From Sulfitobacter aestuariivivens (GTDB lineage Bacteria > Pseudomonadota > Alphaproteobacteria > Rhodobacterales > Rhodobacteraceae): a DNA stretch of 64,000 bases. This document shows positions 1 through 64,000 of the stretch, piece after piece; the stretch's first letter is position 1, and each line of letters opens with the position of its first letter. A program made the position numbers and the translations under genes. The stretch is taken from contig NZ_JACTAG010000002.1 in NCBI RefSeq assembly GCF_014763045.1, forward strand, positions 310,001 to 374,000, given 5' to 3'. The notes under the pieces are model-generated. The model did not search any database, was not told the DNA's origin, and saw nothing but the letters and a program-made list of their open reading frames with translations.

Positions 1-9
1 GCACGTGAA

Positions 10-33
10 CCCCGCCGCGTGGCGGGGTGTTTG
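10..33 (+). terminator. Rho-independent terminator of an upstream gene
   Basis: A perfect 7-bp GC stem (CCCCGCC at 10-16, GGCGGGG at 21-27) encloses a GCGT loop and is followed by a T-rich tract (TGTTTGTT). This is a standard intrinsic terminator. It would end a transcript entering from before the window; no gene for it is visible here. Confidence 0.7.
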
Positions 34-193
34 TTGTGCGAAAGCTTGGCAATATCCAACTAATTTGAAACCATCTGCCTTCCTTGCCCGTATCTTTGAA
101 GAGGTCGCGGATTTTTGAAGTGCCCCTGAAACACGAACACCTTATCAAGACGCCAAAGGGATCCCGCCGGATCGCGCATACAGGAGAGAGTTT

Positions 194-712
194 ATGAAAT
201 ACCTTGCCCTTGCCGCCACGCTGGCGATGCCCCTCGGTGCCGCCTACGCCGCTGGTGGCGGTGACGAAACCGCACCCACCAAGCCCAAATGCGAAAAGGG
301 CTTTGTGTACGACAAGAAGACAAAGGAATGTGTCGAGGCCGAAAGCAGCCTGGATACCGATACGCTTTACCAGACCGTTCGGGAACTGGCCTATGCGGGC
401 CGCTATCTGGATGCGCAAGACGTGCTTGCGGTAATGCCGCAGGGGGATGACCGCACGCTGACCTATCTGGGCTTTACCAACCGCAAGCTGGGCCATGGTG
501 AAATCGCGATGGATTATTATCGCCAAGCGCTTGCTGTGAACCCCGGCAACATCCTTGCGCGGTCTTACATGGCGCAGGGCTTTGTCGAGCAGGGGCGCGT
601 TGCCGACGCGTTGGCAGAACTGCGCGCGATCCGTGCCTATGGCGGTGCCGGCACCTGGGCCGAAGCCTCGCTCAAAAAGGCGATCGCAACCGGACACACC
701 TACAACTACTGA
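194..712 (+). CDS. Secreted tetratricopeptide-repeat protein
   Basis: This 172-residue protein has an N-terminal signal peptide: a Lys at position 3, a hydrophobic core, and a probable Ala-X-Ala cleavage near residues 18-20. A short Cys-containing segment follows (Cys33 and Cys46, a possible disulfide). From about residue 55 to 160 there are helical TPR-like repeats with the usual small and aromatic positions, including a stretch around residues 104-118 ending in NPGN. It is probably periplasmic and mediates protein interactions. A GGAGAG ribosome binding site sits 8 bases before the start. Its partner is unknown, and the downstream fliG does not by itself imply a flagellar role. Confidence 0.8.
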   Translation: MKYLALAATLAMPLGAAYAAGGGDETAPTKPKCEKGFVYDKKTKECVEAESSLDTDTLYQTVRELAYAGRYLDAQDVLAVMPQGDDRTLTYLGFTNRKLGHGEIAMDYYRQALAVNPGNILARSYMAQGFVEQGRVADALAELRAIRAYGGAGTWAEASLKKAIATGHTYNY

Positions 713-775
713 CTTCAACCTTTTTTCATCTTTGCCTGCCACAACCTGATGCAAAGCAATCGGGGGTCGGCAAAG

Positions 776-1840
776 ATGACGCAAATGGTGCCTGTCGGAC
801 AAATCGCGCCGCTCCCCGCGACGACCGGCGGCGGCGCGCCGCCATCGCTCAGCCGCCGGGCCAAGGCCGCCATCGTCGTGCGCCTGCTGCTGAACGAAGG
901 GGCCGATATTCCGCTTGAGGATCTGCCAGAGGAATTGCAGGCGCGCCTGACCCAGCAAATGGGCGCCATGCGACTGGTCGACCGCGATACCTTAAGCGCG
1001 GTGATTCAGGAATTCTCGGAAGAGATTGATCGCGTCGGCATCTCGCTGCCCGGCACAATCGCCGGGGCGCTGAATGCGCTTGATGGACGGATCAGCCGCC
1101 AGACTGCCGCGCGGTTACGAAAAGAAGCCGGTGTCCGGCAGGCGGGTGACCCCTGGGCGCGGCTGGCGCAAATGGGCGTCGCCAAGCTCGTTCCCATTCT
1201 GCAGACGGAAAGCACCGAAATTGCCGCTGTCATGCTGTCGAAACTGCCGGTCAAACTGTCCGCTGAACTGCTCAGCGAACTTCCCGGCCCGCAGGCCCGG
1301 CGCATCACCTACGCTGTCTCGCTGACAAGTGCCGTCACGCCTGACGCGGTGGACCGCATCGGATTGTCACTGGCCGCGCAGCTGGACGCCGAACCGCCAA
1401 CCGCCTTTGCCGACGGCCCGGTTGAACGTCTGGGCGCGATCCTCAATTCCTCAACCACGCTGACGCGAGACGATGTGCTGACGGGGCTGGATGAAACAGA
1501 TCAGGGCTTTGCCGATGCGGTGCGCAAGGCCATCTTTACCTTCGGCAACATCCCCCAGCGCATTGCCCCGCGCGATATCCCCCGCATCATCCGCGAGGTC
1601 GAACCGGACACACTGATCACCGCCCTTGCCGGTGCGCAGACGGCAGGCTACGCCACATCGGCTGAGTTCATTCTGGAAAACATGTCGGGCCGAATGGCTG
1701 ACCAGCTGCGCGAAAACATGGAAGAAGCAGGTGCTGTAAAGCCATCCGATGTGGAAACGGCCATGGCAGATGTGGTTGCTATCATTCGCGGGATGGAGGA
1801 AAGCGGCGACCTCCTGCTGGTCGTGGACGAAGATGAATAA
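776..1840 (+). CDS. fliG: Flagellar motor switch protein FliG
   Basis: The 354-residue product matches FliG along its length. The C-terminal third is clearest: the FxFxNI segment, the REVEPDTLITAL helix, and the conserved block ENMSGRMADQLRENMEEAG followed by xVxxVETAMADVVAIIR. FliG sits in the C-ring of the flagellum, binds FliM and FliF, and carries the charged residues that meet the stator. An in-frame ATG at 749 has no Shine-Dalgarno sequence, so I chose 776, which has a weak GGGG-rich stretch upstream. The gene is separated from any other flagellar gene in this window. The first roughly 15 residues are Pro/Gly-rich and not conserved in the family. Confidence 0.88.
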   Translation: MTQMVPVGQIAPLPATTGGGAPPSLSRRAKAAIVVRLLLNEGADIPLEDLPEELQARLTQQMGAMRLVDRDTLSAVIQEFSEEIDRVGISLPGTIAGALNALDGRISRQTAARLRKEAGVRQAGDPWARLAQMGVAKLVPILQTESTEIAAVMLSKLPVKLSAELLSELPGPQARRITYAVSLTSAVTPDAVDRIGLSLAAQLDAEPPTAFADGPVERLGAILNSSTTLTRDDVLTGLDETDQGFADAVRKAIFTFGNIPQRIAPRDIPRIIREVEPDTLITALAGAQTAGYATSAEFILENMSGRMADQLRENMEEAGAVKPSDVETAMADVVAIIRGMEESGDLLLVVDEDE

Positions 1841-1920
1841 CGCTCTTTGACGCCATCGCCTTGTTGCGGATTGGCGCGCGGGCTATGTCACTGACTGACC
1901 GAAACACTCCCTGAAGGCTC

Positions 1921-2820
1921 ATGTCAGACGCCCCTTCCCCCCCTTCACTTTCACCCCGCAACATAGGTCACTACCTGTCTAACGCCGTGATTGTGGGCAT
2001 CATCCGACTTGCGCTTGCGCTGCCGTACAGGCGGCGCGTGCCATTTGTGGGGTGGGTGATGCAGCATCTGCTGGGCCCCCTTGCCGGCTATCGCAGACGC
2101 GCTCGGGTCAATCTTTCCACCATCAGGCCGGACTTGTCTGCGCCTGAACGCCACGCCATCGCCGATCACTGCCTCAACAACGCGGGTCGCACCTTTATCG
2201 AAAACTATTCGTCCAAGGATTTTCCGGCCCGCATGGCAGGGAACACGCCACAAGGCCCCGGATTTGCCGCCCTGCAAGAGGCCGCGGCATCAGGCAAGCC
2301 CGTCATCCTCGTGACCGGTCACTTCGGCAACTATGAGGCCACGCGCGCGGCGCTGGTGGCGCGCGGTTTCAACATCGGCGGGCTTTATCGCGACATGAAG
2401 AACCCGTACTTCAACGCCCATTACGTCAAGACCATGCAGGCCTTCGGTGGCCCGGTTTTTCCGCAGGGGCGGCGCGGTACAGCGGGCTTTGTGCGCCACC
2501 TCAAAGAGGGCGGCCAGCTGGTTCTGCTGTTCGACCAACATGTGATCGGCGCACCGATCCTTGATTTCATGGGCACCCCTGCCCGCACCGCCGTTTCAGC
2601 CGCCGAACTGGCCTTACGCTATGACGGTCTGCTGATCCCGTTCTACAGCATCCGCCAGCCGGACGGGCTGAGTTTTGAGTGTGTGCTAGAGGCGCCCGTC
2701 CCGCACAGCGATCCCGAAACGATGACACAGGCGCTCAATGACAGTCTTGCCGCACAGGTGCGCGCGCATCCCGGCCAATGGTTCTGGGTACATCGCCGCT
2801 GGCGGGCAGAGCAGCCCTGA
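1921..2820 (+). CDS. LpxL/HtrB-family lysophospholipid acyltransferase
   Basis: This 299-residue protein belongs to the lauroyl/myristoyl acyltransferase family, which adds secondary acyl chains to lipid A precursors at the inner membrane, or acylates related lipids. The family catalytic motif HX4E is present as HFGNYE in the segment VTGHFGNYEATRAAL. A second conserved block, LLFDQHV, lies downstream. A hydrophobic N-terminal stretch (about residues 20-50) could anchor it to the membrane. The start is preceded by TGAAGG. Exact acyl donor and acceptor cannot be read from sequence. Confidence 0.82.
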   Translation: MSDAPSPPSLSPRNIGHYLSNAVIVGIIRLALALPYRRRVPFVGWVMQHLLGPLAGYRRRARVNLSTIRPDLSAPERHAIADHCLNNAGRTFIENYSSKDFPARMAGNTPQGPGFAALQEAAASGKPVILVTGHFGNYEATRAALVARGFNIGGLYRDMKNPYFNAHYVKTMQAFGGPVFPQGRRGTAGFVRHLKEGGQLVLLFDQHVIGAPILDFMGTPARTAVSAAELALRYDGLLIPFYSIRQPDGLSFECVLEAPVPHSDPETMTQALNDSLAAQVRAHPGQWFWVHRRWRAEQP

Positions 2821-2848
2821 ACCGGGCCCGCGTACCCCCCGCGCGACC

Positions 2849-3547
2849 CTACCGGACCCGCGCTGCCGCCAGTATAGGCCCGCCATTCGCGAATTGAATG
2901 ATCACAACGCAGGGCTTGTCACCGCTCATCTCGGCGGTCATGCGCAACGGATTTTGCCCGTCCCAGTCGCCCAATACCGTCCAGCCTTCGACAACGTTGG
3001 CATAGCGCAGGGTCTTGCCCCGGTTCTCACCCCGCTTGATGGCGGTCGTTTGCTCCGGCGTGTAGCGCAGCAAATGCACCTCCATCGGCCCATTGATCCG
3101 CGAAAGGGCTTTGGCATCAATCGCAAGCTCATCTCCGCTCCGGCTAAGCGATATGGCCACCTTGGGTTCAATCCGCGCATGCTCTGCAATCGCTTCGGAC
3201 AGCTTCATCGGCTTGGCCCCGACGATATCCGTCTGGCCATTCACGATCATTTCCGGCGTATAGATCGTGCGACGACGATCAGCGCGGGCATAGGCGCGCT
3301 GCCTGTCGGCATGGGCCGGATTGCCAAACGGATCCTTCCAGCCAATGTAATCCCAATAATCCACATGCAACGCCAGCGCGATGACATCCTCACGGTCGGC
3401 AAGCTCATGCAGCAATGCATCGGCTGGCGGGCAGCTTGAGCATCCCTGCGATGTAAAAAGCTCAACCACAACCGGATTGGTCTGCGCCACCGCAGGGGCA
3501 GCAACGCCCAAAGCGGCGGCAAGAATGGCTGCGATCAGGCGTTTCAT
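2849..3547 (-). CDS. DUF1223 secreted thioredoxin-fold protein
   Basis: The 232-residue product starts with a signal peptide ending near Ala-Val-Ala-Gln. It continues with VVELFTSQGCSSCPPAD, the hallmark of DUF1223, a family with a thioredoxin-like fold and a CxxC pair. The block HVDYWDYIGWKDPF and the following YTPEMIVNG segment are also typical. The start chosen is the Met of the signal peptide, with GGGAA upstream on the coding strand; an in-frame Met 33 codons earlier would add an unlikely charged extension. The function is unknown, but a periplasmic redox or chaperone role is plausible. The gene is divergent from acnA. Confidence 0.82.
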   Translation of the reverse strand: MKRLIAAILAAALGVAAPAVAQTNPVVVELFTSQGCSSCPPADALLHELADREDVIALALHVDYWDYIGWKDPFGNPAHADRQRAYARADRRRTIYTPEMIVNGQTDIVGAKPMKLSEAIAEHARIEPKVAISLSRSGDELAIDAKALSRINGPMEVHLLRYTPEQTTAIKRGENRGKTLRYANVVEGWTVLGDWDGQNPLRMTAEMSGDKPCVVIIQFANGGPILAAARVR

Positions 3548-3651
3548 GAAATTCCCATCAATCTTGTCGTGCGTTCTGTCGGGTCTATCTGCTTGACTGT
3601 GTAATAGCCAATCAAGGTTTCTTGAAAGGCATGTCATTCGATGCATTTTTT

Positions 3652-3669
3652 CGGTATACTACGGTATAC
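3652..3669. promoter_or_regulatory. Tandem CGGTATAC repeat in the DUF1223/acnA divergent region
   Basis: CGGTATAC occurs twice exactly 10 bp apart (3652-3659 and 3662-3669), each containing the palindrome GTATAC. The first copy overlaps TATACT, a good -10 hexamer for transcription toward acnA, whose start lies about 100 bases downstream. No convincing -35 was found at the right spacing. It may be a promoter with an overlapping regulator site. This is pattern reading only. Confidence 0.35.
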
Positions 3670-3763
3670 AAATTTGCTAGACGCCGCCTATCTCATTGCA
3701 GTGACCCGTGCAAACTGGCATGTGTCACGGCAAAAGCCATAACCGCCATAAGGGAGAGCCACC

Positions 3764-6553
<2,790 letters not shown>

Positions 6554-6572
6554 GCGTATTGGCGACCTCATG

Positions 6573-6605
6573 AAAAAGACCCGGGCATCTGTCCGGGTCT
6601 TTCTC
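6573..6605 (+). terminator. Bidirectional terminator after acnA
   Basis: A perfect 10-bp stem (AAAGACCCGG at 6575-6584, CCGGGTCTTT at 6593-6602) has an 8-base loop, an A-run before it and a T-run after it. It lies between the tail-to-tail acnA and cytochrome genes and can serve both strands. Confidence 0.85.
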
Positions 6606-6645
6606 GTTACGGCGGTTGTTGTTGAGGGATGATTGCGACGCAACC

Positions 6646-7536
6646 CTACTTTTCAGCGCTGCGCAAAAGAGCGATCACACCGATCCGTTCTTGTCGTGAC
6701 ATATCGGGCGCCCACAACATTTCCGTCCCCGGGGCCACCCCTGTCGGGTCCGCCAGAAATGAATTCAACGTCTCCACCGTCCAGACCACGCCCAGTCTCT
6801 CCAGTGCCGCAGAATACTGAAAGTCGTCCCTGTTTGCACTTGGCGCCCCAAAGACCCCAATCAACGATGGGCCGACATGGGTACCGGTTGCGGGCTTGTC
6901 TGCTGCAATTTCGTGGCAGGTATTGCACCCAAACATGACACGACGCCCCGCCTCGATGTCGGCATTTTCAAACTCGGTGTCCGTGATCGGCTCTGGCGTC
7001 CGGGGGCCCGCCCCATTGGCCCGAAGAAAGTCGACAAATTCCTGCCTGCCAGCGGCAGCGGCATTGTGTATCGGTGGGCGGTCCTTGCTGTTGCGAAAAT
7101 TCACGTCTGCCCCATGCTCGATCAAGACCCGCGCGGCAGCGATGGCCCCCCTGTCTGCGGCGTGGTGCAGCGGTGCCTCAGCGAAATCTCCGTCCTTCAG
7201 GTTCGGGTCCGCACCATGGGCAAGCAAAACTGTGACCACCGCGACATCATTCGCGCGCGCAGCAGCATGAAGGGGGGTGCCGAACGTGAAACTGGTGTTG
7301 GCATCCGCACCCGCCTCCAGCAACAACTCAACCACGTCAGCGTGTCCGCGCTGTGCGGCAAAAAACAAGGGACGGCCAAGCGTCTCCGCCCCGCCAGAAT
7401 GGGCCTCCAGAGCCTGCGACATACCCGCCAGATCGCCCTCTCGTGCGGCCCCAAGCAATTCGGGATTCGCCTGAGCAGGCGATACACAGAAAATTAATCC
7501 AAGCAGGACCGCTGACAGAGACCAAACAATCTGCAT
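6646..7536 (-). CDS. Exported ankyrin-repeat c-type cytochrome
   Basis: This 296-residue protein has a signal peptide (about residues 1-23, ending AQA). About four ankyrin repeats follow across residues 50-175, each with the GxTPLHxAA-like and VxxLLxxGAD patterns. Next comes a monohaem cytochrome c domain with CNTCH at 204-208 and candidate distal Met ligands at 273 and 279. The class I cytochrome c ending (a terminal helix with LR near the end) is complete. It should be a periplasmic electron carrier whose ankyrin part binds a protein partner. The start was chosen at the signal-peptide Met, preceded by GGGAGAA; the longer in-frame start adds 37 non-signal residues. Confidence 0.85.
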   Translation of the reverse strand: MQIVWSLSAVLLGLIFCVSPAQANPELLGAAREGDLAGMSQALEAHSGGAETLGRPLFFAAQRGHADVVELLLEAGADANTSFTFGTPLHAAARANDVAVVTVLLAHGADPNLKDGDFAEAPLHHAADRGAIAAARVLIEHGADVNFRNSKDRPPIHNAAAAGRQEFVDFLRANGAGPRTPEPITDTEFENADIEAGRRVMFGCNTCHEIAADKPATGTHVGPSLIGVFGAPSANRDDFQYSAALERLGVVWTVETLNSFLADPTGVAPGTEMLWAPDMSRQERIGVIALLRSAEK

Positions 7537-7687
7537 CCAGGTTCTCCCTCTTTTCGTCACACAAGAAACTACACGATCAGGGCGTTTGAACAAAATGGCA
7601 GCGTCACCGTTGCCCTGTCGCGGTACGCCCCCACGATCCCTTGCCATCTGCTAACCTCACCGCACGCCCTCATAATCCGACCCTTTT

Positions 7688-7829
7688 GCCGACCCCGCAC
7701 CGACGCAAAACCGATGAGATACCGACATCATACCGACGCCGGAACTTCCTTCAAAACAGGCGTTAACCCCCCGATTCGGTGCGCAAGCCCCGGCGCCCCA
7801 GCGCCCGTTGCGTCCCCATCTCGCGCAAC
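7688..7829 (+). promoter_or_regulatory. Phased-repeat regulatory region before the binding-protein gene
   Basis: This element occupies the 370-base gap upstream of the binding-protein gene. Five copies of a CCGAC/CCGAT box start at 7688, 7699, 7710, 7721 and 7732, exactly 11 bp apart; four read ACCGAC or ACCGAT and the first reads GCCGAC. A GGCGTTAA box follows at 7759-7766, then the inverted repeat GTTGC-N13-GCAAC at 7807-7829. The same order of three elements recurs at 10887-11038. Eleven-bp direct repeats on one helix face are typical of OmpR/PhoB-type response-regulator sites (established knowledge). No promoter hexamers are clear. Confidence 0.6.
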
Positions 7830-7906
7830 ATCGAACTTCCGATTGCACATCTTATCCAACGCGCTAGCCTTGCGGCATATCGAAACAACGCCCAAGGACC
7901 CTGCCC

Positions 7907-9466
7907 ATGTTACGACTGACCACCGCACTCGTGCTGTCGCTTGCCCTGCCCGCTGCTGCGGCCGATTTCAAATGGGCCGAGACGACCGACCCCCAGACAA
8001 TGGACCCCCACGCGGTCAACTCCGCCCCCGTTCTGGGCTTTCTCAACAACGTCTACGAAGGCCTCGTGCGCCGCGGCAAGGATATGGCTATCGAACCCGC
8101 CCTTGCCACATCATGGGAACCCATCGGCGACGGCGCAGGCTGGCGGTTCACCTTGCGGCAAGGTGTAAAGTTTCATGATAACAGTGACTTCACCGCCCAA
8201 GACGTGCTCTTTTCCTATCAACGCGCCTCGGACGAAGGCTCAGACACGCGCAGCTGGTTTGCCCCGGTCAGCGAGGTCAAGGTGATCGATGACTTTACCG
8301 TCGATATCATGACCACCGCGCCGAACCCGATCTTTCCCGACAGCATTGCCAACTGGATGATCATGGACAGCGGCTGGGCCGATGCCAACGGCACCACCCG
8401 GCCCGACAAGGAAAACGGCAATTACGCCACGCTGAACACCAACGGCACCGGCGCCTTCAGGGTCACCGCCCGCGAACCCGGTCTGCGCACCGTGCTGGAA
8501 CCGTTTGAGGGGTGGTGGGACACCGCCGAACACAACATCACCCGGGCTGAGCTGACCCCCATCCAGAACCCGGCCACAGCCGTGGCGGCACTGCTGTCGG
8601 GTGACGTGGACTTTATCAATCCAGTGCCGATCCAGGACACTGAAAGACTTAAACAAAGTCCGGACGTGCAAGTCATCCAGGGCATCGAGGCACGGGTGAT
8701 CATGATGGGTTTCCCACATGAGGCCGACGCGCTGAAATACTCTGCCGAAACCACTGACAAGAACCCCTTTGCCGACGTCAAGGTGCGCCAGGCCGTGGCC
8801 CATGCGATCAACGTGCCGGCGATCCTGCAAACCATCATGCGCGGCAACGCAGCAGAGGTCAGCCAGCTTGTCAGCCCCGCCATGCGCGGCTATTCCGACG
8901 CGCTCGCCGCCCGCCCCGCCTTCGACATCGAAAAGTCCAAGGCCCTGCTGGCCGAAGCGGGATACCCCGGCGGCTTCTCCTTTGGCCTCAAGTGCCCGAA
9001 CGACCGGTATCTCAACGACGAAGCGGTCTGTCAGGCGATCACTGGCATGCTCGCACAGGTCGGCATCAAGGCAACGCTGGACGCGATGCCGGTCCAGAAC
9101 TACTGGCCGGAATTGCGCGCGGACAACTTTGACATGTACCTGCTGGGCTGGTCCCCCGGTACATTCGACGCCGAACACCCGATCCGCTTTCTTGCCTCCA
9201 CGCCCAACGAAGAAAAGAAGCTGGGCAGCTGGAACTTCGGCGGCTATTCGAACGCCCGCGTCGATGAACTCTTGCCGATGATCCAGTCCGAGATCGACGA
9301 TGCCAAGCGTCAGGCGATGCTGGACGAGGTCACGCAGATCCTGCAGGACGAGGTGGCCTATGTGCCAATGTATGTTCAGCCGCTGGTCTGGGGCGCACAG
9401 GCAAACGTGACGCTGACCCAACGCCCGGACAACTTCTTTATCCTGCGATGGGTGACGGTGAACTGA
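7907..9466 (+). CDS. ABC transporter peptide-type substrate-binding protein
   Basis: This 519-residue protein has a signal peptide (cleavage probably after Ala-Ala-Ala-Ala near residue 20). It continues as a family 5 extracellular solute-binding protein (DppA/OppA fold): the start of the mature protein with DPQTMDPHA, the WRFTLRQGVKFHDN block near residues 75-90, and a C-terminal EVAYVPMY segment. It should capture dipeptides, oligopeptides or a similar ligand in the periplasm for the permeases and ATPases encoded from 11120 onward. It has its own phased-repeat regulatory region and its own terminator, so it can be made in excess over the membrane components. The ligand is unknown. Confidence 0.9.
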   Translation: MLRLTTALVLSLALPAAAADFKWAETTDPQTMDPHAVNSAPVLGFLNNVYEGLVRRGKDMAIEPALATSWEPIGDGAGWRFTLRQGVKFHDNSDFTAQDVLFSYQRASDEGSDTRSWFAPVSEVKVIDDFTVDIMTTAPNPIFPDSIANWMIMDSGWADANGTTRPDKENGNYATLNTNGTGAFRVTAREPGLRTVLEPFEGWWDTAEHNITRAELTPIQNPATAVAALLSGDVDFINPVPIQDTERLKQSPDVQVIQGIEARVIMMGFPHEADALKYSAETTDKNPFADVKVRQAVAHAINVPAILQTIMRGNAAEVSQLVSPAMRGYSDALAARPAFDIEKSKALLAEAGYPGGFSFGLKCPNDRYLNDEAVCQAITGMLAQVGIKATLDAMPVQNYWPELRADNFDMYLLGWSPGTFDAEHPIRFLASTPNEEKKLGSWNFGGYSNARVDELLPMIQSEIDDAKRQAMLDEVTQILQDEVAYVPMYVQPLVWGAQANVTLTQRPDNFFILRWVTVN

Positions 9467-9494
9467 GGCTGCAAAAAAGCACGTAAATTCAACA

Positions 9495-9524
9495 GGCCAG
9501 CGCGAGCCACGCTGGCCCTTTTCC
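9495..9524 (+). terminator. Terminator after the binding-protein gene
   Basis: An 8-bp perfect GC stem (GGCCAGCG at 9495-9502, CGCTGGCC at 9510-9517) has a 7-base loop and is followed by CTTTTCCTT. It separates the binding-protein transcript from what follows. Confidence 0.75.
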
Positions 9525-9637
9525 TTAGTTTCCGCGGCCGTGCCGTGTCCGGTGCTTAATCAAGTCCCGCTTTGGCGGATGGCCGGTTTGAGCCCTATGC
9601 AGCCGATCGAAATCAGGTTGATACCTGTTAATTGAGG

Positions 9638-10354
9638 CTACTCGGCCGCTGTCATTTGTAAAGTGCCTTCGACAGATGCCAAGGCCGCTTGCGGCATCCA
9701 ACGCTCAATGGTCCGCTCCAGCACTTTGTCTCCGGACAGAAACATACGTCCTTCGGCTACTTCCCGCGAAATACACGTTCGTCCATAGAAAACGGCCCCA
9801 AAGGATAGCTTTGTCGTTTCAATGTACAAATCCACTTCAAAGGAAGGCACGTCGACACATGCCTCCACAACGCCGTTCTGGGGTTCGTAGACCAGCCAAT
9901 AGACAGGGAACGGCCCCTCTTCGTCGGTGAAATTAATACGCACGACCAACCGCCGACGAGGAAGCTCTTCGACGACGATCATCTGTCGCAGATACCACAT
10001 AAGTTGGGACAAGTCATAACAGCCTACAGCCAGTTCTGCGTCGATATGTTTCTGCGTCCATTCAGCCAAAGCATCCAATATCGGGATAAGAGCTTTGGCC
10101 TTTTCCGTAGGCAAATAGTCAACGGTTCCTCTTGCTTTGTCTTCGATCCGCTCGATAAGGCCCACCGCCTCCATCTCGGATAGGCGCTTGGACAAAATAG
10201 CCGGAGAGATATTGCCAAGCACCCTCTTTAGATCGCTGAACTTAGTGTAGCCGTTATAACCCATCTCGGTCAAAATCGGGATTGTCCAACGTGGTGTCAG
10301 AATTTCGCAGGCTTTTGAAATCGGGCAAATCAAGCCATAGGACTTGGCGGGCAT
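9638..10354 (-). CDS. HxlR-family regulator with C-terminal extension
   Basis: This 238-residue protein carries an N-terminal HxlR-type winged helix (about residues 8-95): CPISKACEILTPRWT, then the ISPAILSKRLSEMEAVGLIER recognition segment. About 140 further residues resemble the SCP2/sterol-carrier-like extension seen in some long HxlR proteins and could bind a ligand. Cys10 and Cys16 lie where redox-sensing cysteines occur in relatives. It is divergent from the DUF1127 gene, and a perfect palindrome at 10406-10424 between them is a good candidate operator. It sits inside an ABC-importer gene cluster on the opposite strand, so it may or may not control that importer. Confidence 0.8.
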   Translation of the reverse strand: MPAKSYGLICPISKACEILTPRWTIPILTEMGYNGYTKFSDLKRVLGNISPAILSKRLSEMEAVGLIERIEDKARGTVDYLPTEKAKALIPILDALAEWTQKHIDAELAVGCYDLSQLMWYLRQMIVVEELPRRRLVVRINFTDEEGPFPVYWLVYEPQNGVVEACVDVPSFEVDLYIETTKLSFGAVFYGRTCISREVAEGRMFLSGDKVLERTIERWMPQAALASVEGTLQMTAAE

Positions 10355-10405
10355 AGTAACGGTCCTCCCTGTCCGTCAGGTTACATCCTAGAAGGTATTT
10401 CGTTC

Positions 10406-10424
10406 CAGTACAGAAAGTGTACTG
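10406..10424. promoter_or_regulatory. Palindromic operator candidate for the HxlR regulator
   Basis: CAGTACA (10406-10412) and TGTACTG (10418-10424) form a perfect 7-bp inverted repeat with a 5-base spacer. It lies 52 bases upstream of the HxlR start and 81 upstream of the DUF1127 start. HxlR proteins bind short inverted repeats near their own promoters (family knowledge), so autoregulation and control of the divergent gene are likely. The assignment is inference. Confidence 0.5.
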
Positions 10425-10504
10425 ACGAATGGAATGCCCAGAACTAGCTGCTGGCAGCAAGGTTGGGCCATGCTTTCTCCGAGAAGAACGGAGGAGGAAG
10501 ACAA

Positions 10505-10759
10505 ATGACCGACTATCCGATGTCAACGTCACCCACAGACGGCTACTTTTTCAAAGTAGGCAAGCTGTGGCGAGCTTTCCAAGCCAATCGCAAAAAGAGC
10601 GCCGAACGCCAGAAACTAGGCGAGCCGCTGCGCAATCTCAATTCAAACCAACTGCGCGACATCGGCTTCGTCAGAGACGAAATCTTGGATAATGTCAATT
10701 CTGGTAACACCTCGTGCCCGTCAATAGGCCGTGGCAACACAATCGATATGACCTTTTGA
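10505..10759 (+). CDS. Small DUF1127-domain protein
   Basis: This 84-residue protein carries the DUF1127 (YjiS-like) signature: a basic helix around residues 20-36 followed by LNSNQLRDIGFVRDEI. Small DUF1127 proteins are Arg-rich, often stress-induced, and in some alphaproteobacteria affect RNA turnover and phosphate or carbon metabolism; the role here is unknown. The start at 10505 has an excellent GGAGGAAG ribosome binding site; an in-frame ATG 14 codons earlier lacks one. The C-terminal 25 residues are polar and not part of the domain. Confidence 0.78.
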   Translation: MTDYPMSTSPTDGYFFKVGKLWRAFQANRKKSAERQKLGEPLRNLNSNQLRDIGFVRDEILDNVNSGNTSCPSIGRGNTIDMTF

Positions 10760-10886
10760 TGCGATCCAACCCACATTCAAAATCAGGAACGACAAGAGGT
10801 CCGCAGTTCCTACTGTAGTTTGCATCTAAGGTCGGTTTTGTCCGCATAGCACCAGTTCGTGCACAGCGCAGCGAACGGTGATTTTT

Positions 10887-11038
10887 CCCGATCCGGCACC
10901 GAAGAAATACCGACGTTATACCGACGCGATACCGATCCGAAAAATCCAACGTCTGCAGGGCGTTAATAATCCAATCCTGCACAAACCCGTATCCCTGCGG
11001 AAAAACCGTCCGCGCGTTGCATATTCCGTGCGCGCAAC
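10887..11038 (+). promoter_or_regulatory. Second copy of the phased-repeat regulatory region
   Basis: This lies in the roughly 360-base gap between the DUF1127 gene and the first permease. CCGAT/CCGAC boxes start at 10887, 10898, 10909, 10920 and 10931, exactly 11 bp apart. GGCGTTAA lies at 10959-10966, and GTTGC-N13-GCAAC at 11016-11038. The order and the 13-base spacer match the element at 7688-7829, and the box-to-GGCGTTAA distance differs by one base. The intervening bases have diverged, which suggests the shared parts are under selection. It should coordinate the permease operon with the binding-protein gene. Confidence 0.6.
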
Positions 11039-11119
11039 AGGTCAGTTTTTTGGCCCTCTGCAGGCCTCAGGCTTCACCTTGGCCTTGACCCCAACCGCGT
11101 GACGCTATCCACTGCGCCC

Positions 11120-12100
11120 ATGCTCGCCTACGTCATACGCCGCGTCGCGCAATCTGCGCTTGTTCTGCTCATCGTGGGGCTGGTCGCGTTTTCGATGTTT
11201 CGGTTTGTGGGCGATCCCATCGACAACATGCTGGGGCAGGAACGCACGCAGGCTGATATCGAACGGCTGCGCACGCAACTGGGTCTCGATCAGCCATTCC
11301 CCGTCCAGTACGTCAAGTTCCTTGGGGGCGCGATACAAGGCAACTTTGGCGTGAGTTATCGCCAGGGGCGACCTGTGTCCGACATCTTGATGGAGCGTGC
11401 GCCTGCAACGCTGGAACTGGCCGCCGTGTCCGGTTTTCTGGCCATCAGTATCGGCATCGCACTGGGTGTGTTCACCGCGATCCGGCGAAACGGGTTCACC
11501 GCCAACGCGATCATGTCACTCTCGCTCATTGGCGTCTCGCTCCCGACTTTCCTCATTGGGATTCTGCTCATTTACCTGTTCTCGGTTGAACTGGGCTGGC
11601 TGCCCAGTTTCGGAAGGGGGGATACCGTCCGAATTGGTGGCTGGACCACCGGGTTCCTGACGGAATCCGGGCTTAAGGCATTGATATTGCCGTCCATTAC
11701 GCTGGGGCTATATCAGATGACGCTGATCATGCGGCTGGTACGTTCCGAGATGCTGGAGGTCCTCAGGCAGGACTATATCCGCTTTGCCCGGGCCCGTGGT
11801 CTGCGCGAGCGCGCGGTGAATTTTCGCCATGCGCTCAAGAACACGCTGGTACCGGTGATCACGGTGACGGGCCTGCAGCTTGGCTCTATCATCGCGTTTG
11901 CGATCATCACTGAAACGGTGTTCCAATGGCCCGGCGTGGGGCTTTTGTTCATCAATGCGATTCAGTTCGTGGATATCCCCGTCATGGCCGCTTACCTGAT
12001 GCTGATTTCGGTCATGTTTGTCGGCATCAACCTGATCGTGGACCTGCTTTATTTCTCCATCGATCCGCGCCTGCGCGCGGACAGAACGGCGGCCCACTGA
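11120..12100 (+). CDS. ABC transporter permease, DppB type
   Basis: This 326-residue inner-membrane permease begins MLAYVIRRVAQSALVLL, the usual DppB/OppB start. It has six predicted membrane segments and the inner-loop EAA motif around YIRFARARGLRERAVNFRHA. A GTG at 11099 could add seven residues; neither start has a strong ribosome binding site, and the family start favours 11120. It forms the translocation pore with the next gene product, whose start codon overlaps its stop codon by one base. Confidence 0.9.
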   Translation: MLAYVIRRVAQSALVLLIVGLVAFSMFRFVGDPIDNMLGQERTQADIERLRTQLGLDQPFPVQYVKFLGGAIQGNFGVSYRQGRPVSDILMERAPATLELAAVSGFLAISIGIALGVFTAIRRNGFTANAIMSLSLIGVSLPTFLIGILLIYLFSVELGWLPSFGRGDTVRIGGWTTGFLTESGLKALILPSITLGLYQMTLIMRLVRSEMLEVLRQDYIRFARARGLRERAVNFRHALKNTLVPVITVTGLQLGSIIAFAIITETVFQWPGVGLLFINAIQFVDIPVMAAYLMLISVMFVGINLIVDLLYFSIDPRLRADRTAAH

Positions 12101-13062
12101 TGACCGACATGCCGCAAAGCCCCGATACCCCCATCGCCGTCAAGGACCCCTCGCGCCTCAAGCTCGCGCTGGACAGCGACTTTATCTACACCTTCAAACG
12201 TTCGCCTGTGGCCGTAGTCAGCTTTGTGGTGGTGGTGATCATGGTCTTGGCCGCGATCTTTGCGCCGCTCATTGCGCCTTACAATCCTTTCGACCCGGGG
12301 TCGCTGAACCTGATGAACGGTTTTTCAAAACCGATGGAACCCAACCAGTTCACCGGAGACATTTTCTGGCTGGGCACTGACGATCAGGGGCGCGATGTCT
12401 TTTCCACCATCCTTTACGGCATGCGGATTTCCCTCTTCGTCGGCGCGGCAGCGGTGTTGTTCGCGATGGTGCTGGGCATCACTTTGGGCCTGATTGCGGG
12501 CTATGTGGGCGGCTGGACAGAAACCATCATCATGCGCACCGCCGATGTACAACTGACGTTTCCGGCGATCCTAGTGGCGATGCTGATCTTTGGCGTGGCC
12601 AAGGGGATTACGCCGGTGGAATACCGCGATCAAATGGCGATCTGGGTGCTAATCATCGCCATCGGCCTCTCCGATTGGGTCCAGTTCGCCCGTGTGGTGC
12701 GCGGGGCAACTTTGGTCGAGAAGAACAAGGAATACGTCCAGGCCGCGCGCCTGATCGGTCGCACCAGCCCCGCCATCATGCTGCGGCACATCCTGCCCAA
12801 CGTGCTCTCGCCCGTGCTGGTCATCGCGACCATCTCGTTGGCGCTGGCGATCATTGCCGAGGCAACTTTGTCTTTCCTCGGCGTCGGAGCGCCCCCCACG
12901 CAGCCCTCCCTCGGCACGCTGATCCGCATCGGCCAGGGGTTCCTCTTTTCCGGTGAATGGTGGATCCTGCTCTTCCCCGCCGTGACGCTGCTGACGCTGG
13001 CGCTGAGTGTGAACCTGCTCGGTGATTGGCTCCGCGACGCGCTGAACCCGAGGTTGCGGTAG
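12100..13062 (+). CDS. ABC transporter permease, DppC type
   Basis: This 320-residue partner permease has a cytoplasmic N-terminal tail, a first membrane helix near residues 40-60, the LGTDDQGRDVFS segment typical of DppC/OppC, and five further helices with an EAA loop (KNKEYVQAARLIG). The start at 12100 overlaps the upstream stop codon as TGATG, indicating translational coupling. A 191-base gap with inverted repeats separates it from the ATPase genes. Confidence 0.9.
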   Translation: MTDMPQSPDTPIAVKDPSRLKLALDSDFIYTFKRSPVAVVSFVVVVIMVLAAIFAPLIAPYNPFDPGSLNLMNGFSKPMEPNQFTGDIFWLGTDDQGRDVFSTILYGMRISLFVGAAAVLFAMVLGITLGLIAGYVGGWTETIIMRTADVQLTFPAILVAMLIFGVAKGITPVEYRDQMAIWVLIIAIGLSDWVQFARVVRGATLVEKNKEYVQAARLIGRTSPAIMLRHILPNVLSPVLVIATISLALAIIAEATLSFLGVGAPPTQPSLGTLIRIGQGFLFSGEWWILLFPAVTLLTLALSVNLLGDWLRDALNPRLR

Positions 13063-13106
13063 ATGGCGCCGCATTTCCACACTGGCACCCGGCGCGACAG
13101 CGCCAG

Positions 13107-13218
13107 GCCCGACCTCCCCCCCGGGAGGGCATTCTGCGCCACAGATGTGACCTTCGACCGCGCCGGATCAGATCCAGTTAATCCATTCACCAGCATATGG
13201 GCCCGCCCGAGGTCGGGC
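13107..13218. repeat. Nested inverted repeats in the permease-ATPase gap
   Basis: GCCCGACCTC (13107-13116) is perfectly complementary to GAGGTCGGGC (13209-13218), 92 bases apart. Inside it, CCTCCC-CCCC-GGGAGG (13113-13128) can form a local hairpin instead, so the two structures compete. Placed inside an operon, this could attenuate transcription or stabilise part of the message. No gene is evident in this 191-base gap. Confidence 0.4.
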
Positions 13219-13253
13219 TTGCCGCTGCCACGCAACTCTGATGCCCCAACCAT

Positions 13254-14234
13254 ATGACCACCCCCATCCTCTCCATCCGCAATCTCACTGTCGAGATACC
13301 CACCCGCCACGGCATCCTGCGCCCGGTGGACAACGTCTCCTATGATATCGGCAAGGGTGAAATCCTGGGTGTTGTGGGCGAATCCGGGGCGGGCAAATCC
13401 ATGGCGGGTAATGCCGTCATTGGGCTTCTCTCTCCGCCCGCGCACATTGCGCATGGCGAGATCCATGTGAACGGACAGCGCGTTGACCACTTGCACGGCG
13501 ACCCAATGCGCCGCCTCAGGGGCAAGGAAATCGGCATGGTCTTTCAGGACCCTCTCACTTCTCTGAACCCCCTCCTGCGCATCGGGGACCAGCTGACCGA
13601 GACGATCCTGGCGCACCTCGACGTAAGCCGCGCTCAAGCCGAAGAAAGGGCGATCCAGGCCCTTGATGAGGTCGGCATCCCGGGCGCGCGGGAGCGGATC
13701 AACTCTTACCCGCATGAATTTTCGGGCGGCATGAGGCAGCGCGTTGTGATCGCGCTGGCCCTTTGTGCAGAGCCGAGCCTGATCATCGCGGATGAACCGA
13801 CCACGGCACTTGATGTCTCGGTTCAGGCCCAGATCATTGCACTGCTCAAAGACCTTTGCCGCGAGCGCGGCACCGCCGTGATGCTGATCACGCACGATAT
13901 GGGTGTGATCGCGGAAGCAGCCGACCGGGTGGCGGTGATGTACGCGGGCAAACTGGTGGAGCTTGGCCCCGTGCGCGATGTGCTGACCACGCCGCGTCAC
14001 CCCTATACGGACGGGCTCATGGGCTCTACCCCGCTGGCGTCGCGCGGCAAGGACCGGTTGCACCAGATCCCCGGCGCCATGCCGCGTCTGGATGCCTTGC
14101 CGACGGGCTGCGCGTTTCATCCGCGCTGTCCATTCGTGCAGGAAAAATGCCGCCATGACCCGGCCCCGGTACTGACCGACGGTACCGGCGCTGCCTGTTG
14201 GTACCCCTTGGACAAAAAGGCCGAGGTCGCTTAG
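13254..14234 (+). CDS. Oligopeptide ABC transporter ATPase, DppD type
   Basis: This 326-residue cytoplasmic ATPase has Walker A GESGAGKS (near residues 42-49), signature FSGGMRQR, Walker B LIIADEPT and an H-loop LITHD. The C-terminal oligopeptide-transporter extension has the Cys-rich CAFHPRCPFVQEKC pattern that holds an Fe-S cluster in characterised DppD proteins. It pairs with the next ATPase to power uptake. The next gene starts on the last base of its stop codon. Confidence 0.93.
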   Translation: MTTPILSIRNLTVEIPTRHGILRPVDNVSYDIGKGEILGVVGESGAGKSMAGNAVIGLLSPPAHIAHGEIHVNGQRVDHLHGDPMRRLRGKEIGMVFQDPLTSLNPLLRIGDQLTETILAHLDVSRAQAEERAIQALDEVGIPGARERINSYPHEFSGGMRQRVVIALALCAEPSLIIADEPTTALDVSVQAQIIALLKDLCRERGTAVMLITHDMGVIAEAADRVAVMYAGKLVELGPVRDVLTTPRHPYTDGLMGSTPLASRGKDRLHQIPGAMPRLDALPTGCAFHPRCPFVQEKCRHDPAPVLTDGTGAACWYPLDKKAEVA

Positions 14235-15196
14235 TGGCACTTGTTTCGATCAAGAACCTGACACGTATCTTTGACGTGTCGAAACCGTGGCTTAACCGCG
14301 TTGTTGAGCGGCGCGAAAAGGCGTATCTCACTGCCGTTTCGGATGTCTCTTTCGACATCAAGGAAAAATCGGTCTACGCGCTGGTAGGGGAATCCGGTTC
14401 GGGCAAGTCGACCATCGGCAAAATGCTGGTTGGGTTGCTGCGCCCCTCAGAGGGGTCTGTGGAAATTCGCGGCGTCGATCTGGCGCGAGAGCAGGATGCC
14501 GCGCGCGTGGATGCTGTACGTGCGGATATCCAGATGATCTTTCAGGACCCCTTTGCTTCACTCAATCCGCGCTGGCGGGTCCGTGATATCATCGCTGAGC
14601 CCGTCGCCGCGCGCGGCGGCGATACAAAGGGGCTGTCCGAAAAGCTGCTTGAGCAGGTTGGGCTTTCGGCCCGGGATGCAGGCAAGTTCCCGCATGAGTT
14701 TTCGGGCGGACAGCGCCAGCGAATCTGCATCGCCCGTGCACTGGCATCCGAGCCCAAATTGATCGTCTGCGATGAACCGACAAGCGCGCTGGATGTTTCC
14801 GTGCAGGCCCAGGTGTTGAACCTGATGAGCGACCTGCAGGATGATCTGGGCCTGACCTATCTTTTTATCAGTCATGACCTGACTGTTGTGCAGCATATTT
14901 CGGACCGTGTGGGCGTGCTTTATCTTGGTCGCTTGGTGGAAGAGGCAACGCCGGATGATCTCTTTGACAATCCAAAACACCCCTACACCCAGATGCTGCT
15001 GGCCGCCGCACCGCAATTGGGGAGCTTTGGCCGCGACGTGCCGCCGCCGAAGGGAGAAATCCCTGACCCGATCAACCCGCCGTCGGGATGCGCCTACCAC
15101 CCGCGCTGCCCGTTGGCGCAAGACATCTGCAAGGCCGAACGACCGCTGATGCGGGACCTGCGCGGCGCAAAGGTGGCCTGTCATATGGCGGAATAA
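14234..15196 (+). CDS. Oligopeptide ABC transporter ATPase, DppF type
   Basis: This 320-residue ATPase has Walker A GESGSGKS, signature FSGGQRQR, Walker B LIVCDEPT and H-loop FISHD, followed by the CAYHPRCPLAQDIC extension. I chose a GTG start at 14234, which overlaps the upstream TAG as TAGTG; an ATG at 14198 would run 36 bases into the previous gene. It completes the importer whose binding protein is encoded from 7907. Confidence 0.92.
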   Translation: MALVSIKNLTRIFDVSKPWLNRVVERREKAYLTAVSDVSFDIKEKSVYALVGESGSGKSTIGKMLVGLLRPSEGSVEIRGVDLAREQDAARVDAVRADIQMIFQDPFASLNPRWRVRDIIAEPVAARGGDTKGLSEKLLEQVGLSARDAGKFPHEFSGGQRQRICIARALASEPKLIVCDEPTSALDVSVQAQVLNLMSDLQDDLGLTYLFISHDLTVVQHISDRVGVLYLGRLVEEATPDDLFDNPKHPYTQMLLAAAPQLGSFGRDVPPPKGEIPDPINPPSGCAYHPRCPLAQDICKAERPLMRDLRGAKVACHMAE

Positions 15197-15408
15197 GGCC
15201 CCTGTTTGCAAGCGGGTTGGCCAGTGCAACAGCGCGCGAATGTGTGCAATTGACCTGCTGCGCTTATTTGGCGGTGCCGTTTTGGCCAAAGGCCTGCCAG
15301 CCGGACGTACCAACCGCTCTGCACCTCTGGGCACGCTCAACCAGACACCATTCTGTTTTCGAAGAGAATGAGACATAAGGTGCTGCACGCGCTTAACTGA
15401 GGCCAGGA

Positions 15409-16665
15409 ATGATCCACGACCCCAATCACTTTCTCTCCCGGCTGTTTCATGCGGCGGTCGCCGCGGCGGACCCGCTGCAGGCCCTGACTGGCCAGCTGCC
15501 TGCCCCCCCCAAAGGGCGGACGGTGGTGATCGGTGCGGGCAAGGGTGCAGCGCAACTGGCGCAGGCTTTCGAAATGCTGTGGCAGGGCGACTACGAAGGC
15601 GTCGTTGTCACGCGCTATGGTTATGGCGCACCCTGCAAGAAAATTAGGGTGTTGGAGGCTGCGCATCCTGTACCTGATGCAGCAGGCATTCAGGCAGCGC
15701 TGGCGCTCAAGGATGCCGTCACTGGGTTGGGACCCGACGATCTGGTGATCGCGCTTGTCTGCGGCGGTGGGTCGTCCCTGCTGCCCGCCCCGCCCAAGGG
15801 GCTTGATCTGGCAGACTTGCAGGCGCTCAACGTGGCCCTGCTGGCGTCGGGTGCGCCGATCAGCGTGATGAACGACATCCGCAAGGTTTTCAGCACCATC
15901 AATGGCGGCAGGTTGGCCGAACTTGCGGCACCGGCATCCGTCATCTCACTGATCGTTTCGGATGTGCCGGGGGATGCACCGGGCGAGGTTGCGTCGGGCC
16001 CTACCGTACCGGGGCGACCATCGAATGCGCATGTGCTGGAATTGGTGAAGACACGTGGCATCACGCTACCAGCGCGCTGCATTTCATACTTGCAGGACAA
16101 GGCGCACGCAGAAGTGCCGCGCGGCCCGCGAAACACCCAAGCACATATCATCGCCTCGGCCGCCCTGTCGCTTGAAGCGGCGGCAAAAGCGGCCCGCGCC
16201 GAAGGGGTCAACGCCTGGGTCCTGTCTGACCGGATCGAGGGCGAGGCCCGTGATGTGGCATTGGTCCACGCCGCATTGGCACGCCATTCCGCACACTCTG
16301 GCGTTCCCTTTCGCAAGCCTCTTGTGCTGCTTTCCGGTGGCGAGACCACCGTGACCCTACGCCGGAAGGGACGTGGCGGGCGCAACAGTGAATTCGCGCT
16401 AGCACTGGCCCTCGCCATGGAAGGTCAGCGCGGCTTTCACGCTTTGGCGGCTGATACCGACGGGATCGACGGGTCAGAAGACAATGCGGGCGCCTTTGTG
16501 GATGGGAACACTGTGGCGAGGCTACGGCGTGCCGGCGCGGACGCGCAAAGCTTGCTGGAGCGCAACGACGCCTATGCGGCTTTTGAAGCAATCGAGGGGC
16601 TTTTCGTCACCGGGCCGACAGGGACCAACGTGAACGATTTTCGGGCAATTCTGCTGACGGACTGA
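15409..16665 (+). CDS. Glycerate 2-kinase (MOFRL/DUF4147 family)
   Basis: This 418-residue protein fits the GckA/TtuD family, which phosphorylates glycerate at C2 to give 2-phosphoglycerate; older annotations call it hydroxypyruvate reductase. Seen are the N-terminal GAGKGAAQLAQAF loop, the conserved ALVCGGGSSLLPAP block near residue 120, and the C-terminal MOFRL-domain motif LSGGETTVTL with GGRNSEFALALA. In roseobacters it typically serves the serine cycle or glycerate/tartrate use. It is preceded by CCAGGA and a 212-base gap without clear features, and looks monocistronic. Confidence 0.88.
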   Translation: MIHDPNHFLSRLFHAAVAAADPLQALTGQLPAPPKGRTVVIGAGKGAAQLAQAFEMLWQGDYEGVVVTRYGYGAPCKKIRVLEAAHPVPDAAGIQAALALKDAVTGLGPDDLVIALVCGGGSSLLPAPPKGLDLADLQALNVALLASGAPISVMNDIRKVFSTINGGRLAELAAPASVISLIVSDVPGDAPGEVASGPTVPGRPSNAHVLELVKTRGITLPARCISYLQDKAHAEVPRGPRNTQAHIIASAALSLEAAAKAARAEGVNAWVLSDRIEGEARDVALVHAALARHSAHSGVPFRKPLVLLSGGETTVTLRRKGRGGRNSEFALALALAMEGQRGFHALAADTDGIDGSEDNAGAFVDGNTVARLRRAGADAQSLLERNDAYAAFEAIEGLFVTGPTGTNVNDFRAILLTD

Positions 16666-16689
16666 CATTTGCGACGGTGGTTACATCGC

Positions 16690-17283
16690 TCAGTTTTGTG
16701 GCCAGGCCCAATTCTGCTTCGACCTTTGCGCACGATATTGGGCGATTTGGTCGGCATGCTGCAAGGTCAGGTCGATGTCATCCCAGCCGTTGATCAACTT
16801 GGTGGCCCAGCTATCGTCCAACTCAAACGATACGGTCGCGATGTCTGAGTTGATGGTGCGTTTCTCCAGATCGACCACAAAGGTACCGGCCATGGCGTCG
16901 GTCAACCTTGCAATACCCTCGCGGGACATGCGCGCCGGGCACACCCCGTTGTTCACCGCATTGCTTGAAAAAATATCCCCAAAGCTGGGCGCTATAACGA
17001 CCTGAAAACCTGCATCCACCAGCGCATAGACCGCCGCCTCGCGGGATGATCCGCTGCCAAAGTTGCCGCCCGCAATCAGAATGCTGGCGCCTGCATTCTG
17101 ATTGATCGGAAAGTCCGGGGACAAGACGCCGTCGTCGTTCCTGCGCACATCATAAAGCAGGTAGTCTCCATAGCCATCACTTCGGGGCCGCGACATGAAA
17201 CGTGCCGGAATCAGCTGATCCGTATCGACATTTTCCAGCGGCAGATGCACCGCTTGCCCGGTGTGGCGTGTCCAGCCCGGCAC
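16690..17283 (-). CDS. leuD: 3-isopropylmalate dehydratase family small subunit
   Basis: This 197-residue swivel-domain subunit of the aconitase superfamily has NVDTDQLIPARF near the N-terminus and the substrate-binding GGNFGSGSSREAA block. Length is normal for bacterial LeuD. A GTG start at 17283 overlaps the stop codon of the large-subunit gene (TAGTG), so the two are translationally coupled. No leuA or leuB lies nearby; the neighbours are catabolic genes, so the pair may hydrate a different unsaturated dicarboxylate, such as a substituted maleate. Family certain, substrate uncertain. Confidence 0.85.
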   Translation of the reverse strand: MPGWTRHTGQAVHLPLENVDTDQLIPARFMSRPRSDGYGDYLLYDVRRNDDGVLSPDFPINQNAGASILIAGGNFGSGSSREAAVYALVDAGFQVVIAPSFGDIFSSNAVNNGVCPARMSREGIARLTDAMAGTFVVDLEKRTINSDIATVSFELDDSWATKLINGWDDIDLTLQHADQIAQYRAQRSKQNWAWPQN

Positions 17284-18680
17284 TATGTCTCTCCCATTGT
17301 GCGCACGTCCGTAATCTCGCCCTTAACAGCGGCGGCTGCCACCATGGCAGGCGACATAAGATGCGTGCGCGACCCCAAGCCCTGACGGCCCCGGAAATTG
17401 CGATTTGTGGACGACGCGCACCGCTTTCCGGGTTCAACCAGATCACCGTTCATGCCGACGCACATCGAACAACCCGAGGCGACCCACTCTAGGCCCGCCA
17501 GAATAAAGATCGCGTCCAGCCCCTCAGCTTCTGCCTGTGCTTTGATCAGCGCAGAACCCGGCGACACCAGGCCCGGTACCCGCGCCTTGCGCCCTTTCAG
17601 GATGGCCGCCGCTGCACGCAAATCTTCAAGTCGTCCATTCGTGCATGATCCGATAAAAACCTGATCCACGGGCGTGCCTGCCACAGGTGCGCCGGGGCGC
17701 AGACCCATGTAGTCATATGCGGCTTCGGCAGCAGCGCGCTTGTCCTTTGGCAGTGCTGCGATGTCCGGCAGATCGGCGTCAATCGGCACCGCCTGTTCCG
17801 GGCTGGTACCCCATGTGACCGTCGGTGCGATAGCGCTTGCGTTAATGCGCACTTCACTCGCGAAAGGCGCGTTCGCGTCCGTCCGCAGTGTCGCCCAATA
17901 GGCCACTGCAGCATCCCAATCGTCCCCTTTGGGTGCAAATGCGCGCCCTTTTACATATTGATATGTCTTTGCATCCGGCGCGATCATGCCAAAGCGCGCA
18001 CCCCCTTCGATCGAGAGGTTGCACAGCGTCATCCGCCCCGCCATGTCCAGCGCATCAACCGCAGCTCCGGCGTATTCCACCGCATGGCCGCGTGCACCAT
18101 CAGCACCCAGTTCGGCAATCCAGCCCAGCGCCATATCCTTGGCTGTCACGCCAAACCCCAAATCTCCCTCAAACGTGATCCGCATGGCGGGTGGCTTTCT
18201 TTGCCACAATGTCTGGGTGGCAAGCACATGAGCGACCTCTGTCGCGCCAATACCAAAGGCCAGCGCACCAAAGGCCCCATGGGTCGATGTGTGGCTGTCC
18301 CCACAGTTGATCATCAGACCGGGCAGGGTCAGCCCCTGCTCGGGGCCGACAACATGCACAATCCCCTGACGGGGGTCGCGCAGACCAAAAAGCGTGAGCC
18401 CATGCGCCTGTGCATTCTTTTCAAGTGTCGCGATCATGCGCGCAATATCGGGGTCTTTGATATCGGCGCGCCCCCGCGTCGGCACATAATGATCCGCGAC
18501 CCCAAAGGTCAGCGCGGGTTCCGCCACATCGGCACCCCGGGCAGCAAGTTTGGCGAATGCGTGGTGCGATCCTTCGTGGACCAGATGCCTGTCGACCCAC
18601 ATCAGCGACGTCCCATCGTCACGACGGAAAATCTCGTGGTCGGCCCAGAGCTTGTCCAGCAGAGTGCTTGGCTTTTCCAT
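17283..18680 (-). CDS. leuC: 3-isopropylmalate dehydratase family large subunit
   Basis: This 465-residue aconitase-superfamily catalytic subunit has all three [4Fe-4S] ligands: IGSCTNGR and the CSMCVGMN pair. It also shows the NCGDSHTSTHGAFG substrate block. Its length matches bacterial type I LeuC, which isomerises 2- and 3-isopropylmalate. It is divergent, with a 62-base gap, from an operon containing a PrpB/dimethylmalate-lyase-like gene. In anaerobic nicotinate degradation, a LeuCD-type dimethylmaleate hydratase acts just before dimethylmalate lyase, so a non-leucine substrate is worth considering. The start MEKPSTLL is the usual LeuC beginning. Confidence 0.87.
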   Translation of the reverse strand: MEKPSTLLDKLWADHEIFRRDDGTSLMWVDRHLVHEGSHHAFAKLAARGADVAEPALTFGVADHYVPTRGRADIKDPDIARMIATLEKNAQAHGLTLFGLRDPRQGIVHVVGPEQGLTLPGLMINCGDSHTSTHGAFGALAFGIGATEVAHVLATQTLWQRKPPAMRITFEGDLGFGVTAKDMALGWIAELGADGARGHAVEYAGAAVDALDMAGRMTLCNLSIEGGARFGMIAPDAKTYQYVKGRAFAPKGDDWDAAVAYWATLRTDANAPFASEVRINASAIAPTVTWGTSPEQAVPIDADLPDIAALPKDKRAAAEAAYDYMGLRPGAPVAGTPVDQVFIGSCTNGRLEDLRAAAAILKGRKARVPGLVSPGSALIKAQAEAEGLDAIFILAGLEWVASGCSMCVGMNGDLVEPGKRCASSTNRNFRGRQGLGSRTHLMSPAMVAAAAVKGEITDVRTMGET

Positions 18681-18742
18681 GAAAATGCACATAAATGGCG
18701 GGGCGGGGAAAGGCAACATTCTCAAAGGGCAAAGGGGGGCTT

Positions 18743-19300
18743 ATGCCGGTTGTCGAAGTTCATCTGATAGAAGGCTACGACGACGCCGAAAAACAGCGCC
18801 TCGGCACGGCGCTGACGGATGCAGTACGCAGCGTCGTCCCGGCCGGGCCGGAAGCGATTACCGTGTTGCTCCATGATCTGCCCGCATCGGATTACTATCG
18901 TGGCGGCACGCGGCGGACGCCCGCGCCGGCCCTGCCCGACCCTGCCGATCTCGTGCGCGCGTATCTTGCGGCTATGGAAGCGCGGGACCTGAAAAAAGCG
19001 CAGGCTATGCTTGGTGATGGGTTCACCATGAGCTTTCCGGGCACAGCGCCCATGAGAACCTTGCAAGAGCTCATGGACTGGGCCGCCCCGCGCTACAGGT
19101 TTGTAAAGAAGACATACGAGATCTTTGATGTGTCTCAAGGGGCAGATGCCGCCATTGTTCATTGCCATGGGATGCTGAACGGCGAATGGCCGGATGGCAC
19201 ACTTTTTGAAGGGATCAGGTTCATCGACAGGTTCGAATTGAAGGGTGGTAGGATCACCAAACAGGATGTGTGGAACGACATGGGAGAGGTCCGCCCATGA
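18743..19300 (+). CDS. Tautomerase-SnoaL fusion protein
   Basis: This 185-residue protein begins MPVVEVHLIEGYDDAEK, a 4-oxalocrotonate-tautomerase unit with the catalytic proline right after the initiator Met. From about residue 70 it becomes a SnoaL/NTF2-like domain (YLAAMEARDLKKAQAMLGDGF, then a strand-rich cone ending in TKQDVWNDMGEV). Such a pairing in one chain is uncommon. It could channel an enol/keto product between the two pockets. The start has a strong AAAGGGGGG ribosome binding site. It is first in the operon and overlaps hyuB by four bases. Confidence 0.8.
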   Translation: MPVVEVHLIEGYDDAEKQRLGTALTDAVRSVVPAGPEAITVLLHDLPASDYYRGGTRRTPAPALPDPADLVRAYLAAMEARDLKKAQAMLGDGFTMSFPGTAPMRTLQELMDWAAPRYRFVKKTYEIFDVSQGADAAIVHCHGMLNGEWPDGTLFEGIRFIDRFELKGGRITKQDVWNDMGEVRP

Positions 19301-20991
19301 GCGAAATTGACCCCATCACGCTGGCCGTTCTTGCGGGCCGGATGGAACAGATCGCAGATGAGATGGACGCAACATTGTTCCGCGCGGCCTTTAACCCGAT
19401 CATCGCCGAGGCACATGATGCCTCACATGGGCTTTACCACGCCACGACGGGCGATACGCTTGTGCAGGGCAAGTCGGGCCTGCCGATTTTTGTGGGCGTG
19501 ATGTCCTTTGCCGTCAAAGCCGTGATCGAAAAGGCTGCAGCCGACGGAGACCTGAAAGACGGCGATATCTACATCTTCAACGACGCCCACATCGGCGGCA
19601 CGCACCTGAGCGATATGCGCCTCGTGCGCCCGTATTTCCGCGATGGCGCGCTGTTTTGCTATCTGGCGAGCGTCGGCCACTGGCATGATGTGGGAGGTGC
19701 CGTCCCCGGCAACTATAATCCTGCGGCGACAGATGTCTTTCAGGAAGCCTTTAACCTGCCCCCCGTCAAGCTGGCGCGCGCGGGTGAGACGCAGCAAGAC
19801 ATCATCGACATCCTGTTACGCAACACACGCCTGCCCCAGTCGGCGATGGGCGATCTGAACGGTCAGTTGGGCGCGCTGGATCTTGGCGTCAAACGTATGG
19901 ATGAACTGTTGGATGAATACGGCGGGGACACTGTCGAGGCGGCTTTGGCCGCGCTTACAGACCGCGCCGAAGCTCTCATGCGCTCTGAACTCAGCGGCCT
20001 ACCCGATGGCCGCTGGGAGGCGACGGATTATCTCGATAACGATGGTATCGTTGATGAACCCCTGCCCTTGAAAGTTGCGCTGGAAATCAAGGGCGACGAA
20101 ATGGTGCTGGATTTCGAAGGCTCCGCGCCGCAATGCGCGGGCCCCGTGAACATCGCGCTGCCCACCACTGTTGCCACGGCCTACGTCGCCATCAAACACA
20201 TCTTCCCGGCCCTGCCCGCCAACGCGGGCGTCATGCGGCCCATAGACGTGAAAGTGCCAGAAGGATCGATGCTGGCCGCGCAGTTCCCCGCGCCTACGGG
20301 CGGATATACCGAAACAATCCTGCGCATGATCGACGTCATCTTCAGCGCTGCGGCCCAGGCCGCGCCTGAACGGATCGTCGCCAATGCCTATGGCACAATC
20401 AACGCGCTTTCGATCGCTGGAAAACGCAGAAATGGGCAGCCTTGGGTGATGTTCAGCTTTTACGGTGGCGGTCATGGCGGGTCCTCGGAATGCGACGGGC
20501 TGAACCACGGCAATGCGCCCATTTCCACGGCCACGATACCCCCTATGGAGATCCTTGAAAGCGTGTATCCGGTGATGTTTCGAAGGTGGGCACTGCGCCC
20601 GGACAGCGCAGGCGATGGCATGCACCGGGGCGGTATGGGCGCTGTCTATGAGATCGAAGTGCTTGAGGAAAACGGGGCCGAAGCTTTCCTTTTTGGCGAA
20701 CGCGGACGCTTTGCGCCGAAAGGTGTGGCAGGTGGTGCCGATGCGGCGCTGAACGTGTTTTCCTACGCCACCGACAGCGGCTTTGCCCATCCGCCTCTGG
20801 CCTCAAAAATGCGCGGGATCGTCCTGCGACAGGGCCAATCGGTCATTCTGGAGACACCCGGTGGGGGCGGCTATGGCCCCGCCGAAAACCGCGACCCAGA
20901 CGCTATTGCCCGCGACGTGGCGCGCGGGCTGGTTTCTGCGGATCACGCGGATGAGGCATACGGCACCGCATGGCGGGAGGCCCGCACATGA
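19297..20991 (+). CDS. hyuB: Hydantoinase B/oxoprolinase family protein
   Basis: This 564-residue protein matches HyuB of ATP-dependent N-methylhydantoinase/5-oxoprolinase complexes, and also the matching subunits of acetone and acetophenone carboxylases. Seen are the start DPITLAVLAGRMEQIADEMDATLFR, the metal-site region NDAHIGGTHLSDM, the GHWHDVGG block and the Gly-rich ending ETPGGGGYGPAENRDPDAI. It works with HyuA to open a cyclic amide or imide using ATP. The start at 19297 overlaps the upstream stop codon as ATGA. The substrate cannot be inferred from sequence. Confidence 0.92.
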   Translation: MSEIDPITLAVLAGRMEQIADEMDATLFRAAFNPIIAEAHDASHGLYHATTGDTLVQGKSGLPIFVGVMSFAVKAVIEKAAADGDLKDGDIYIFNDAHIGGTHLSDMRLVRPYFRDGALFCYLASVGHWHDVGGAVPGNYNPAATDVFQEAFNLPPVKLARAGETQQDIIDILLRNTRLPQSAMGDLNGQLGALDLGVKRMDELLDEYGGDTVEAALAALTDRAEALMRSELSGLPDGRWEATDYLDNDGIVDEPLPLKVALEIKGDEMVLDFEGSAPQCAGPVNIALPTTVATAYVAIKHIFPALPANAGVMRPIDVKVPEGSMLAAQFPAPTGGYTETILRMIDVIFSAAAQAAPERIVANAYGTINALSIAGKRRNGQPWVMFSFYGGGHGGSSECDGLNHGNAPISTATIPPMEILESVYPVMFRRWALRPDSAGDGMHRGGMGAVYEIEVLEENGAEAFLFGERGRFAPKGVAGGADAALNVFSYATDSGFAHPPLASKMRGIVLRQGQSVILETPGGGGYGPAENRDPDAIARDVARGLVSADHADEAYGTAWREART

Positions 20992-23039
20992 AAATGGTCG
21001 GCGTCGACGTGGGCGGTACCTTTACGGATGTCTTTGTGCTGGACGAAGCTGACGGGACCGCAGCCGTTGCCAAGGTGCCAACGACCCGCCCAGATCAATC
21101 AGGCGGGTTTCTGGACGGGATAGGCCAGCAAGTCAGCGATCTGAGTGAGATCGCAGTTGTGGTGCACGGGACAACGGCGGGCACCAATGCGCTGCTTGAA
21201 CGCAAGGGAGCCAGGACCGGCGTGATCACCACACAAGGCTTGCGCGACGTGCTGGAAATGCGGCGCCGTGATCGCCCCCGCACGTGGGGGCTACGGGGTG
21301 ATTTTGAACCTGTTGTTGACCGGCGGCACCGGCTGGAGGTGCCCGAACGCACGTTGGCTGACGGCACAATCCGTACGCAGGTTGATCTCGATGCCGTGCG
21401 CGCGGCGGCCCGGGAACTGCAAGCCGCAGGCTGCGCTGCTGTCTCGATCCTTTTTGCCAATGCCTATGCCAATCCGGAAAACGAGGCCCTGGCGACCCAA
21501 GCCGTCCGCGCCATCTGGCCCAACGAACATGTTTCATGCTCGTCCGAGATCCTGCCGGAAATCCGCGAATTCGAACGCTTTTCGACCACCGCGCTGAACG
21601 CCTATCTGCAACCCGAAGTCTCGGGTTATCTGGATCGGTTGGAAACTGCTCTCAAGAAAGGCGGGTTCACCGGCGAGTTCATGATTGTGCAATCCAATGG
21701 TGGTGTGATGGGCGTGGAAACCGCGTGCCGTACCCCAGTCCGTACGGCCCTTAGCGGCCCCGCTGCTGGCGTCATTGCAGCAGGGTATATCGCCACGACC
21801 GCGGGATTTCCCGACGTGATCACCGGCGACATGGGCGGTACGTCTTTCGACGTCTCGTTGATTGCAGGCGGGCAGTCGATGCTGAGCCCGCAAACCTCCA
21901 TTGACTTTGGCATGGTGGTCCGCACACCCATGATCGAGATCACGACCATCGGTGCCGGCGGCGGTTCCATCGCCTGGGTTGACAGGGGGGGGCTGCTGAA
22001 CATCGGCCCGGAAAGTGCGGGATCCAACCCCGGGCCGGTGGCCTACGGGCTGGGCAATGATCGCCCCACTGTCACTGACGCCAACGTGGTGCTGGGACGG
22101 ATTGACCCGGACAACCCAATCGGCGGCAAACTGGAGCAGTTGGATGTCGAGGCAGCCCGCAGAGCCATCGATGCCCACGTCGGCCAACCCTTGGATCTTG
22201 ATACAGAACAAGCCGCAGAAGCGGTCCTGCGCGTCGCCAACTCGCGCATGGCAGGGGCCATCCGGCTGGTCAGCATTGAACGCGGTTTTGACCCCAAGCG
22301 TTTCGCTTTCATGCCTTTCGGCGGCGGCGGCGCCCTGCACGCTGGCGCTATGCTGGCCGAGGTCGGGATTGCCCGCGCCATCGTGCCGCGCTATCCCGGC
22401 GTGACGTCGGCGATGGGCTGTGTGATCGCGGACATGCGTGCCGATTTCGTGCAGACAATCAATGCCTTGGTGGACGGCCTCGACACCGGCGTTCTGACCG
22501 CGTTCATGCAAGTCCACGTCGACGATGGCATGGCAACGCTTGAGGCCGCGAACACGACCTTCGAGGCGCGGGTGGCAAGCTTTGAGCTTGATATGGCCTA
22601 TATCGGCCAGACCCATACGGTGGCCGTTCCGTTGGAAGTCACTGTGGCCAATGGTGCGGTTACGCCCCCTACCAAAGCCGAAATCGAAGCCGCTTTCGAC
22701 AAGGCTTATGCCGCCACTTTTGGCAGACTTTTGAAAAACGGCACCCGGCGCATTCTGAACCTGCGCTCTGCCGTCACCGGCACGCGGCCCAAGTTTGACC
22801 TCAGGACGCTTGCGCCGACCGAAACGCAGGCCGCCAACCCCAAAGCCACACGCAAAGTTCACTTTGGCGATACATGGCACGATACAGCAATCTACGACCG
22901 GCTTGCCCTGCCCATTGGTACTGAAATCAATGGTCCGGCGATCCTCGAACAACCTGATACAACTGTGTTGATTGAACCGGGCCTGACCGGTCGGGTGGAC
23001 GACTATGGAAACACGGTCATTACAAAGGACAGCGCATGA
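20988..23039 (+). CDS. hyuA: Hydantoinase A/oxoprolinase family protein
   Basis: This 683-residue ATP-binding partner of HyuB starts MKMVGVDVGGTFTDVFVLDE, an actin-like phosphate-binding loop. Typical HyuA segments follow: HGTTAGTNALLERKGA, the ITGDMGGTSFDVSL second phosphate loop, and the FGGGGALHAG block. The C-terminal domain is complete. It phosphorylates or activates the ring carbonyl before hydrolysis by HyuB. Its start overlaps the hyuB stop as ATGA. The small subunit HyuC of carboxylases is absent, which favours a hydrolase over a carboxylase. Confidence 0.92.
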   Translation: MKMVGVDVGGTFTDVFVLDEADGTAAVAKVPTTRPDQSGGFLDGIGQQVSDLSEIAVVVHGTTAGTNALLERKGARTGVITTQGLRDVLEMRRRDRPRTWGLRGDFEPVVDRRHRLEVPERTLADGTIRTQVDLDAVRAAARELQAAGCAAVSILFANAYANPENEALATQAVRAIWPNEHVSCSSEILPEIREFERFSTTALNAYLQPEVSGYLDRLETALKKGGFTGEFMIVQSNGGVMGVETACRTPVRTALSGPAAGVIAAGYIATTAGFPDVITGDMGGTSFDVSLIAGGQSMLSPQTSIDFGMVVRTPMIEITTIGAGGGSIAWVDRGGLLNIGPESAGSNPGPVAYGLGNDRPTVTDANVVLGRIDPDNPIGGKLEQLDVEAARRAIDAHVGQPLDLDTEQAAEAVLRVANSRMAGAIRLVSIERGFDPKRFAFMPFGGGGALHAGAMLAEVGIARAIVPRYPGVTSAMGCVIADMRADFVQTINALVDGLDTGVLTAFMQVHVDDGMATLEAANTTFEARVASFELDMAYIGQTHTVAVPLEVTVANGAVTPPTKAEIEAAFDKAYAATFGRLLKNGTRRILNLRSAVTGTRPKFDLRTLAPTETQAANPKATRKVHFGDTWHDTAIYDRLALPIGTEINGPAILEQPDTTVLIEPGLTGRVDDYGNTVITKDSA

Positions 23040-23650
23040 GCGATCCGCACACATGGGACTGGTCCAGGACCGGGCTGCTGACAATTGATTTGCAAAACGA
23101 CTTTATCCACCCTGACGGGGCCTATGGCCGCGCGGATCAGGGCGCGCCAGCCATAGCCGCCTTGCCCGATCGCGTGGCCCCCTTGGTCAAGGCCTTGCGC
23201 GCCCGGGGCGGCACCTATTTTTCGGCCCAGTTCACGCTGGTACCCGGCCCCGATGACGAACCCCTCATCGCGCCCCACCTCAAGAAGTTGCGCCCCTTCC
23301 TGACCAAAGGTGACTTTGCGCCGGGCTCCTTTGGGCATACCCTTGTGGATGCCCTGCACCCAGCGGACTATGTGATCGAGAAAGTCGCCTATTCGGCCTT
23401 TTACCAGACCCGGCTGGAATACATCATGCGCGCATTGGACGTGGAAAACCTGATTGTCGGCGGCATCGTGACCAATGGCGGCGTGGCCTCGACCCTGCGT
23501 GATGCGCATCTGCGCAACATTGAAACGCTTATGCTCACCGATGGCTGTGCTGCCTTCCGCCAGGACGTGCATGACGCCACGATCCTGTCACTTGGCACGG
23601 TCACACACCAGATGACCTGCGCGGAAACCTTGGAGATGCTGACGGCATGA
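23036..23650 (+). CDS. Isochorismatase-fold hydrolase lacking the catalytic Cys
   Basis: This 204-residue protein is in the isochorismatase-like cysteine hydrolase family, which includes N-carbamoylsarcosine amidohydrolase, nicotinamidase and maleamate amidohydrolase. Asp18 (LTIDLQNDF) and Lys116 (VIEKVAYSAF) of the triad are present. The Cys expected in the GxxTNxCV motif is replaced by Gly149 (IVTNGGVAST). True isochorismatases also carry Gly there and cleave a vinyl ether by acid catalysis (established knowledge), so an amidohydrolase label would be unsafe. Four-base overlaps join it to hyuA and to the next gene. Confidence 0.82.
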   Translation: MSDPHTWDWSRTGLLTIDLQNDFIHPDGAYGRADQGAPAIAALPDRVAPLVKALRARGGTYFSAQFTLVPGPDDEPLIAPHLKKLRPFLTKGDFAPGSFGHTLVDALHPADYVIEKVAYSAFYQTRLEYIMRALDVENLIVGGIVTNGGVASTLRDAHLRNIETLMLTDGCAAFRQDVHDATILSLGTVTHQMTCAETLEMLTA

Positions 23651-24513
23651 CTCTTAAATCCCGGATCACATCCAGCAAGATCCTTACCGCGCCCGGGGTC
23701 TATGACGGCCTGACAGCTGCAATTGCGGCAGATGCAGGGTTTGAGGCGCTCTACCTTTCGGGTGCAGCCGTTGCCTACACCCGACTTGGTCGTCCCGACA
23801 TCGGGCTGACCACTGCCTCGGAAATGGCCGACACGATGGCGCTGATTGCCGACAGGGTGGACCTGCCGGTGATCATTGATGCCGATACTGGCTTTGGCAA
23901 TGCATTGAACGCGCAACGCACCATGCGTGCCTACGAACGCGCAGGCGCGGCGGCGCTGCAGGTGGAAGACCAGAGCTATCCGAAGCGCTGCGGCCACCTG
24001 AAGGACAAGACCCTGATCCCTGCAACCGAAATGGCAGGCAAGATCAAGGCAATGGCTGACGCGCGGCGCTCTGAGGATACGCTGATTGTGGCACGCACCG
24101 ATGCAATTGCCGTGGAGGGTTTTGAGGCCGCCTGCGACCGGGCAGAGATCTATCTGGACGCAGGCGCCGACGTGCTTTTTGTGGAAGCGCCCCGCACCCG
24201 CGACGAACTGCAGGCGATCTGCGCGCGCTTTGCTGCGCGCATCCCGCTGCTGGCGAATATGGTCGAAGGCGGCGACACCCCGATGCAAGACGCGGATGAC
24301 CTGGAAAAGCTGGGCTTTTCCATCGCCATCTTCCCCGGAGGCATTGTTCGTGCCTTGGCCCGAACCGCGCAGGACTACTACGCAAGCCTGCACGCCAATG
24401 GCTCAAACCAACCGTTCATGGACCGGATGCATGACTTTGCGGGCCTTAACGAGGTGATCGGGACATCGGATATGTTGGCCAAAGGCAAGAAGTACGAGAG
24501 CCCCGATGGCTGA
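23647..24513 (+). CDS. Isocitrate lyase/PEP mutase family C-C lyase
   Basis: This 288-residue TIM-barrel enzyme resembles methylisocitrate lyase and 2,3-dimethylmalate lyase. It has the Mg-binding IIDADTGFGN stretch (Asp78, Asp80), the VEDQSYPKRCGH block with catalytic Cys115 in KRCGH, and VEAPRTRDEL. These enzymes split a 2-hydroxy dicarboxylate into pyruvate plus a second acid. KRCGH fits lyases rather than PEP mutase. With the divergent LeuCD-type hydratase it could form the last two steps of a pathway yielding pyruvate. Oxaloacetate decarboxylase is the main alternative. It overlaps both neighbours. Confidence 0.85.
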   Translation: MTLKSRITSSKILTAPGVYDGLTAAIAADAGFEALYLSGAAVAYTRLGRPDIGLTTASEMADTMALIADRVDLPVIIDADTGFGNALNAQRTMRAYERAGAAALQVEDQSYPKRCGHLKDKTLIPATEMAGKIKAMADARRSEDTLIVARTDAIAVEGFEAACDRAEIYLDAGADVLFVEAPRTRDELQAICARFAARIPLLANMVEGGDTPMQDADDLEKLGFSIAIFPGGIVRALARTAQDYYASLHANGSNQPFMDRMHDFAGLNEVIGTSDMLAKGKKYESPDG

Positions 24514-25882
24514 CATTGCCCTACCCCCGTCGCGTTTTGATATTGAAACGCAGACGCTGATCATCGGGTCAGGCGCATGTGGGATGGTGGCGGCGTTAGC
24601 GGCGCAAGAGGCCGGTCAACAGGTACTGGTGATCGAGGCGGATCCGGTGCCTTCAGGGTCTACCGCACTTTCAGCGGGGTTGATCCCAGCCGCCGGGACC
24701 AAGTTGCAACACGACGCTGGCATCGTGGATGACCCGCGGCAGTTTGCGCGCGATATTCAGGCCAAAGCAAAAAACGAAAACGACCCCATCTTGGTAGATG
24801 CGCTGGCCAAAGGCGCGGCGCTGGCCATCGACTGGCTTACAGACGAACTGGGCCTGCCCTTCTCCGTTGTCACGGACTTCGACTATCCGGGGCACACCCA
24901 CCGTCGCATGCACGGTTTGCCCACACGCTCAGGCGCGGAATTGATCGATGCGCTGCGCAGTGCATGCGAGGCGCGCGGCATCGACGTGGTTTGCGGATTG
25001 CGGGCTGAGACCGTCTTTGCTGACAGCCGCACCATCGCAGGGGTGCGGGCAGCCAGACCCGATGGGCAAAGCGAAACCATTGGCTGCAGGAAACTGATCC
25101 TCGCTTGCAATGGCTTTGGCGGCAACAGGCAGATGGTGGTCGAATATATGCCAGATATCGAAAATGCTGTCTGGTTCGGTCACGGCGGCAACCGGGGCGA
25201 AGCGGTGATCTGGGGCACGGCCCTGGGGGCCGAAACCCGCGCACTAGGCGCCTATCAAGGACATGGCAATGTGGCGCATCCGCATGGCATCCTGATTACT
25301 TGGGCCACGATGACGCTGGGCGGTGTGCAGGTGAACAACAAGGGCCAGCGCTTCTGGGACGAAAGTCAGGGCTATTCGGAAGCCGCGCGTGCCGTGCTGG
25401 CCCAACCGGGCGCCGAGGCATTCGCCATCTTTGATGACCGTATCGCCGATGTCGCGCGCCAGTTTGAAGATTTCAAGCAGGCCGAAGCGGTTGGTGCTGT
25501 CCAGTTCGCTGAAACGCCCGAAGCTTTGGCCAGGACCATGGGCTTGCCCTCTGTTGCACTTAAAGAGACCCTTGATGGATTGCCCTGTGACGGAACGGAT
25601 GAGTTCGGGCGCAGGTTTGGCCCGGAAAGGCTCGCGCCACCCTATTGCGGTGTCCGCGTCACGGGTGCGCTTTTCCATACCCAAGGCGGGCTGAAGACGG
25701 ATGGCACGGGTCGCGTTCAGCATAAGGATGGCTCGCCCTTCCCGAACCTATTTGCCGGGGGCGGCGCGGCATCTGGGGTTTCTGGAAACGGGGACACCGG
25801 ATACCTTTCCGGCAACGGTTTGCTGGCCGCCGTGGTGCTGGGCCGCGCTGCGGGGACGGCAGAAGTGGGAGATATGTCATGA
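24506..25882 (+). CDS. FAD-dependent oxidoreductase of the fumarate reductase family
   Basis: This 458-residue flavoprotein has a Rossmann FAD motif IIGSGACGMVAALAAQEAG (residues 20-38), the SALSAG segment, and a C-terminal FAGGGAASGVSGNGDTGYLSGNG block closing the FAD site. It resembles the soluble fumarate reductase/succinate dehydrogenase flavoprotein and 3-ketosteroid dehydrogenase group, which introduce or reduce a C=C bond next to a carbonyl. In this operon it may make or remove the double bond that the LeuCD-type enzyme hydrates. It has no signal peptide, so it is cytoplasmic. It overlaps the upstream lyase gene by eight bases. Confidence 0.85.
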   Translation: MADIALPPSRFDIETQTLIIGSGACGMVAALAAQEAGQQVLVIEADPVPSGSTALSAGLIPAAGTKLQHDAGIVDDPRQFARDIQAKAKNENDPILVDALAKGAALAIDWLTDELGLPFSVVTDFDYPGHTHRRMHGLPTRSGAELIDALRSACEARGIDVVCGLRAETVFADSRTIAGVRAARPDGQSETIGCRKLILACNGFGGNRQMVVEYMPDIENAVWFGHGGNRGEAVIWGTALGAETRALGAYQGHGNVAHPHGILITWATMTLGGVQVNNKGQRFWDESQGYSEAARAVLAQPGAEAFAIFDDRIADVARQFEDFKQAEAVGAVQFAETPEALARTMGLPSVALKETLDGLPCDGTDEFGRRFGPERLAPPYCGVRVTGALFHTQGGLKTDGTGRVQHKDGSPFPNLFAGGGAASGVSGNGDTGYLSGNGLLAAVVLGRAAGTAEVGDMS

Positions 25883-26655
25883 AGATCTGGTATCAGTCTT
25901 ATGTCGATTACGAGAATGGTGCAGGCTATTGGGACCGCCTGCGGCCCCATCTGGCGCAAAGCGCGATGCTGCCAGATACCGAACTCCGTATTCATGGCAT
26001 AACCCCTTTTGACAGCTATGCGCATCCGCTGGTCGAATTCCGGTGTGCACGAGAGATGATCTGCAACGCGGTGCAAGCCGAACGGGAGGGGTATGACGCC
26101 TTCATCGTTGGTCATTTTCAAGACGCGGGACTTTATGAGGCGCGCGCGGCCGTAGACATCCCCGTGATCGCGCTTGGTGAAGCAACAATGCTTCATGCGT
26201 GTCAGATGGGTCAAAGGATCGGGATTGTGACGATCAATCCGCGCTTCATCCCTTGGTTTCACCACCAGATCGGCAAGTACGGCCTGCGCGAACGGATCAC
26301 CGGCGTCGACGCAATGGCATTTGAACCCGGTCAGATTCTGGAAGCCTATGGCGATGACGCGAAGGCAGAGGAGGTGCGCCAGCTATTCGAAGCGCAGGCG
26401 GCTCCGCTTATTACGGATGGGACGGATGTACTGATCCCCGGTGGGGGCATTCCGATGCTGCTCTTTGCACAGTTCCACAACCACATCGTCGGTGACGCGC
26501 CGGTTCTGAACGGCATTCCTATTGCGGTAAAAATGGCCGAACTGGCAGTCAGCCTGAAGCGACAAACCGGACAAAGCGTCAGCCGGGTGGGCGACTACGT
26601 GAAAGCGCCCGAGCACGTCATCGAGGAATTCCTCAGCCACCCAAAGGGGCTTTAG
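25879..26655 (+). CDS. Asp/Glu/hydantoin racemase-like protein without catalytic Cys
   Basis: This 258-residue protein has the overall layout of the HyuE/Asp-Glu racemase family, with HFQDAGLYEARAAVDIPVIALGEA and a GIVTI segment. In HyuE the first catalytic Cys is in ACFGDPGL; here the position is His79 (VGHFQDAGL). The second Cys of the LGCAG motif is replaced by the PGGG region at 187-190. A classical two-Cys racemase or maleate isomerase mechanism is therefore unlikely. It is the last gene of the operon (ATGA overlap with the previous gene) and ends eight bases from the convergent dehydrogenase. Confidence 0.78.
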   Translation: MKIWYQSYVDYENGAGYWDRLRPHLAQSAMLPDTELRIHGITPFDSYAHPLVEFRCAREMICNAVQAEREGYDAFIVGHFQDAGLYEARAAVDIPVIALGEATMLHACQMGQRIGIVTINPRFIPWFHHQIGKYGLRERITGVDAMAFEPGQILEAYGDDAKAEEVRQLFEAQAAPLITDGTDVLIPGGGIPMLLFAQFHNHIVGDAPVLNGIPIAVKMAELAVSLKRQTGQSVSRVGDYVKAPEHVIEEFLSHPKGL

Positions 26656-26663
26656 ACTGTCAG

Positions 26664-27641
26664 CTAGCCCTTTTTAGGCATCTTCTTCAGATGCCGTAGC
26701 ATGGATACGAAAGCGGCCAGGCGCTCTTGCTGGTAAGCAGGAACATCCAGACCTTCGTAGTTCAAAAACCCCTGACCGTCGCGCAACCCGTTGCGTCCAT
26801 TGGCCATGTTGTCCTTGACGATCTGCGGGGCGGCAAAACGGTCCTGGCCGGTAGCGTGTTCCATGTAGTTGGACGCATGATAAAGAATGTCGCCCCCACC
26901 CCAATCGATGAATTCAAGCAGGCCCAGAATCGCAAATCGAAAACCGAAACCGTATTTTGTCGCCTTGTCCATGTCCTCGGCCGTGGCGACACCTTCCTCG
27001 ACCATGCGCGCGGCCTCATTCATGGCAAGCATCTGAATACGCGGCACGATATAGCCCGGCGACGCGGCGCAGATGACCGGCACCTTGCCGATACCCTCGA
27101 GCAGCGTCTTCAGCCGCTCGGTGGTGTCGGGCGCGGTGGCATCCCCCGGTGACAGCTCTACCAGAGGGACAAGGAACGCCGGGTTCAGCCAGTGTGCATT
27201 CAGGAACCTTTCAGGGTGCATAACCAGCCCCTGCAGATCATTGCTCAGGATCGTGGAGGTGGTGGAGGCAACGATGGCATCCGTGCGCGCATGCGTCGAA
27301 ATCAGAGCAAAGGCCTCTTTCTTGGCATCCATCACCTCGGGCACGCCCTCGAATATCACATCCGCCTGTGCCAGCGCGTTGGCGCTTTCATCAAGCCCCA
27401 CACACGTGACGCGCGCCGCGATTGTGGGCACCTCGTCGCTGTCCATCATCCCAAATCCGGCCATGGAGTGCAGCGTCTGAGCAATCTCTTGCAATGCTGT
27501 GTCCTGCAACGCGGCGAACCCATCCGCATCACGGACCTTGGCATCGACCAGAACCACCTCGTGTCCGGCATAGGCAAAAGCGATGGCCATGCCGCGGCCC
27601 ATGCGCCCCGCGCCGACCGAAACGATGCGTTCACCGCTCAC
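26664..27641 (-). CDS. 3-hydroxyacyl-CoA dehydrogenase family protein
   Basis: This 325-residue NAD-dependent dehydrogenase has an N-terminal Rossmann motif VGAGRMGRGMAIAFA, the EGVPEVMDAKKEAF segment, STTSTILSN, and NAHWLNPAFLVPLVELSPG around the catalytic His. A C-terminal helical dimerisation domain follows (GFGFRFAILGLLEFIDWGG). It could act on a 3-hydroxyacyl-CoA or, like L-gulonate or carnitine dehydrogenases of this family, on a free hydroxy acid; the short length and the WLNP motif allow either. The GTG start overlaps the stop of the upstream opine-type dehydrogenase (GTGA). Confidence 0.86.
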   Translation of the reverse strand: MSGERIVSVGAGRMGRGMAIAFAYAGHEVVLVDAKVRDADGFAALQDTALQEIAQTLHSMAGFGMMDSDEVPTIAARVTCVGLDESANALAQADVIFEGVPEVMDAKKEAFALISTHARTDAIVASTTSTILSNDLQGLVMHPERFLNAHWLNPAFLVPLVELSPGDATAPDTTERLKTLLEGIGKVPVICAASPGYIVPRIQMLAMNEAARMVEEGVATAEDMDKATKYGFGFRFAILGLLEFIDWGGGDILYHASNYMEHATGQDRFAAPQIVKDNMANGRNGLRDGQGFLNYEGLDVPAYQQERLAAFVSMLRHLKKMPKKG

Positions 27642-28720
27642 AGCCCCGTCTCCAGCATCTGTTGCATGTCAGTGCGGCTCAGTTGGGCAAGGCCCATGGA
27701 TGCCAGCGTTCGGCCGGTCTGTTCGAAATCCGTGTCGCAGATGGCAGAGGCGACCGCCAGAAGCCCGCGGGCGGTTGGCGCCGGGACCCCGGCCCAATCC
27801 GCTACGCTTACAAGAAACGCCAGTCCACAGGCGACGTCCTCGCGCATATAGCGGTGTTCCGTCAGCACAAGATTTTCACGCCAGTCGCCAGAATCCGTGA
27901 GCTTTTCGTGCGCGGCACCACCGTACATCCATTCCTCATTCGGGTCGTAATGATCTGCCAGCGGCCAGTGGGGCGCACCGTACCCCAGTGCCTCGCGGAC
28001 CATCATCCGTTCGGCGTCCAGTCGGGTTGTAACGCGTCGGATCGCCGGTTGGGTGCCTTCGTTGTGAATGTCCCAGTGATCGAAATGTTCGATCGGGCCT
28101 GCGTTCATCAAAATAAGTGGCGGATGAATGATCGGACCTGCATTCATCAGCGCGCCGGACAGTCCGTCACCGCTGTCAATGACGGCGGGATAGGCCTGTT
28201 TGATTACCTTCATGGCGTGCCCGGCATTGCGGCGCGGAAAAAAGCCGGACGGCAAGGCCGTGGCCCGGGTTGTGATGGCGACCGTGTCACCACCGTGCAA
28301 CCGGGTCAGATAGGGCAGTGTTCCGGCCTCGGCAAAAGTCACATCCGCCAGACTTCCCGCATCCCGAGCAATGCGCGCCATCAACACACTGCCAAAGCTT
28401 CCGGGCGGCAAATAAACAACCTGTCCGTCGACCAGGTGCGGGGCCAATACGCGAGCGATATCCTCTTGCGCGGTCGCGGGGGTCGGGCAAACGATCAGCT
28501 CCGCATCCCGAATAGCGTCACCGATGTCCGTCGTGGCGACCGCGATTTGCTCCTCTCGCGTGCCCGCGAAATCCTTTAATGTCAGTGTGTTGCCTCGTGC
28601 GTTAAGATCTGCGATGCCGGCCTTGTTGCGCCGCCACAACCGCACGCGGTGGCCTTGATCCGTCAGATCAAGTGCTGCAGCAGAAGATCCGTTGCCGCCG
28701 CCAAGAACTGCTATTTCCAT
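27638..28720 (-). CDS. NAD/NADP octopine/nopaline dehydrogenase family protein
   Basis: This 360-residue protein starts MEIAVLGGGNGSSAAALDL, the nucleotide-binding loop of the opine dehydrogenase family. It continues through ELIVCPTPATAQEDIA and VYLPPGSFGS to a C-terminal octopine-dehydrogenase helical domain with the conserved NAGPIIHPP segment; a second NAGPI follows 11 residues later. These enzymes couple or split an amino acid and a 2-oxo acid by reductive amination. I chose the second of two nearby ATGs because it has AAGGAG at proper spacing. It is the first gene of a two-gene operon divergent from the TRAP transporter. Confidence 0.83.
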   Translation of the reverse strand: MEIAVLGGGNGSSAAALDLTDQGHRVRLWRRNKAGIADLNARGNTLTLKDFAGTREEQIAVATTDIGDAIRDAELIVCPTPATAQEDIARVLAPHLVDGQVVYLPPGSFGSVLMARIARDAGSLADVTFAEAGTLPYLTRLHGGDTVAITTRATALPSGFFPRRNAGHAMKVIKQAYPAVIDSGDGLSGALMNAGPIIHPPLILMNAGPIEHFDHWDIHNEGTQPAIRRVTTRLDAERMMVREALGYGAPHWPLADHYDPNEEWMYGGAAHEKLTDSGDWRENLVLTEHRYMREDVACGLAFLVSVADWAGVPAPTARGLLAVASAICDTDFEQTGRTLASMGLAQLSRTDMQQMLETGL

Positions 28721-28805
28721 AACCATTCTCCTTTATCACCAAAGATGTTGCCGCGATTTGCAGGCCCAGACCCTGGCATGCCTTGCGCTTTGTCCCGACA
28801 AAGGC

Positions 28806-28853
28806 TTGACTGAATCACCAGTTGATGCATGTTTATTTACATGAATTTGCATC
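28806..28853. promoter_or_regulatory. Putative promoter/operator of the TRAP operon
   Basis: An AT-rich stretch within an otherwise GC-rich region lies 44-91 bases before the TRAP binding-protein gene and may also serve the divergent opine dehydrogenase. It contains TTGACT (28806-28811), a -35-like hexamer. It also contains two inverted repeats: GATGCA-N18-TGCATC (28824-28853) and CATG-N8-CATG (28828-28843). A GntR or similar dimeric regulator could bind here, but no regulator gene lies nearby. Confidence 0.3.
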
Positions 28854-28896
28854 TATTCAAAGACAATAAAAAGAACGAAACCAAAGGGAGAACCAC

Positions 28897-29907
28897 ATGA
28901 AGATGTTTGACAACCTGTCATTCAAATTGACCGGCGCCGTTGCAGCACTTGCAATGACCGCCTCCAGCGGCTGGGCCGAGGACCGCGTGTCTGCTGTCCA
29001 TGCCTTCCCCGAATTTCTGGTCTACACCAAGACTTTCCTCGCAATGGTGGATGACATCAACGCGCGTGGCGAAGGTATCGTGCAGATCGAAGTCCGGGGC
29101 GGACCCGAAGCCATCGGCATGTTCCAGCAGCCCGCAGCCGTGCGCGACGGCATTGTGGACATGGTCCACACGCCGGGATCCTTCTACGGCGCCAACGTGC
29201 CAGAGATCGACGCGATGGTTGCCGCCACCGTCACCCCGCTTGAAGCGCGCGCCAATGGCGGTGCAGAGGCAATGGACGCAGCCCACCAGTCACGTTTCGG
29301 CGTCAAGCATCTGGGCTGGATCGATGGTGGCGTAAAATTCCATATCTACACATCCAAAGAACCCGTTTTCGATGACAACGGTGTGCTGGACCTCACCGGT
29401 GTAAAACTGCGTGACAACCCGATTTATCATGCATTCTTTGAAGCGCTGAACGCGACCACGGCTTCGATGCCCGCGACCGAAGTTTATGCAGCCCTGGAAA
29501 AAGGCGTCGTGGACGCTGCGGCCTGGACAGAGATCGGGCTGATGGATCTCAAGTGGGACGAATTCATGAAATTCGCCATCGAGCCGCCGTTCTACAACAC
29601 CGACATCGGCGTGATCTTCAACAAGGAAAGCTGGGACGCGCTGACCCCGGAAAGCCGGGAGTTGATCCAGTCTGTCGTGATTGAATGGGAAGAGAAGTCC
29701 TATAACGACCGCCAGACCAGTGTGACAGAGGACCGCGCAGAGCTGGAAAAGCGTGGCATGCAGTTTGTGACCATGTCGGATGAAGCCTCTGCCAATTATC
29801 TCAAGATGGCCAGCGATGCGGCCTGGGCGCGCATGGAAGGGCGTCTCAAGGAAATGGGCGACGATGGCTCTTCTTACGAGACCATGCGCAAGCTCTATCA
29901 TCCTTAG
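28897..29907 (+). CDS. TRAP transporter substrate-binding protein (DctP type)
   Basis: This 336-residue periplasmic receptor has a signal peptide (to about residue 27, SGWAED). The DctP fold is seen in the FLVYTKTFLAMVDDINARG segment, the GMFQQPAAVRDGIVDM block and the conserved stretch TGVKLRDNPIYHAFFEALNA with the Arg that binds the ligand carboxylate. TRAP transporters import carboxylic or sulfonic acids with Na+. Neighbouring genes suggest the ligand is the substrate of the HyuAB/lyase pathway or an amino-acid derivative; this is inference. GGGAGA precedes the start. Confidence 0.92.
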   Translation: MKMFDNLSFKLTGAVAALAMTASSGWAEDRVSAVHAFPEFLVYTKTFLAMVDDINARGEGIVQIEVRGGPEAIGMFQQPAAVRDGIVDMVHTPGSFYGANVPEIDAMVAATVTPLEARANGGAEAMDAAHQSRFGVKHLGWIDGGVKFHIYTSKEPVFDDNGVLDLTGVKLRDNPIYHAFFEALNATTASMPATEVYAALEKGVVDAAAWTEIGLMDLKWDEFMKFAIEPPFYNTDIGVIFNKESWDALTPESRELIQSVVIEWEEKSYNDRQTSVTEDRAELEKRGMQFVTMSDEASANYLKMASDAAWARMEGRLKEMGDDGSSYETMRKLYHP

Positions 29908-29920
29908 GGGATAGCTCCTG

Positions 29921-29957
29921 AGGCTGGCGCGCTGTCTGGTGCGCCAGCCTTTCCTTT
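29921..29957 (+). terminator. Attenuating hairpin between the TRAP receptor and DctQ genes
   Basis: A perfect 10-bp stem (AGGCTGGCGC at 29921-29930, GCGCCAGCCT at 29941-29950) with a 10-base loop is followed by TTCCTTT. Placed directly after the receptor gene, it can act as a partial terminator or 3' stabiliser, giving more receptor than membrane subunits. Confidence 0.65.
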
Positions 29958-29975
29958 CGCAAAAGGCGGATCTGC

Positions 29976-30473
29976 GTGCTGAAAATCCTTGATGCCATCT
30001 GCAACCTGCTGGCGATCCTTGCGGGGATCTATCTGGTCGCGATCATGTTCGGTATCGTGTTTCAGGCGACCGCGCGGTCTTTCAATTTCTCTGGCTCAAG
30101 CCATATCTTCACCTTCTCCGAATACGGACTGCTTTATATCGCGATGGCCGCCTCACCGTGGTTGGTACGTCTGCGCGGACATGTCTTTATCGAAATGCTA
30201 ACTGCCGCCCTGCCGCGCGACTTCGGGCGGGTCTTTTCGCGCTTTGTGGCTCTTCTCTGCTTCGTGGTCTGTGCGATCCTTGTCTGGTATTCCGCGCAGA
30301 ACACCATCAAGGCCTACAATTTCGGCGATGCGGACATGCGCTCTCTTGATATGCCCAAATGGCTCTTGCTGATTTCGATGCCGATCTGTTTTGGGCTGAT
30401 GGCGCTCAACTTCCTGCGCTTTGTTTTCGGATCGGAAACCCTGCACACCGGCGAAGCGGGGGTGCATGAGTGA
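29976..30473 (+). CDS. TRAP transporter small permease (DctQ type)
   Basis: This 165-residue protein has four predicted membrane helices (about residues 8-32, 45-62, 85-108, 125-150), the normal DctQ layout. The central loop has ASPWLVRLRGHVFIEML, matching the conserved V-R-x-G-H-V/I motif of the family. A GTG start at 29976 is preceded by AAAAGGCGG. It stabilises the large permease subunit. Its stop overlaps the GTG start of a GFA-family gene, which separates it from the large subunit gene. Confidence 0.88.
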   Translation: MLKILDAICNLLAILAGIYLVAIMFGIVFQATARSFNFSGSSHIFTFSEYGLLYIAMAASPWLVRLRGHVFIEMLTAALPRDFGRVFSRFVALLCFVVCAILVWYSAQNTIKAYNFGDADMRSLDMPKWLLLISMPICFGLMALNFLRFVFGSETLHTGEAGVHE

Positions 30474-30973
30474 CCGCGTTCAATGGCCACGGTCGTTGCC
30501 TGTGTGGCGCGGTGCACTACGAAATAGCGTCGCCACCGGTGCGTACGACGATTTGCTATTGCAGGTTCTGCCAGCGGGCCTCGGGCGGCGCGCAAGTGAT
30601 CCTGCCGGTGCTTGCACGGGCGGATTTCGCTTTCGTCACTGGCGACCCCGCGACCAGCACCCATGTGTCGGAAGGAAGCGGCAAGGAGCTTAACTTGCGC
30701 TTCTGCGGGGACTGCGGCACCAGGGTTGCGATCGAGTTCGAACGTTTTCCAGAAATGATCGGGCTCTATGCAGGCACTCTCGAGGACCCCTCTATTGTGC
30801 CGCTTGGCCCAGAATCGGCAAAGCAGATTTTTGTCTCATCCGCCCGTCCCGGCACTGTCTTGTGGGCCGGGCTGCCTACCTATTGGAATCATGCCGCAGC
30901 ACCTGATGGCACGCCGGAAAAGGCGGTTACGCTGGCGCGGCCGATGCCGGTCGAAGAGGTTCGTTTTGATTGA
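30470..30973 (+). CDS. GFA family (CENP-V/GFA domain) zinc protein
   Basis: This 167-residue protein has the GFA zinc motifs: CLCG near residue 10, CYCRFC near residue 30, and CGDCGT near residue 84. The family includes glutathione-dependent formaldehyde-activating enzyme and many uncharacterised members. A true role in glutathione-formaldehyde adduct formation is doubtful even for the type member. A GTG start overlaps the DctQ stop as GTGA, so it is part of the TRAP operon, placed between the small and large permease genes. Confidence 0.85.
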   Translation: MTAFNGHGRCLCGAVHYEIASPPVRTTICYCRFCQRASGGAQVILPVLARADFAFVTGDPATSTHVSEGSGKELNLRFCGDCGTRVAIEFERFPEMIGLYAGTLEDPSIVPLGPESAKQIFVSSARPGTVLWAGLPTYWNHAAAPDGTPEKAVTLARPMPVEEVRFD

Positions 30974-30997
30974 AATGACACACATGGAAATGCGCTG

Positions 30998-32335
30998 ATG
31001 GAATGGTACACCGCGCTCAGTTTCTTGCTGGGCATGATCCTGTTTTTCATGTTTCTGGGCGTGCCCGTGGCGCTTGCATTTATCGCGGCAAACATGATCG
31101 GGGCCACGTACTTCATGGGCGGTTCGGGCGATATCTGGCGGCAGATGTCGCGCGGCATAGGGCAATTGACGAACAACGCCCTGCCTACCGTGACCAATTT
31201 CAACCTCATGCCGGTGCCGATGTTCCTGCTAATGGGAGAGTTCTTTTTCCATACCGGGCTGGCCAATCGCATGTTCGGAGCCGTTGAAAAACTGATGGGC
31301 CGCCTGCCGGGGCGCCTGTCTTTTGTGACCGTGGCAGGCGGTACGGCCTTTGCCACGCTGTCGGGCTCTTCCATGGGTTCTACCGCGCTATTGGGGTCGC
31401 TGATGGTGCCCGAGATGGAGAAACGCGGCTACAAGAAACACATGGCCATCGGGCCGATCCTTGGCACAGGTGGACTGGCCATGCTGATCCCGCCTTCGGC
31501 ACTGGCCGTTCTGCTGGCAACGCTTGCCACGCTGGATGTCGGCGATCTGCTGGTTGCAGGCGTAATGCCGGGCCTGATCCTGGCCTGTATGTATGTGCTT
31601 CTAATCCTTGGCATGTGCCTGTGGGATCCCTCTGCCGCCCCTGCCTACGAAGTGGACGGCACCAGCTTTGCTGAAAAGATCAAGCTGCTGGTGCTGGATG
31701 TCCTGCCGATGATGTCGATTGTGTTTGGGGTGATCCTGCTGATCATGAACGGTTGGGCAACCCCGTCGGAAAGTGCAGCGTTTGGCTGTCTGGGCGTGCT
31801 GGTGCTTGCGGTAATCTATCGAAAGCTGACGTGGCAGGGTTTCGTGAACTCTGTAATTGGCGCCTTGCGCGTCACGACAATGGCGCTGCTGATCATCTTT
31901 GGTTCTGCCACATTTTCGGCCTTGCTGGCCTTTTCGGGCGCGTCATCAGGGCTTATCCGCTGGGCCACGCAATTCGAATTCGACCCAGTCATCATGCTGC
32001 TGATCATGTTCGCGATCCTTTTGGTGCTGGGCATGTTCATGGACCAGCTTTCGATGATGCTGCTTACTGTGCCGATCTTCTTTCCGCTGGCCGAAAGCCT
32101 TGGCTTTGATCTGATCTGGTTCGCCGTAATCATCCTTTTGGCGCTGGAGATCTCCTTTACCACACCACCCTTTGGCTTACTTCTGTTCGTGATGAAGGGT
32201 GTCTCACCTCCTGACACCAAGATGAAGGATATCTACGTGGCGGCCCTGCCCTATATGGCGTGTTCGATGTTGCTGGTGGGCCTGTTGATCCTCTTTCCCG
32301 GCATCGCGCTATGGCTGCCCAGTCTGGGGCAATAA
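30998..32335 (+). CDS. TRAP transporter large permease (DctM type)
   Basis: This 445-residue integral membrane protein has about 12 hydrophobic segments. Conserved DctM motifs include VPVALAFIAAN near the start, TLSGSSMGSTALLG, LIPPSALAVLLA and FTTPPFGLLLFVMKG. It forms the Na+-coupled translocation channel with DctQ. It follows the GFA gene by 24 bases and ends six bases from the convergent aminotransferase gene. Confidence 0.93.
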   Translation: MEWYTALSFLLGMILFFMFLGVPVALAFIAANMIGATYFMGGSGDIWRQMSRGIGQLTNNALPTVTNFNLMPVPMFLLMGEFFFHTGLANRMFGAVEKLMGRLPGRLSFVTVAGGTAFATLSGSSMGSTALLGSLMVPEMEKRGYKKHMAIGPILGTGGLAMLIPPSALAVLLATLATLDVGDLLVAGVMPGLILACMYVLLILGMCLWDPSAAPAYEVDGTSFAEKIKLLVLDVLPMMSIVFGVILLIMNGWATPSESAAFGCLGVLVLAVIYRKLTWQGFVNSVIGALRVTTMALLIIFGSATFSALLAFSGASSGLIRWATQFEFDPVIMLLIMFAILLVLGMFMDQLSMMLLTVPIFFPLAESLGFDLIWFAVIILLALEISFTTPPFGLLLFVMKGVSPPDTKMKDIYVAALPYMACSMLLVGLLILFPGIALWLPSLGQ

Positions 32336-32341
32336 ACGGCG

Positions 32342-33430
32342 TCAGCCTTCCTCAAGAAACCGCGCGACGCTGGCCAATAGCAAATCGTTCTGTTCCGGTG
32401 TGCCCATCGAAAATCGCATCCAATCTTCAAGGCCAGCCTCGCGGGTGCGGGTCACAACCAGACCGGCATCTTCAAACAGATGCACAACCAAAGCTTCGGT
32501 CTGCGCTGCGTCTCCGGTTGTGACCATCAGAAAGTTTGTGCGCGACGGAAGGATCCGCAAGCCGCGCTGTGTCAGGACCCCGGCCACCCGCTCGCGTTCC
32601 GAGATGGTCTCGGCCACGCGCATATTCACGACCGCCATATCCTGCAATGCCGCCTCTGCTGCGGCTTGCGCAACAGCGTTAACACTTCCCATGCCGCGTG
32701 CGGCATAAAGGCCGGGCAACATGTCCTTGGGCACATGCGCCCAACCGACCCGCAGCCCCGCCAACCCGTACGCCTTGGAAAAGGTTCGGGTGACAATCAC
32801 GTTCACCCGGTTCCGGGCCAGTGTATGTACAGCGTCGCAATAGGCATCGTCGACAAATTCGCCATAGGCCAGATCCAGGACCAGAGGAATGTGAGGCGGC
32901 ACATGATCGACCAGGCGCTCGACTTCGCTCAGCGGCAGCAGCGTGCCGGTCGGATTGTTGGGATTGGCAAGAAACAGCAATTTTGTCCGCTCAGTGATCG
33001 CGCCCAACAACGCATCAACATCTGTTGTAAAGTCGGCCTCGGGAGCCTTTACGATGGTGGCACTTTGCCGGCGCGCGCACATCTCGAACTGAATGTAGCC
33101 AAAAGCCGAGATCAGTATCTCATCCCCCGCACGAGCGAAGTTCCGGGCAATCACATCGAGCAGTTCTTCGGACCCATTGCCGCAAATAATCGTTTCCGGG
33201 TCCAACCCATTGGCCTGCCCCAGCGCATCGCGCAGTGCGTCACAGTAGGGCGTGCCGTAGGCATAGACGCGCGGCATCATGGCTTCCAGCGCGACAGCGA
33301 CCTTGGGTGTGGGGCCATAGGGCAGCTCATTGAACCCCAGATTGACGACTGGCAGACCTTTGGGCTGTTCGCGCGTGATCCGGCCCCGCACGACAATTGG
33401 GTCAAGATAGCTTTGGGGGGCGTCGGTCAT
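32342..33430 (-). CDS. HisC-like PLP aminotransferase
   Basis: This 362-residue fold-type I aminotransferase resembles histidinol-phosphate aminotransferase. It has ICGNGSEELLDVIAR, FLANPNNPTGTLLP, DLAYGEFV and the PLP lysine in TRTFSKAYGLAGLRVGWAHV. In catabolic clusters such proteins often act on aromatic or other amino acids instead of histidinol phosphate. No his gene is nearby. Its start overlaps the stop of the fold-type IV aminotransferase gene (ATGA), so the two are co-translated. Confidence 0.86.
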   Translation of the reverse strand: MTDAPQSYLDPIVVRGRITREQPKGLPVVNLGFNELPYGPTPKVAVALEAMMPRVYAYGTPYCDALRDALGQANGLDPETIICGNGSEELLDVIARNFARAGDEILISAFGYIQFEMCARRQSATIVKAPEADFTTDVDALLGAITERTKLLFLANPNNPTGTLLPLSEVERLVDHVPPHIPLVLDLAYGEFVDDAYCDAVHTLARNRVNVIVTRTFSKAYGLAGLRVGWAHVPKDMLPGLYAARGMGSVNAVAQAAAEAALQDMAVVNMRVAETISERERVAGVLTQRGLRILPSRTNFLMVTTGDAAQTEALVVHLFEDAGLVVTRTREAGLEDWMRFSMGTPEQNDLLLASVARFLEEG

Positions 33431-34350
33431 GCGTTGTCCTTCACGTGTTGGGCTATCAGCGCCTTGTAGAGCGCTTGTATCTGCGCGGTCACCGGGCGAC
33501 TGCCGTCACCGATGGGCTTGCCATCAATGCTGGCGACAGGCGTTTGCGCCCCGAAGGTGCCGGTCAGAAACGCTTCGTCGGCGCTGTATGCCTCGTAGAG
33601 GGAATAGTTTTTCTCATGAATAGGGATACCATTGGCACGGCAAAGATCGATCACCTTCTGCCGCGTGACCCCGTTCATGCAGTAATCCCCGGTCGAGGTC
33701 CAAACCTCGCCTGCGCGCACGATGAAGAAGTTGCAGGCATTGGTGGTGTTCACAAATCCATGCGGATCGAGCATCAACGCTTCGTCCGCCCCTGCGGCCT
33801 CGGCCTGCAGGCATGCGATGATGCAGTTCAGCTTGGAGTGGCTGTTCAGCTTTGGATCCTGGCTGTGCGGCAATCCCCGCACCTGTGGCACTGACGCGAG
33901 CCGAATGCCCGCCGATTGCAACCGGTTGACGGGGCGCGAATGCTCCATGATGATCACCAGGGTCGGTCCCGATGTGCTGAGCGCCGGATGCTGGAACGGT
34001 TTATCCTTGATCCCGCGTGTCAGCATAAGGCGACAGTGTACATCACCTGTCATCCCATTTGCTCGTGCGGTCTGGCGCATCGCCTCGGCAATCCCCGCGC
34101 GGTCCATCCCGACCTCTAGCGAGATCGCCTTGCAGGAACCGAAAAAGCGGTCCATGTGTTCGTCAAAAAAGGCCCAGACGCCGTCATAGAGCCGCATCCC
34201 CTCCCAGATCCCGTCTCCCAGCATAAACCCGCTGTCATAGACCGAAACGCGTGCGTCATCCCGGTGCACGATATCCCCGTTCAGGAATATCCGGATGTCG
34301 CGGTTGCGGATGTCCTCATCTGCGTCGTGGGTCGTCTGATGGTCCGTCAT
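33427..34350 (-). CDS. Class IV (D-amino acid/branched-chain type) aminotransferase
   Basis: This 307-residue fold-type IV PLP enzyme starts near MTDHQTTHDADEDIRNRD. It shows SVYDSGFMLGDGIWEGMRLYDG, a typical Arg-rich segment, the PLP lysine in SHSKLNCIIACLQA, and GFVNTTNACNFFIV plus NGVTRQKVIDLC, which bind cofactor phosphate. The family covers branched-chain aminotransferase, D-amino acid transaminase and aminodeoxychorismate lyase; the sequence alone does not settle which. The start was placed at the first Met before the conserved domain; a much longer open frame upstream overlaps the divergent region and is not coding-like. Confidence 0.85.
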   Translation of the reverse strand: MTDHQTTHDADEDIRNRDIRIFLNGDIVHRDDARVSVYDSGFMLGDGIWEGMRLYDGVWAFFDEHMDRFFGSCKAISLEVGMDRAGIAEAMRQTARANGMTGDVHCRLMLTRGIKDKPFQHPALSTSGPTLVIIMEHSRPVNRLQSAGIRLASVPQVRGLPHSQDPKLNSHSKLNCIIACLQAEAAGADEALMLDPHGFVNTTNACNFFIVRAGEVWTSTGDYCMNGVTRQKVIDLCRANGIPIHEKNYSLYEAYSADEAFLTGTFGAQTPVASIDGKPIGDGSRPVTAQIQALYKALIAQHVKDNA

Positions 34351-34533
34351 ACGGGGGCTCGCGGCAGGAAACTGGGTGAAATCAGTGTTAGCACCTTTCG
34401 CAGGCTGCACCAGCCACATCCCGGCGCAAAGCCTCATCCGCGACAGGGACGTTCGTGCAATGTCGCAAATGCCCAAGGGCGGCATCGCGGGCTTTCTATC
34501 ATCGAAATGACGCCGCACCACAGGAGACCTGCC

Positions 34534-35895
34534 ATGTTGCCTCAGAAGATCAGCCAATTCATACTGGATATGGGTCCCGGCGATATGCCTGCTGAAACGC
34601 TTGAACGGGCGGCGTTGCTCATGCTCGATACATTGGGGATCGCCATCGCGGCAGGCCCAATGGAAGCAGGCATTCTGGCGCGTGAAACCGCCTGTCGGCT
34701 TTATGGCACCGACAGGGATAAAGACCGCGCCTGGATGATGTGTGACGGTCGCAGTGCCAGTCTGGCAGGTGCTGCGTTTGCGATTGCCAGCCAGACCGAT
34801 AATCTGGACGGCCATGATGGGTTTAACCCAACCAAGGGCCACATCGGCGTTGCGGTGGTGCCTGCGCTGATCGCGCTGGCGCAGCATCTGCCGCACCTGT
34901 CGGGCCGCGATGCGCTGGCCGCGCTGGTTGTCGGGTACGAGGTTGCCGGGCGCGCGGGGTTGGCACTGCACAACACGGTCAGCGATTATCACACCTCTGG
35001 CGCGTGGAACGCCCTGGGTGTTGCTGCCCTCAGCGCTCGGGTGCGCGAGGCATCCAGCGCGCATCTGCGCGAGGCTTTGGGCATTGCCGAATATCATGGC
35101 CCGCGCAGCCAGATGATGCGCGAAATCGCCAACCCTACGATGCTGCACGACGGATCAGGCATGGGTGCGATGGTAGGCATTTCTGCCACAATCATGGCCG
35201 AACTGGGATTCACCGGGGCCCCCGCAATTACCGTCGAATCCGATGATGTCGCGGCCTACTGGGCGGATCTTGGGTCGGTCTGGCAAACTCAGCAGCAGTA
35301 TATCAAGCCCTATCCCATCTGCCGCTGGGCCCATGCGCCCATAGACGCAGCACAAAAAATCTGCACGGAACACGGTGTTACCCATGAAATGGTAGAGCGC
35401 ATAGAGATCCGCAGTTTCCCCAACGCTGTGGCGCTGTTTCCTGAAATGCCCGAAACGACCTCGCAGGCGCAATACTCACTTGCTTTCGCGGTTGGTTGCA
35501 TGATCCGCCACGGGAACATCGGTCTGGATCAGATTTCGGGCGCCGGATTGCAGGATCGGGATGTTGCGGCACTGGTCTCGCGCACCCACCTGAAGGTTGA
35601 CGCACGTCACACGGCGCGGTTCCCTTCTGGGCGGTGGGCGGATATGACGATGACGCTCAAGGATGGCCGGGCACTTTCTTCCGGCGATATCAATGCACGT
35701 GGCGGGCCAGATGACCCATTCTCGGAAGCGATGATCGTGGACAAGTATCGCAGCTTTGCCGTCCCGGTGCTGGGGTCCGCCCGGGCAGACGCCATTGCAC
35801 AAGCTTGCCTAGCCATGACGCAGCCGGAGGTTTCATTCAACACGCTTCTGACGCTTCTCAAGGATCCAGCGGAGGCACAGCTGGCAGCTCAGTGA
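34534..35895 (+). CDS. MmgE/PrpD family protein
   Basis: This 453-residue protein is an MmgE/PrpD-fold enzyme, a family that includes 2-methylcitrate dehydratase, cis-aconitate decarboxylase and iminodisuccinate epimerase. Conserved stretches include LLMLDTLGIAIAAGP, NLDGHDGFNPTKGHIGVAVVPALIALA, ALVVGYEVAGR and KPYPICRWAHAPIDAA. A CAGGAGA ribosome binding site supports the start. It is divergent from the two aminotransferase genes and may handle a branched or nitrogen-bearing dicarboxylate in the same pathway (inference). It ends four bases from the convergent topoisomerase gene. Confidence 0.87.
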   Translation: MLPQKISQFILDMGPGDMPAETLERAALLMLDTLGIAIAAGPMEAGILARETACRLYGTDRDKDRAWMMCDGRSASLAGAAFAIASQTDNLDGHDGFNPTKGHIGVAVVPALIALAQHLPHLSGRDALAALVVGYEVAGRAGLALHNTVSDYHTSGAWNALGVAALSARVREASSAHLREALGIAEYHGPRSQMMREIANPTMLHDGSGMGAMVGISATIMAELGFTGAPAITVESDDVAAYWADLGSVWQTQQQYIKPYPICRWAHAPIDAAQKICTEHGVTHEMVERIEIRSFPNAVALFPEMPETTSQAQYSLAFAVGCMIRHGNIGLDQISGAGLQDRDVAALVSRTHLKVDARHTARFPSGRWADMTMTLKDGRALSSGDINARGGPDDPFSEAMIVDKYRSFAVPVLGSARADAIAQACLAMTQPEVSFNTLLTLLKDPAEAQLAAQ

Positions 35896-35899
35896 GCGA

Positions 35900-36865
35900 T
35901 CACTGACGTTCGAGAAAGTCCAACATGCGGCTTTCAGCGGCAAATAGTCCGGAACGCGTCTTGGTTTCCGTCAAGGTTTTGTGCGCGCCCGCCAGATCGA
36001 TCACAGCTGGATGAATGTAGCTTGCGCGTGCGATCGTCGGCGTGTTGCTCAGTCGCGCCGCTGCGGCCTCTGACATGGCCTTGATGGTGGCGCCGCCCTT
36101 TTCGGCAACCTCGTAAGCGGCCAGGGTCCCGGTCCATGTGCGAAAGGTCTTGGCTGTTGCTCCCTCGATGCCGGCGGCGTCGGCAAGATAGGCATTCAGC
36201 GCGGTGGAATTGAGGCTGCGCACGCAGCCGTCATCGTCAATCCAAGAAAGCAGTTCAGCGCCAGGCAGGTCGTCGATCTTGGCCAGAATCCGCGCCAATG
36301 TACGGTCATTCAGGCACCGACGCACGCGCTTGCCGCCCTTGGCCTTGTAGGCCAGATGTATCCGGTTTCCATCAAGCCGCACATGGCGGTTGCGCAGGGT
36401 CAAAGCCCCGTAACTGCCATTCTCCCGGGTATATTCGGGGTGACCCACCCGCATTGATGTGCGGTCAATGAGGGCTACGGCAGCCGCAAGGGCAAAAGCC
36501 CGCTCGCCCGCATCTTCGTTCAGGTCCCGTTGCACGCAGCGCCGTACGCGCGGCAGCACGGTGCCAAAATCCACCAGCCCCGCAAACTTTGTCTCGGCCT
36601 GTGCTGCGGCCCAGTCGGGGTGATAGCGATATTGCTTGCGGCGGCGCTGATCGCGTCCCGTCGCCTGCAGGTGACCGTTGGGCAAAGGGCACATCCAGAC
36701 GTCCTCATAGGCTGGCGGCACAGCGAGCGCCTCGAGCCGCCTTCGCTCTGCCCCACGTGCAATCGCACTGCCATCGGGTGCCACATAGCTGAAACCCCGC
36801 CCACGCCGCCGCCGCGTGATCCCGGGTCGGTCATCGCTGACATAAACAAGGGCAGAGGCCGCCAT
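35900..36865 (-). CDS. DNA topoisomerase IB (poxvirus-like)
   Basis: This 321-residue enzyme belongs to the bacterial type IB topoisomerases, which nick and religate one DNA strand through a 3'-phosphotyrosine. Seen are the N-terminal GITRRRRGRGFSY segment, PPAYEDVWMCP, RVGHPEYTRENGSYGALTLRNRHV, and a C-terminal KTFRTWTGTLAAYE block containing the catalytic-site Arg. The tyrosine is probably in NTPTIARASYIHPAVID. I chose the ATG at 36865; a GTG two codons upstream is possible. It sits directly downstream of a DUF2945 gene with a seven-base gap, forming a small operon. Confidence 0.9.
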   Translation of the reverse strand: MAASALVYVSDDRPGITRRRRGRGFSYVAPDGSAIARGAERRRLEALAVPPAYEDVWMCPLPNGHLQATGRDQRRRKQYRYHPDWAAAQAETKFAGLVDFGTVLPRVRRCVQRDLNEDAGERAFALAAAVALIDRTSMRVGHPEYTRENGSYGALTLRNRHVRLDGNRIHLAYKAKGGKRVRRCLNDRTLARILAKIDDLPGAELLSWIDDDGCVRSLNSTALNAYLADAAGIEGATAKTFRTWTGTLAAYEVAEKGGATIKAMSEAAAARLSNTPTIARASYIHPAVIDLAGAHKTLTETKTRSGLFAAESRMLDFLERQ

Positions 36866-36872
36866 GTCCACT

Positions 36873-37088
36873 TCAGACCTTACGCACTTCGGAGGCCAAT
36901 TTCAGCACCGCGTCGCCATCATCCTGCTTGATGTAGAGGGCGGGATCATCTGAAGAGCCATCACGCGTCACTTCCGTGCCCTTGATCTTGCGCGTGGTCT
37001 TTTCTTCGAATTTGCTTTGTATCTTACCTGTTCCGGTCCCATTGCCCCAGTCCCATTCTACCTTGTCGCCTTCACTGTAACTTGCCAT
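36873..37088 (-). CDS. DUF2945 (HVA1 Tudor-like) small protein
   Basis: This 71-residue protein matches DUF2945, described as the hypervirulence-associated Tudor-like domain: a start YSEGDKVEWDWGNGTGTGKI, a central charged turn, and DDPALYIKQDDGDAVLKLASEV near the end. Function is unknown in bacteria; SH3/Tudor-like folds often bind proteins or nucleic acids. A GGAG-containing site lies upstream of the start. It shares a transcript with topoisomerase IB. Confidence 0.82.
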   Translation of the reverse strand: MASYSEGDKVEWDWGNGTGTGKIQSKFEEKTTRKIKGTEVTRDGSSDDPALYIKQDDGDAVLKLASEVRKV

Positions 37089-37239
37089 TTCTCACTCCTC
37101 TTCACTGCAAGCAGAACCCGCCACCCGGTGGCACGGTTCCCGACAAAAACGGCACCGCCTCTTTTCATTCCGGTGCAGCAGCAGCATGATCGACAGACAC
37201 ACAAAGGAACCGCACCCGCCCGTGTCTCAGCCTGACCAT

Positions 37240-38880
37240 ATGAACATTCTATTCATCATGTACGATCAGCTACGCTGGGATTACCTGAGTTGCGCGGGGC
37301 ATCCGCATCTGCACACACCGAACTTTGACCGGGTGGCACAAATGGGCGTGCGCTTTACCAACGCCTACGCGCAATCCACCATTTGCGGAGCCAGCCGCAT
37401 GTCGTTCTACACCGGGCGCTATGTGCATTCGCACGGGGCGGCCTGGAATGGTTTCCCGCTCAGAGTGGGGGAACAGACAATGGGCGACCATCTGCGCGCT
37501 GCCGGGATGGCGTGCTGGTTGATTGGCAAAACCCATATGACGGCAGATGCCGACGGGATGGCCCGCCTTGGGCTGTCGCCAGATACAAAGATCGGCGCGC
37601 GTCAGGCAGAATGCGGGTTTGATGTCTGGCATCGCGATGACGGACTGTGGGCACAAGGTCCGGACGGGTTCTATGATGAAAGACGCTCGCCCTATAACGA
37701 ATATCTGAAATCAAAAGGCTATGATGGCGAAAACCCCTGGCACGACTATGCCAACGCCGCCGACACGGATGGCGATATCGCGTCAGGCTGGATTTTCGCC
37801 AATGCCGACAAAGCCGCCAACATCGCCGAAGAAGACAGCGAAACGCCCTGGCTCACATCTGAAACGCTGCGCTTCATGGATCAGGCAAAGGGGCCGTGGT
37901 GTGCCCACGTCAGCTATATCAAGCCGCACTGGCCCTATATCGTGCCGGCCCCCTATCACAACATGTTCGGCGCCAACCAAGTGCCTGCCGCCGCGCGACA
38001 CGCAAAGGAACAAGAGGACGCCCAACCCGTCTTTGCAGCCTACATGCAGAACCGTATCGCACAGGCCTTTCAGCGCGATGAGGTTCGACAGAAAGTGATC
38101 CCGGCCTACATGGGCCTGATCAAGCAATGCGACGATCAGTTGGGCCGCATCCTTGATGATCTGGAAGAAAAGGGCCGGCTGGAAAGCACAATGATCGTGC
38201 TCACCTCCGATCATGGCGATTACCTTGGCGACCACTGGCTGGGAGAAAAGGATCTGTTTCACGACCAGTCGGTGAAGATCCCGATGATCGTCTATGACCC
38301 GCGCGCGCAAGCCGATCCCACACGGGGCACGACCTGCGACGCACTGGTCGAATCCATTGATCTGGCCGCCACTTTCACGTCATTTGCCGGGGCAACGGTG
38401 CCCGCGCATATCCTAGAAGGGCGTGACCTGGCGCCCTGGCTACACGGCCAGACACCGCATTGGCGGGAATACGCGATTTCTGAATTCGACTACTCGGCGA
38501 CGCCGCAAGGGGCAAAGCTGGCGCTGGCCCCACGCGATTGCCGTTTGTTCATGGTTTTTGACGGACGCTACAAGCTGATGCATGCAGAAGGTGGCCTGCG
38601 CCCCATGCTCTTCGACCTGCACGAAGACCCGGATGAATTCGACGATCTGGCCAAAACGTCCGCCGATCACCCCGCGCTCGAAAAACTGTATGGCCATCTT
38701 CACGAGTGGTCGCGCCGGATGTCCCAGCGTGTCACCGTGTCTGATGCCGACATTCTCAACAAGCGCGGCAAATCCCTGCGTCGCGGCGTGCTCCCCTTCC
38801 TGGTCGACGGAACCGAAGTGCCAGCGGAACTGTTTGAAAAATATAGCGGAAAGACGCGCCAGAAACACGCCAAAGACTGA
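37240..38880 (+). CDS. Sulfatase-like hydrolase with CGASR motif
   Basis: This 546-residue protein belongs to the alkaline-phosphatase-fold sulfatase/phosphonate monoester hydrolase family. It has the metal Asp in MNILFIMYDQLRWD (Asp9) and the motif CGASR at 49-53, a Cys convertible to formylglycine by FGE; the usual CxPxR proline is Ala. A second metal site is TSDHGDYLGDH (Asp324, His325). There is no signal peptide, so it is cytoplasmic and acts on an imported ester. I start at the Met of the conserved domain; an in-frame ATG at 37186 also lacks a good ribosome binding site. It is convergent with a NitT/TauT-type ABC operon. Confidence 0.85.
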   Translation: MNILFIMYDQLRWDYLSCAGHPHLHTPNFDRVAQMGVRFTNAYAQSTICGASRMSFYTGRYVHSHGAAWNGFPLRVGEQTMGDHLRAAGMACWLIGKTHMTADADGMARLGLSPDTKIGARQAECGFDVWHRDDGLWAQGPDGFYDERRSPYNEYLKSKGYDGENPWHDYANAADTDGDIASGWIFANADKAANIAEEDSETPWLTSETLRFMDQAKGPWCAHVSYIKPHWPYIVPAPYHNMFGANQVPAAARHAKEQEDAQPVFAAYMQNRIAQAFQRDEVRQKVIPAYMGLIKQCDDQLGRILDDLEEKGRLESTMIVLTSDHGDYLGDHWLGEKDLFHDQSVKIPMIVYDPRAQADPTRGTTCDALVESIDLAATFTSFAGATVPAHILEGRDLAPWLHGQTPHWREYAISEFDYSATPQGAKLALAPRDCRLFMVFDGRYKLMHAEGGLRPMLFDLHEDPDEFDDLAKTSADHPALEKLYGHLHEWSRRMSQRVTVSDADILNKRGKSLRRGVLPFLVDGTEVPAELFEKYSGKTRQKHAKD

Positions 38881-38918
38881 CAGCTCTCTCATCTTCTGGC
38901 CAAAAATATCCCGGGGGT

Positions 38919-38936
38919 CCGGGGGCTGGCCCCCGG
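38919..38936. repeat. GC-rich palindrome, possible REP-like element and terminator
   Basis: CCGGGGG-CTGG-CCCCCGG forms a perfect 7-bp stem with a tetraloop, preceded by AAAAATATCCCGGGGGT. It lies between the tail-to-tail sulfatase and ABC permease genes. Similar AT-then-GGGG palindromes recur in Rhodobacteraceae gaps (from memory; not checked). It may also end transcription from either side. Confidence 0.4.
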
Positions 38937-38942
38937 GGTGCG

Positions 38943-39728
38943 TCAGACCCGCCAGCGCAACAGCCGCTTTTCCACCATTCCGATCCCATAAGAGACAATC
39001 ACCCCAAGCACCGACAGGATCACGACCCCTGCAAAAAGCCGCTCCAGGTCATAAAGGCTCCCCGCGTTCAGGATATAGGCGCCGATCCCGTACTCGGCGC
39101 CCAGCATCTCTGCAGCCACCAGCAGAATAATCGCAATTGTCAGCGAGATCCGAAGCCCTGACAGGATGCCGGGCATGGCGCCTGGCAGCACGATCTTCCA
39201 GACGATAGATCGCCAACTCAGCCCGAAACTCTGCCCCATACGAATGAGCGTGCGGTCGACGTTGTCCACCGCGCCATAGGTTGCCACCACCGTAGGCGTG
39301 AATGTCCCGAAGGCGATCAGGGCATACTTGCTGGCCTCATCAATCCCAAACCAGATCACGAACAGCGGCAAGAGCGCGATCTTGGGGATCGGGAATATTG
39401 CCGCAACCAGGGGAACCAACCCGGCCCGGACAAGGCTGAAAAGCCCGATCAGCACGCCGACGGTAATCCCCGCCGTCGCGCCCAGTGCGGCCCCGACAAC
39501 AAGGCGGGTCAGGGACGGAACCAGATGATTGAAAAGCTGCCCGGACTGGTAAAGCTCACCAAAGGTCAACGCCACATCAGAGGGACGTGGCAGCGTTAGC
39601 GAGGTTATCCAGCCTGTCCGCGTCCCCCATTCAGCCATCGCGATCAGCAGGACAAAAACCACCAACCCCACGCCGCGCCGCCGTTCAGGTGTAAAACCAC
39701 CGCCCCGAAAGGTCACGCGTTCAGACAT
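38943..39728 (-). CDS. NitT/TauT-family ABC transporter permease
   Basis: This 261-residue permease (SsuC/TauC type) has a first helix near residues 18-35, then PRPSDVALTFGELYQSG, and about five more helices. The EAA loop lies in SKYALIAFGTFTPTVVATYGAVDNVDRTLIRMGQSFG. Typical ligands are nitrate, taurine, alkanesulfonates, thiamine precursors and aromatic acids. The start at Met 13 of the longest frame is chosen because the ATP-binding gene ends inside it (eight-base overlap). It is last in a three-gene operon. Confidence 0.9.
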   Translation of the reverse strand: MSERVTFRGGGFTPERRRGVGLVVFVLLIAMAEWGTRTGWITSLTLPRPSDVALTFGELYQSGQLFNHLVPSLTRLVVGAALGATAGITVGVLIGLFSLVRAGLVPLVAAIFPIPKIALLPLFVIWFGIDEASKYALIAFGTFTPTVVATYGAVDNVDRTLIRMGQSFGLSWRSIVWKIVLPGAMPGILSGLRISLTIAIILLVAAEMLGAEYGIGAYILNAGSLYDLERLFAGVVILSVLGVIVSYGIGMVEKRLLRWRV

Positions 39729-40488
39729 GCAACAGCTCTGCGTCCGCTGCAGCCGCCTCGTCACGCATCAGTCCCCACAGATGCTGCTGTTGCCGCTCAA
39801 GCATCGCATCCCCATGGGCGCGCTCGGCCAGCGGCAGATCGATCTCGACCACGTCCCTTACCTGCCCGGGACGGCGCGACAGCACGACGATTTGGTGGCC
39901 CAGACGCACCGCTTCAGCCAGATTGTGGGTGACATAGACAGCCGTGAAGGGCGCGCGCGTCCAAAGCCCCACAAGATCATCCATCAAAAGCTCGCGCGTC
40001 TGCGCATCCAGCGCCGAAAGCGGTTCATCCATCAGCATCACTGCCGGGTTAACGGCCAAAGCGCGGGCAATGGCCACGCGCTGTTTCATGCCGCCTGATA
40101 GCTGCTTGGGCAAGGCCGCGCGAAATTCGCTCAGCTTGGTGCGCACCAGAACGTCGGCAATGATCTGCGCCCGCTCAGCCGCACCCAGCCCATGATCTTC
40201 CAGAACCAGCGACACGTTGCCTTCCACCGTGCGCCAGGGCAGCAGCGCGAAGTCCTGAAAAATATACGTCAGCGGGTTGAGGCACCCGGCGGGCGGTGCG
40301 CCCAGCTGGAGTACCTCGCCCGCAGTCGGTTTTTCCAAACCGCCCAGCAGCCGAAGCAAGGTGGACTTGCCACATCCCGACGGGCCGACAATACAGACAA
40401 TGCGGCCTGACGGAAAATCCAGCGAGATATCCCGCAAGACTTCCGTTTCACCGTATTGGTGGTGAATATTCCGGGCTCTCAGGTCCAA
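39721..40488 (-). CDS. NitT/TauT-family ABC transporter ATPase
   Basis: This 255-residue ATPase has Walker A VGPSGCGKST, a Q-loop in TYIFQDFALLPWRT, signature LSGGMKQRVAIARAL, Walker B MLMDEPLSALD and H-loop YVTHNLAEA. The proposed TTG start is preceded by GGAG at seven bases; an ATG 25 codons upstream adds a Pro/Gly/His-rich extension unlike the family. It is the middle gene of the operon, downstream of the binding-protein gene and overlapping the permease gene by eight bases. Confidence 0.88.
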   Translation of the reverse strand: MDLRARNIHHQYGETEVLRDISLDFPSGRIVCIVGPSGCGKSTLLRLLGGLEKPTAGEVLQLGAPPAGCLNPLTYIFQDFALLPWRTVEGNVSLVLEDHGLGAAERAQIIADVLVRTKLSEFRAALPKQLSGGMKQRVAIARALAVNPAVMLMDEPLSALDAQTRELLMDDLVGLWTRAPFTAVYVTHNLAEAVRLGHQIVVLSRRPGQVRDVVEIDLPLAERAHGDAMLERQQQHLWGLMRDEAAAADAELLHV

Positions 40489-40573
40489 CGTAGGGCTCCG
40501 CAGGAGGGGTGGCACACGCCACCTCCCCGCATGACCCGATGATGGGTGCGAACCCCCATCCAAAGGCCAAAGG

Positions 40574-41593
40574 TCACGCCCCTACTGTCTCCACGTAGGA
40601 GGTATCGATCAGCTGATCGAGAGTGATGCCGGCATCCACCAGATCCTCGGATTGGAACCACTCCAGCTGATCGCGCACAGAGGCGACGTTCAGTTTGGCC
40701 CCTTCGTTCAATCGCATGGTACCGTTGATGATGGATGGCGCCGCCTTTTCGCGCGGACGGTCGGTGTAGACGTACTTGTGAATAAGATCGACCATCTCGT
40801 TCACCCCGTCATCGCCCCCCGATTTGTCGATCATGGTGCTGTTGTAATCGCTGACACCCTTCGAGAACCCGCCAAGGAAGCTCTTGGTCATCTCCTGCTC
40901 ATCGCTGGCATTGGTGGCAGAGGTAAAGACGGTGGTGACCTGATAATCGGGAAGATAGGTGGCAATATCGCCAATGATATGCACCGCGCCGGACCCGCTG
41001 AGCGGTTTGGCGATATGCGGCACGATCGACCATGCGTCGATCTGGCCCGATTTGAGCGCGCCGATGATGGCGCCGACCTTTTGCAGCGGCTTGAAAGACA
41101 TTTCGATGCCTTCCGCCGCTGCGATCTTGGACCCCATATAATGGAACGATGACCCGGGCTGCGTCACGCCCCAGCTTTTGCCTGCCAGCTTGGCCGGTGT
41201 GTCGATACCGGCCTGCATCGCCGCATCGGACACAAGGATCTTCTGACCGTCGATCCCCGCCTCCTCCTGCAGGGCCCCACCGATCACCTTGATCGCGCCC
41301 TTGTCGGCCAATGAAACCAGTCCGCCCGAAATGGCGGTAACCGCATAATCCACATCGCCACTTGCGATTGCCACCGCCATTGGCTGGGCCGCCTGAAAGA
41401 ACCGCAACTCCACATCAAGACCAGCATCCGCAAAGTAGCCGCGTTCAAACGCGACAAAACTGCCTGAATGACTGGTAAAGCGCAGCGCGCCCACAGTGAT
41501 TTTTCTGTTCTGCGCCAGCGCCGGGGCCGCGAGCCCCACAGCTGTTGCGGCACCCATTGCGCCTAACATCGTGCGACGGTTGAAATGCGTCAT
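40574..41593 (-). CDS. NitT/TauT-family ABC substrate-binding protein, Tat-exported
   Basis: This 339-residue protein starts MTHFNRRTMLGAMGAATAVG, a twin-arginine signal peptide with cleavage near PALAQ. The mature part has the NMT1/SsuA-like fold: VGALRFTSHSGSFVAFERGYFADAGLDVELRFFQAAQPMAVAIASGDVDYA in pieces across residues 33-90. Tat export means folding before export, perhaps with quality control. The gene is divergent from the reductive dehalogenase gene across about 106 bases, and I propose it feeds the dehalogenase its substrate (inference from context). Confidence 0.9.
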   Translation of the reverse strand: MTHFNRRTMLGAMGAATAVGLAAPALAQNRKITVGALRFTSHSGSFVAFERGYFADAGLDVELRFFQAAQPMAVAIASGDVDYAVTAISGGLVSLADKGAIKVIGGALQEEAGIDGQKILVSDAAMQAGIDTPAKLAGKSWGVTQPGSSFHYMGSKIAAAEGIEMSFKPLQKVGAIIGALKSGQIDAWSIVPHIAKPLSGSGAVHIIGDIATYLPDYQVTTVFTSATNASDEQEMTKSFLGGFSKGVSDYNSTMIDKSGGDDGVNEMVDLIHKYVYTDRPREKAAPSIINGTMRLNEGAKLNVASVRDQLEWFQSEDLVDAGITLDQLIDTSYVETVGA

Positions 41594-41602
41594 TTTCTCT
41601 CT

Positions 41603-41685
41603 CCCATTATCAGTAATTTGATCAAGAATGGGCAGCGCTTGGTTGTAGAGTCAAGCGCTGACACTGGCATTCTCATGGGCAGTGT
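41603..41685. promoter_or_regulatory. Divergent control region with three inverted repeats
   Basis: Between the binding-protein gene and the dehalogenase gene lie three inverted repeats in series: CCCATT-N18-AATGGG (41603-41632); CAGCGCTTG-N10-CAAGCGCTG (41633-41660, perfect 9-bp arms); and ACACTG-N13-CAGTGT (41661-41685). They abut almost end to end. The middle one is the best operator candidate. They probably control the transporter and the dehalogenase together. No regulator gene was found beside them. Confidence 0.45.
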
Positions 41686-41699
41686 GGAACACCATTGGC

Positions 41700-44600
41700 A
41701 TGAAACTGTTCTCTGCCCGGTCCCGCCCTGTGCACATGGGAAGCTACCCATTAGAGCGCCTGCGTCGTCTGACCAAGCCGATGGATGAGTTGCCGCAAAT
41801 CCCCTTTCCGACACTTGATTTTGACCGCCCGGACGACCCCGAAAGCATCGTCAATGCCATGGGGCCCTTCCAAACGATGATGGATGTGCTGCGTTCCGGG
41901 AAAATAAATGCCGCCGAAGCGAATATACCCGATGACCCGGCAACACGCGCAGAACACCTCAAGGCCTTCGGTTACTACAACGATGCGTCGATGATGGGCA
42001 TCTGTGCCCTGCCACATGCAGCCCGCCTTGCCAGCCCCCGCCGCAATGCTGACCGGGACCGTCTGGCGCGTGATCTGCGCGAAAAACAGACCAAGACACT
42101 GGCCGCGGGGGTCGATGTGATCATGGCCAACCTGCGCGAAGCCGCGTCAGCGCCCGAGCACGATTTGGGCGCGCACACCCATGCCATCGTCATCCTGCAG
42201 GCTTTCCCTCGAGATCCACGCGGTGACGAGACTGGCACAGATTGGATCAGGGATGCGCAGGCCCACCGCGCGGCGATCCGCACCTCCGAAAATGCCACCG
42301 TGCTGGCCGAATACATTCGCCAGCTGGGATTTGACGCAAGCGCGCATTCGCCAACCGCCTCGGACGTGCATCTGGGTCAGCTAACCCTTGCTGCCGGCCT
42401 TGCTGTGTTCGAGAACGGCATCCTGCAGGCCCCATGGGTTGGTGATCGATTTGGGGTCGCCGTGGTGACAACCGACATGGCTCTTGCCGCTGACTTGCCC
42501 CTCGCCCCACTGGCGCAGCAACCGTGGTCCGTGCTCAAGGGCCCCCATTGGCAATTGGGCACCCACGGCGGCCTCTCTGCCCGCACCCAGGACCCCTATG
42601 CGCGCCGTGACTTTGCGGATGGCCCGCATCCCTTCGAGACACTCAAGCGCGTAAAGGACCCCACGACCTATATCGACGCACCCAACATCCCCCGCGTGCC
42701 AAAGCGTACGGATATGTTCGCACGTGGCCAGTTCGGCGATATGGGCCCGAAAGTGCAGAACGCCATGTTGGGCGGCCACCACATCATCAAAAGCGCACCA
42801 TCTGCGGCGCAACGGCCCTTGTTGGGCGCAATGATCTTGTTACAGGATGGTCCGGTTGCCTCCGAGGCGCTTCAGCCAGATACCGCGCGCAACGCCGCCA
42901 ACCTCAAGGCGGCCAGCTATTTTCTGGGCTCGGATGCGACGGGCCTTTCGGCGTGTCCCGACTGGGTCTGGTACAGCCATGACCCCACCGGCACACCCAT
43001 CGATCCCCCGCACGATCAGGCGGTCAGCATCATCATCGACCAGGGCTATGACACGATGGAAGGGGCGTCAGGTGACGACTGGATCAGCGTGGCCCAGTCC
43101 ATGCGCGCCTACCTGCGGTTTGCCATTCTGGGCGGCATTCTGGCGCAACACCTGCGCAACCTAGGCTACCCTGCAAAGGCGCACACGGTCATGGACGGGG
43201 ATATCCTGCAGCCCCCTCTGCTGCTGTTGTCCGGACTGGGCGAGGTCAGCCGCATCGGCGAAGTTATTCTCAATCCTTTTCTGGGGCCGCGCCTCAAATC
43301 CGGCGTCGTCACGACCACCTTGCCGGTCAACCACGATAAGCCTATTGATTTCGGTCTGCAAAAGTTCTGCGAAGCTTGCAACAAATGCGCGCGCGAATGC
43401 CCGTCCGGCGCGATCACCGCAGGGCCCAAGACCATGTTCAATGGCTATGAAATCTGGAAAAGTGACAGCCAGAAATGCGCCACCTACCGGATCACCAACC
43501 AAGGCGGCGCGATGTGCGGGCGCTGCATGAAAACCTGTCCGTGGAACCTCGAAGGCCTCTTTGCCGAAGCGCCGTTTCGGTGGGCCGCGATGCGCATGCC
43601 AACCGCGGCACCAATGCTTGCCAGGCTGGATGACAAGGTTGGCAAAGGCCGCCTCAACCCCATCAAGAAGTGGTGGTGGGACATCGAAATGAATCGGGAG
43701 ACGGGCCGTTTCGATACACCCGCGGCACCGGTCAACGAACGCGACCTGCAAACCGATCTTGATCTGAAGTTCGAGGATCAGACCCTTGCAGTCTATCCGG
43801 CCCCGCTTGCCCCCCATCCGTGGCCCTACCCGGACCCGATGAACCGCGAGGCCGGTATCAAAGCGCATGCCGCTCTCCTTTCGGCAGACGAACACCGCGC
43901 CCGAAACGCCGCCGGGAAGACCGATCATCTGCACCTTTATAATCCGGGGACCGATGCGCCGGTCCTGGATTTGCGCATCAGCGACATTCAGGCGCTCAGC
44001 GACAGCGTAACCCTATACGAGCTGACCCACGCGCTAGGTCACGACCTGCCCGCATGGACCGCAGGCGCGCACCTTGATCTGGTTGTCGCGCCAGAGTTTC
44101 TACGCCCCTATTCGCTATGTTCCGACCCGGCCGACCGCAGCCGGTATCATGTGGCGGTTCTGCGCGAGGACGCAGGGCGCGGTGGATCCACCATGCTGCA
44201 CCGCATCTTCACGAAAGGCCGTCGCGTCTTTGTGGGCAAACCAGAGAACCACTTTGAACTTGTTGAAACCGCGCCCCATTCCCTGTTGATGGGCGGCGGC
44301 ATCGGGATCACGCCCATGATCGCTTTTGCACACCGTTTGCACGCACTTGGCCAGCCTTTCGAGCTTCACTATTCCGCCCCGTCCCGGAAAGCGGCGGCCC
44401 TTCTTGACAGTCTCGCCGCCCAAGCGTGGTCAGATCACGTGCACTTTCATATCTCGGATGAAGGTACCCGGTGTGATCTCGGGGCTGTCACATCCGCGGC
44501 ACCTGCAGGCGCGCACGTCTATACCTGCGGTCCTGATGCCTACATGCAGGCGGTGATTGATGCGGCTGAAATCGCAGGCGTGCCCGAGGACAACCGCCAT

Positions 44601-44906
44601 CTGGAATACTTCTCCACACCTGAGGTGCCAGAGTACGTCAATCATCCCTTCACCCTGCGTCTGAAAACAGGACGCGAAATCACCGTCGCTGAGGATCAAA
44701 CCGCATCGGATGCGCTCATTGATGCGGGAATCCCGGTGGACATCAAATGCTCGGATGGTATTTGCGGCGTGTGTAAGTGCGGTGTCACATCCGGCAAGGT
44801 TGAACACCGCGATTTTGTGCTTTCGGCCCGACAAAGGGAAACGGCGATGATCCTGTGCCAGTCCCGTGCGGCGGACCCGGACGGGGTCCTGGAGATTGAT
44901 CTATGA
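41700..44906 (+). CDS. rdhA: Self-sufficient reductive dehalogenase fusion protein
   Basis: This 1068-residue cytoplasmic protein fuses two enzymes. Residues 1 to about 690 are a corrinoid-dependent reductive dehalogenase of the catabolic type (NpRdhA/BhbA class), with two ferredoxin motifs: Cys557, 560, 563, 567 (CEACNKCARECP) and Cys593, 606, 609, 613. Residues about 740-1068 form a phthalate-dioxygenase-reductase-like module: flavin motif RPYS at 802-805, NAD-binding GGGIGITPM near 863, and plant-type [2Fe-2S] ligands Cys1017, 1022, 1025 and 1053. Electrons would flow from NAD(P)H to cobalamin within one chain. No Tat signal is present, unlike respiratory RdhA. Size and layout match BhbA (about 1075 residues). 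The start favours MKLFSARSRP; ATGs at 41682 and 41736 are alternatives. Confidence 0.93.
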   Translation: MKLFSARSRPVHMGSYPLERLRRLTKPMDELPQIPFPTLDFDRPDDPESIVNAMGPFQTMMDVLRSGKINAAEANIPDDPATRAEHLKAFGYYNDASMMGICALPHAARLASPRRNADRDRLARDLREKQTKTLAAGVDVIMANLREAASAPEHDLGAHTHAIVILQAFPRDPRGDETGTDWIRDAQAHRAAIRTSENATVLAEYIRQLGFDASAHSPTASDVHLGQLTLAAGLAVFENGILQAPWVGDRFGVAVVTTDMALAADLPLAPLAQQPWSVLKGPHWQLGTHGGLSARTQDPYARRDFADGPHPFETLKRVKDPTTYIDAPNIPRVPKRTDMFARGQFGDMGPKVQNAMLGGHHIIKSAPSAAQRPLLGAMILLQDGPVASEALQPDTARNAANLKAASYFLGSDATGLSACPDWVWYSHDPTGTPIDPPHDQAVSIIIDQGYDTMEGASGDDWISVAQSMRAYLRFAILGGILAQHLRNLGYPAKAHTVMDGDILQPPLLLLSGLGEVSRIGEVILNPFLGPRLKSGVVTTTLPVNHDKPIDFGLQKFCEACNKCARECPSGAITAGPKTMFNGYEIWKSDSQKCATYRITNQGGAMCGRCMKTCPWNLEGLFAEAPFRWAAMRMPTAAPMLARLDDKVGKGRLNPIKKWWWDIEMNRETGRFDTPAAPVNERDLQTDLDLKFEDQTLAVYPAPLAPHPWPYPDPMNREAGIKAHAALLSADEHRARNAAGKTDHLHLYNPGTDAPVLDLRISDIQALSDSVTLYELTHALGHDLPAWTAGAHLDLVVAPEFLRPYSLCSDPADRSRYHVAVLREDAGRGGSTMLHRIFTKGRRVFVGKPENHFELVETAPHSLLMGGGIGITPMIAFAHRLHALGQPFELHYSAPSRKAAALLDSLAAQAWSDHVHFHISDEGTRCDLGAVTSAAPAGAHVYTCGPDAYMQAVIDAAEIAGVPEDNRHLEYFSTPEVPEYVNHPFTLRLKTGREITVAEDQTASDALIDAGIPVDIKCSDGICGVCKCGVTSGKVEHRDFVLSARQRETAMILCQSRAADPDGVLEIDL

Positions 44907-45904
44907 GAACCGCCCTTGTGACCGGATCCTCAGGCTTTATCGGCTATTTTACGTCGCTGGCACTGCTTGAGGCCGGCTGGCGCGTGGTCGGCTTTGACAG
45001 CCTGTCGGACTACTACGACGTCACTCTCAAGGAACGCCGCCAGCAGATGCTGTCGGAGCATGAGAACTTCAGCGTTATCAATGATACCCTTGAGACACCT
45101 GATCGCTTGATGCTGCTTTTTGCGGACCAACGGCCCGACATCGTGATCCATCTGGCCGCCCAGGCGGGTGTGCGCCATTCCATCGATGCGCCACGCGCCT
45201 ATCTCAACGCCAATCTCATCGGCACCTTCGAATTGCTCGAGGCCGCGCGCGCCTATCCGCCAAAACACATGCTGCTGGCATCAAGCTCGTCGATATTCGG
45301 TGCCAACACGGAAATGCCCTACCGCGAGGCAGACAAGGTGGACACACAAATGTCCTTCTATGCCGCCACCAAGAAAGCGACCGAGAACATGGCGCATTCC
45401 TACGCGCATCTTTACGCGCTGCCCACGACGATGTTCCGCTTTTTTACCGTCTACGGTCCCTGGGGGCGCCCTGATATGGCGCACTTCAAATTCACCAAGG
45501 CAATCCTGCAGGGCGATCCCATAGACATCTACAACCACGGCAAGATGCAGCGGGATTTCACCTATATCGACGATCTCGTCGCTGCGATCATCGCGCTGAT
45601 CGACAAGTTGCCCGACCCGGCCCATCCGGTGGCTGGCGACAGTGTCTCTGCCGTGGCGCCGTTTCGCACTATCAACATCGGCAACAATGCCCCGGTATCG
45701 CTGATGGACTTCGTGCAGGCGATCGAGGTCGCCTGCGGCACCGAAGCCATCAAGACATTCCACCCGATCCAGCCGGGCGATGTGCCTGCCACATGGGCCG
45801 ATACGTCTCTTCTCAACACGCTCATCGGGCCACGCGCGGCCACTCCCCTTGCCACAGGTCTGCAGCGCTTTGTGGATTGGTACCGCGGCTACTACAAGAT
45901 CTGA
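44903..45904 (+). CDS. UDP-glucuronate 4-epimerase-like NAD-dependent epimerase
   Basis: This 333-residue extended SDR protein has the NAD motif TGSSGFIG (residues 7-14), the catalytic SSSSIFG segment and YAATK (YxxxK), plus FFTVYGPWGRPDMA, which is typical of UDP-glucuronate 4-epimerases supplying galacturonate for polysaccharide. Its ATG overlaps the dehalogenase stop codon (ATGA), so they are co-translated. No sugar-polymer cluster is nearby, and the link to dehalogenation is unexplained. Confidence 0.88.
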   Translation: MRTALVTGSSGFIGYFTSLALLEAGWRVVGFDSLSDYYDVTLKERRQQMLSEHENFSVINDTLETPDRLMLLFADQRPDIVIHLAAQAGVRHSIDAPRAYLNANLIGTFELLEAARAYPPKHMLLASSSSIFGANTEMPYREADKVDTQMSFYAATKKATENMAHSYAHLYALPTTMFRFFTVYGPWGRPDMAHFKFTKAILQGDPIDIYNHGKMQRDFTYIDDLVAAIIALIDKLPDPAHPVAGDSVSAVAPFRTINIGNNAPVSLMDFVQAIEVACGTEAIKTFHPIQPGDVPATWADTSLLNTLIGPRAATPLATGLQRFVDWYRGYYKI

Positions 45905-45994
45905 CCACGCGCCCTTTCACCCTTTTAAAAATACCTGATCCCCACCTTTCCCCGCCCGCCTCGGCCCGTTATGAAGCGCCAAAAGGAGACACCC

Positions 45995-46684
45995 ATGACC
46001 TTCGATCGCGCCATCAAGATCGCCCCATCGATCCTCGCTGCCGACTTCGCCAACTTTGGCGCGGAATGCGAAGCTATCGAGGCGCAGGGCGCGGATTGGG
46101 TGCATGTCGACGTGATGGATGGGCATTTCGTACCCAACATCACCTTCGGTCCGGCAACCTGTGCGGCACTGCGCCCTCACATCAAGGGCGTGATGGACGT
46201 GCATCTGATGATTGCGCCGGTTGATCCCTACATCGAAGCGTTTGCGCAGGCCGGCGCCGATGTGATCACGGCCCACGTTGAAGCCGGGCCGCATATTCAT
46301 CGCACGCTGCAGGCGATCAGTGCGGCGGGTGCCAAGGCGGGTGTGGCTCTCAACCCCGGCACGCCTGCACATGCCGTTGCGGATCTGCTCGATCTCACGG
46401 ATCTGATCTGCCTGATGACAGTGAACCCAGGGTTTGGTGGTCAGAAATTCATCGACATGGGCGACAAGATCCGATCCTTGCGGGCGATGATCGGGGACCG
46501 GCCTGTCCACATTGAGATCGACGGCGGCGTCGATCCCGACACCGCCCCACTGGTCGCCCGCGCCGGCGCCGATGTTCTGGTGGCGGGGTCGGCTGTGTTC
46601 AAGGGGGGGTCGGTCGATAATCCCGGCCCCTACGGCGACAACATCCGCGCGATCCGGCAAGCCGCATCGGGTGTCTATACCTGA
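45995..46684 (+). CDS. rpe: Ribulose-phosphate 3-epimerase
   Basis: This 229-residue TIM-barrel enzyme interconverts ribulose 5-phosphate and xylulose 5-phosphate. It has the start IKIAPSILAADFANFG, the metal block WVHVDVMDGHFVPNITFG, HLMI, MTVNPGFGGQKF and the C-terminal EIDGGVDPDTAPLVARAGADVLVAGSAVF, seen here in order. The start with AAAGGAG is preferred over an in-frame ATG eight codons upstream. It sits 90 bases after the epimerase gene and may be separately transcribed. It serves the pentose phosphate pathway. Confidence 0.95.
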   Translation: MTFDRAIKIAPSILAADFANFGAECEAIEAQGADWVHVDVMDGHFVPNITFGPATCAALRPHIKGVMDVHLMIAPVDPYIEAFAQAGADVITAHVEAGPHIHRTLQAISAAGAKAGVALNPGTPAHAVADLLDLTDLICLMTVNPGFGGQKFIDMGDKIRSLRAMIGDRPVHIEIDGGVDPDTAPLVARAGADVLVAGSAVFKGGSVDNPGPYGDNIRAIRQAASGVYT

Positions 46685-46703
46685 CAGACGATCGCGCAGT
46701 GCC

Positions 46704-48224
46704 CTATCGCGTCGCACCTTTCTGCGCGACAACCTTCGCGTGCGGAAATGCATCCAGCAACTTGTGCTTCAGTATTTTGCCCGTGGGGGCTGCCGGAAGG
46801 CTGGTCGCCAAAATGATCTGTTGCGGGCATTTGTAGCCCGCGAGCCGTTCCTGAACGAAGGCCTGCAATGACTGCACGCTCAGCGATGTGTCTTCCGCCA
46901 CCTGCACAAAGGCGTAGATTTTTTCATCTCCGCCAACCATCTGCCCGATGACCGCCGACTGGATAACCTGAGGATGATCGTTCAGCGCGGCTTCGACTTC
47001 TGGCGGATATACGTTGAAGCCGCCGTGAATGATCAGTTCCTTTGATCGACCCAGGATATGCAGGTTACCTGTGTCGTCGATGCGCCCCAGATCCCCGGTT
47101 CGCAGCCACCCGTCATCATCTAGCGCCTTTGCCGTTTCCGCAGTGTTGCGGAAGTACCCGCGCATCACATGCGGGCCCCGCACCAGAACCTCACCCGACC
47201 CCGCGCCGCCGCCCTGCACGCTTTCATCAATGCGCAGTTCTACCCCGGGTAAGGGCGGACCTGTCGATATATCGGACGAGCCGATCTCATTGGCCGTGAT
47301 CGAGACACCTGCCGTTGTCTCTGTCATGCCATACCCGTTCTGCAGCGCCACGCCGTAAAAACCTTCGGCCTTGCGCTTCCAGGCAGGATCAAGCGGCGCC
47401 GCCCCGGAAGAGACATACCGCAGCCGGTCAGAGCCGAGCGTCTCAAGTCCCTGTTCCTTGGTGTATTGCATCAACAATGCGTGCATCTGCGGAACCGCCG
47501 ACAGCAGCGTCACACCCTTGCTGATTGCAGCGAACATCTTGGCCGCAGTAAATCGTGGCTCCAGTTGGATCTGCGCCCCGGCGAAACAGGCCGCTGTCAC
47601 CACTGAGGCAAGACCAAAGACATGCGTGATCGGCAAGACGCCATAGATCACATCTTCCGGCACGATGGCGCGGAAATTGGCCGACGCCATGCCACCAAAC
47701 CGCAGGTTTTCGTGGGTAAGCATGACGCCCTTGGGATCACCTGTCGTTCCGGTCGTATAAAGCAACACCGCCACACCGACGAGTTCCGCCTCTGCAGGGG
47801 CCGCATCCAGACGCGCCAGATGCAGGTTCCCGAAGGGGCCTGAAACCGGTTCAGCACCCAGACCATCCGCATGCCGCACAGCATCTTCTGAAACCGCCGT
47901 TGTGCAGACGACGACGGTCGGTTCTGCATGCGCAATGATCCGCGCAACCTCCGGCCCTGTCTGGCGCGCGTTCACGGGTACGATGATTGCATCAAGATGC
48001 CAGGCCGCAAAAATCAACGCCACCGCAGCCGCGCAATTCTCAGACAGCATCAAGACCCTGTCCTGCGGCCTGACGCCAGCGCGGCGCAGCATATCGCTGG
48101 CCGCACGCGCTGCAGTGTCAAGTTCGGCATAGGTCCAGCGGGTGCCAAGACTGTCCGTGAGCGCCGGCGCGTGGGGCCGGGTCGCGGCCTGATGGGTCAG
48201 AAAATCCTCGACCCGGTCACTCAT
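46704..48224 (-). CDS. Acyl-CoA synthetase (AMP-forming)
   Basis: This 506-residue ANL-superfamily ligase activates a carboxylic acid to its CoA thioester via an acyl-adenylate. It has the P-loop LLYTTGTTGDPKGVMLTHEN, the NGYGMTETTAG motif, the GWLRTGDLGRID block, and a C-terminal LPAAPTGKILKHKLL with the catalytic Lys. It is the last gene of the beta-oxidation operon and overlaps the upstream NMO-like gene by four bases. In the pim operon of Rhodopseudomonas the matching role is PimA, a dicarboxylate-CoA ligase; a fatty or aromatic acid is also possible. Confidence 0.9.
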   Translation of the reverse strand: MSDRVEDFLTHQAATRPHAPALTDSLGTRWTYAELDTAARAASDMLRRAGVRPQDRVLMLSENCAAAVALIFAAWHLDAIIVPVNARQTGPEVARIIAHAEPTVVVCTTAVSEDAVRHADGLGAEPVSGPFGNLHLARLDAAPAEAELVGVAVLLYTTGTTGDPKGVMLTHENLRFGGMASANFRAIVPEDVIYGVLPITHVFGLASVVTAACFAGAQIQLEPRFTAAKMFAAISKGVTLLSAVPQMHALLMQYTKEQGLETLGSDRLRYVSSGAAPLDPAWKRKAEGFYGVALQNGYGMTETTAGVSITANEIGSSDISTGPPLPGVELRIDESVQGGGAGSGEVLVRGPHVMRGYFRNTAETAKALDDDGWLRTGDLGRIDDTGNLHILGRSKELIIHGGFNVYPPEVEAALNDHPQVIQSAVIGQMVGGDEKIYAFVQVAEDTSLSVQSLQAFVQERLAGYKCPQQIILATSLPAAPTGKILKHKLLDAFPHAKVVAQKGATR

Positions 48225-49225
48225 TGTGCCGCCTTGGCATGCGCGGCCGTTTGGCTCAGCCCGGCGAAGGCCTGCGACGCCTCTGCCTCGATCCGGTCGA
48301 TGATCGCGGCCATCGGTTCAATCCTGTCCGTGAGGCCCAGTGCATGCCCGGCTGACAACATGCCGCGCGATACATCGCCGGTTTGGTAGGCTTTGCGCCC
48401 TATCTGGCCCGAGACCAACGGCAAAAGGTCCTGAATGGTCACATCCGGACTCTCGGCCTCCATCCGCGCGACTTCGCGCGTGGTGTCATTGGCCAGTGTC
48501 CGAATGGTATTGCGCACCGATGCCATGGTAAGTGCCGTATCCCGTTCAGTGGCATCCACCAGCGCTTGCTTGTACGCCACATGCGCAGTCAGTTCTTCTG
48601 CCACCAAAAGCCGTGTCCCCATGACAACGCCCGCCGCACCCATGGCCAGCGCTGCCACCATCTGGCTGCCGTGACCAACGCCGCCACCGATCAGGAAAGG
48701 GATATCCAGATCGCGCCCCGCCATGGCGGCATTCACGAAGCTGCCAATCATGTCCATGCCCGGATGACCGCCACACTCCGCACCAACAATGGCGACCATA
48801 TCGACACCGACGCTTTGCGCCTTCACCGCATAGCGCACTGCCGGAACCTTGTGGATCACCGTTAGACCGAGGTCTTTCAATAAGGGCATATAGGGTTCGG
48901 GATTGCGGCCCGAGGTCTCAATCACCGTTATGCCTTCATCCGCAATCAGGCGGAAAATGTCTTCCGTTTGCTCGCCCGGCACCAGCTTGGGCAGCATCGA
49001 GACGTTGACGCCAAAGGCCCGGTCACCCACGGCACTGCGGGTCTTGCGGATCTCCGAGCGCAGGGCGTCCATGTCGCCCTGAAAACTGGCAGCGGTTACA
49101 AAGCCAAGAACGCCTGCCTCTGTTGCAGCGGTCACATAAGGGGCATCCGCCAACCACTGCAGACCACCTGCGACAATCGGCAGACGCAAATCAAATTGCC
49201 GGGTCAGCGCCGTATCCCATGTCAT
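48221..49225 (-). CDS. Nitronate monooxygenase family flavoprotein
   Basis: This 334-residue TIM-barrel FMN protein resembles class I nitronate monooxygenase (2-nitropropane dioxygenase). It has PIVAGGLQWLADAPYVTAA, the AECGGHPG motif with the catalytic His, IPFLIGGGVGHGSQM and AAGVVMGTR for FMN phosphate. In fatty-acid operons this family often has an unproven role; some members act as enoyl-type reductases. It overlaps both neighbours by four bases, indicating a functional place in the operon. Confidence 0.87.
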   Translation of the reverse strand: MTWDTALTRQFDLRLPIVAGGLQWLADAPYVTAATEAGVLGFVTAASFQGDMDALRSEIRKTRSAVGDRAFGVNVSMLPKLVPGEQTEDIFRLIADEGITVIETSGRNPEPYMPLLKDLGLTVIHKVPAVRYAVKAQSVGVDMVAIVGAECGGHPGMDMIGSFVNAAMAGRDLDIPFLIGGGVGHGSQMVAALAMGAAGVVMGTRLLVAEELTAHVAYKQALVDATERDTALTMASVRNTIRTLANDTTREVARMEAESPDVTIQDLLPLVSGQIGRKAYQTGDVSRGMLSAGHALGLTDRIEPMAAIIDRIEAEASQAFAGLSQTAAHAKAAQ

Positions 49226-49995
49226 GTGCCGAAGTCCGGTTTGCGCTTTTCGAGAAAGGCGGCAATGCCCTCTGCCGCCTCGTCCGCTCCGGCGGCATGG
49301 GCCATTGCATCCCGCTCCGCGTTCAGTTGCGCAGCTTCTGATGTTTCATAGGCCGTTGCGACGAGCGTGCGGATCACGCCCTGTGCTGCCCGCGGACCTG
49401 CGGCAATCATATCGGCATAATTCATAGCCTCTTCAAAGGCGCGCCCGACAGGGGTCAGCCGGTTGACCGCGCCCAGTTCCGCAAACCGGATGGCCATCAC
49501 CGGGCGACCCAACAAGCACATTTCCATCGCCAGCGGGCGCGGCAAAAGGCGCGCCATTGACGAAGTCAGACCGCCATCCGGCACAAGACCCGCTTTGACA
49601 TATGCGGCTGTGAATTTTGCCTCTTCCGAAGCCACGATAAAATCGCATGCCAGAGCCAGCGACAGACCGGCTCCCGCGGCGCCCCCTTCGATGGCGGCAA
49701 TCAGCGGAACAGGACAATCGCGCATGGCGCGCACCAGATCATGCAGGTCATCGACACGCTCACGGCGTTCTTTTTCGTCCATCGTGCGGCGCGCGATCAG
49801 CACATTCAAATCTCCGCCCGCGCAAAAGAAATCGCCCTCCGACGTCAAGATGACTGCGCGCACTCGCGGGTCTTGCGCCCTTTTCATGGCCTGTTCGATG
49901 CAGGCGTAAAGTTCAGGTGACAGCGCCCCGCGCTTGGCTGAATTGCCATTCCAGACAACCAGCCGATCACCCATGTCTTCCAGGCGCGCGCTCAC
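49222..49995 (-). CDS. Enoyl-CoA hydratase/isomerase family protein
   Basis: This 257-residue crotonase-fold protein has SPELYACIEQAMKRAQDP, AVILTSEGDFFCAGGDLNVL (oxyanion hole) and AIEGGAAGAGLSLALACDFIVASE, with an active-site Gly and Asp/Glu pattern typical of isomerases or hydratases. The GTG start at 49995 overlaps the thioesterase stop as GTGA; a longer ATG frame would overlap it by 60 bases. In the PimE position of the pim operon, it may shift or hydrate a double bond. Confidence 0.87.
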   Translation of the reverse strand: MSARLEDMGDRLVVWNGNSAKRGALSPELYACIEQAMKRAQDPRVRAVILTSEGDFFCAGGDLNVLIARRTMDEKERRERVDDLHDLVRAMRDCPVPLIAAIEGGAAGAGLSLALACDFIVASEEAKFTAAYVKAGLVPDGGLTSSMARLLPRPLAMEMCLLGRPVMAIRFAELGAVNRLTPVGRAFEEAMNYADMIAAGPRAAQGVIRTLVATAYETSEAAQLNAERDAMAHAAGADEAAEGIAAFLEKRKPDFGT

Positions 49996-50408
49996 AAAAC
50001 CGTCCTTTTGAAGATGCCATTGCCCTGCGACAGCAACGTGCCATCCGCATCGCATATCTCGGCATCGGCATAGACGACCTTGCGTCCACCACCTCTGACA
50101 TGGCCCGTCGCAATGACCGTACCCTTGTCTGCGGGGGCCAGAAAATGCGTGGTCAGCGACAAGGTGACGACTGGCACAACCTCTGTCGCCTGCCCGGCCA
50201 GATGACGCGATGCGGCAAACCCGGCGGCGGCATCCAGCATCATGGCGTGGATCCCGCCCTGCAGCGTGCCATTGCGGTTGAGATGCTTCGCCGCGACCTC
50301 AAGCGTTACAACGGCACCCCCGTTGGGATTGCTAAGGTCAATCCTGTATCCCACCAGCGCCTGCGCGCCAGAGCCCAACGGCTCATGTGGTGGCAAGGGT
50401 GTGGTCAT
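49992..50408 (-). CDS. PaaI-type hotdog thioesterase
   Basis: This 138-residue hotdog-fold protein carries LNRNGTLQGGIHAMMLDAAAGFAA, the PaaI signature with Asn, Gly and Asp around the catalytic region. It should hydrolyse an acyl-CoA that accumulates or ends the pathway, freeing CoA. Length is normal for the family. It overlaps the upstream acyl-CoA dehydrogenase and the downstream hydratase gene by four bases each. Confidence 0.88.
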   Translation of the reverse strand: MTTPLPPHEPLGSGAQALVGYRIDLSNPNGGAVVTLEVAAKHLNRNGTLQGGIHAMMLDAAAGFAASRHLAGQATEVVPVVTLSLTTHFLAPADKGTVIATGHVRGGGRKVVYADAEICDADGTLLSQGNGIFKRTVL

Positions 50409-51538
50409 GCGGCACTCAGCTTTATGAACCGTTCAAGATGGTGATCGGTGTCGCCAAAACGGTGGTCCGCCATCACGATCCGCTTGGCGATATGGGCAAG
50501 TTCATATTCCTGCGTCATCGCAATACCGCCATGCATCTGGATCGCCTCTTCGGCGACCAGACGGCCCGCGCGGCCCAGCAGGTTCTTTGCAGCAGACACC
50601 TGTTTCTCGCGCTCGGGGCGCGCCGTTTCCAGATGGCCAGCAGCGTTGATCACGGCAGAGCGTGATTGCTCCATCTCGATCAACAGATCCGAAAACCGGT
50701 GCGCCAGCGCCTGAAACGTGCCAATGGGCCGGCCAAACTGCTTGCGCGTCATCAGGTACTCGCGGGTCAGGGCCACGGCGCTTTCCATCGCGCCCAGCGT
50801 TTCAGCACAGAGCGCCACATTGGCCGCGGCGATGCGCCCCTCTAGCGCGGCATAGCCTTTGCCCGCTGCACCCAGTCGGTCGGCGTCACGTGCTATCACA
50901 TCATCCAAAGTCACTTCGGCGGCGCGACCACCTGCCAAAAGGGCATAGCCCTGAACGGTCAGTCCTGCGCGGTCCTTTGGGATCAGGAACAAGGATATGC
51001 CGTCTTCTTCAGAGACCGCCCCCTCTTCGCGTGCTGACACGACCAGCATGTCCGCCGCTTCGGCATTCACCACCACGGCCTTGCGGCCATTGAGAATAAT
51101 GTCGTCGCCCTTGGTGACGGCAGTTGTATCGACGCGGGTGTAGTCATAGCGGCTGCTGGGCTCTCCATGGGCCAGCGCCAATTGCAGACCACCGCCAATC
51201 AGCGTTTCAAGATGGGATTTTTGATCGTCATTGCCCAGATCCGCAATCAGTCCCCCGGCCAGCACCGCGCTGTCCAACATGGGTTCCACCACACCGGCGC
51301 GACCCAATTCTTCGAACACCACAGCCAGATCAAAACCAGCACCGCCAAAACCGCCCTCGTCTTCTGTGAAAAGCGCACCGATGATGCCCAGTTCCGCAAG
51401 GCCGTTCCAGATGTCAGAGGACATGCCGGTATCACTGTCGAGGATCGCATTGCGTGTCGCGGTATCGTATTTGTCACGCAGATAGCGCCGCAGGCTGTCC
51501 TGCAACATCTGTCGTTCTTCGGTCAGATCAAAGTTCAT
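50405..51538 (-). CDS. Acyl-CoA dehydrogenase, PimD-like smaller subunit
   Basis: This 377-residue flavoprotein has an ACAD N-terminal helical domain, the LALAHGEPSSRYDY and NGRKAVVVNAEAADMLVVSARE middle, and a C-terminal domain ending AIQMHGGIAMTQEYELAHIAKR. The larger dehydrogenase gene lies three bases upstream. Tandem large and small ACADs of this kind are annotated as pimeloyl-CoA dehydrogenase subunits in related bacteria. They may form a heteromer for dicarboxyl-CoA or branched substrates; this is inference. Confidence 0.88.
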   Translation of the reverse strand: MNFDLTEERQMLQDSLRRYLRDKYDTATRNAILDSDTGMSSDIWNGLAELGIIGALFTEDEGGFGGAGFDLAVVFEELGRAGVVEPMLDSAVLAGGLIADLGNDDQKSHLETLIGGGLQLALAHGEPSSRYDYTRVDTTAVTKGDDIILNGRKAVVVNAEAADMLVVSAREEGAVSEEDGISLFLIPKDRAGLTVQGYALLAGGRAAEVTLDDVIARDADRLGAAGKGYAALEGRIAAANVALCAETLGAMESAVALTREYLMTRKQFGRPIGTFQALAHRFSDLLIEMEQSRSAVINAAGHLETARPEREKQVSAAKNLLGRAGRLVAEEAIQMHGGIAMTQEYELAHIAKRIVMADHRFGDTDHHLERFIKLSAA

Positions 51539-51541
51539 GTC

Positions 51542-52747
51542 TTACGCGCCTCCGCTCATGGTCACCTTGGCGATGATGCCGCGCTGAATCTCGTTGGAAC
51601 CGCCAAAGATCGAAAGCTTGCGGTTGTTGAAGTACTGCGCCGCGACAGGGCCTGCCGCCAGAGGATCTGGCAGGGCTGCGTTGCTGCCCTCGATCGCTTC
51701 AGAGGCGAACGGCATCGCATAGGTCCCTGCTGCACGGCGTGCCAGATCGTTGATTTCCTGACGAATAATGGATCCTTTGACCTTGAGCATCGACGCCTCA
51801 AGCCCCGGTGCGCCGCCAGCCGCCGCCTTTGAGATAATCCGCAAAGCGGAAGTCGACATGGCCATTAAATCCATCTCTACCTGCGCCACGCGCGCCGCGA
51901 AATGAGGGTTTTCGATCAGCGGGCGACCGCCCGAAAGCTCAGCCCGCGCAATGCGTTTGACAGCTGTCAACCCGGCCTTAGAGGATCCGACGCCCGCGAT
52001 ATTGGTGCGCTCGTGGGTCAGCAGGTATTTGGCATAGGTCCAGCCCTTGTTTTCTTCACCAACAAGGTTTTCCACAGGGACTTCTACATCGGTGAACCAG
52101 ACCTCATTCACCTCATGGGTGCCATCCAGCAGGATGATGGGGCGTACTTCGACGCCCGGCGTGTCCATGTCGATCAGCAGAAAAGAAATGCCTTCCTGCT
52201 GCTTGGCGTCTTTGTCGGTGCGCACCAGGCAGAATATCATATTCGCGTGCTGGCCCAGGGTGGTCCATGTTTTTTGGCCGTTCACGATATAATGCGTGCC
52301 CGCGTCGTTCTTGATCGCGGACGTTTTCAGAGACGCCAGATCAGAGCCCGCCCCCGGTTCGGAATAGCCCTGACACCACCAATCCTCACCCGTCAGAATG
52401 CGAGGCAGCCAATAGTCCTGCTGTTCCTTTGAGCCGAACTTTTGCAGCACCGGGGCCAGCATCCCCAGACCGAAGGGCACAATGCGAGGGGCGTGGGCGG
52501 CGGCGGCTTCGACTTCCCAGATGTGGCGTTGGACGGCGTTCCACTCCGCGCCGCCGAATTCCTTGGGCCAGTTCTGCGCCAGCCAGCCCTGATCGTTCAG
52601 GATGGTGTGCCACTGGTCCATGTCTTCTTTGGTCAGGTCGCCGCCTTCGCGGACTTTTGCCGCCATTTCCTTGGGTAGCTTTTCATCCAGAAAGGCGCGG
52701 ACTTCCTCGCGAAAGGCGTTCTCTTCGTCGGTATAGCTCAGATCCAT
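51542..52747 (-). CDS. Acyl-CoA dehydrogenase, PimC-like larger subunit
   Basis: This 401-residue ACAD has the N-terminal LSYTDEENAFREEVRAFLDE segment, the CQGYSEPGAGSDLASLKT block, NGQKTWTTLGQHAN, and the C-terminal FGGSNEIQRGIIAK that binds FAD. It introduces the first double bond into an acyl-CoA and passes electrons to ETF. It is transcribed after the thiolase gene with a 79-base gap holding two hairpins. Confidence 0.9.
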   Translation of the reverse strand: MDLSYTDEENAFREEVRAFLDEKLPKEMAAKVREGGDLTKEDMDQWHTILNDQGWLAQNWPKEFGGAEWNAVQRHIWEVEAAAAHAPRIVPFGLGMLAPVLQKFGSKEQQDYWLPRILTGEDWWCQGYSEPGAGSDLASLKTSAIKNDAGTHYIVNGQKTWTTLGQHANMIFCLVRTDKDAKQQEGISFLLIDMDTPGVEVRPIILLDGTHEVNEVWFTDVEVPVENLVGEENKGWTYAKYLLTHERTNIAGVGSSKAGLTAVKRIARAELSGGRPLIENPHFAARVAQVEMDLMAMSTSALRIISKAAAGGAPGLEASMLKVKGSIIRQEINDLARRAAGTYAMPFASEAIEGSNAALPDPLAAGPVAAQYFNNRKLSIFGGSNEIQRGIIAKVTMSGGA

Positions 52748-52768
52748 CGGGTTCTTCCTCTTGTCAGT

Positions 52769-52822
52769 GCCGGGCTGAAGCCCGGCCTACGGGGTGTGGC
52801 GCAAGGCGGGCATCGGCCCGCC
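52769..52822. repeat. Two adjacent GC palindromes within the beta-oxidation operon
   Basis: GCCGGGC-TGAA-GCCCGGC (52769-52786) and GGCGGGC-ATCG-GCCCGCC (52805-52822) are perfect 7-bp-stem hairpins filling the 79-base gap between thiolase and dehydrogenase genes. The first matches a palindrome type frequent in roseobacter intergenic DNA (from memory), so a REP-like repeat is likely. They could also process or stabilise the operon mRNA. Confidence 0.5.
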
Positions 52823-52826
52823 CCCC

Positions 52827-54005
<1,179 letters not shown>

Positions 54006-54006
54006 G

Positions 54007-56100
54007 TTATGCGGCTTCCTTGTTGAGATCATCAAAGGTGCGGCCCTCGGCCACCAGTTGTTTCAGCAGAGGGGCGGGTTGCCAGAACCACGCATCCTCT
54101 TGCCCGTAGCGTTCAATATCGGCCAGAACCGCATCCAGCCCCTGAATATCGGCCCATTTCATCGGCCCGCCCCAGTAACGGGGAAAACCATAGCCAAAGA
54201 GCAGGGTCATATCCACGTCGAGCGGACGGCGCGCAATGCCTTCGCCGACGACTTCGGCGGCCTCGTTCACCATGGCGCACATGTAACGGCGCACGATTTC
54301 TGCGTCCGAGAAGTCGCGGGGCGTGATGCCCAGTGTTTGTTGTTCGTCCTTGATTAGCTCAAGGATTTTGGGGTTCGGTGTGCCGCCGCGCTTGCCCTTT
54401 TCATAGATGTAATACCCCTCGCCCGTCTTCTGTCCGTAATGGCCCTGTTCGCACAGACGGTCGATATAGGTCGGGACCCGCTCGTCGGGGTGGCGCGTGG
54501 CGGCCTTGCGCTTGCGGGTGGCCCAGCCAATATCCAGGCCGGCAAGGTCGGCGACTGCAAAGGGCCCCATGGCAAAGCCAAAGTCGGTCAGCGCGTCGTC
54601 AATCTGAAACGGTGAGGCGCCATCAAGCACCATGTGCCCCGCAACAGCGCGATAGGTTGACAGGATGCGGTTGCCGATGAACCCATCACAGACCCCTGCA
54701 CGCACCGCGACCTTGCCCAGCATCTTGCCCAAGGCAAAGCCCGTTGCGACCACATCCGGCGCGGTCTGGTCTGCGACCACGACCTCAAGCAGCTTCATCA
54801 CGTGGGCGGGCGAGAAAAAATGCAGGCCAATCACATCCGCCGGGCGCGTCGTGGAGGCCGCGATTTCATTCACATCCAGATAGGAGGTATTTGAGGCCAA
54901 CACGCAGCCCGGTTTGCAGGCCGCGTCCAGCTTGGCAAAGACCTGCTTTTTGACGTCCATTTCCTCAAACACGGCTTCGATCACCAGATCGACGTCTTTC
55001 AGGCTGTCGTAGTTCTGCGAGACCTCCAGCGCGATGCTCAGCAGATTGTCGTGCTTTTCCTGATTGATCTTGCCTCGCTTGAGCGCCCCGGCAAGATTGC
55101 CGCCAATGCGCCCTTTTGCGGCCTCCGCCGCGTCGTCGCTCATTTCGATCATCACAACGTTGAGACCGCTCAGCAAGCAGGCAGTTGCGATGCCCGCGCC
55201 CATGGTCCCGCCGCCGATGACACCGATGGATTGCAGGGCGCGGGGTGCAACACCCTTGAGTTCCGGCAGGTTGGAAACTGCGCGTTCATTGAAGAACGCG
55301 TGGATCAGGCCCTTGCGCTGATCCGTGTTCATCAGGTCCATGAATAATTCACGTTCGCGCTTGATGCCTTCATCAAACGGTAATTCCGAGGCTGCCTGCA
55401 CCGCGCGCATCGCAGTGGCCGGGCTTAGCTGCCCGCGGCCCTTTTTCAGCAGGGCGGCATGGGTTGCATCCCAGTCTATCCCCTGTGGATTTGGCATTTC
55501 GCTAACCGGCCGGCGCGCGGCGTTCGAGGCCAGCAGATCGCGCGCATAGGCCAGGCCGACGGTTTCGGGGTCGCCCTCTTCGATCTTGTCGATGATGCCG
55601 AGCTCAAGGGCCTCGGGCGCTTTGATGTGGCGGCCTGTGGTGATCGCCTCAACCGCCTTTTCAGCGCCGGTCAGGCGCGGCAGGCGCTGTGTGCCACCGG
55701 CACCGGGCAGGATGCCCAAATGCACCTCGGGCAAGCCAACGCGTGCACTGGGCTGGGCAACGCGGTAATGGCAGCCCAAGGCGACCTCAAGACCACCGCC
55801 CAGCGATACGCCATGCATGGAAGCCACGACCAACAGAGGCGACGCTTCGATCCGGGTGCACAAATCAGGCAGGTTCGGTTCCATCGGGGGTTTGCCGAAT
55901 TCCTTGATGTCGGCGCCTGCAATAAACGCGCGTCCATCGCCCACGATCAGAACGGCCTTGACCCCGTCTTCTGACTCGGCGCGGTCCATGGCGTCTGACA
56001 ACCCTTGCCGGACGGCTTGGGACAGCGCATTGACGGGCGGATTGGCGATGCGCAGAACGGCGATTTCATCGTGGCGTGTATAGGTGACAACGTCTGTCAT
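54007..56100 (-). CDS. FadB/FadJ-type bifunctional beta-oxidation enzyme
   Basis: This 697-residue protein combines an N-terminal enoyl-CoA hydratase domain ([59 protein letters not shown]) with a 3-hydroxyacyl-CoA dehydrogenase domain ([21 protein letters not shown] from about residue 295, and [18 protein letters not shown]). It catalyses hydration and NAD-dependent oxidation. The length is typical of the PimF/FadJ-like monofunctional-complex form. It is the first gene of an eight-gene operon running to 46704. Confidence 0.94.
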
Positions 56101-56217
56101 GGTTCCCCCGGAAACTCTGTGCCCTTGGGCGGAATCAGCGCCTAGGCTTCAATTTGCCCACATGATGAGGATTGCCTGCCTATTGTCCACAGCCCGACCG
56201 CCGTGACGCGACGTTGC

Positions 56218-56706
56218 TCAGGGCGCGCGGTAGATGAAACAGCGACCCGGCACCGCGTCGGGCGGCAAATCGATTTCTGAAAGCGTCTCAAAATACATCC
56301 TGTCGCTGGCAACCATAAGGCCACCAGAGGCTAGAAGCGGTTCGATCACCGGTGAGAGCTGGCGCGCAAACGCGTCATTCTTTGCCAGATTGTGACCGCC
56401 AAGGTCGGCGTGAATGAGACGCGCTGTCGGGCCGAAGCGCTTGAGCGCTGCCGGCAGTGTTTCATAGACGTCGCCTAGCAGCACCATGTCATCAGGCGGC
56501 GTGCTGTCGGGATGCGAAGCAATCGCGCGTTCGAAAACATAGATGTCCCGGTCCGGCATGATTTCGACCATGTGATGATAGGTGCGCCCGTTGCCCAGCC
56601 CCAGTTCATAGACCGGTCCCGGCATGTCAGCGGTCAGGGCTGCAGCGTGGTTCAGGCAAGCCCGCTGAGACACCATTCGGTTGATAAAGAGGTCGAGACG
56701 GCTCAT
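56218..56706 (-). CDS. Class I SAM-dependent methyltransferase-like protein
   Basis: This 162-residue protein has VYELGLGNGRTYHHM (residues 32-46), a SAM-binding loop of the E/DxGxGxGR type, and LIHADLGGHN further on. The sequence is short, so it is either a minimal Rossmann methyltransferase or a fragmentary family member; no substrate is indicated. It is single-gene, divergent from the ABC operon that starts at 56837. Confidence 0.7.
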   Translation of the reverse strand: MSRLDLFINRMVSQRACLNHAAALTADMPGPVYELGLGNGRTYHHMVEIMPDRDIYVFERAIASHPDSTPPDDMVLLGDVYETLPAALKRFGPTARLIHADLGGHNLAKNDAFARQLSPVIEPLLASGGLMVASDRMYFETLSEIDLPPDAVPGRCFIYRAP

Positions 56707-56836
56707 GGCAATGCTCCCTTAACGTGTCCCTCATTACATGACCCAAGACGCGCCAGATGTGTAGAGCGGTTCAGCGGGCTGGACGAGGGGCTATAAATCG
56801 GCTTCACTCCGCTTAGGGGAGTTTCACGGGAAGTAC

Positions 56837-58606
56837 ATGACACCGCTGTTGCAAGTTGACGCGCTCAAGATCGGTTTTGGCACAGCTCCGGCTGTCGTTG
56901 AGGACGTGAGCTTTGACGTCATGCCCGGCGAGACCCTGGCATTGGTTGGTGAAAGCGGATCGGGCAAGACACTGACATGTCGTTCTGTTCTGCGCATCCT
57001 GCCTGAAGCAGCGCAATTGCGCAGCGGCAGCATCCGGTTTGATGGCACCAACGGGCCTCAGGATCTTTTCAACCTGTCCGAACGCGCCATGCGCAAGATC
57101 CGGGGCGACAGGATTTCGATGATCTTTCAGGAACCGATGCGGTCCTTGTCGCCATTACACCGTTTGGGCAATCAGGTGGCTGAAGTGCTGCGTCTGCATC
57201 GCAACATGAACCGTGCGCAATCCAAGAAGGTGGTGCTGGAACAGTTTGATCGGGTCGGCTTTGTCGATCCTGAACGCGCTTGGCGCAGCTATCCCTTTGA
57301 AATGTCGGGCGGGATGCGCCAGCGCGCGATGATTGCCATGGCCATGGTTGCAAAGCCCGAACTGCTGATCGCGGATGAACCTACCACTGCGCTTGATGTG
57401 ACCACGCAGGCGCAGGTGCTGGGATTGATCAATGAGTTACAGCGCGAGACCGGGATGGCGGTCATACTGGTTACGCACGACCTGGGCGTGGTGGCTAACA
57501 TGGCCCAAAAAGTCGTCGTCATGAACAAGGGTCGGGTCATGGAAAGCGGATCTGCGGCAGACGTGCTGGGCAGTCCGGCGCATGGCTATACCCAAAAACT
57601 TTTCAACGCCGCGCCGATGATCCCGGAAGTGGCCACGCCCGCACGCGCAATGGAACACGACGATATCATCATGGACCTGCGCAATGTAACCAAGACATTT
57701 ACCATGCGCGCGGGCGGCTGGCGCAAACCGGTGACCGTGACCGCCTGCAAGGACGTGAACCTGCAGGTGGTGCGCGGCAAGACGCTGGCCGTAGTGGGCG
57801 AAAGCGGGTCGGGCAAGACGACCTGTGCGCGTGTGGCATTGGGTGCCGAAGTGCCGGATGAGGGAGGTGAAGTGCTGTTTTACCCCGGCGACGGGGCTGA
57901 TCCCCTGCCCGTCCACGGCATGACACCTATGCAGCGGACAGCGTTCCAGCGTCAGGCGCAAATGGTGTTTCAGGACCCCTATTCGTCGCTGAGCCCCAGA
58001 ATGCGGATCGGCGCAACCCTGACAGAGCCGTTGGATATCCATGGCATCGGCACCCGCGCCGAGCGCCGCGAGAAGGCCGAAGAAATGCTGGGATGGGTTG
58101 GCCTGAACCCCGAGATGCTCAAACGCTACCCGCATGCCTTTTCGGGCGGTCAGAGACAACGGTTGTCCATTGCCCGGGCCCTGACGCTTGATCCCAAACT
58201 GCTGATCTGCGACGAACCCACGTCGGCGCTGGATGTGTCCGTGCAGGATCAGATCCTCTCGTTGCTTGAGGACATCCGCGACCGGGCCGACCTCAGTTAC
58301 CTCTTCATCAGCCACGATCTGGCCGTCGTGGCGCGGATTGCCGATGAGGTCGCGGTGATGCGTGCGGGTGTGATCGTGGAACAGGCCCCACCCGATACGC
58401 TTTTCTACAACCCGCAACATCCCTACACCCAGGCGCTGATCGCGGCCCAACCCGAACCCGACATCTCGCGGCCCATTGATCTTGATCTGGTTGCCAAGGG
58501 CGCGGGCGCCCCGACAACCTGGCCGGAGATGTTCCGGTTTGACGCGCTTGAAGCCCCCGCTCTGCGCGAGCTTGAGCCCGGTCATCTGGTGCGGTGCCAT
58601 GCATAG
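56837..58606 (+). CDS. Fused double ATPase of a Yej-like ABC transporter
   Basis: This 589-residue protein contains two complete oligopeptide-type ATPase domains in one chain: Walker A GESGSGKT near residue 36 and GESGSGKTT near 320, with signatures MSGGMRQR and FSGGQRQR and Walker [13 protein letters not shown] and [12 protein letters not shown]. This is the layout of YejF/GsiA. GGGAAG precedes the start. It is first in an ATPase-receptor-permease-permease operon. It ends inside the receptor gene by eight bases. Confidence 0.93.
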
Positions 58607-60509
58607 AGTGCTTGTCCTGCTATTGCTTCTGTCGGGCCCGGTCTGGTCAGCGTCACCGCTGCAGGAGACGACGTTTTGGGCGCAAGAGGTCCAACAGGGC
58701 AATTTGCCTCCCGTGCATGACCGCATCCCCGTAGATCCGCTGGTCGTCGACCTTGAGGAAAAGGGCCGGACCTTTGGCAAACAGGGCGGGACATTGCGGA
58801 CGTTTGTTTCGCGCTCCAAGGACGTGCGTCAGATGGTGGTCTACGGGTATGCGCGGCTTGTGGGGTATGATTCGAACTATTCGCTTTACCCTGACATCCT
58901 GCGCGAAATCGAGGTGGTGGAAGGCCGCAAGTTCATCATGCACCTGCGAGAAGGCCACAAATGGTCCGACGGCGCGCCCTTCACCTCGGAGGATTTCCGT
59001 TACTGGTGGGAAGGGGTGATCAACAACCCCCTGATCACGCCCTCAGGCCCGCCGGATTTCATGTATTTTGACGGCTACTTGGGCAGCGTGACCTTTCCCG
59101 ATCCGCAGACTGTCATCTTTGAGTGGCCCAATCCCAACCCCAATTTCCTGCCCCTGCTTGCGCAGGCGGCGCCGCCGTTCATTTACAGGCCCGCGCACTA
59201 CCTCAAACAGTTTCATGGGGAGTATGCCGACCCGGATGCACTGGCCAAGGAAGTCCGGCGCGCGCGGGTCAAAAGCTGGGCTGCGCTGCACAACAAGCGC
59301 GACAACATGTACAAGTTCGACAATCCGGACCAGCCGACGCTGCAGCCCTGGATCAATGCCAGCCCCACAGGGTCGTCGCGCCAGCTTTTCGTGCGCAATC
59401 CCTACTATCACCGCATTGATGCGCGGGGCGTGCAGCTTCCCTATATCGACGTTGTCGAAATGCAGATCGTTTCAGGCGGGCTGGTTGCCGCCAAGGCCAA
59501 CGCGGGCGAGGCGGATCTGCAGGCGCGCGGGCTCGATTTTCCCGATATCTCCATTCTCAAGAAGGGAGAGGCCGACGGGGGCAACTATCGCACCGTTCTG
59601 TGGGGCAACGGTGCGGCCAGTCAGATCGCGATCTATCCCAACCTCAACTTCGCCGACCCTGTCTGGCGCGATGTGATGCGCGACGTACGGTTCCGGCGCG
59701 CCCTGAGCTATGGCATCGACCGGCGCATGATCAATCGCGCGCTTTACTTCGGTCTGGCCAAAGAGGGCGCGATGACCGCGCTAAGCTCAAGCCCGCTTTA
59801 TAACCCGGCCTATCACTTTGCGTCGGCGGTCTATTACCCGGCCAAGGCCAATGCCCTGCTCGATGAAATGGGCCTGACAGAACGCGATTCACGTGGCATT
59901 CGCCTGTTGCCCGACGGTCGTCCGATGGAATTTGTGGTCGAAACCGCGGGCGAGCGGCAAGAGGTCGAGAATGCGCTGGCGATTGTTTCGGATACCTGGC
60001 TTGAGATCGGGGTCAAACTGGTGATGCGTCCGCTGGATCGGAACATTCTGCGCAACAGGGTTTATGCAGGGGTCAGCATGGCGGCGGTCTGGTTTGGTTG
60101 GGATAACGGTTTGCCGACGTTGAATACCTCGCCCCTCTATCTTGCGCCGACCAATCAGGAATTCTTTTCCTGGCCCAAGTGGGGTCAGCACTACCAATCA
60201 GCCGGTGAACTGGGCGAGGCCCCGCAGGACGACGCCCCCAATCGCCTGCTGGCAATGGCCGACGGGTGGAGCCATGCCTATGACGACAAGACCCGCGAAA
60301 TCTTCTGGCGCGAAATGCTGCGCATCCATGCCGAACAGGTCTATGCCATTGGCATTCTCAGCGAGGCACCCCAGCCCGTGGTGATCAACAAGAACCTGCG
60401 CAATGTGCCTGATACAGGTATCTGGGCCTTTGACCCTGGCGCGCATTTTGGCGTGCACAGGATCGATGAGTTTTATTACGAGAATCCACACCAGCAGGTA
60501 TCGCAATGA
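58599..60509 (+). CDS. Yej-like oligopeptide ABC substrate-binding protein
   Basis: This 636-residue family 5 solute-binding protein starts [17 protein letters not shown], a signal peptide cleaved near SAS. It is longer than ordinary DppA receptors and resembles the YejA group (about 600 residues) that binds longer peptides and, in enterobacteria, microcin C. Seen are MHLREGHKWSDGAPFTSEDFRYWWEG and RFRRALSYGIDRRMINRAL. The start is coupled to the upstream ATPase gene. It has no phased-repeat element of the kind found before the other peptide importer here. Confidence 0.9.
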   Translation: MHRVLVLLLLLSGPVWSASPLQETTFWAQEVQQGNLPPVHDRIPVDPLVVDLEEKGRTFGKQGGTLRTFVSRSKDVRQMVVYGYARLVGYDSNYSLYPDILREIEVVEGRKFIMHLREGHKWSDGAPFTSEDFRYWWEGVINNPLITPSGPPDFMYFDGYLGSVTFPDPQTVIFEWPNPNPNFLPLLAQAAPPFIYRPAHYLKQFHGEYADPDALAKEVRRARVKSWAALHNKRDNMYKFDNPDQPTLQPWINASPTGSSRQLFVRNPYYHRIDARGVQLPYIDVVEMQIVSGGLVAAKANAGEADLQARGLDFPDISILKKGEADGGNYRTVLWGNGAASQIAIYPNLNFADPVWRDVMRDVRFRRALSYGIDRRMINRALYFGLAKEGAMTALSSSPLYNPAYHFASAVYYPAKANALLDEMGLTERDSRGIRLLPDGRPMEFVVETAGERQEVENALAIVSDTWLEIGVKLVMRPLDRNILRNRVYAGVSMAAVWFGWDNGLPTLNTSPLYLAPTNQEFFSWPKWGQHYQSAGELGEAPQDDAPNRLLAMADGWSHAYDDKTREIFWREMLRIHAEQVYAIGILSEAPQPVVINKNLRNVPDTGIWAFDPGAHFGVHRIDEFYYENPHQQVSQ

Positions 60510-61534
60510 TGCTCTTGCGCTATGCGGTCTACCGCACGTTCACCATGCTGCTGACGCTTTGGGTCGTGTCCATTTTGGTCTTCGCCATTATCAACCTGCC
60601 GCCTGGAGATTACCTGTCGAACCAGATCGCTGAACTGCGGGCAACCGGACAGGCCGAGGGCGTGGCCAAGGCAGAGTTTCTACGCAAGGAATATGCTCTC
60701 GATAAGCCTCTTTATCAGCAATACCTGATCTGGGTCGGCTTTATTCCCGGGCCGCTGGGCTTTTCCGGGCTGATCCAGGGCGATTTCGGTTGGTCTTTCG
60801 AATTTGACCGGCCGGTGGGCGACATTGTCGGCGATGCGCTGTGGCTCACAGTGTTGGTGAACCTGTCGGCGGTCCTGTTTGTCTACGCGGTGGCCCTGCC
60901 GCTGGGGGTTCTTGCGGCGGCAAAATCCGAGACCTGGGCCGACTACACGGCTGGATTTGTTGGCTATCTGGGGCTTGCCACGCCCAACTTTCTGTTGGCT
61001 TTGATCCTGTTTTACTACGGCCACAAGTATTTTAACCTGCCTATCGGCGGGCTGATGTCGCCCGAATTCGAGGGGCAGCCGATGTCGTGGGACAAGGTGA
61101 AGTCGATTCTGCTGCACCTGATTGTCCCCACCTTTGTGATTGGCACCTCAGGTGCGGCGGCGATGATGCAACGCCTGCGCGCCAACATGCTGGACGAACT
61201 TAGCAAGCCCTACGTGGAGACCGCCAAGGCCAAGGGGTTGGCCCCGGCCAAGCTGCTGGCGAAGTATCCATTGCGCATGGCGTTCAATCCGTTTGTCGCG
61301 GACATCGGCAACCTGCTGCCCTCCATGATCTCAGGCTCCGTGCTTGTTTCGGTGGTGCTGGGGCTGCAGACGATTGGTCCTGCCCTGCTGACCGCATTGA
61401 AGTCACAGGATCAGTTCCTGGCCGGCTTTATTCTGATGTTCGTGGCATTGCTTACGCTGATCGGCACGATGATTTCGGATATTCTGCTGGTGCTCTTGGA
61501 TCCGCGCATTCGCTACGGCGGTCGCGGCGCATGA
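60506..61534 (+). CDS. Peptide ABC transporter permease (YejB-like)
   Basis: This 342-residue permease has an N-terminal helix, DNPPxDY-like segment FAIINLPPGDYLSNQIA, about five further helices, and an EAA loop near SKPYVETAKAKGLAPAKLLAKYPLR. It is DppB/YejB-type. Its ATG overlaps the receptor stop as ATGA, and the next gene overlaps it similarly. Confidence 0.92.
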   Translation: MMLLRYAVYRTFTMLLTLWVVSILVFAIINLPPGDYLSNQIAELRATGQAEGVAKAEFLRKEYALDKPLYQQYLIWVGFIPGPLGFSGLIQGDFGWSFEFDRPVGDIVGDALWLTVLVNLSAVLFVYAVALPLGVLAAAKSETWADYTAGFVGYLGLATPNFLLALILFYYGHKYFNLPIGGLMSPEFEGQPMSWDKVKSILLHLIVPTFVIGTSGAAAMMQRLRANMLDELSKPYVETAKAKGLAPAKLLAKYPLRMAFNPFVADIGNLLPSMISGSVLVSVVLGLQTIGPALLTALKSQDQFLAGFILMFVALLTLIGTMISDILLVLLDPRIRYGGRGA

Positions 61535-62688
61535 GCGGCATCCAGCCTGACAATCGTTTCGTCGATACCGCTCCTTGGGTGGACGAGGTGGATGCCTCGG
61601 CCCCCGAACGATCGGAAATGGATGCGTCCGCCTGGCGGCTGACGTGGCGCAAGTTTAAACGTCACAAGCTCGCACTTGTGTCTGGCATCTTTCTTTTGGT
61701 TTGTTACCTGATCCTGCCCATCGCAGGGTTCATCGCGCCCTACACGCCCAATGAACGCAGCGCCGATTATCTTTATGCGCCACCACAAAGCATTAATCTG
61801 TGGCACGAGGGAAAGTTTGTCGGGCCCTATATCTATCCAATCACCGCAAAGGCTGATCTTGAGAGTTTTCGCTGGACCTATACCACCAACGAAGAAAATC
61901 CGATGCCGCTGGAATTCTTTTGCGAAGGCAACAGCTATAATCTTTTCGGGTTCATCCCTTCGGACACGCACCTGTTCTGCGCACCGGCGGGGGCGACTGT
62001 TTTCCTTTGGGGTTCTGACAGGCTGGGCCGCGATGTTTTCAGCCGTATCCTTTATGGCGCGCAGCTGTCGCTGACGGTTGGTCTGATCGGGATCAGCGTA
62101 AGCTTTCTGTTGGGCATCACGTTTGGCGCGCTGGCCGGATATTTCGGCGGGCGCACAGATTGGATCGTCAACCGGGTGATCGAAATCCTGCGATCTTTGC
62201 CAGAGTTACCGTTGTGGCTGGCCTTGTCGGCGGCGGTGCCATCGAACTGGGGGCCGGTCGCCGTGTTCTTCATCATCTCGATTATTCTGGGCATCCTCGA
62301 CTGGCCGGGGCTTGCGCGTGCGGTTCGGTCGAAGTTCCTGTCGCTGCGCGAAGAGGAATTCGTGAAGGCCGCCGAGATGATGGGCGCAAAGCCCGGACGC
62401 GTGATCCGCAAACATCTGTTGCCGAACTTCAGTTCACACCTCATCGCAAGCGCAACCCTGTCGATCCCCGCGATGATCCTTGGGGAAACCGCACTCAGCT
62501 TTCTGGGCCTTGGCCTGCGGGCTCCTGCCGTCAGCTGGGGCGTGATGCTTAATGATGCGCAGAACCTCGCCAGCATCGAGATCTATTGGTGGACCGCGAT
62601 CCCCATGCTGCCGATCATCGTCGTGGTGCTGGCGTTCAACTTCCTCGGCGACGGCCTGCGCGCCTCGCTTGACCCCTACAAAGGCTGA
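61531..62688 (+). CDS. Peptide ABC transporter permease (YejE-like)
   Basis: This 385-residue permease has a first helix near residues 48-70, a long periplasmic insert of about 100 residues, then GSDRLGRDVFSRILYGAQLSLTVGL in pieces, typical of DppC/OppC proteins, and five more helices with EAA motif EEEFVKAAEMMGAKPGR. The large insert is as in YejE-like members. It ends the ABC operon. Confidence 0.92.
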   Translation: MSGIQPDNRFVDTAPWVDEVDASAPERSEMDASAWRLTWRKFKRHKLALVSGIFLLVCYLILPIAGFIAPYTPNERSADYLYAPPQSINLWHEGKFVGPYIYPITAKADLESFRWTYTTNEENPMPLEFFCEGNSYNLFGFIPSDTHLFCAPAGATVFLWGSDRLGRDVFSRILYGAQLSLTVGLIGISVSFLLGITFGALAGYFGGRTDWIVNRVIEILRSLPELPLWLALSAAVPSNWGPVAVFFIISIILGILDWPGLARAVRSKFLSLREEEFVKAAEMMGAKPGRVIRKHLLPNFSSHLIASATLSIPAMILGETALSFLGLGLRAPAVSWGVMLNDAQNLASIEIYWWTAIPMLPIIVVVLAFNFLGDGLRASLDPYKG

Positions 62689-62718
62689 GGGTGAGATAAT
62701 GGGTTTATGCTTCCTGAC

Positions 62719-62764
62719 ACCCGACAAAACTGCCTGCTGATTGCCGCCGCTTGGCCTGTCGGGT
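62719..62764 (+). repeat. Inverted repeat after the Yej-like operon
   Basis: ACCCGACA (62719-62726) and TGTCGGGT (62757-62764) are perfect 8-bp arms separated by 30 bases. In the 235-base gap between the ABC operon and lepA it may act as a transcription-ending or mRNA-protecting structure, though no T-run follows. I found no other feature in this gap. Confidence 0.3.
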
Positions 62765-62923
62765 CTGGCATCAATGTATGCGGACGCGCGCCCTGAAACC
62801 GACCGATGCATTTCCCGCGATGCGCGCGCCATCACGCGGTCGTTGAACGCGGCCACAGCCCCGCGTCCCGCCTCGTGAACAACTCACCTTGACCACTTCT
62901 CAAAACCTCTACATATCAGCGCA

Positions 62924-64000
62924 ATGACACCGCTTTCACACATCCGCAATTTCTCCATCGTGGCGCATATCGATCACGGGAAATCGACGCTGGCCGACCG
63001 CCTGATCCAGTCCACCAATACCGTGGCGGATCGGGACATGAAGGAACAGATGCTCGACAGTATGGACATCGAGCGCGAGCGCGGGATCACCATCAAGGCC
63101 CAGACCGTGCGGATCAACTACACCGCCAAAGATGGCGAGGAATACATCCTCAACCTGATCGACACCCCCGGGCATGTGGATTTTGCCTATGAGGTCAGCC
63201 GGTCCATGCGCGCCGTCGAAGGATCGCTGCTGGTGGTGGACAGCACCCAAGGGGTCGAGGCGCAGACGCTTGCCAATGTCTACCACGCCATCGAAGCGGA
63301 CCATGAGATCGTGCCGGTCCTTAACAAGATCGACCTGCCCGCCAGCGACTGCGACCGCGTGGCCGAACAGATCGAGGATGTGATCGGCATTGACGCAACC
63401 GGCGCCATCCGGGTCTCCGCCAAGACCGGCGTCGGGATTGAGGACACGCTTGAGGCCATCGTCACCCACCTGCCCGCACCCAAAGGCACGCTGGATGCCC
63501 CGCTCAAGGCCATGCTGGTGGATTCGTGGTACGACAGCTATCTCGGCGTGATCGTCCTCGTGCGGATCATGGACGGCCAGCTGCGCAAGGGCGACCGGAT
63601 CCGCATGATGCAGAACGGATCCGTCCACCACGTCGACCGCATTGGCGTCTTCCGTCCCCAGATGACAGAGATCGACACGCTGGGCCCCGGCGAAATTGGC
63701 TTTCTGACCGCCTCGATCAAACAGGTGCGCGACACCCGCGTGGGCGATACCATCACGCACGAGAAAAAGGGCACCGATACCGCGCTGCCGGGTTTCAAAC
63801 CCTCGCAGCCTGTCGTGTTCTGTGGCCTCTTCCCGGTGGATTCAGCCGAATTCGAAGACCTGCGCGATGCCATCGAAAAACTGGCCCTCAACGACGCGTC
63901 GTTCAGCTTCGAAATGGAGACCTCTGCCGCCCTCGGCTTCGGATTCCGCTGCGGGTTCCTGGGGCTGTTGCACCTCGAGGTGATCCGCGACCGGATCGAA
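62924..64000 (+). CDS. lepA: Elongation factor 4 (LepA), N-terminal part
   Basis: The first 359 residues of LepA are present; the gene runs off the window end. The GTPase domain is clear: P-loop AHIDHGKST, switch motif [19 protein letters not shown] and SAKTG. The second domain begins near residue 190. LepA is a ribosome-bound GTPase that back-translocates or helps ribosome assembly. The start [17 protein letters not shown] is the usual family start. The usual length is about 600 residues. Confidence 0.95.

Follow-up and report, generated by a model that had tools for sequence, protein, structure and literature searches.

Self-sufficient aryl debrominases have already been published and are common in marine roseobacters. 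JtRdhA of Jhaorihella thermophila (WP_104007082), reported in 2023 as purified, assayed and characterised in detail, removes bromine and iodine from ortho-halophenols with NADPH, also in air, and a structural model of it has been published (PMC10463259). Ros_A3X954 of Roseobacter sp. MED193, reported in 2026, was expressed and assayed and debrominates 2,6-dibromophenol (PMC13101508). BhbA (WP_015585978) is encoded on the IncP plasmid pBHB of Comamonas sp. 7D-2, next to genes for protocatechuate dioxygenase, porin and transporters, and crystal structures represent NpRdhA of Nitratireductor pacificus (4RAS, 6ZXU).

We compared these enzymes with the product of rdhA (41700..44906, + strand) in a 64,000-nucleotide stretch of the Sulfitobacter aestuariivivens genome (the window), part of a 1.65-Mb contig. 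The gene encodes a self-sufficient catabolic reductive dehalogenase of 1068 aa, a fusion of RdhA with a phthalate-dioxygenase-reductase-type module (PDOR). In the ORF reading of the window its frame is single and unbroken from a GTG at 41682 to 44906; translation more likely begins with the ATG at 41700, since it is from this residue onward that the predicted protein and the start of NpRdhA align. Scanning 41500-41800 yielded no promoter or terminator, and an inspection of the N-terminus by eye revealed no Tat signal, the mark of a respiratory RdhA. The protein matches TIGR02486 at 179.4 bits (cut-off 160.35) and its best matches are the NpRdhA crystal structures (4RAS, E = 2e-156; 43% identity); Pfam Dehalogenase (PF13486) was absent among its matches with E up to 1.

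The functional corrinoid-binding core was assigned to aa 395-551 (42882..43352, +) by structure match, alignment and hhalign. Aligned with NpRdhA, S467, M468 and Y471 (43098..43112, +) correspond to S422, M423 and Y426, the tyrosine being the proton donor, while K533 (43296..43298, +) corresponds to K488 and R597 (43488..43490, +) to R552; the corrinoid-pocket Tyr/Lys/Arg residues that the original prediction had singled out for an alignment check are all present. The two [4Fe-4S] cysteine motifs also align exactly where they had been predicted, the first at C557/560/563/567 (43368..43400, +) and the second at C593/606/609/613 (43476..43538, +). NpRdhA residues F291, S422, M423, Y426, K488 and R552 are kept in the window protein and in 148/148 intact homologues, a set in which some genomes are present twice (L019 and L160), as are the eight [4Fe-4S] and the four [2Fe-2S] cysteines. 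Across all 149 aligned proteins, the window's included, the [4Fe-4S] motifs and S467, M468, Y471, K533 and R597 are invariant; this alignment leaves aside 7 of 155 loci in which the gene is split, partial or cut off (L013, L017, L046, L048, L052, L171 and L186).

Epoxyqueuosine reductase (QueG) belongs to the same cobalamin class as RdhA (PMC10463259), and TIGR00276, the QueG model, does align weakly to the window protein, as it would if a QueG or another corrinoid iron-sulfur protein had been mistaken for a dehalogenase. However, TIGR00276 reaches 18.2 bits where its cut-off is 200, whereas TIGR02486 exceeds its own cut-off, and the NpRdhA substrate residues, the domain duplication and the PDOR fusion are all found in the window protein. 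Given a score so far under the cut-off we rejected the QueG identity, and a misassignment of this kind is exceedingly improbable; relatives confined to QueG, the outcome against which the original prediction had warned, were not what we found. The hydrophobic pocket of NpRdhA includes F290, F310, P311, A419 and M423 (PMC7565698), of which M423 is kept in the window RdhA whereas F290, F310, P311 and A419 are replaced by M339, H361, I362 and V464, in an alignment that is gapped and uncertain near 310. The substrate of the window RdhA is not fixed by its sequence.

Upstream of the core lies a vestigial duplicated corrinoid-type domain (aa 80-270; 41937..42509, +), a duplication typical of catabolic RdhAs. 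In hhalign comparisons it matched aa 395-551 with a probability of 99.6 (E 1e-23), against 0.1 for the comparison of aa 80-270 with the reductase domain. NpRdhA shares the corrinoid core, the iron-sulfur motifs, the catalytic and substrate residues and the vestigial domain, but it lacks a fused reductase and is about 42 residues shorter across the stretch that spans aa 106-157 of the window protein (42015..42170, +; NpRdhA 102-111). RdhA-PDOR fusions are described as having an insert of their own (PMC10463259), and aa 106-157 may represent the same insert. At the C-terminus, a phthalate-dioxygenase-reductase-type domain with flavin, NAD(P) and plant-type [2Fe-2S] parts (43962..44894, +) aligns over approximately aa 755-1065 with phthalate dioxygenase reductase (2PIA, 1e-50); self-sufficient P450 reductase domains match the C-terminal part at 1e-58 and 1e-55, and Fer2 scores 38.8 bits there (cut-off 21). 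The domain contains the flavin motif RPYS and [2Fe-2S] cysteines 1017/1022/1025/1053. These findings agree with the original prediction of an RdhA that carries its own C-terminal flavin, NAD and [2Fe-2S] reductase, has no Tat signal and belongs to a roseobacter host.

BhbA had been named as the closest precedent by layout, and it does have the same layout as the window RdhA, with 49-50% identity over the full length. JtRdhA is nevertheless closer by layout and habitat, although it comes from a different species: according to its published description it shares the PDOR fusion, the duplicated cobalamin domain, the equivalents of Y426/K488/R552, the missing Tat signal and a marine host. Compared by published description, the closest characterised precedent is JtRdhA, one of the roseobacter-clade enzymes already in print, rather than BhbA. 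Ros_A3X954 resembles the window RdhA as well, being described as a catabolic RDase of a marine roseobacter with no Tat signal (PMC13101508).

We are therefore highly confident that the window RdhA belongs to the BhbA/JtRdhA type of self-sufficient catabolic reductive dehalogenase, and that it is a cytoplasmic and oxygen-tolerant B12 enzyme that very probably strips bromine or iodine from phenols by means of its own reductase. Its chemistry and cofactors, the route of its electrons, the class of its substrates and its tolerance of oxygen are predicted from JtRdhA and NpRdhA. By this analogy, NAD(P)H would reduce the flavin of the C-terminal reductase, and single electrons would pass from the flavin through the [2Fe-2S] cluster and both [4Fe-4S] clusters before reaching base-off cobalamin. 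An ortho-bromo- or ortho-iodophenol would bind the cobalt through its halogen, its phenol oxygen being gripped by K533, R597 and S467, and Y471 would protonate the ring carbon while the halide departs. The phenol produced could then enter aerobic aromatic catabolism. The genome encodes CobN (1020.6 bits, above cut-off), the one step of cobalamin synthesis that was searched for, and PobA (687 bits, above cut-off), which serves 4-hydroxybenzoate use; in contrast to the BhbA and Nitratireductor OM-1 loci, the 20 ORFs scanned around rdhA contained no recognised aromatic-degradation cluster. Roseobacters that debrominate phenols aerobically plausibly take part in the marine bromine cycle, and RdhA-type enzymes are wanted for the removal of brominated flame retardants.

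The proposal that the novelty of the gene lay in its genomic setting did not hold, because its distribution is broad and the roseobacter enzymes JtRdhA and Ros_A3X954 have been published. Within its genus the gene is close to fixed (53/62 genomes, its own included) and widespread in the family (113/295 sampled genomes), the latter count having been reached by removing 15 of 128 matching genomes that held only the reductase domain or a fragment, and still including one RdhA without a reductase (G033), along with a few copies that are split or partial. This distribution, like the RdhA architecture, the domain duplication and the conserved residues, is established in the sequences themselves.

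Neighbourhoods of rdhA were covered in 100 of the 113 family genomes. Of 101 loci compared, 4 in which rdhA had been missed in ORF calling were left out, and the other 97 come from nearly as many genera. Gene order around rdhA differs between genomes and we found no fixed partner, with no similarity group within 3.5 kb exceeding 12 of the 97 loci; the largest groups were generic families assigned by eye (ABC ATPases and short-chain dehydrogenases), regulators of the MarR family, or products of synteny between close relatives. Nor was a recurrent catabolic partner recognised in these loci, whose families were mostly named by eye, which would suit an RdhA that serves to detoxify, reducing toxic halophenols encountered on the surfaces of algae or animals, rather than to feed the cell; such an enzyme would not need a catabolic operon, because its product would be excreted or left. 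MarR-family regulators are often phenol sensors, and 9 of the 97 loci have one no more than 102 bp from rdhA (Pfam-confirmed in 9/9), as does a Jannaschia plasmid (L086) at about 80 bp. However, at least five of the nine loci (L165, L169, L172, L179 and others) share wider synteny, so that the MarR-rdhA events number fewer than nine, and no MarR gene is next to rdhA in the window, where rdhA is flanked by genes for the binding protein of an ABC importer and for a sugar epimerase. The loci of BhbA and of the Nitratireductor OM-1 homologue, moreover, lie among protocatechuate and 4-hydroxybenzoate genes, and PobA is encoded in the same genome as the window rdhA. Detoxification is, overall, somewhat less likely than not.

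One fresh hint did come from the neighbourhoods, namely an SpAS-type arylsulfatase that recurs beside rdhA. In the window, an arylsulfatase-type sulfatase of the SpAS1/SpAS2 family (37186..38880, +) matches 4UPL at 1e-220, 4UPI at 2e-184 and Pfam Sulfatase; it has the formylglycine-type motif CGASR at residue 67 and, as judged by eye, no signal peptide. 4UPI is SpAS1, an arylsulfatase (PMC5870055), 4UPL is labelled only as a sulfatase family protein in the structure listing, and SpAS2 acts on 4-nitrophenyl sulfate (PMC12917725). Lanosol-4,7-disulfate is named among the major metabolites of a red alga extract (PMC9322897). We propose the sulfatase as a functional partner of RdhA, with natural substrates that would include sulfated bromophenols of algae or invertebrates; this proposal is compatible with the dehalogenase assignment. 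The sulfate ester would perhaps be imported by an SsuA-type importer, the cytoplasmic arylsulfatase would cleave the sulfate and expose the phenol hydroxyl, and RdhA would then remove the ortho-bromine with NAD(P)H in air; desulfation would come first because RdhA must grip a free phenol hydroxyl.

Consistent with such a partnership, an SpAS-type sulfatase lies less than 200 bp from rdhA on the same strand at six loci from separate lineages and in both orders. The spacing is 80 bp at L011 (the same contig as G348), 1 bp at L021 and 170 bp at L137; in the reverse order it is 8 bp at L039, and the genes overlap at L046, where the rdhA copy is split. In G343 the two matches are 128 bp apart, with a sulfatase only 55% identical to that of the window. 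Among the matches listed, the pair falls within 10 kb in seven family genomes against ~0.75 expected if genes are placed uniformly, with 4 Mb and 1.4 copies assumed; six such pairs are left when the window's own genome is excluded (P ~1e-4) and five when G251 is also counted with G000 (P ~1e-3). The linkage is nevertheless sporadic, being found within 10 kb in 7/86 family genomes with both genes (again among the matches listed) and in 8/44 genus genomes with both, and within the window itself the sulfatase and rdhA are kept apart by three ABC genes of the opposite strand. In the family sample, with kinship ignored, the sulfatase occurs in 86/113 genomes with rdhA versus 56/182 without, but a control sulfatase (L187) also co-occurs with rdhA (32/113 versus 11/182), and co-occurrence was therefore set aside as evidence. 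Copies of the control come no nearer to rdhA than 13.4 kb, outside the 10-kb range; it is a weak control, with 0.27 pairs expected by chance on the same assumptions and zero pairs arising ~12% of the time even at eightfold enrichment. We found no earlier report of a link between a sulfatase or arylsulfatase and a reductive dehalogenase in the open-licence PMC literature, and the recurrence appears to be unreported. That sulfated bromophenols are among the natural substrates is less likely than not; if the link were true, it would suggest a marine purpose of RdhA and a natural substrate class for both enzyme families, and would connect marine bromine cycling with that of sulfate esters.

The three intervening genes encode an SsuA/NMT1-type ABC importer identified by Pfam (38943..41593, - strand; permease 38943-39764, ATPase 39721-40563, binding protein 40574-41593), transcribed away from rdhA across a gap of 106 bp; TIGR01728 scores 51 bits on it, under the cut-off of 163.5. 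A link to rdhA function is possible, but weak. We rejected the importer as an obligate partner, its binding protein being near rdhA in only nine of the 15 loci of the Sulfitobacter clade (L010, among the 15, has almost no sequence upstream), in no other named locus and in one further genus (L056). On the other side, the ATG of an NAD-dependent sugar epimerase/dehydratase gene (44903..45904, +; Pfam) overlaps the rdhA stop codon by 4 bp, and the two genes are therefore probably co-transcribed. The epimerase gene lies downstream of rdhA in 9/15 Sulfitobacter-clade loci and in no other named locus, on which grounds we deemed it unlikely to be a functional partner; its function is probably unrelated to RdhA. 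At L122, an epimerase gene is found upstream of rdhA.

The rdhA gene (41700-44906, + strand) has an uninterrupted frame that encodes 1068 residues counted from the ATG at 41700, with cysteines at 557/560/563/567, 593/606/609/613 and 1017/1022/1025/1053, confirming the predicted intact fusion with two four-cysteine motifs (557-567 and 593-613). The protein scored 179 bits against the NCBIfam reductive dehalogenase model RDH (TIGR02486, cut-off 160) and 18 bits against the epoxyqueuosine reductase model QueG (TIGR00276, cut-off 200), which disposes of the alternative that it belongs with QueG only; a Pfam profile search gave no match to PF13486 (Dehalogenase). Its closest solved relatives are structures of NpRdhA, the Nitratireductor pacificus enzyme without a fused reductase (2e-156, residues 1-105 and 158-743), and the best solved relatives of the final 310 residues are phthalate dioxygenase reductase and P450-fusion reductases. 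Profile comparison revealed a duplicated corrinoid domain (residues 80-270 versus 395-551, probability 99.6; 0.1 for the reductase domain as negative control), a feature that PMC10463259 gives as characteristic of catabolic RdhAs. The stretch 106-157, which is approximately 42 residues longer than in NpRdhA, may be the fusion-specific insert above the active site that the same source describes for JtRdhA, the Jhaorihella thermophila fusion. Judged by its sequence, the gene very probably encodes a genuine, well-conserved, self-sufficient catabolic RdhA of a kind already published.

Alignment with NpRdhA (251/581 aligned residues identical, 43%) supported the expected corrinoid and substrate pocket: Y426, K488 and R552 are retained as Y471, K533 and R597, and F291, S422 and M423 likewise have identical counterparts in F340, S467 and M468. 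None of these six residues or of the twelve cysteines varies across the window protein and 148 intact homologues. However, F290, F310, P311 and A419, assigned by PMC7565698 to the hydrophobic part of the NpRdhA pocket, align with M339, H361, I362 and V464 (the alignment near 310 being uncertain), and the substrate preference may therefore differ from that of NpRdhA. At position 464 the same sequences have V (110), C (24), T (6), S (5) or A (4).

The fusion had been predicted to be novel in its genomic setting. This did not hold, because roseobacter relatives are already in print: the tree in PMC10463259 includes RdhAs of Ruegeria pomeroyi, Tropicibacter and Pseudovibrio, and PMC13101508 describes the expression and assay of a debrominase from Roseobacter MED193 and notes that putative homologues of bhbA occur widely across the Roseobacter clade. 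For Sulfitobacter itself, a literature search turned up two papers that mention the genus and reductive dehalogenase once each. Purified JtRdhA, from a marine bacterium, is NADPH-driven, works in air and turns over bromo- and iodophenols, while chlorophenols inhibit it (PMC10463259, in part). The interest lies in the prevalence data and in an arylsulfatase lead, rather than in the fusion or its host. Among named organisms, the best matches come from Sulfitobacter species (73-80% by best segment), and 53/62 genomes of the genus, the window's own among them, match at 1e-100. In the family sample 128/295 genomes matched at 1e-60, and 113 were kept once hits to the reductase alone or to fragments had been dropped. 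Most of the protein is also present on eight plasmid records (two from Tritonibacter and one each from Ruegeria, Jannaschia, Yoonia, Aminobacter, Comamonas [BhbA] and Nitratireductor). Full- or near-full-length homologues outside Rhodobacterales (47-61% identity), mostly in MAGs, reflect either horizontal transfer or binning error (Acidimicrobiia L027 and L048, Gammaproteobacteria L037, Caulobacterales L043 and Emcibacteraceae L045 MAGs; Pseudomaricurvus L049). In some genomes (L013, L017, L046, L186, G099) rdhA is interrupted by a frame change or internal gap, reflecting either occasional gene decay or assembly errors. Above-cut-off matches in the window's genome identify a CobN cobaltochelatase (1020.6 bits across the frame) and PobA (687 bits). 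A second CobN-like protein (G000:C7:847736-850519), under the CobN cut-off, may be BchH, in which case the host would be an aerobe with bacteriochlorophyll.

In the window, an arylsulfatase-type gene (37186-38880, +) is followed by ABC permease, ATPase and SsuA/NMT1-type binding protein genes (-), rdhA (+), an epimerase gene (+), an ORF without a Pfam match and CoA-ester metabolism genes (-). We took rdhA neighbourhoods from 100 further genomes, giving 97 analysable loci with the window included, and found no general partner family among them; rdhA therefore behaves as a self-contained gene that turns up in varied surroundings, consistent with an enzyme able to work without partner proteins. 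Among the named loci, the binding protein accompanies rdhA in 9/15 of the Sulfitobacter clade and nowhere else. A MarR-family regulator, likely a ligand-responsive switch, is found within 102 bp of rdhA, on the same strand or divergent, in 9/97 loci (L154, L157, L158, L165, L169, L172, L175, L177, L179) and ~80 bp from it on the Jannaschia plasmid L086; none adjoins rdhA in the window.

The sulfatase closely resembles 4UPL (1e-220) and 4UPI (2e-184), the latter being the Silicibacter pomeroyi arylsulfatase SpAS1 according to PMC5870055, which gives SpAS1 and SpAS2 no choline-sulfatase activity. SpAS2 turns over 4-nitrophenyl sulfate (PMC12917725), and a kcat/Km of ~2e5 is tabulated there for a substrate that the passage does not name. 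Sulfatase relatives adjoin rdhA in several lineages, lying on the same strand within 200 bp in six loci: L011 (a Sulfitobacter MAG, same contig as G348), L021 (Aliiroseovarius), L137 (genome G064), L039 and L046 (Rhodobacteraceae MAGs with the reverse order, rdhA being split in L046) and that of G343 (sulfatase 55% identical). The pair lies within 10 kb in 7/86 family genomes having both genes (the window's own G000, G251, G064, G137, G176, G057, G081), against ~0.75 expected, and in 8/44 genus genomes, where a single ancestral locus probably accounts for most cases. The ABC gene is likewise common to G000 and G251 (L056), whose linkage may be one event; counting them as one leaves five linked genomes besides the window's own (P ~1e-3). 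Most rdhA genomes, however, have no sulfatase near rdhA. Co-occurrence (86/113 rdhA genomes versus 56/182 without) has counterparts in the control sulfatase L187 (32/113 versus 11/182) and in a second RdhA (28/113 versus 12/182), and may therefore mark only larger catabolic repertoires. The nearest L187 copy is 13.4 kb from rdhA, outside the 10-kb limit, but with 0.27 expected this control has little power.

NpRdhA grips its substrate via the phenol hydroxyl (PMC7565698, in part), and PMC9322897 names lanosol-4,7-disulfate as one of the main metabolites extracted from Vertebrata lanosa, a red alga. By our own chemical reading, its 4-sulfate masks the phenol ortho to bromine. A cytoplasmic arylsulfatase would free the hydroxyl of such a sulfated bromophenol for RdhA to grip; we regard this chain of inference as tentative and less likely than not.

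The second RdhA-like protein, encoded outside the window (G000:C7:272514-273788; L001 886-2160; L189 10515-11789; 424 residues as called), has no reductase domain, and inspection by eye revealed no evident Tat signal. It scores 180 bits against TIGR02486, above cut-off, and barely exceeds that of PF13486. Divergent cytochrome bd genes lie 79 bp from it in G000; cydA was absent beside it in three relatives checked with short flanks. By E-value, respiratory PceA-type structures are nearer to it than NpRdhA is, and it is present in 40/295 family genomes.
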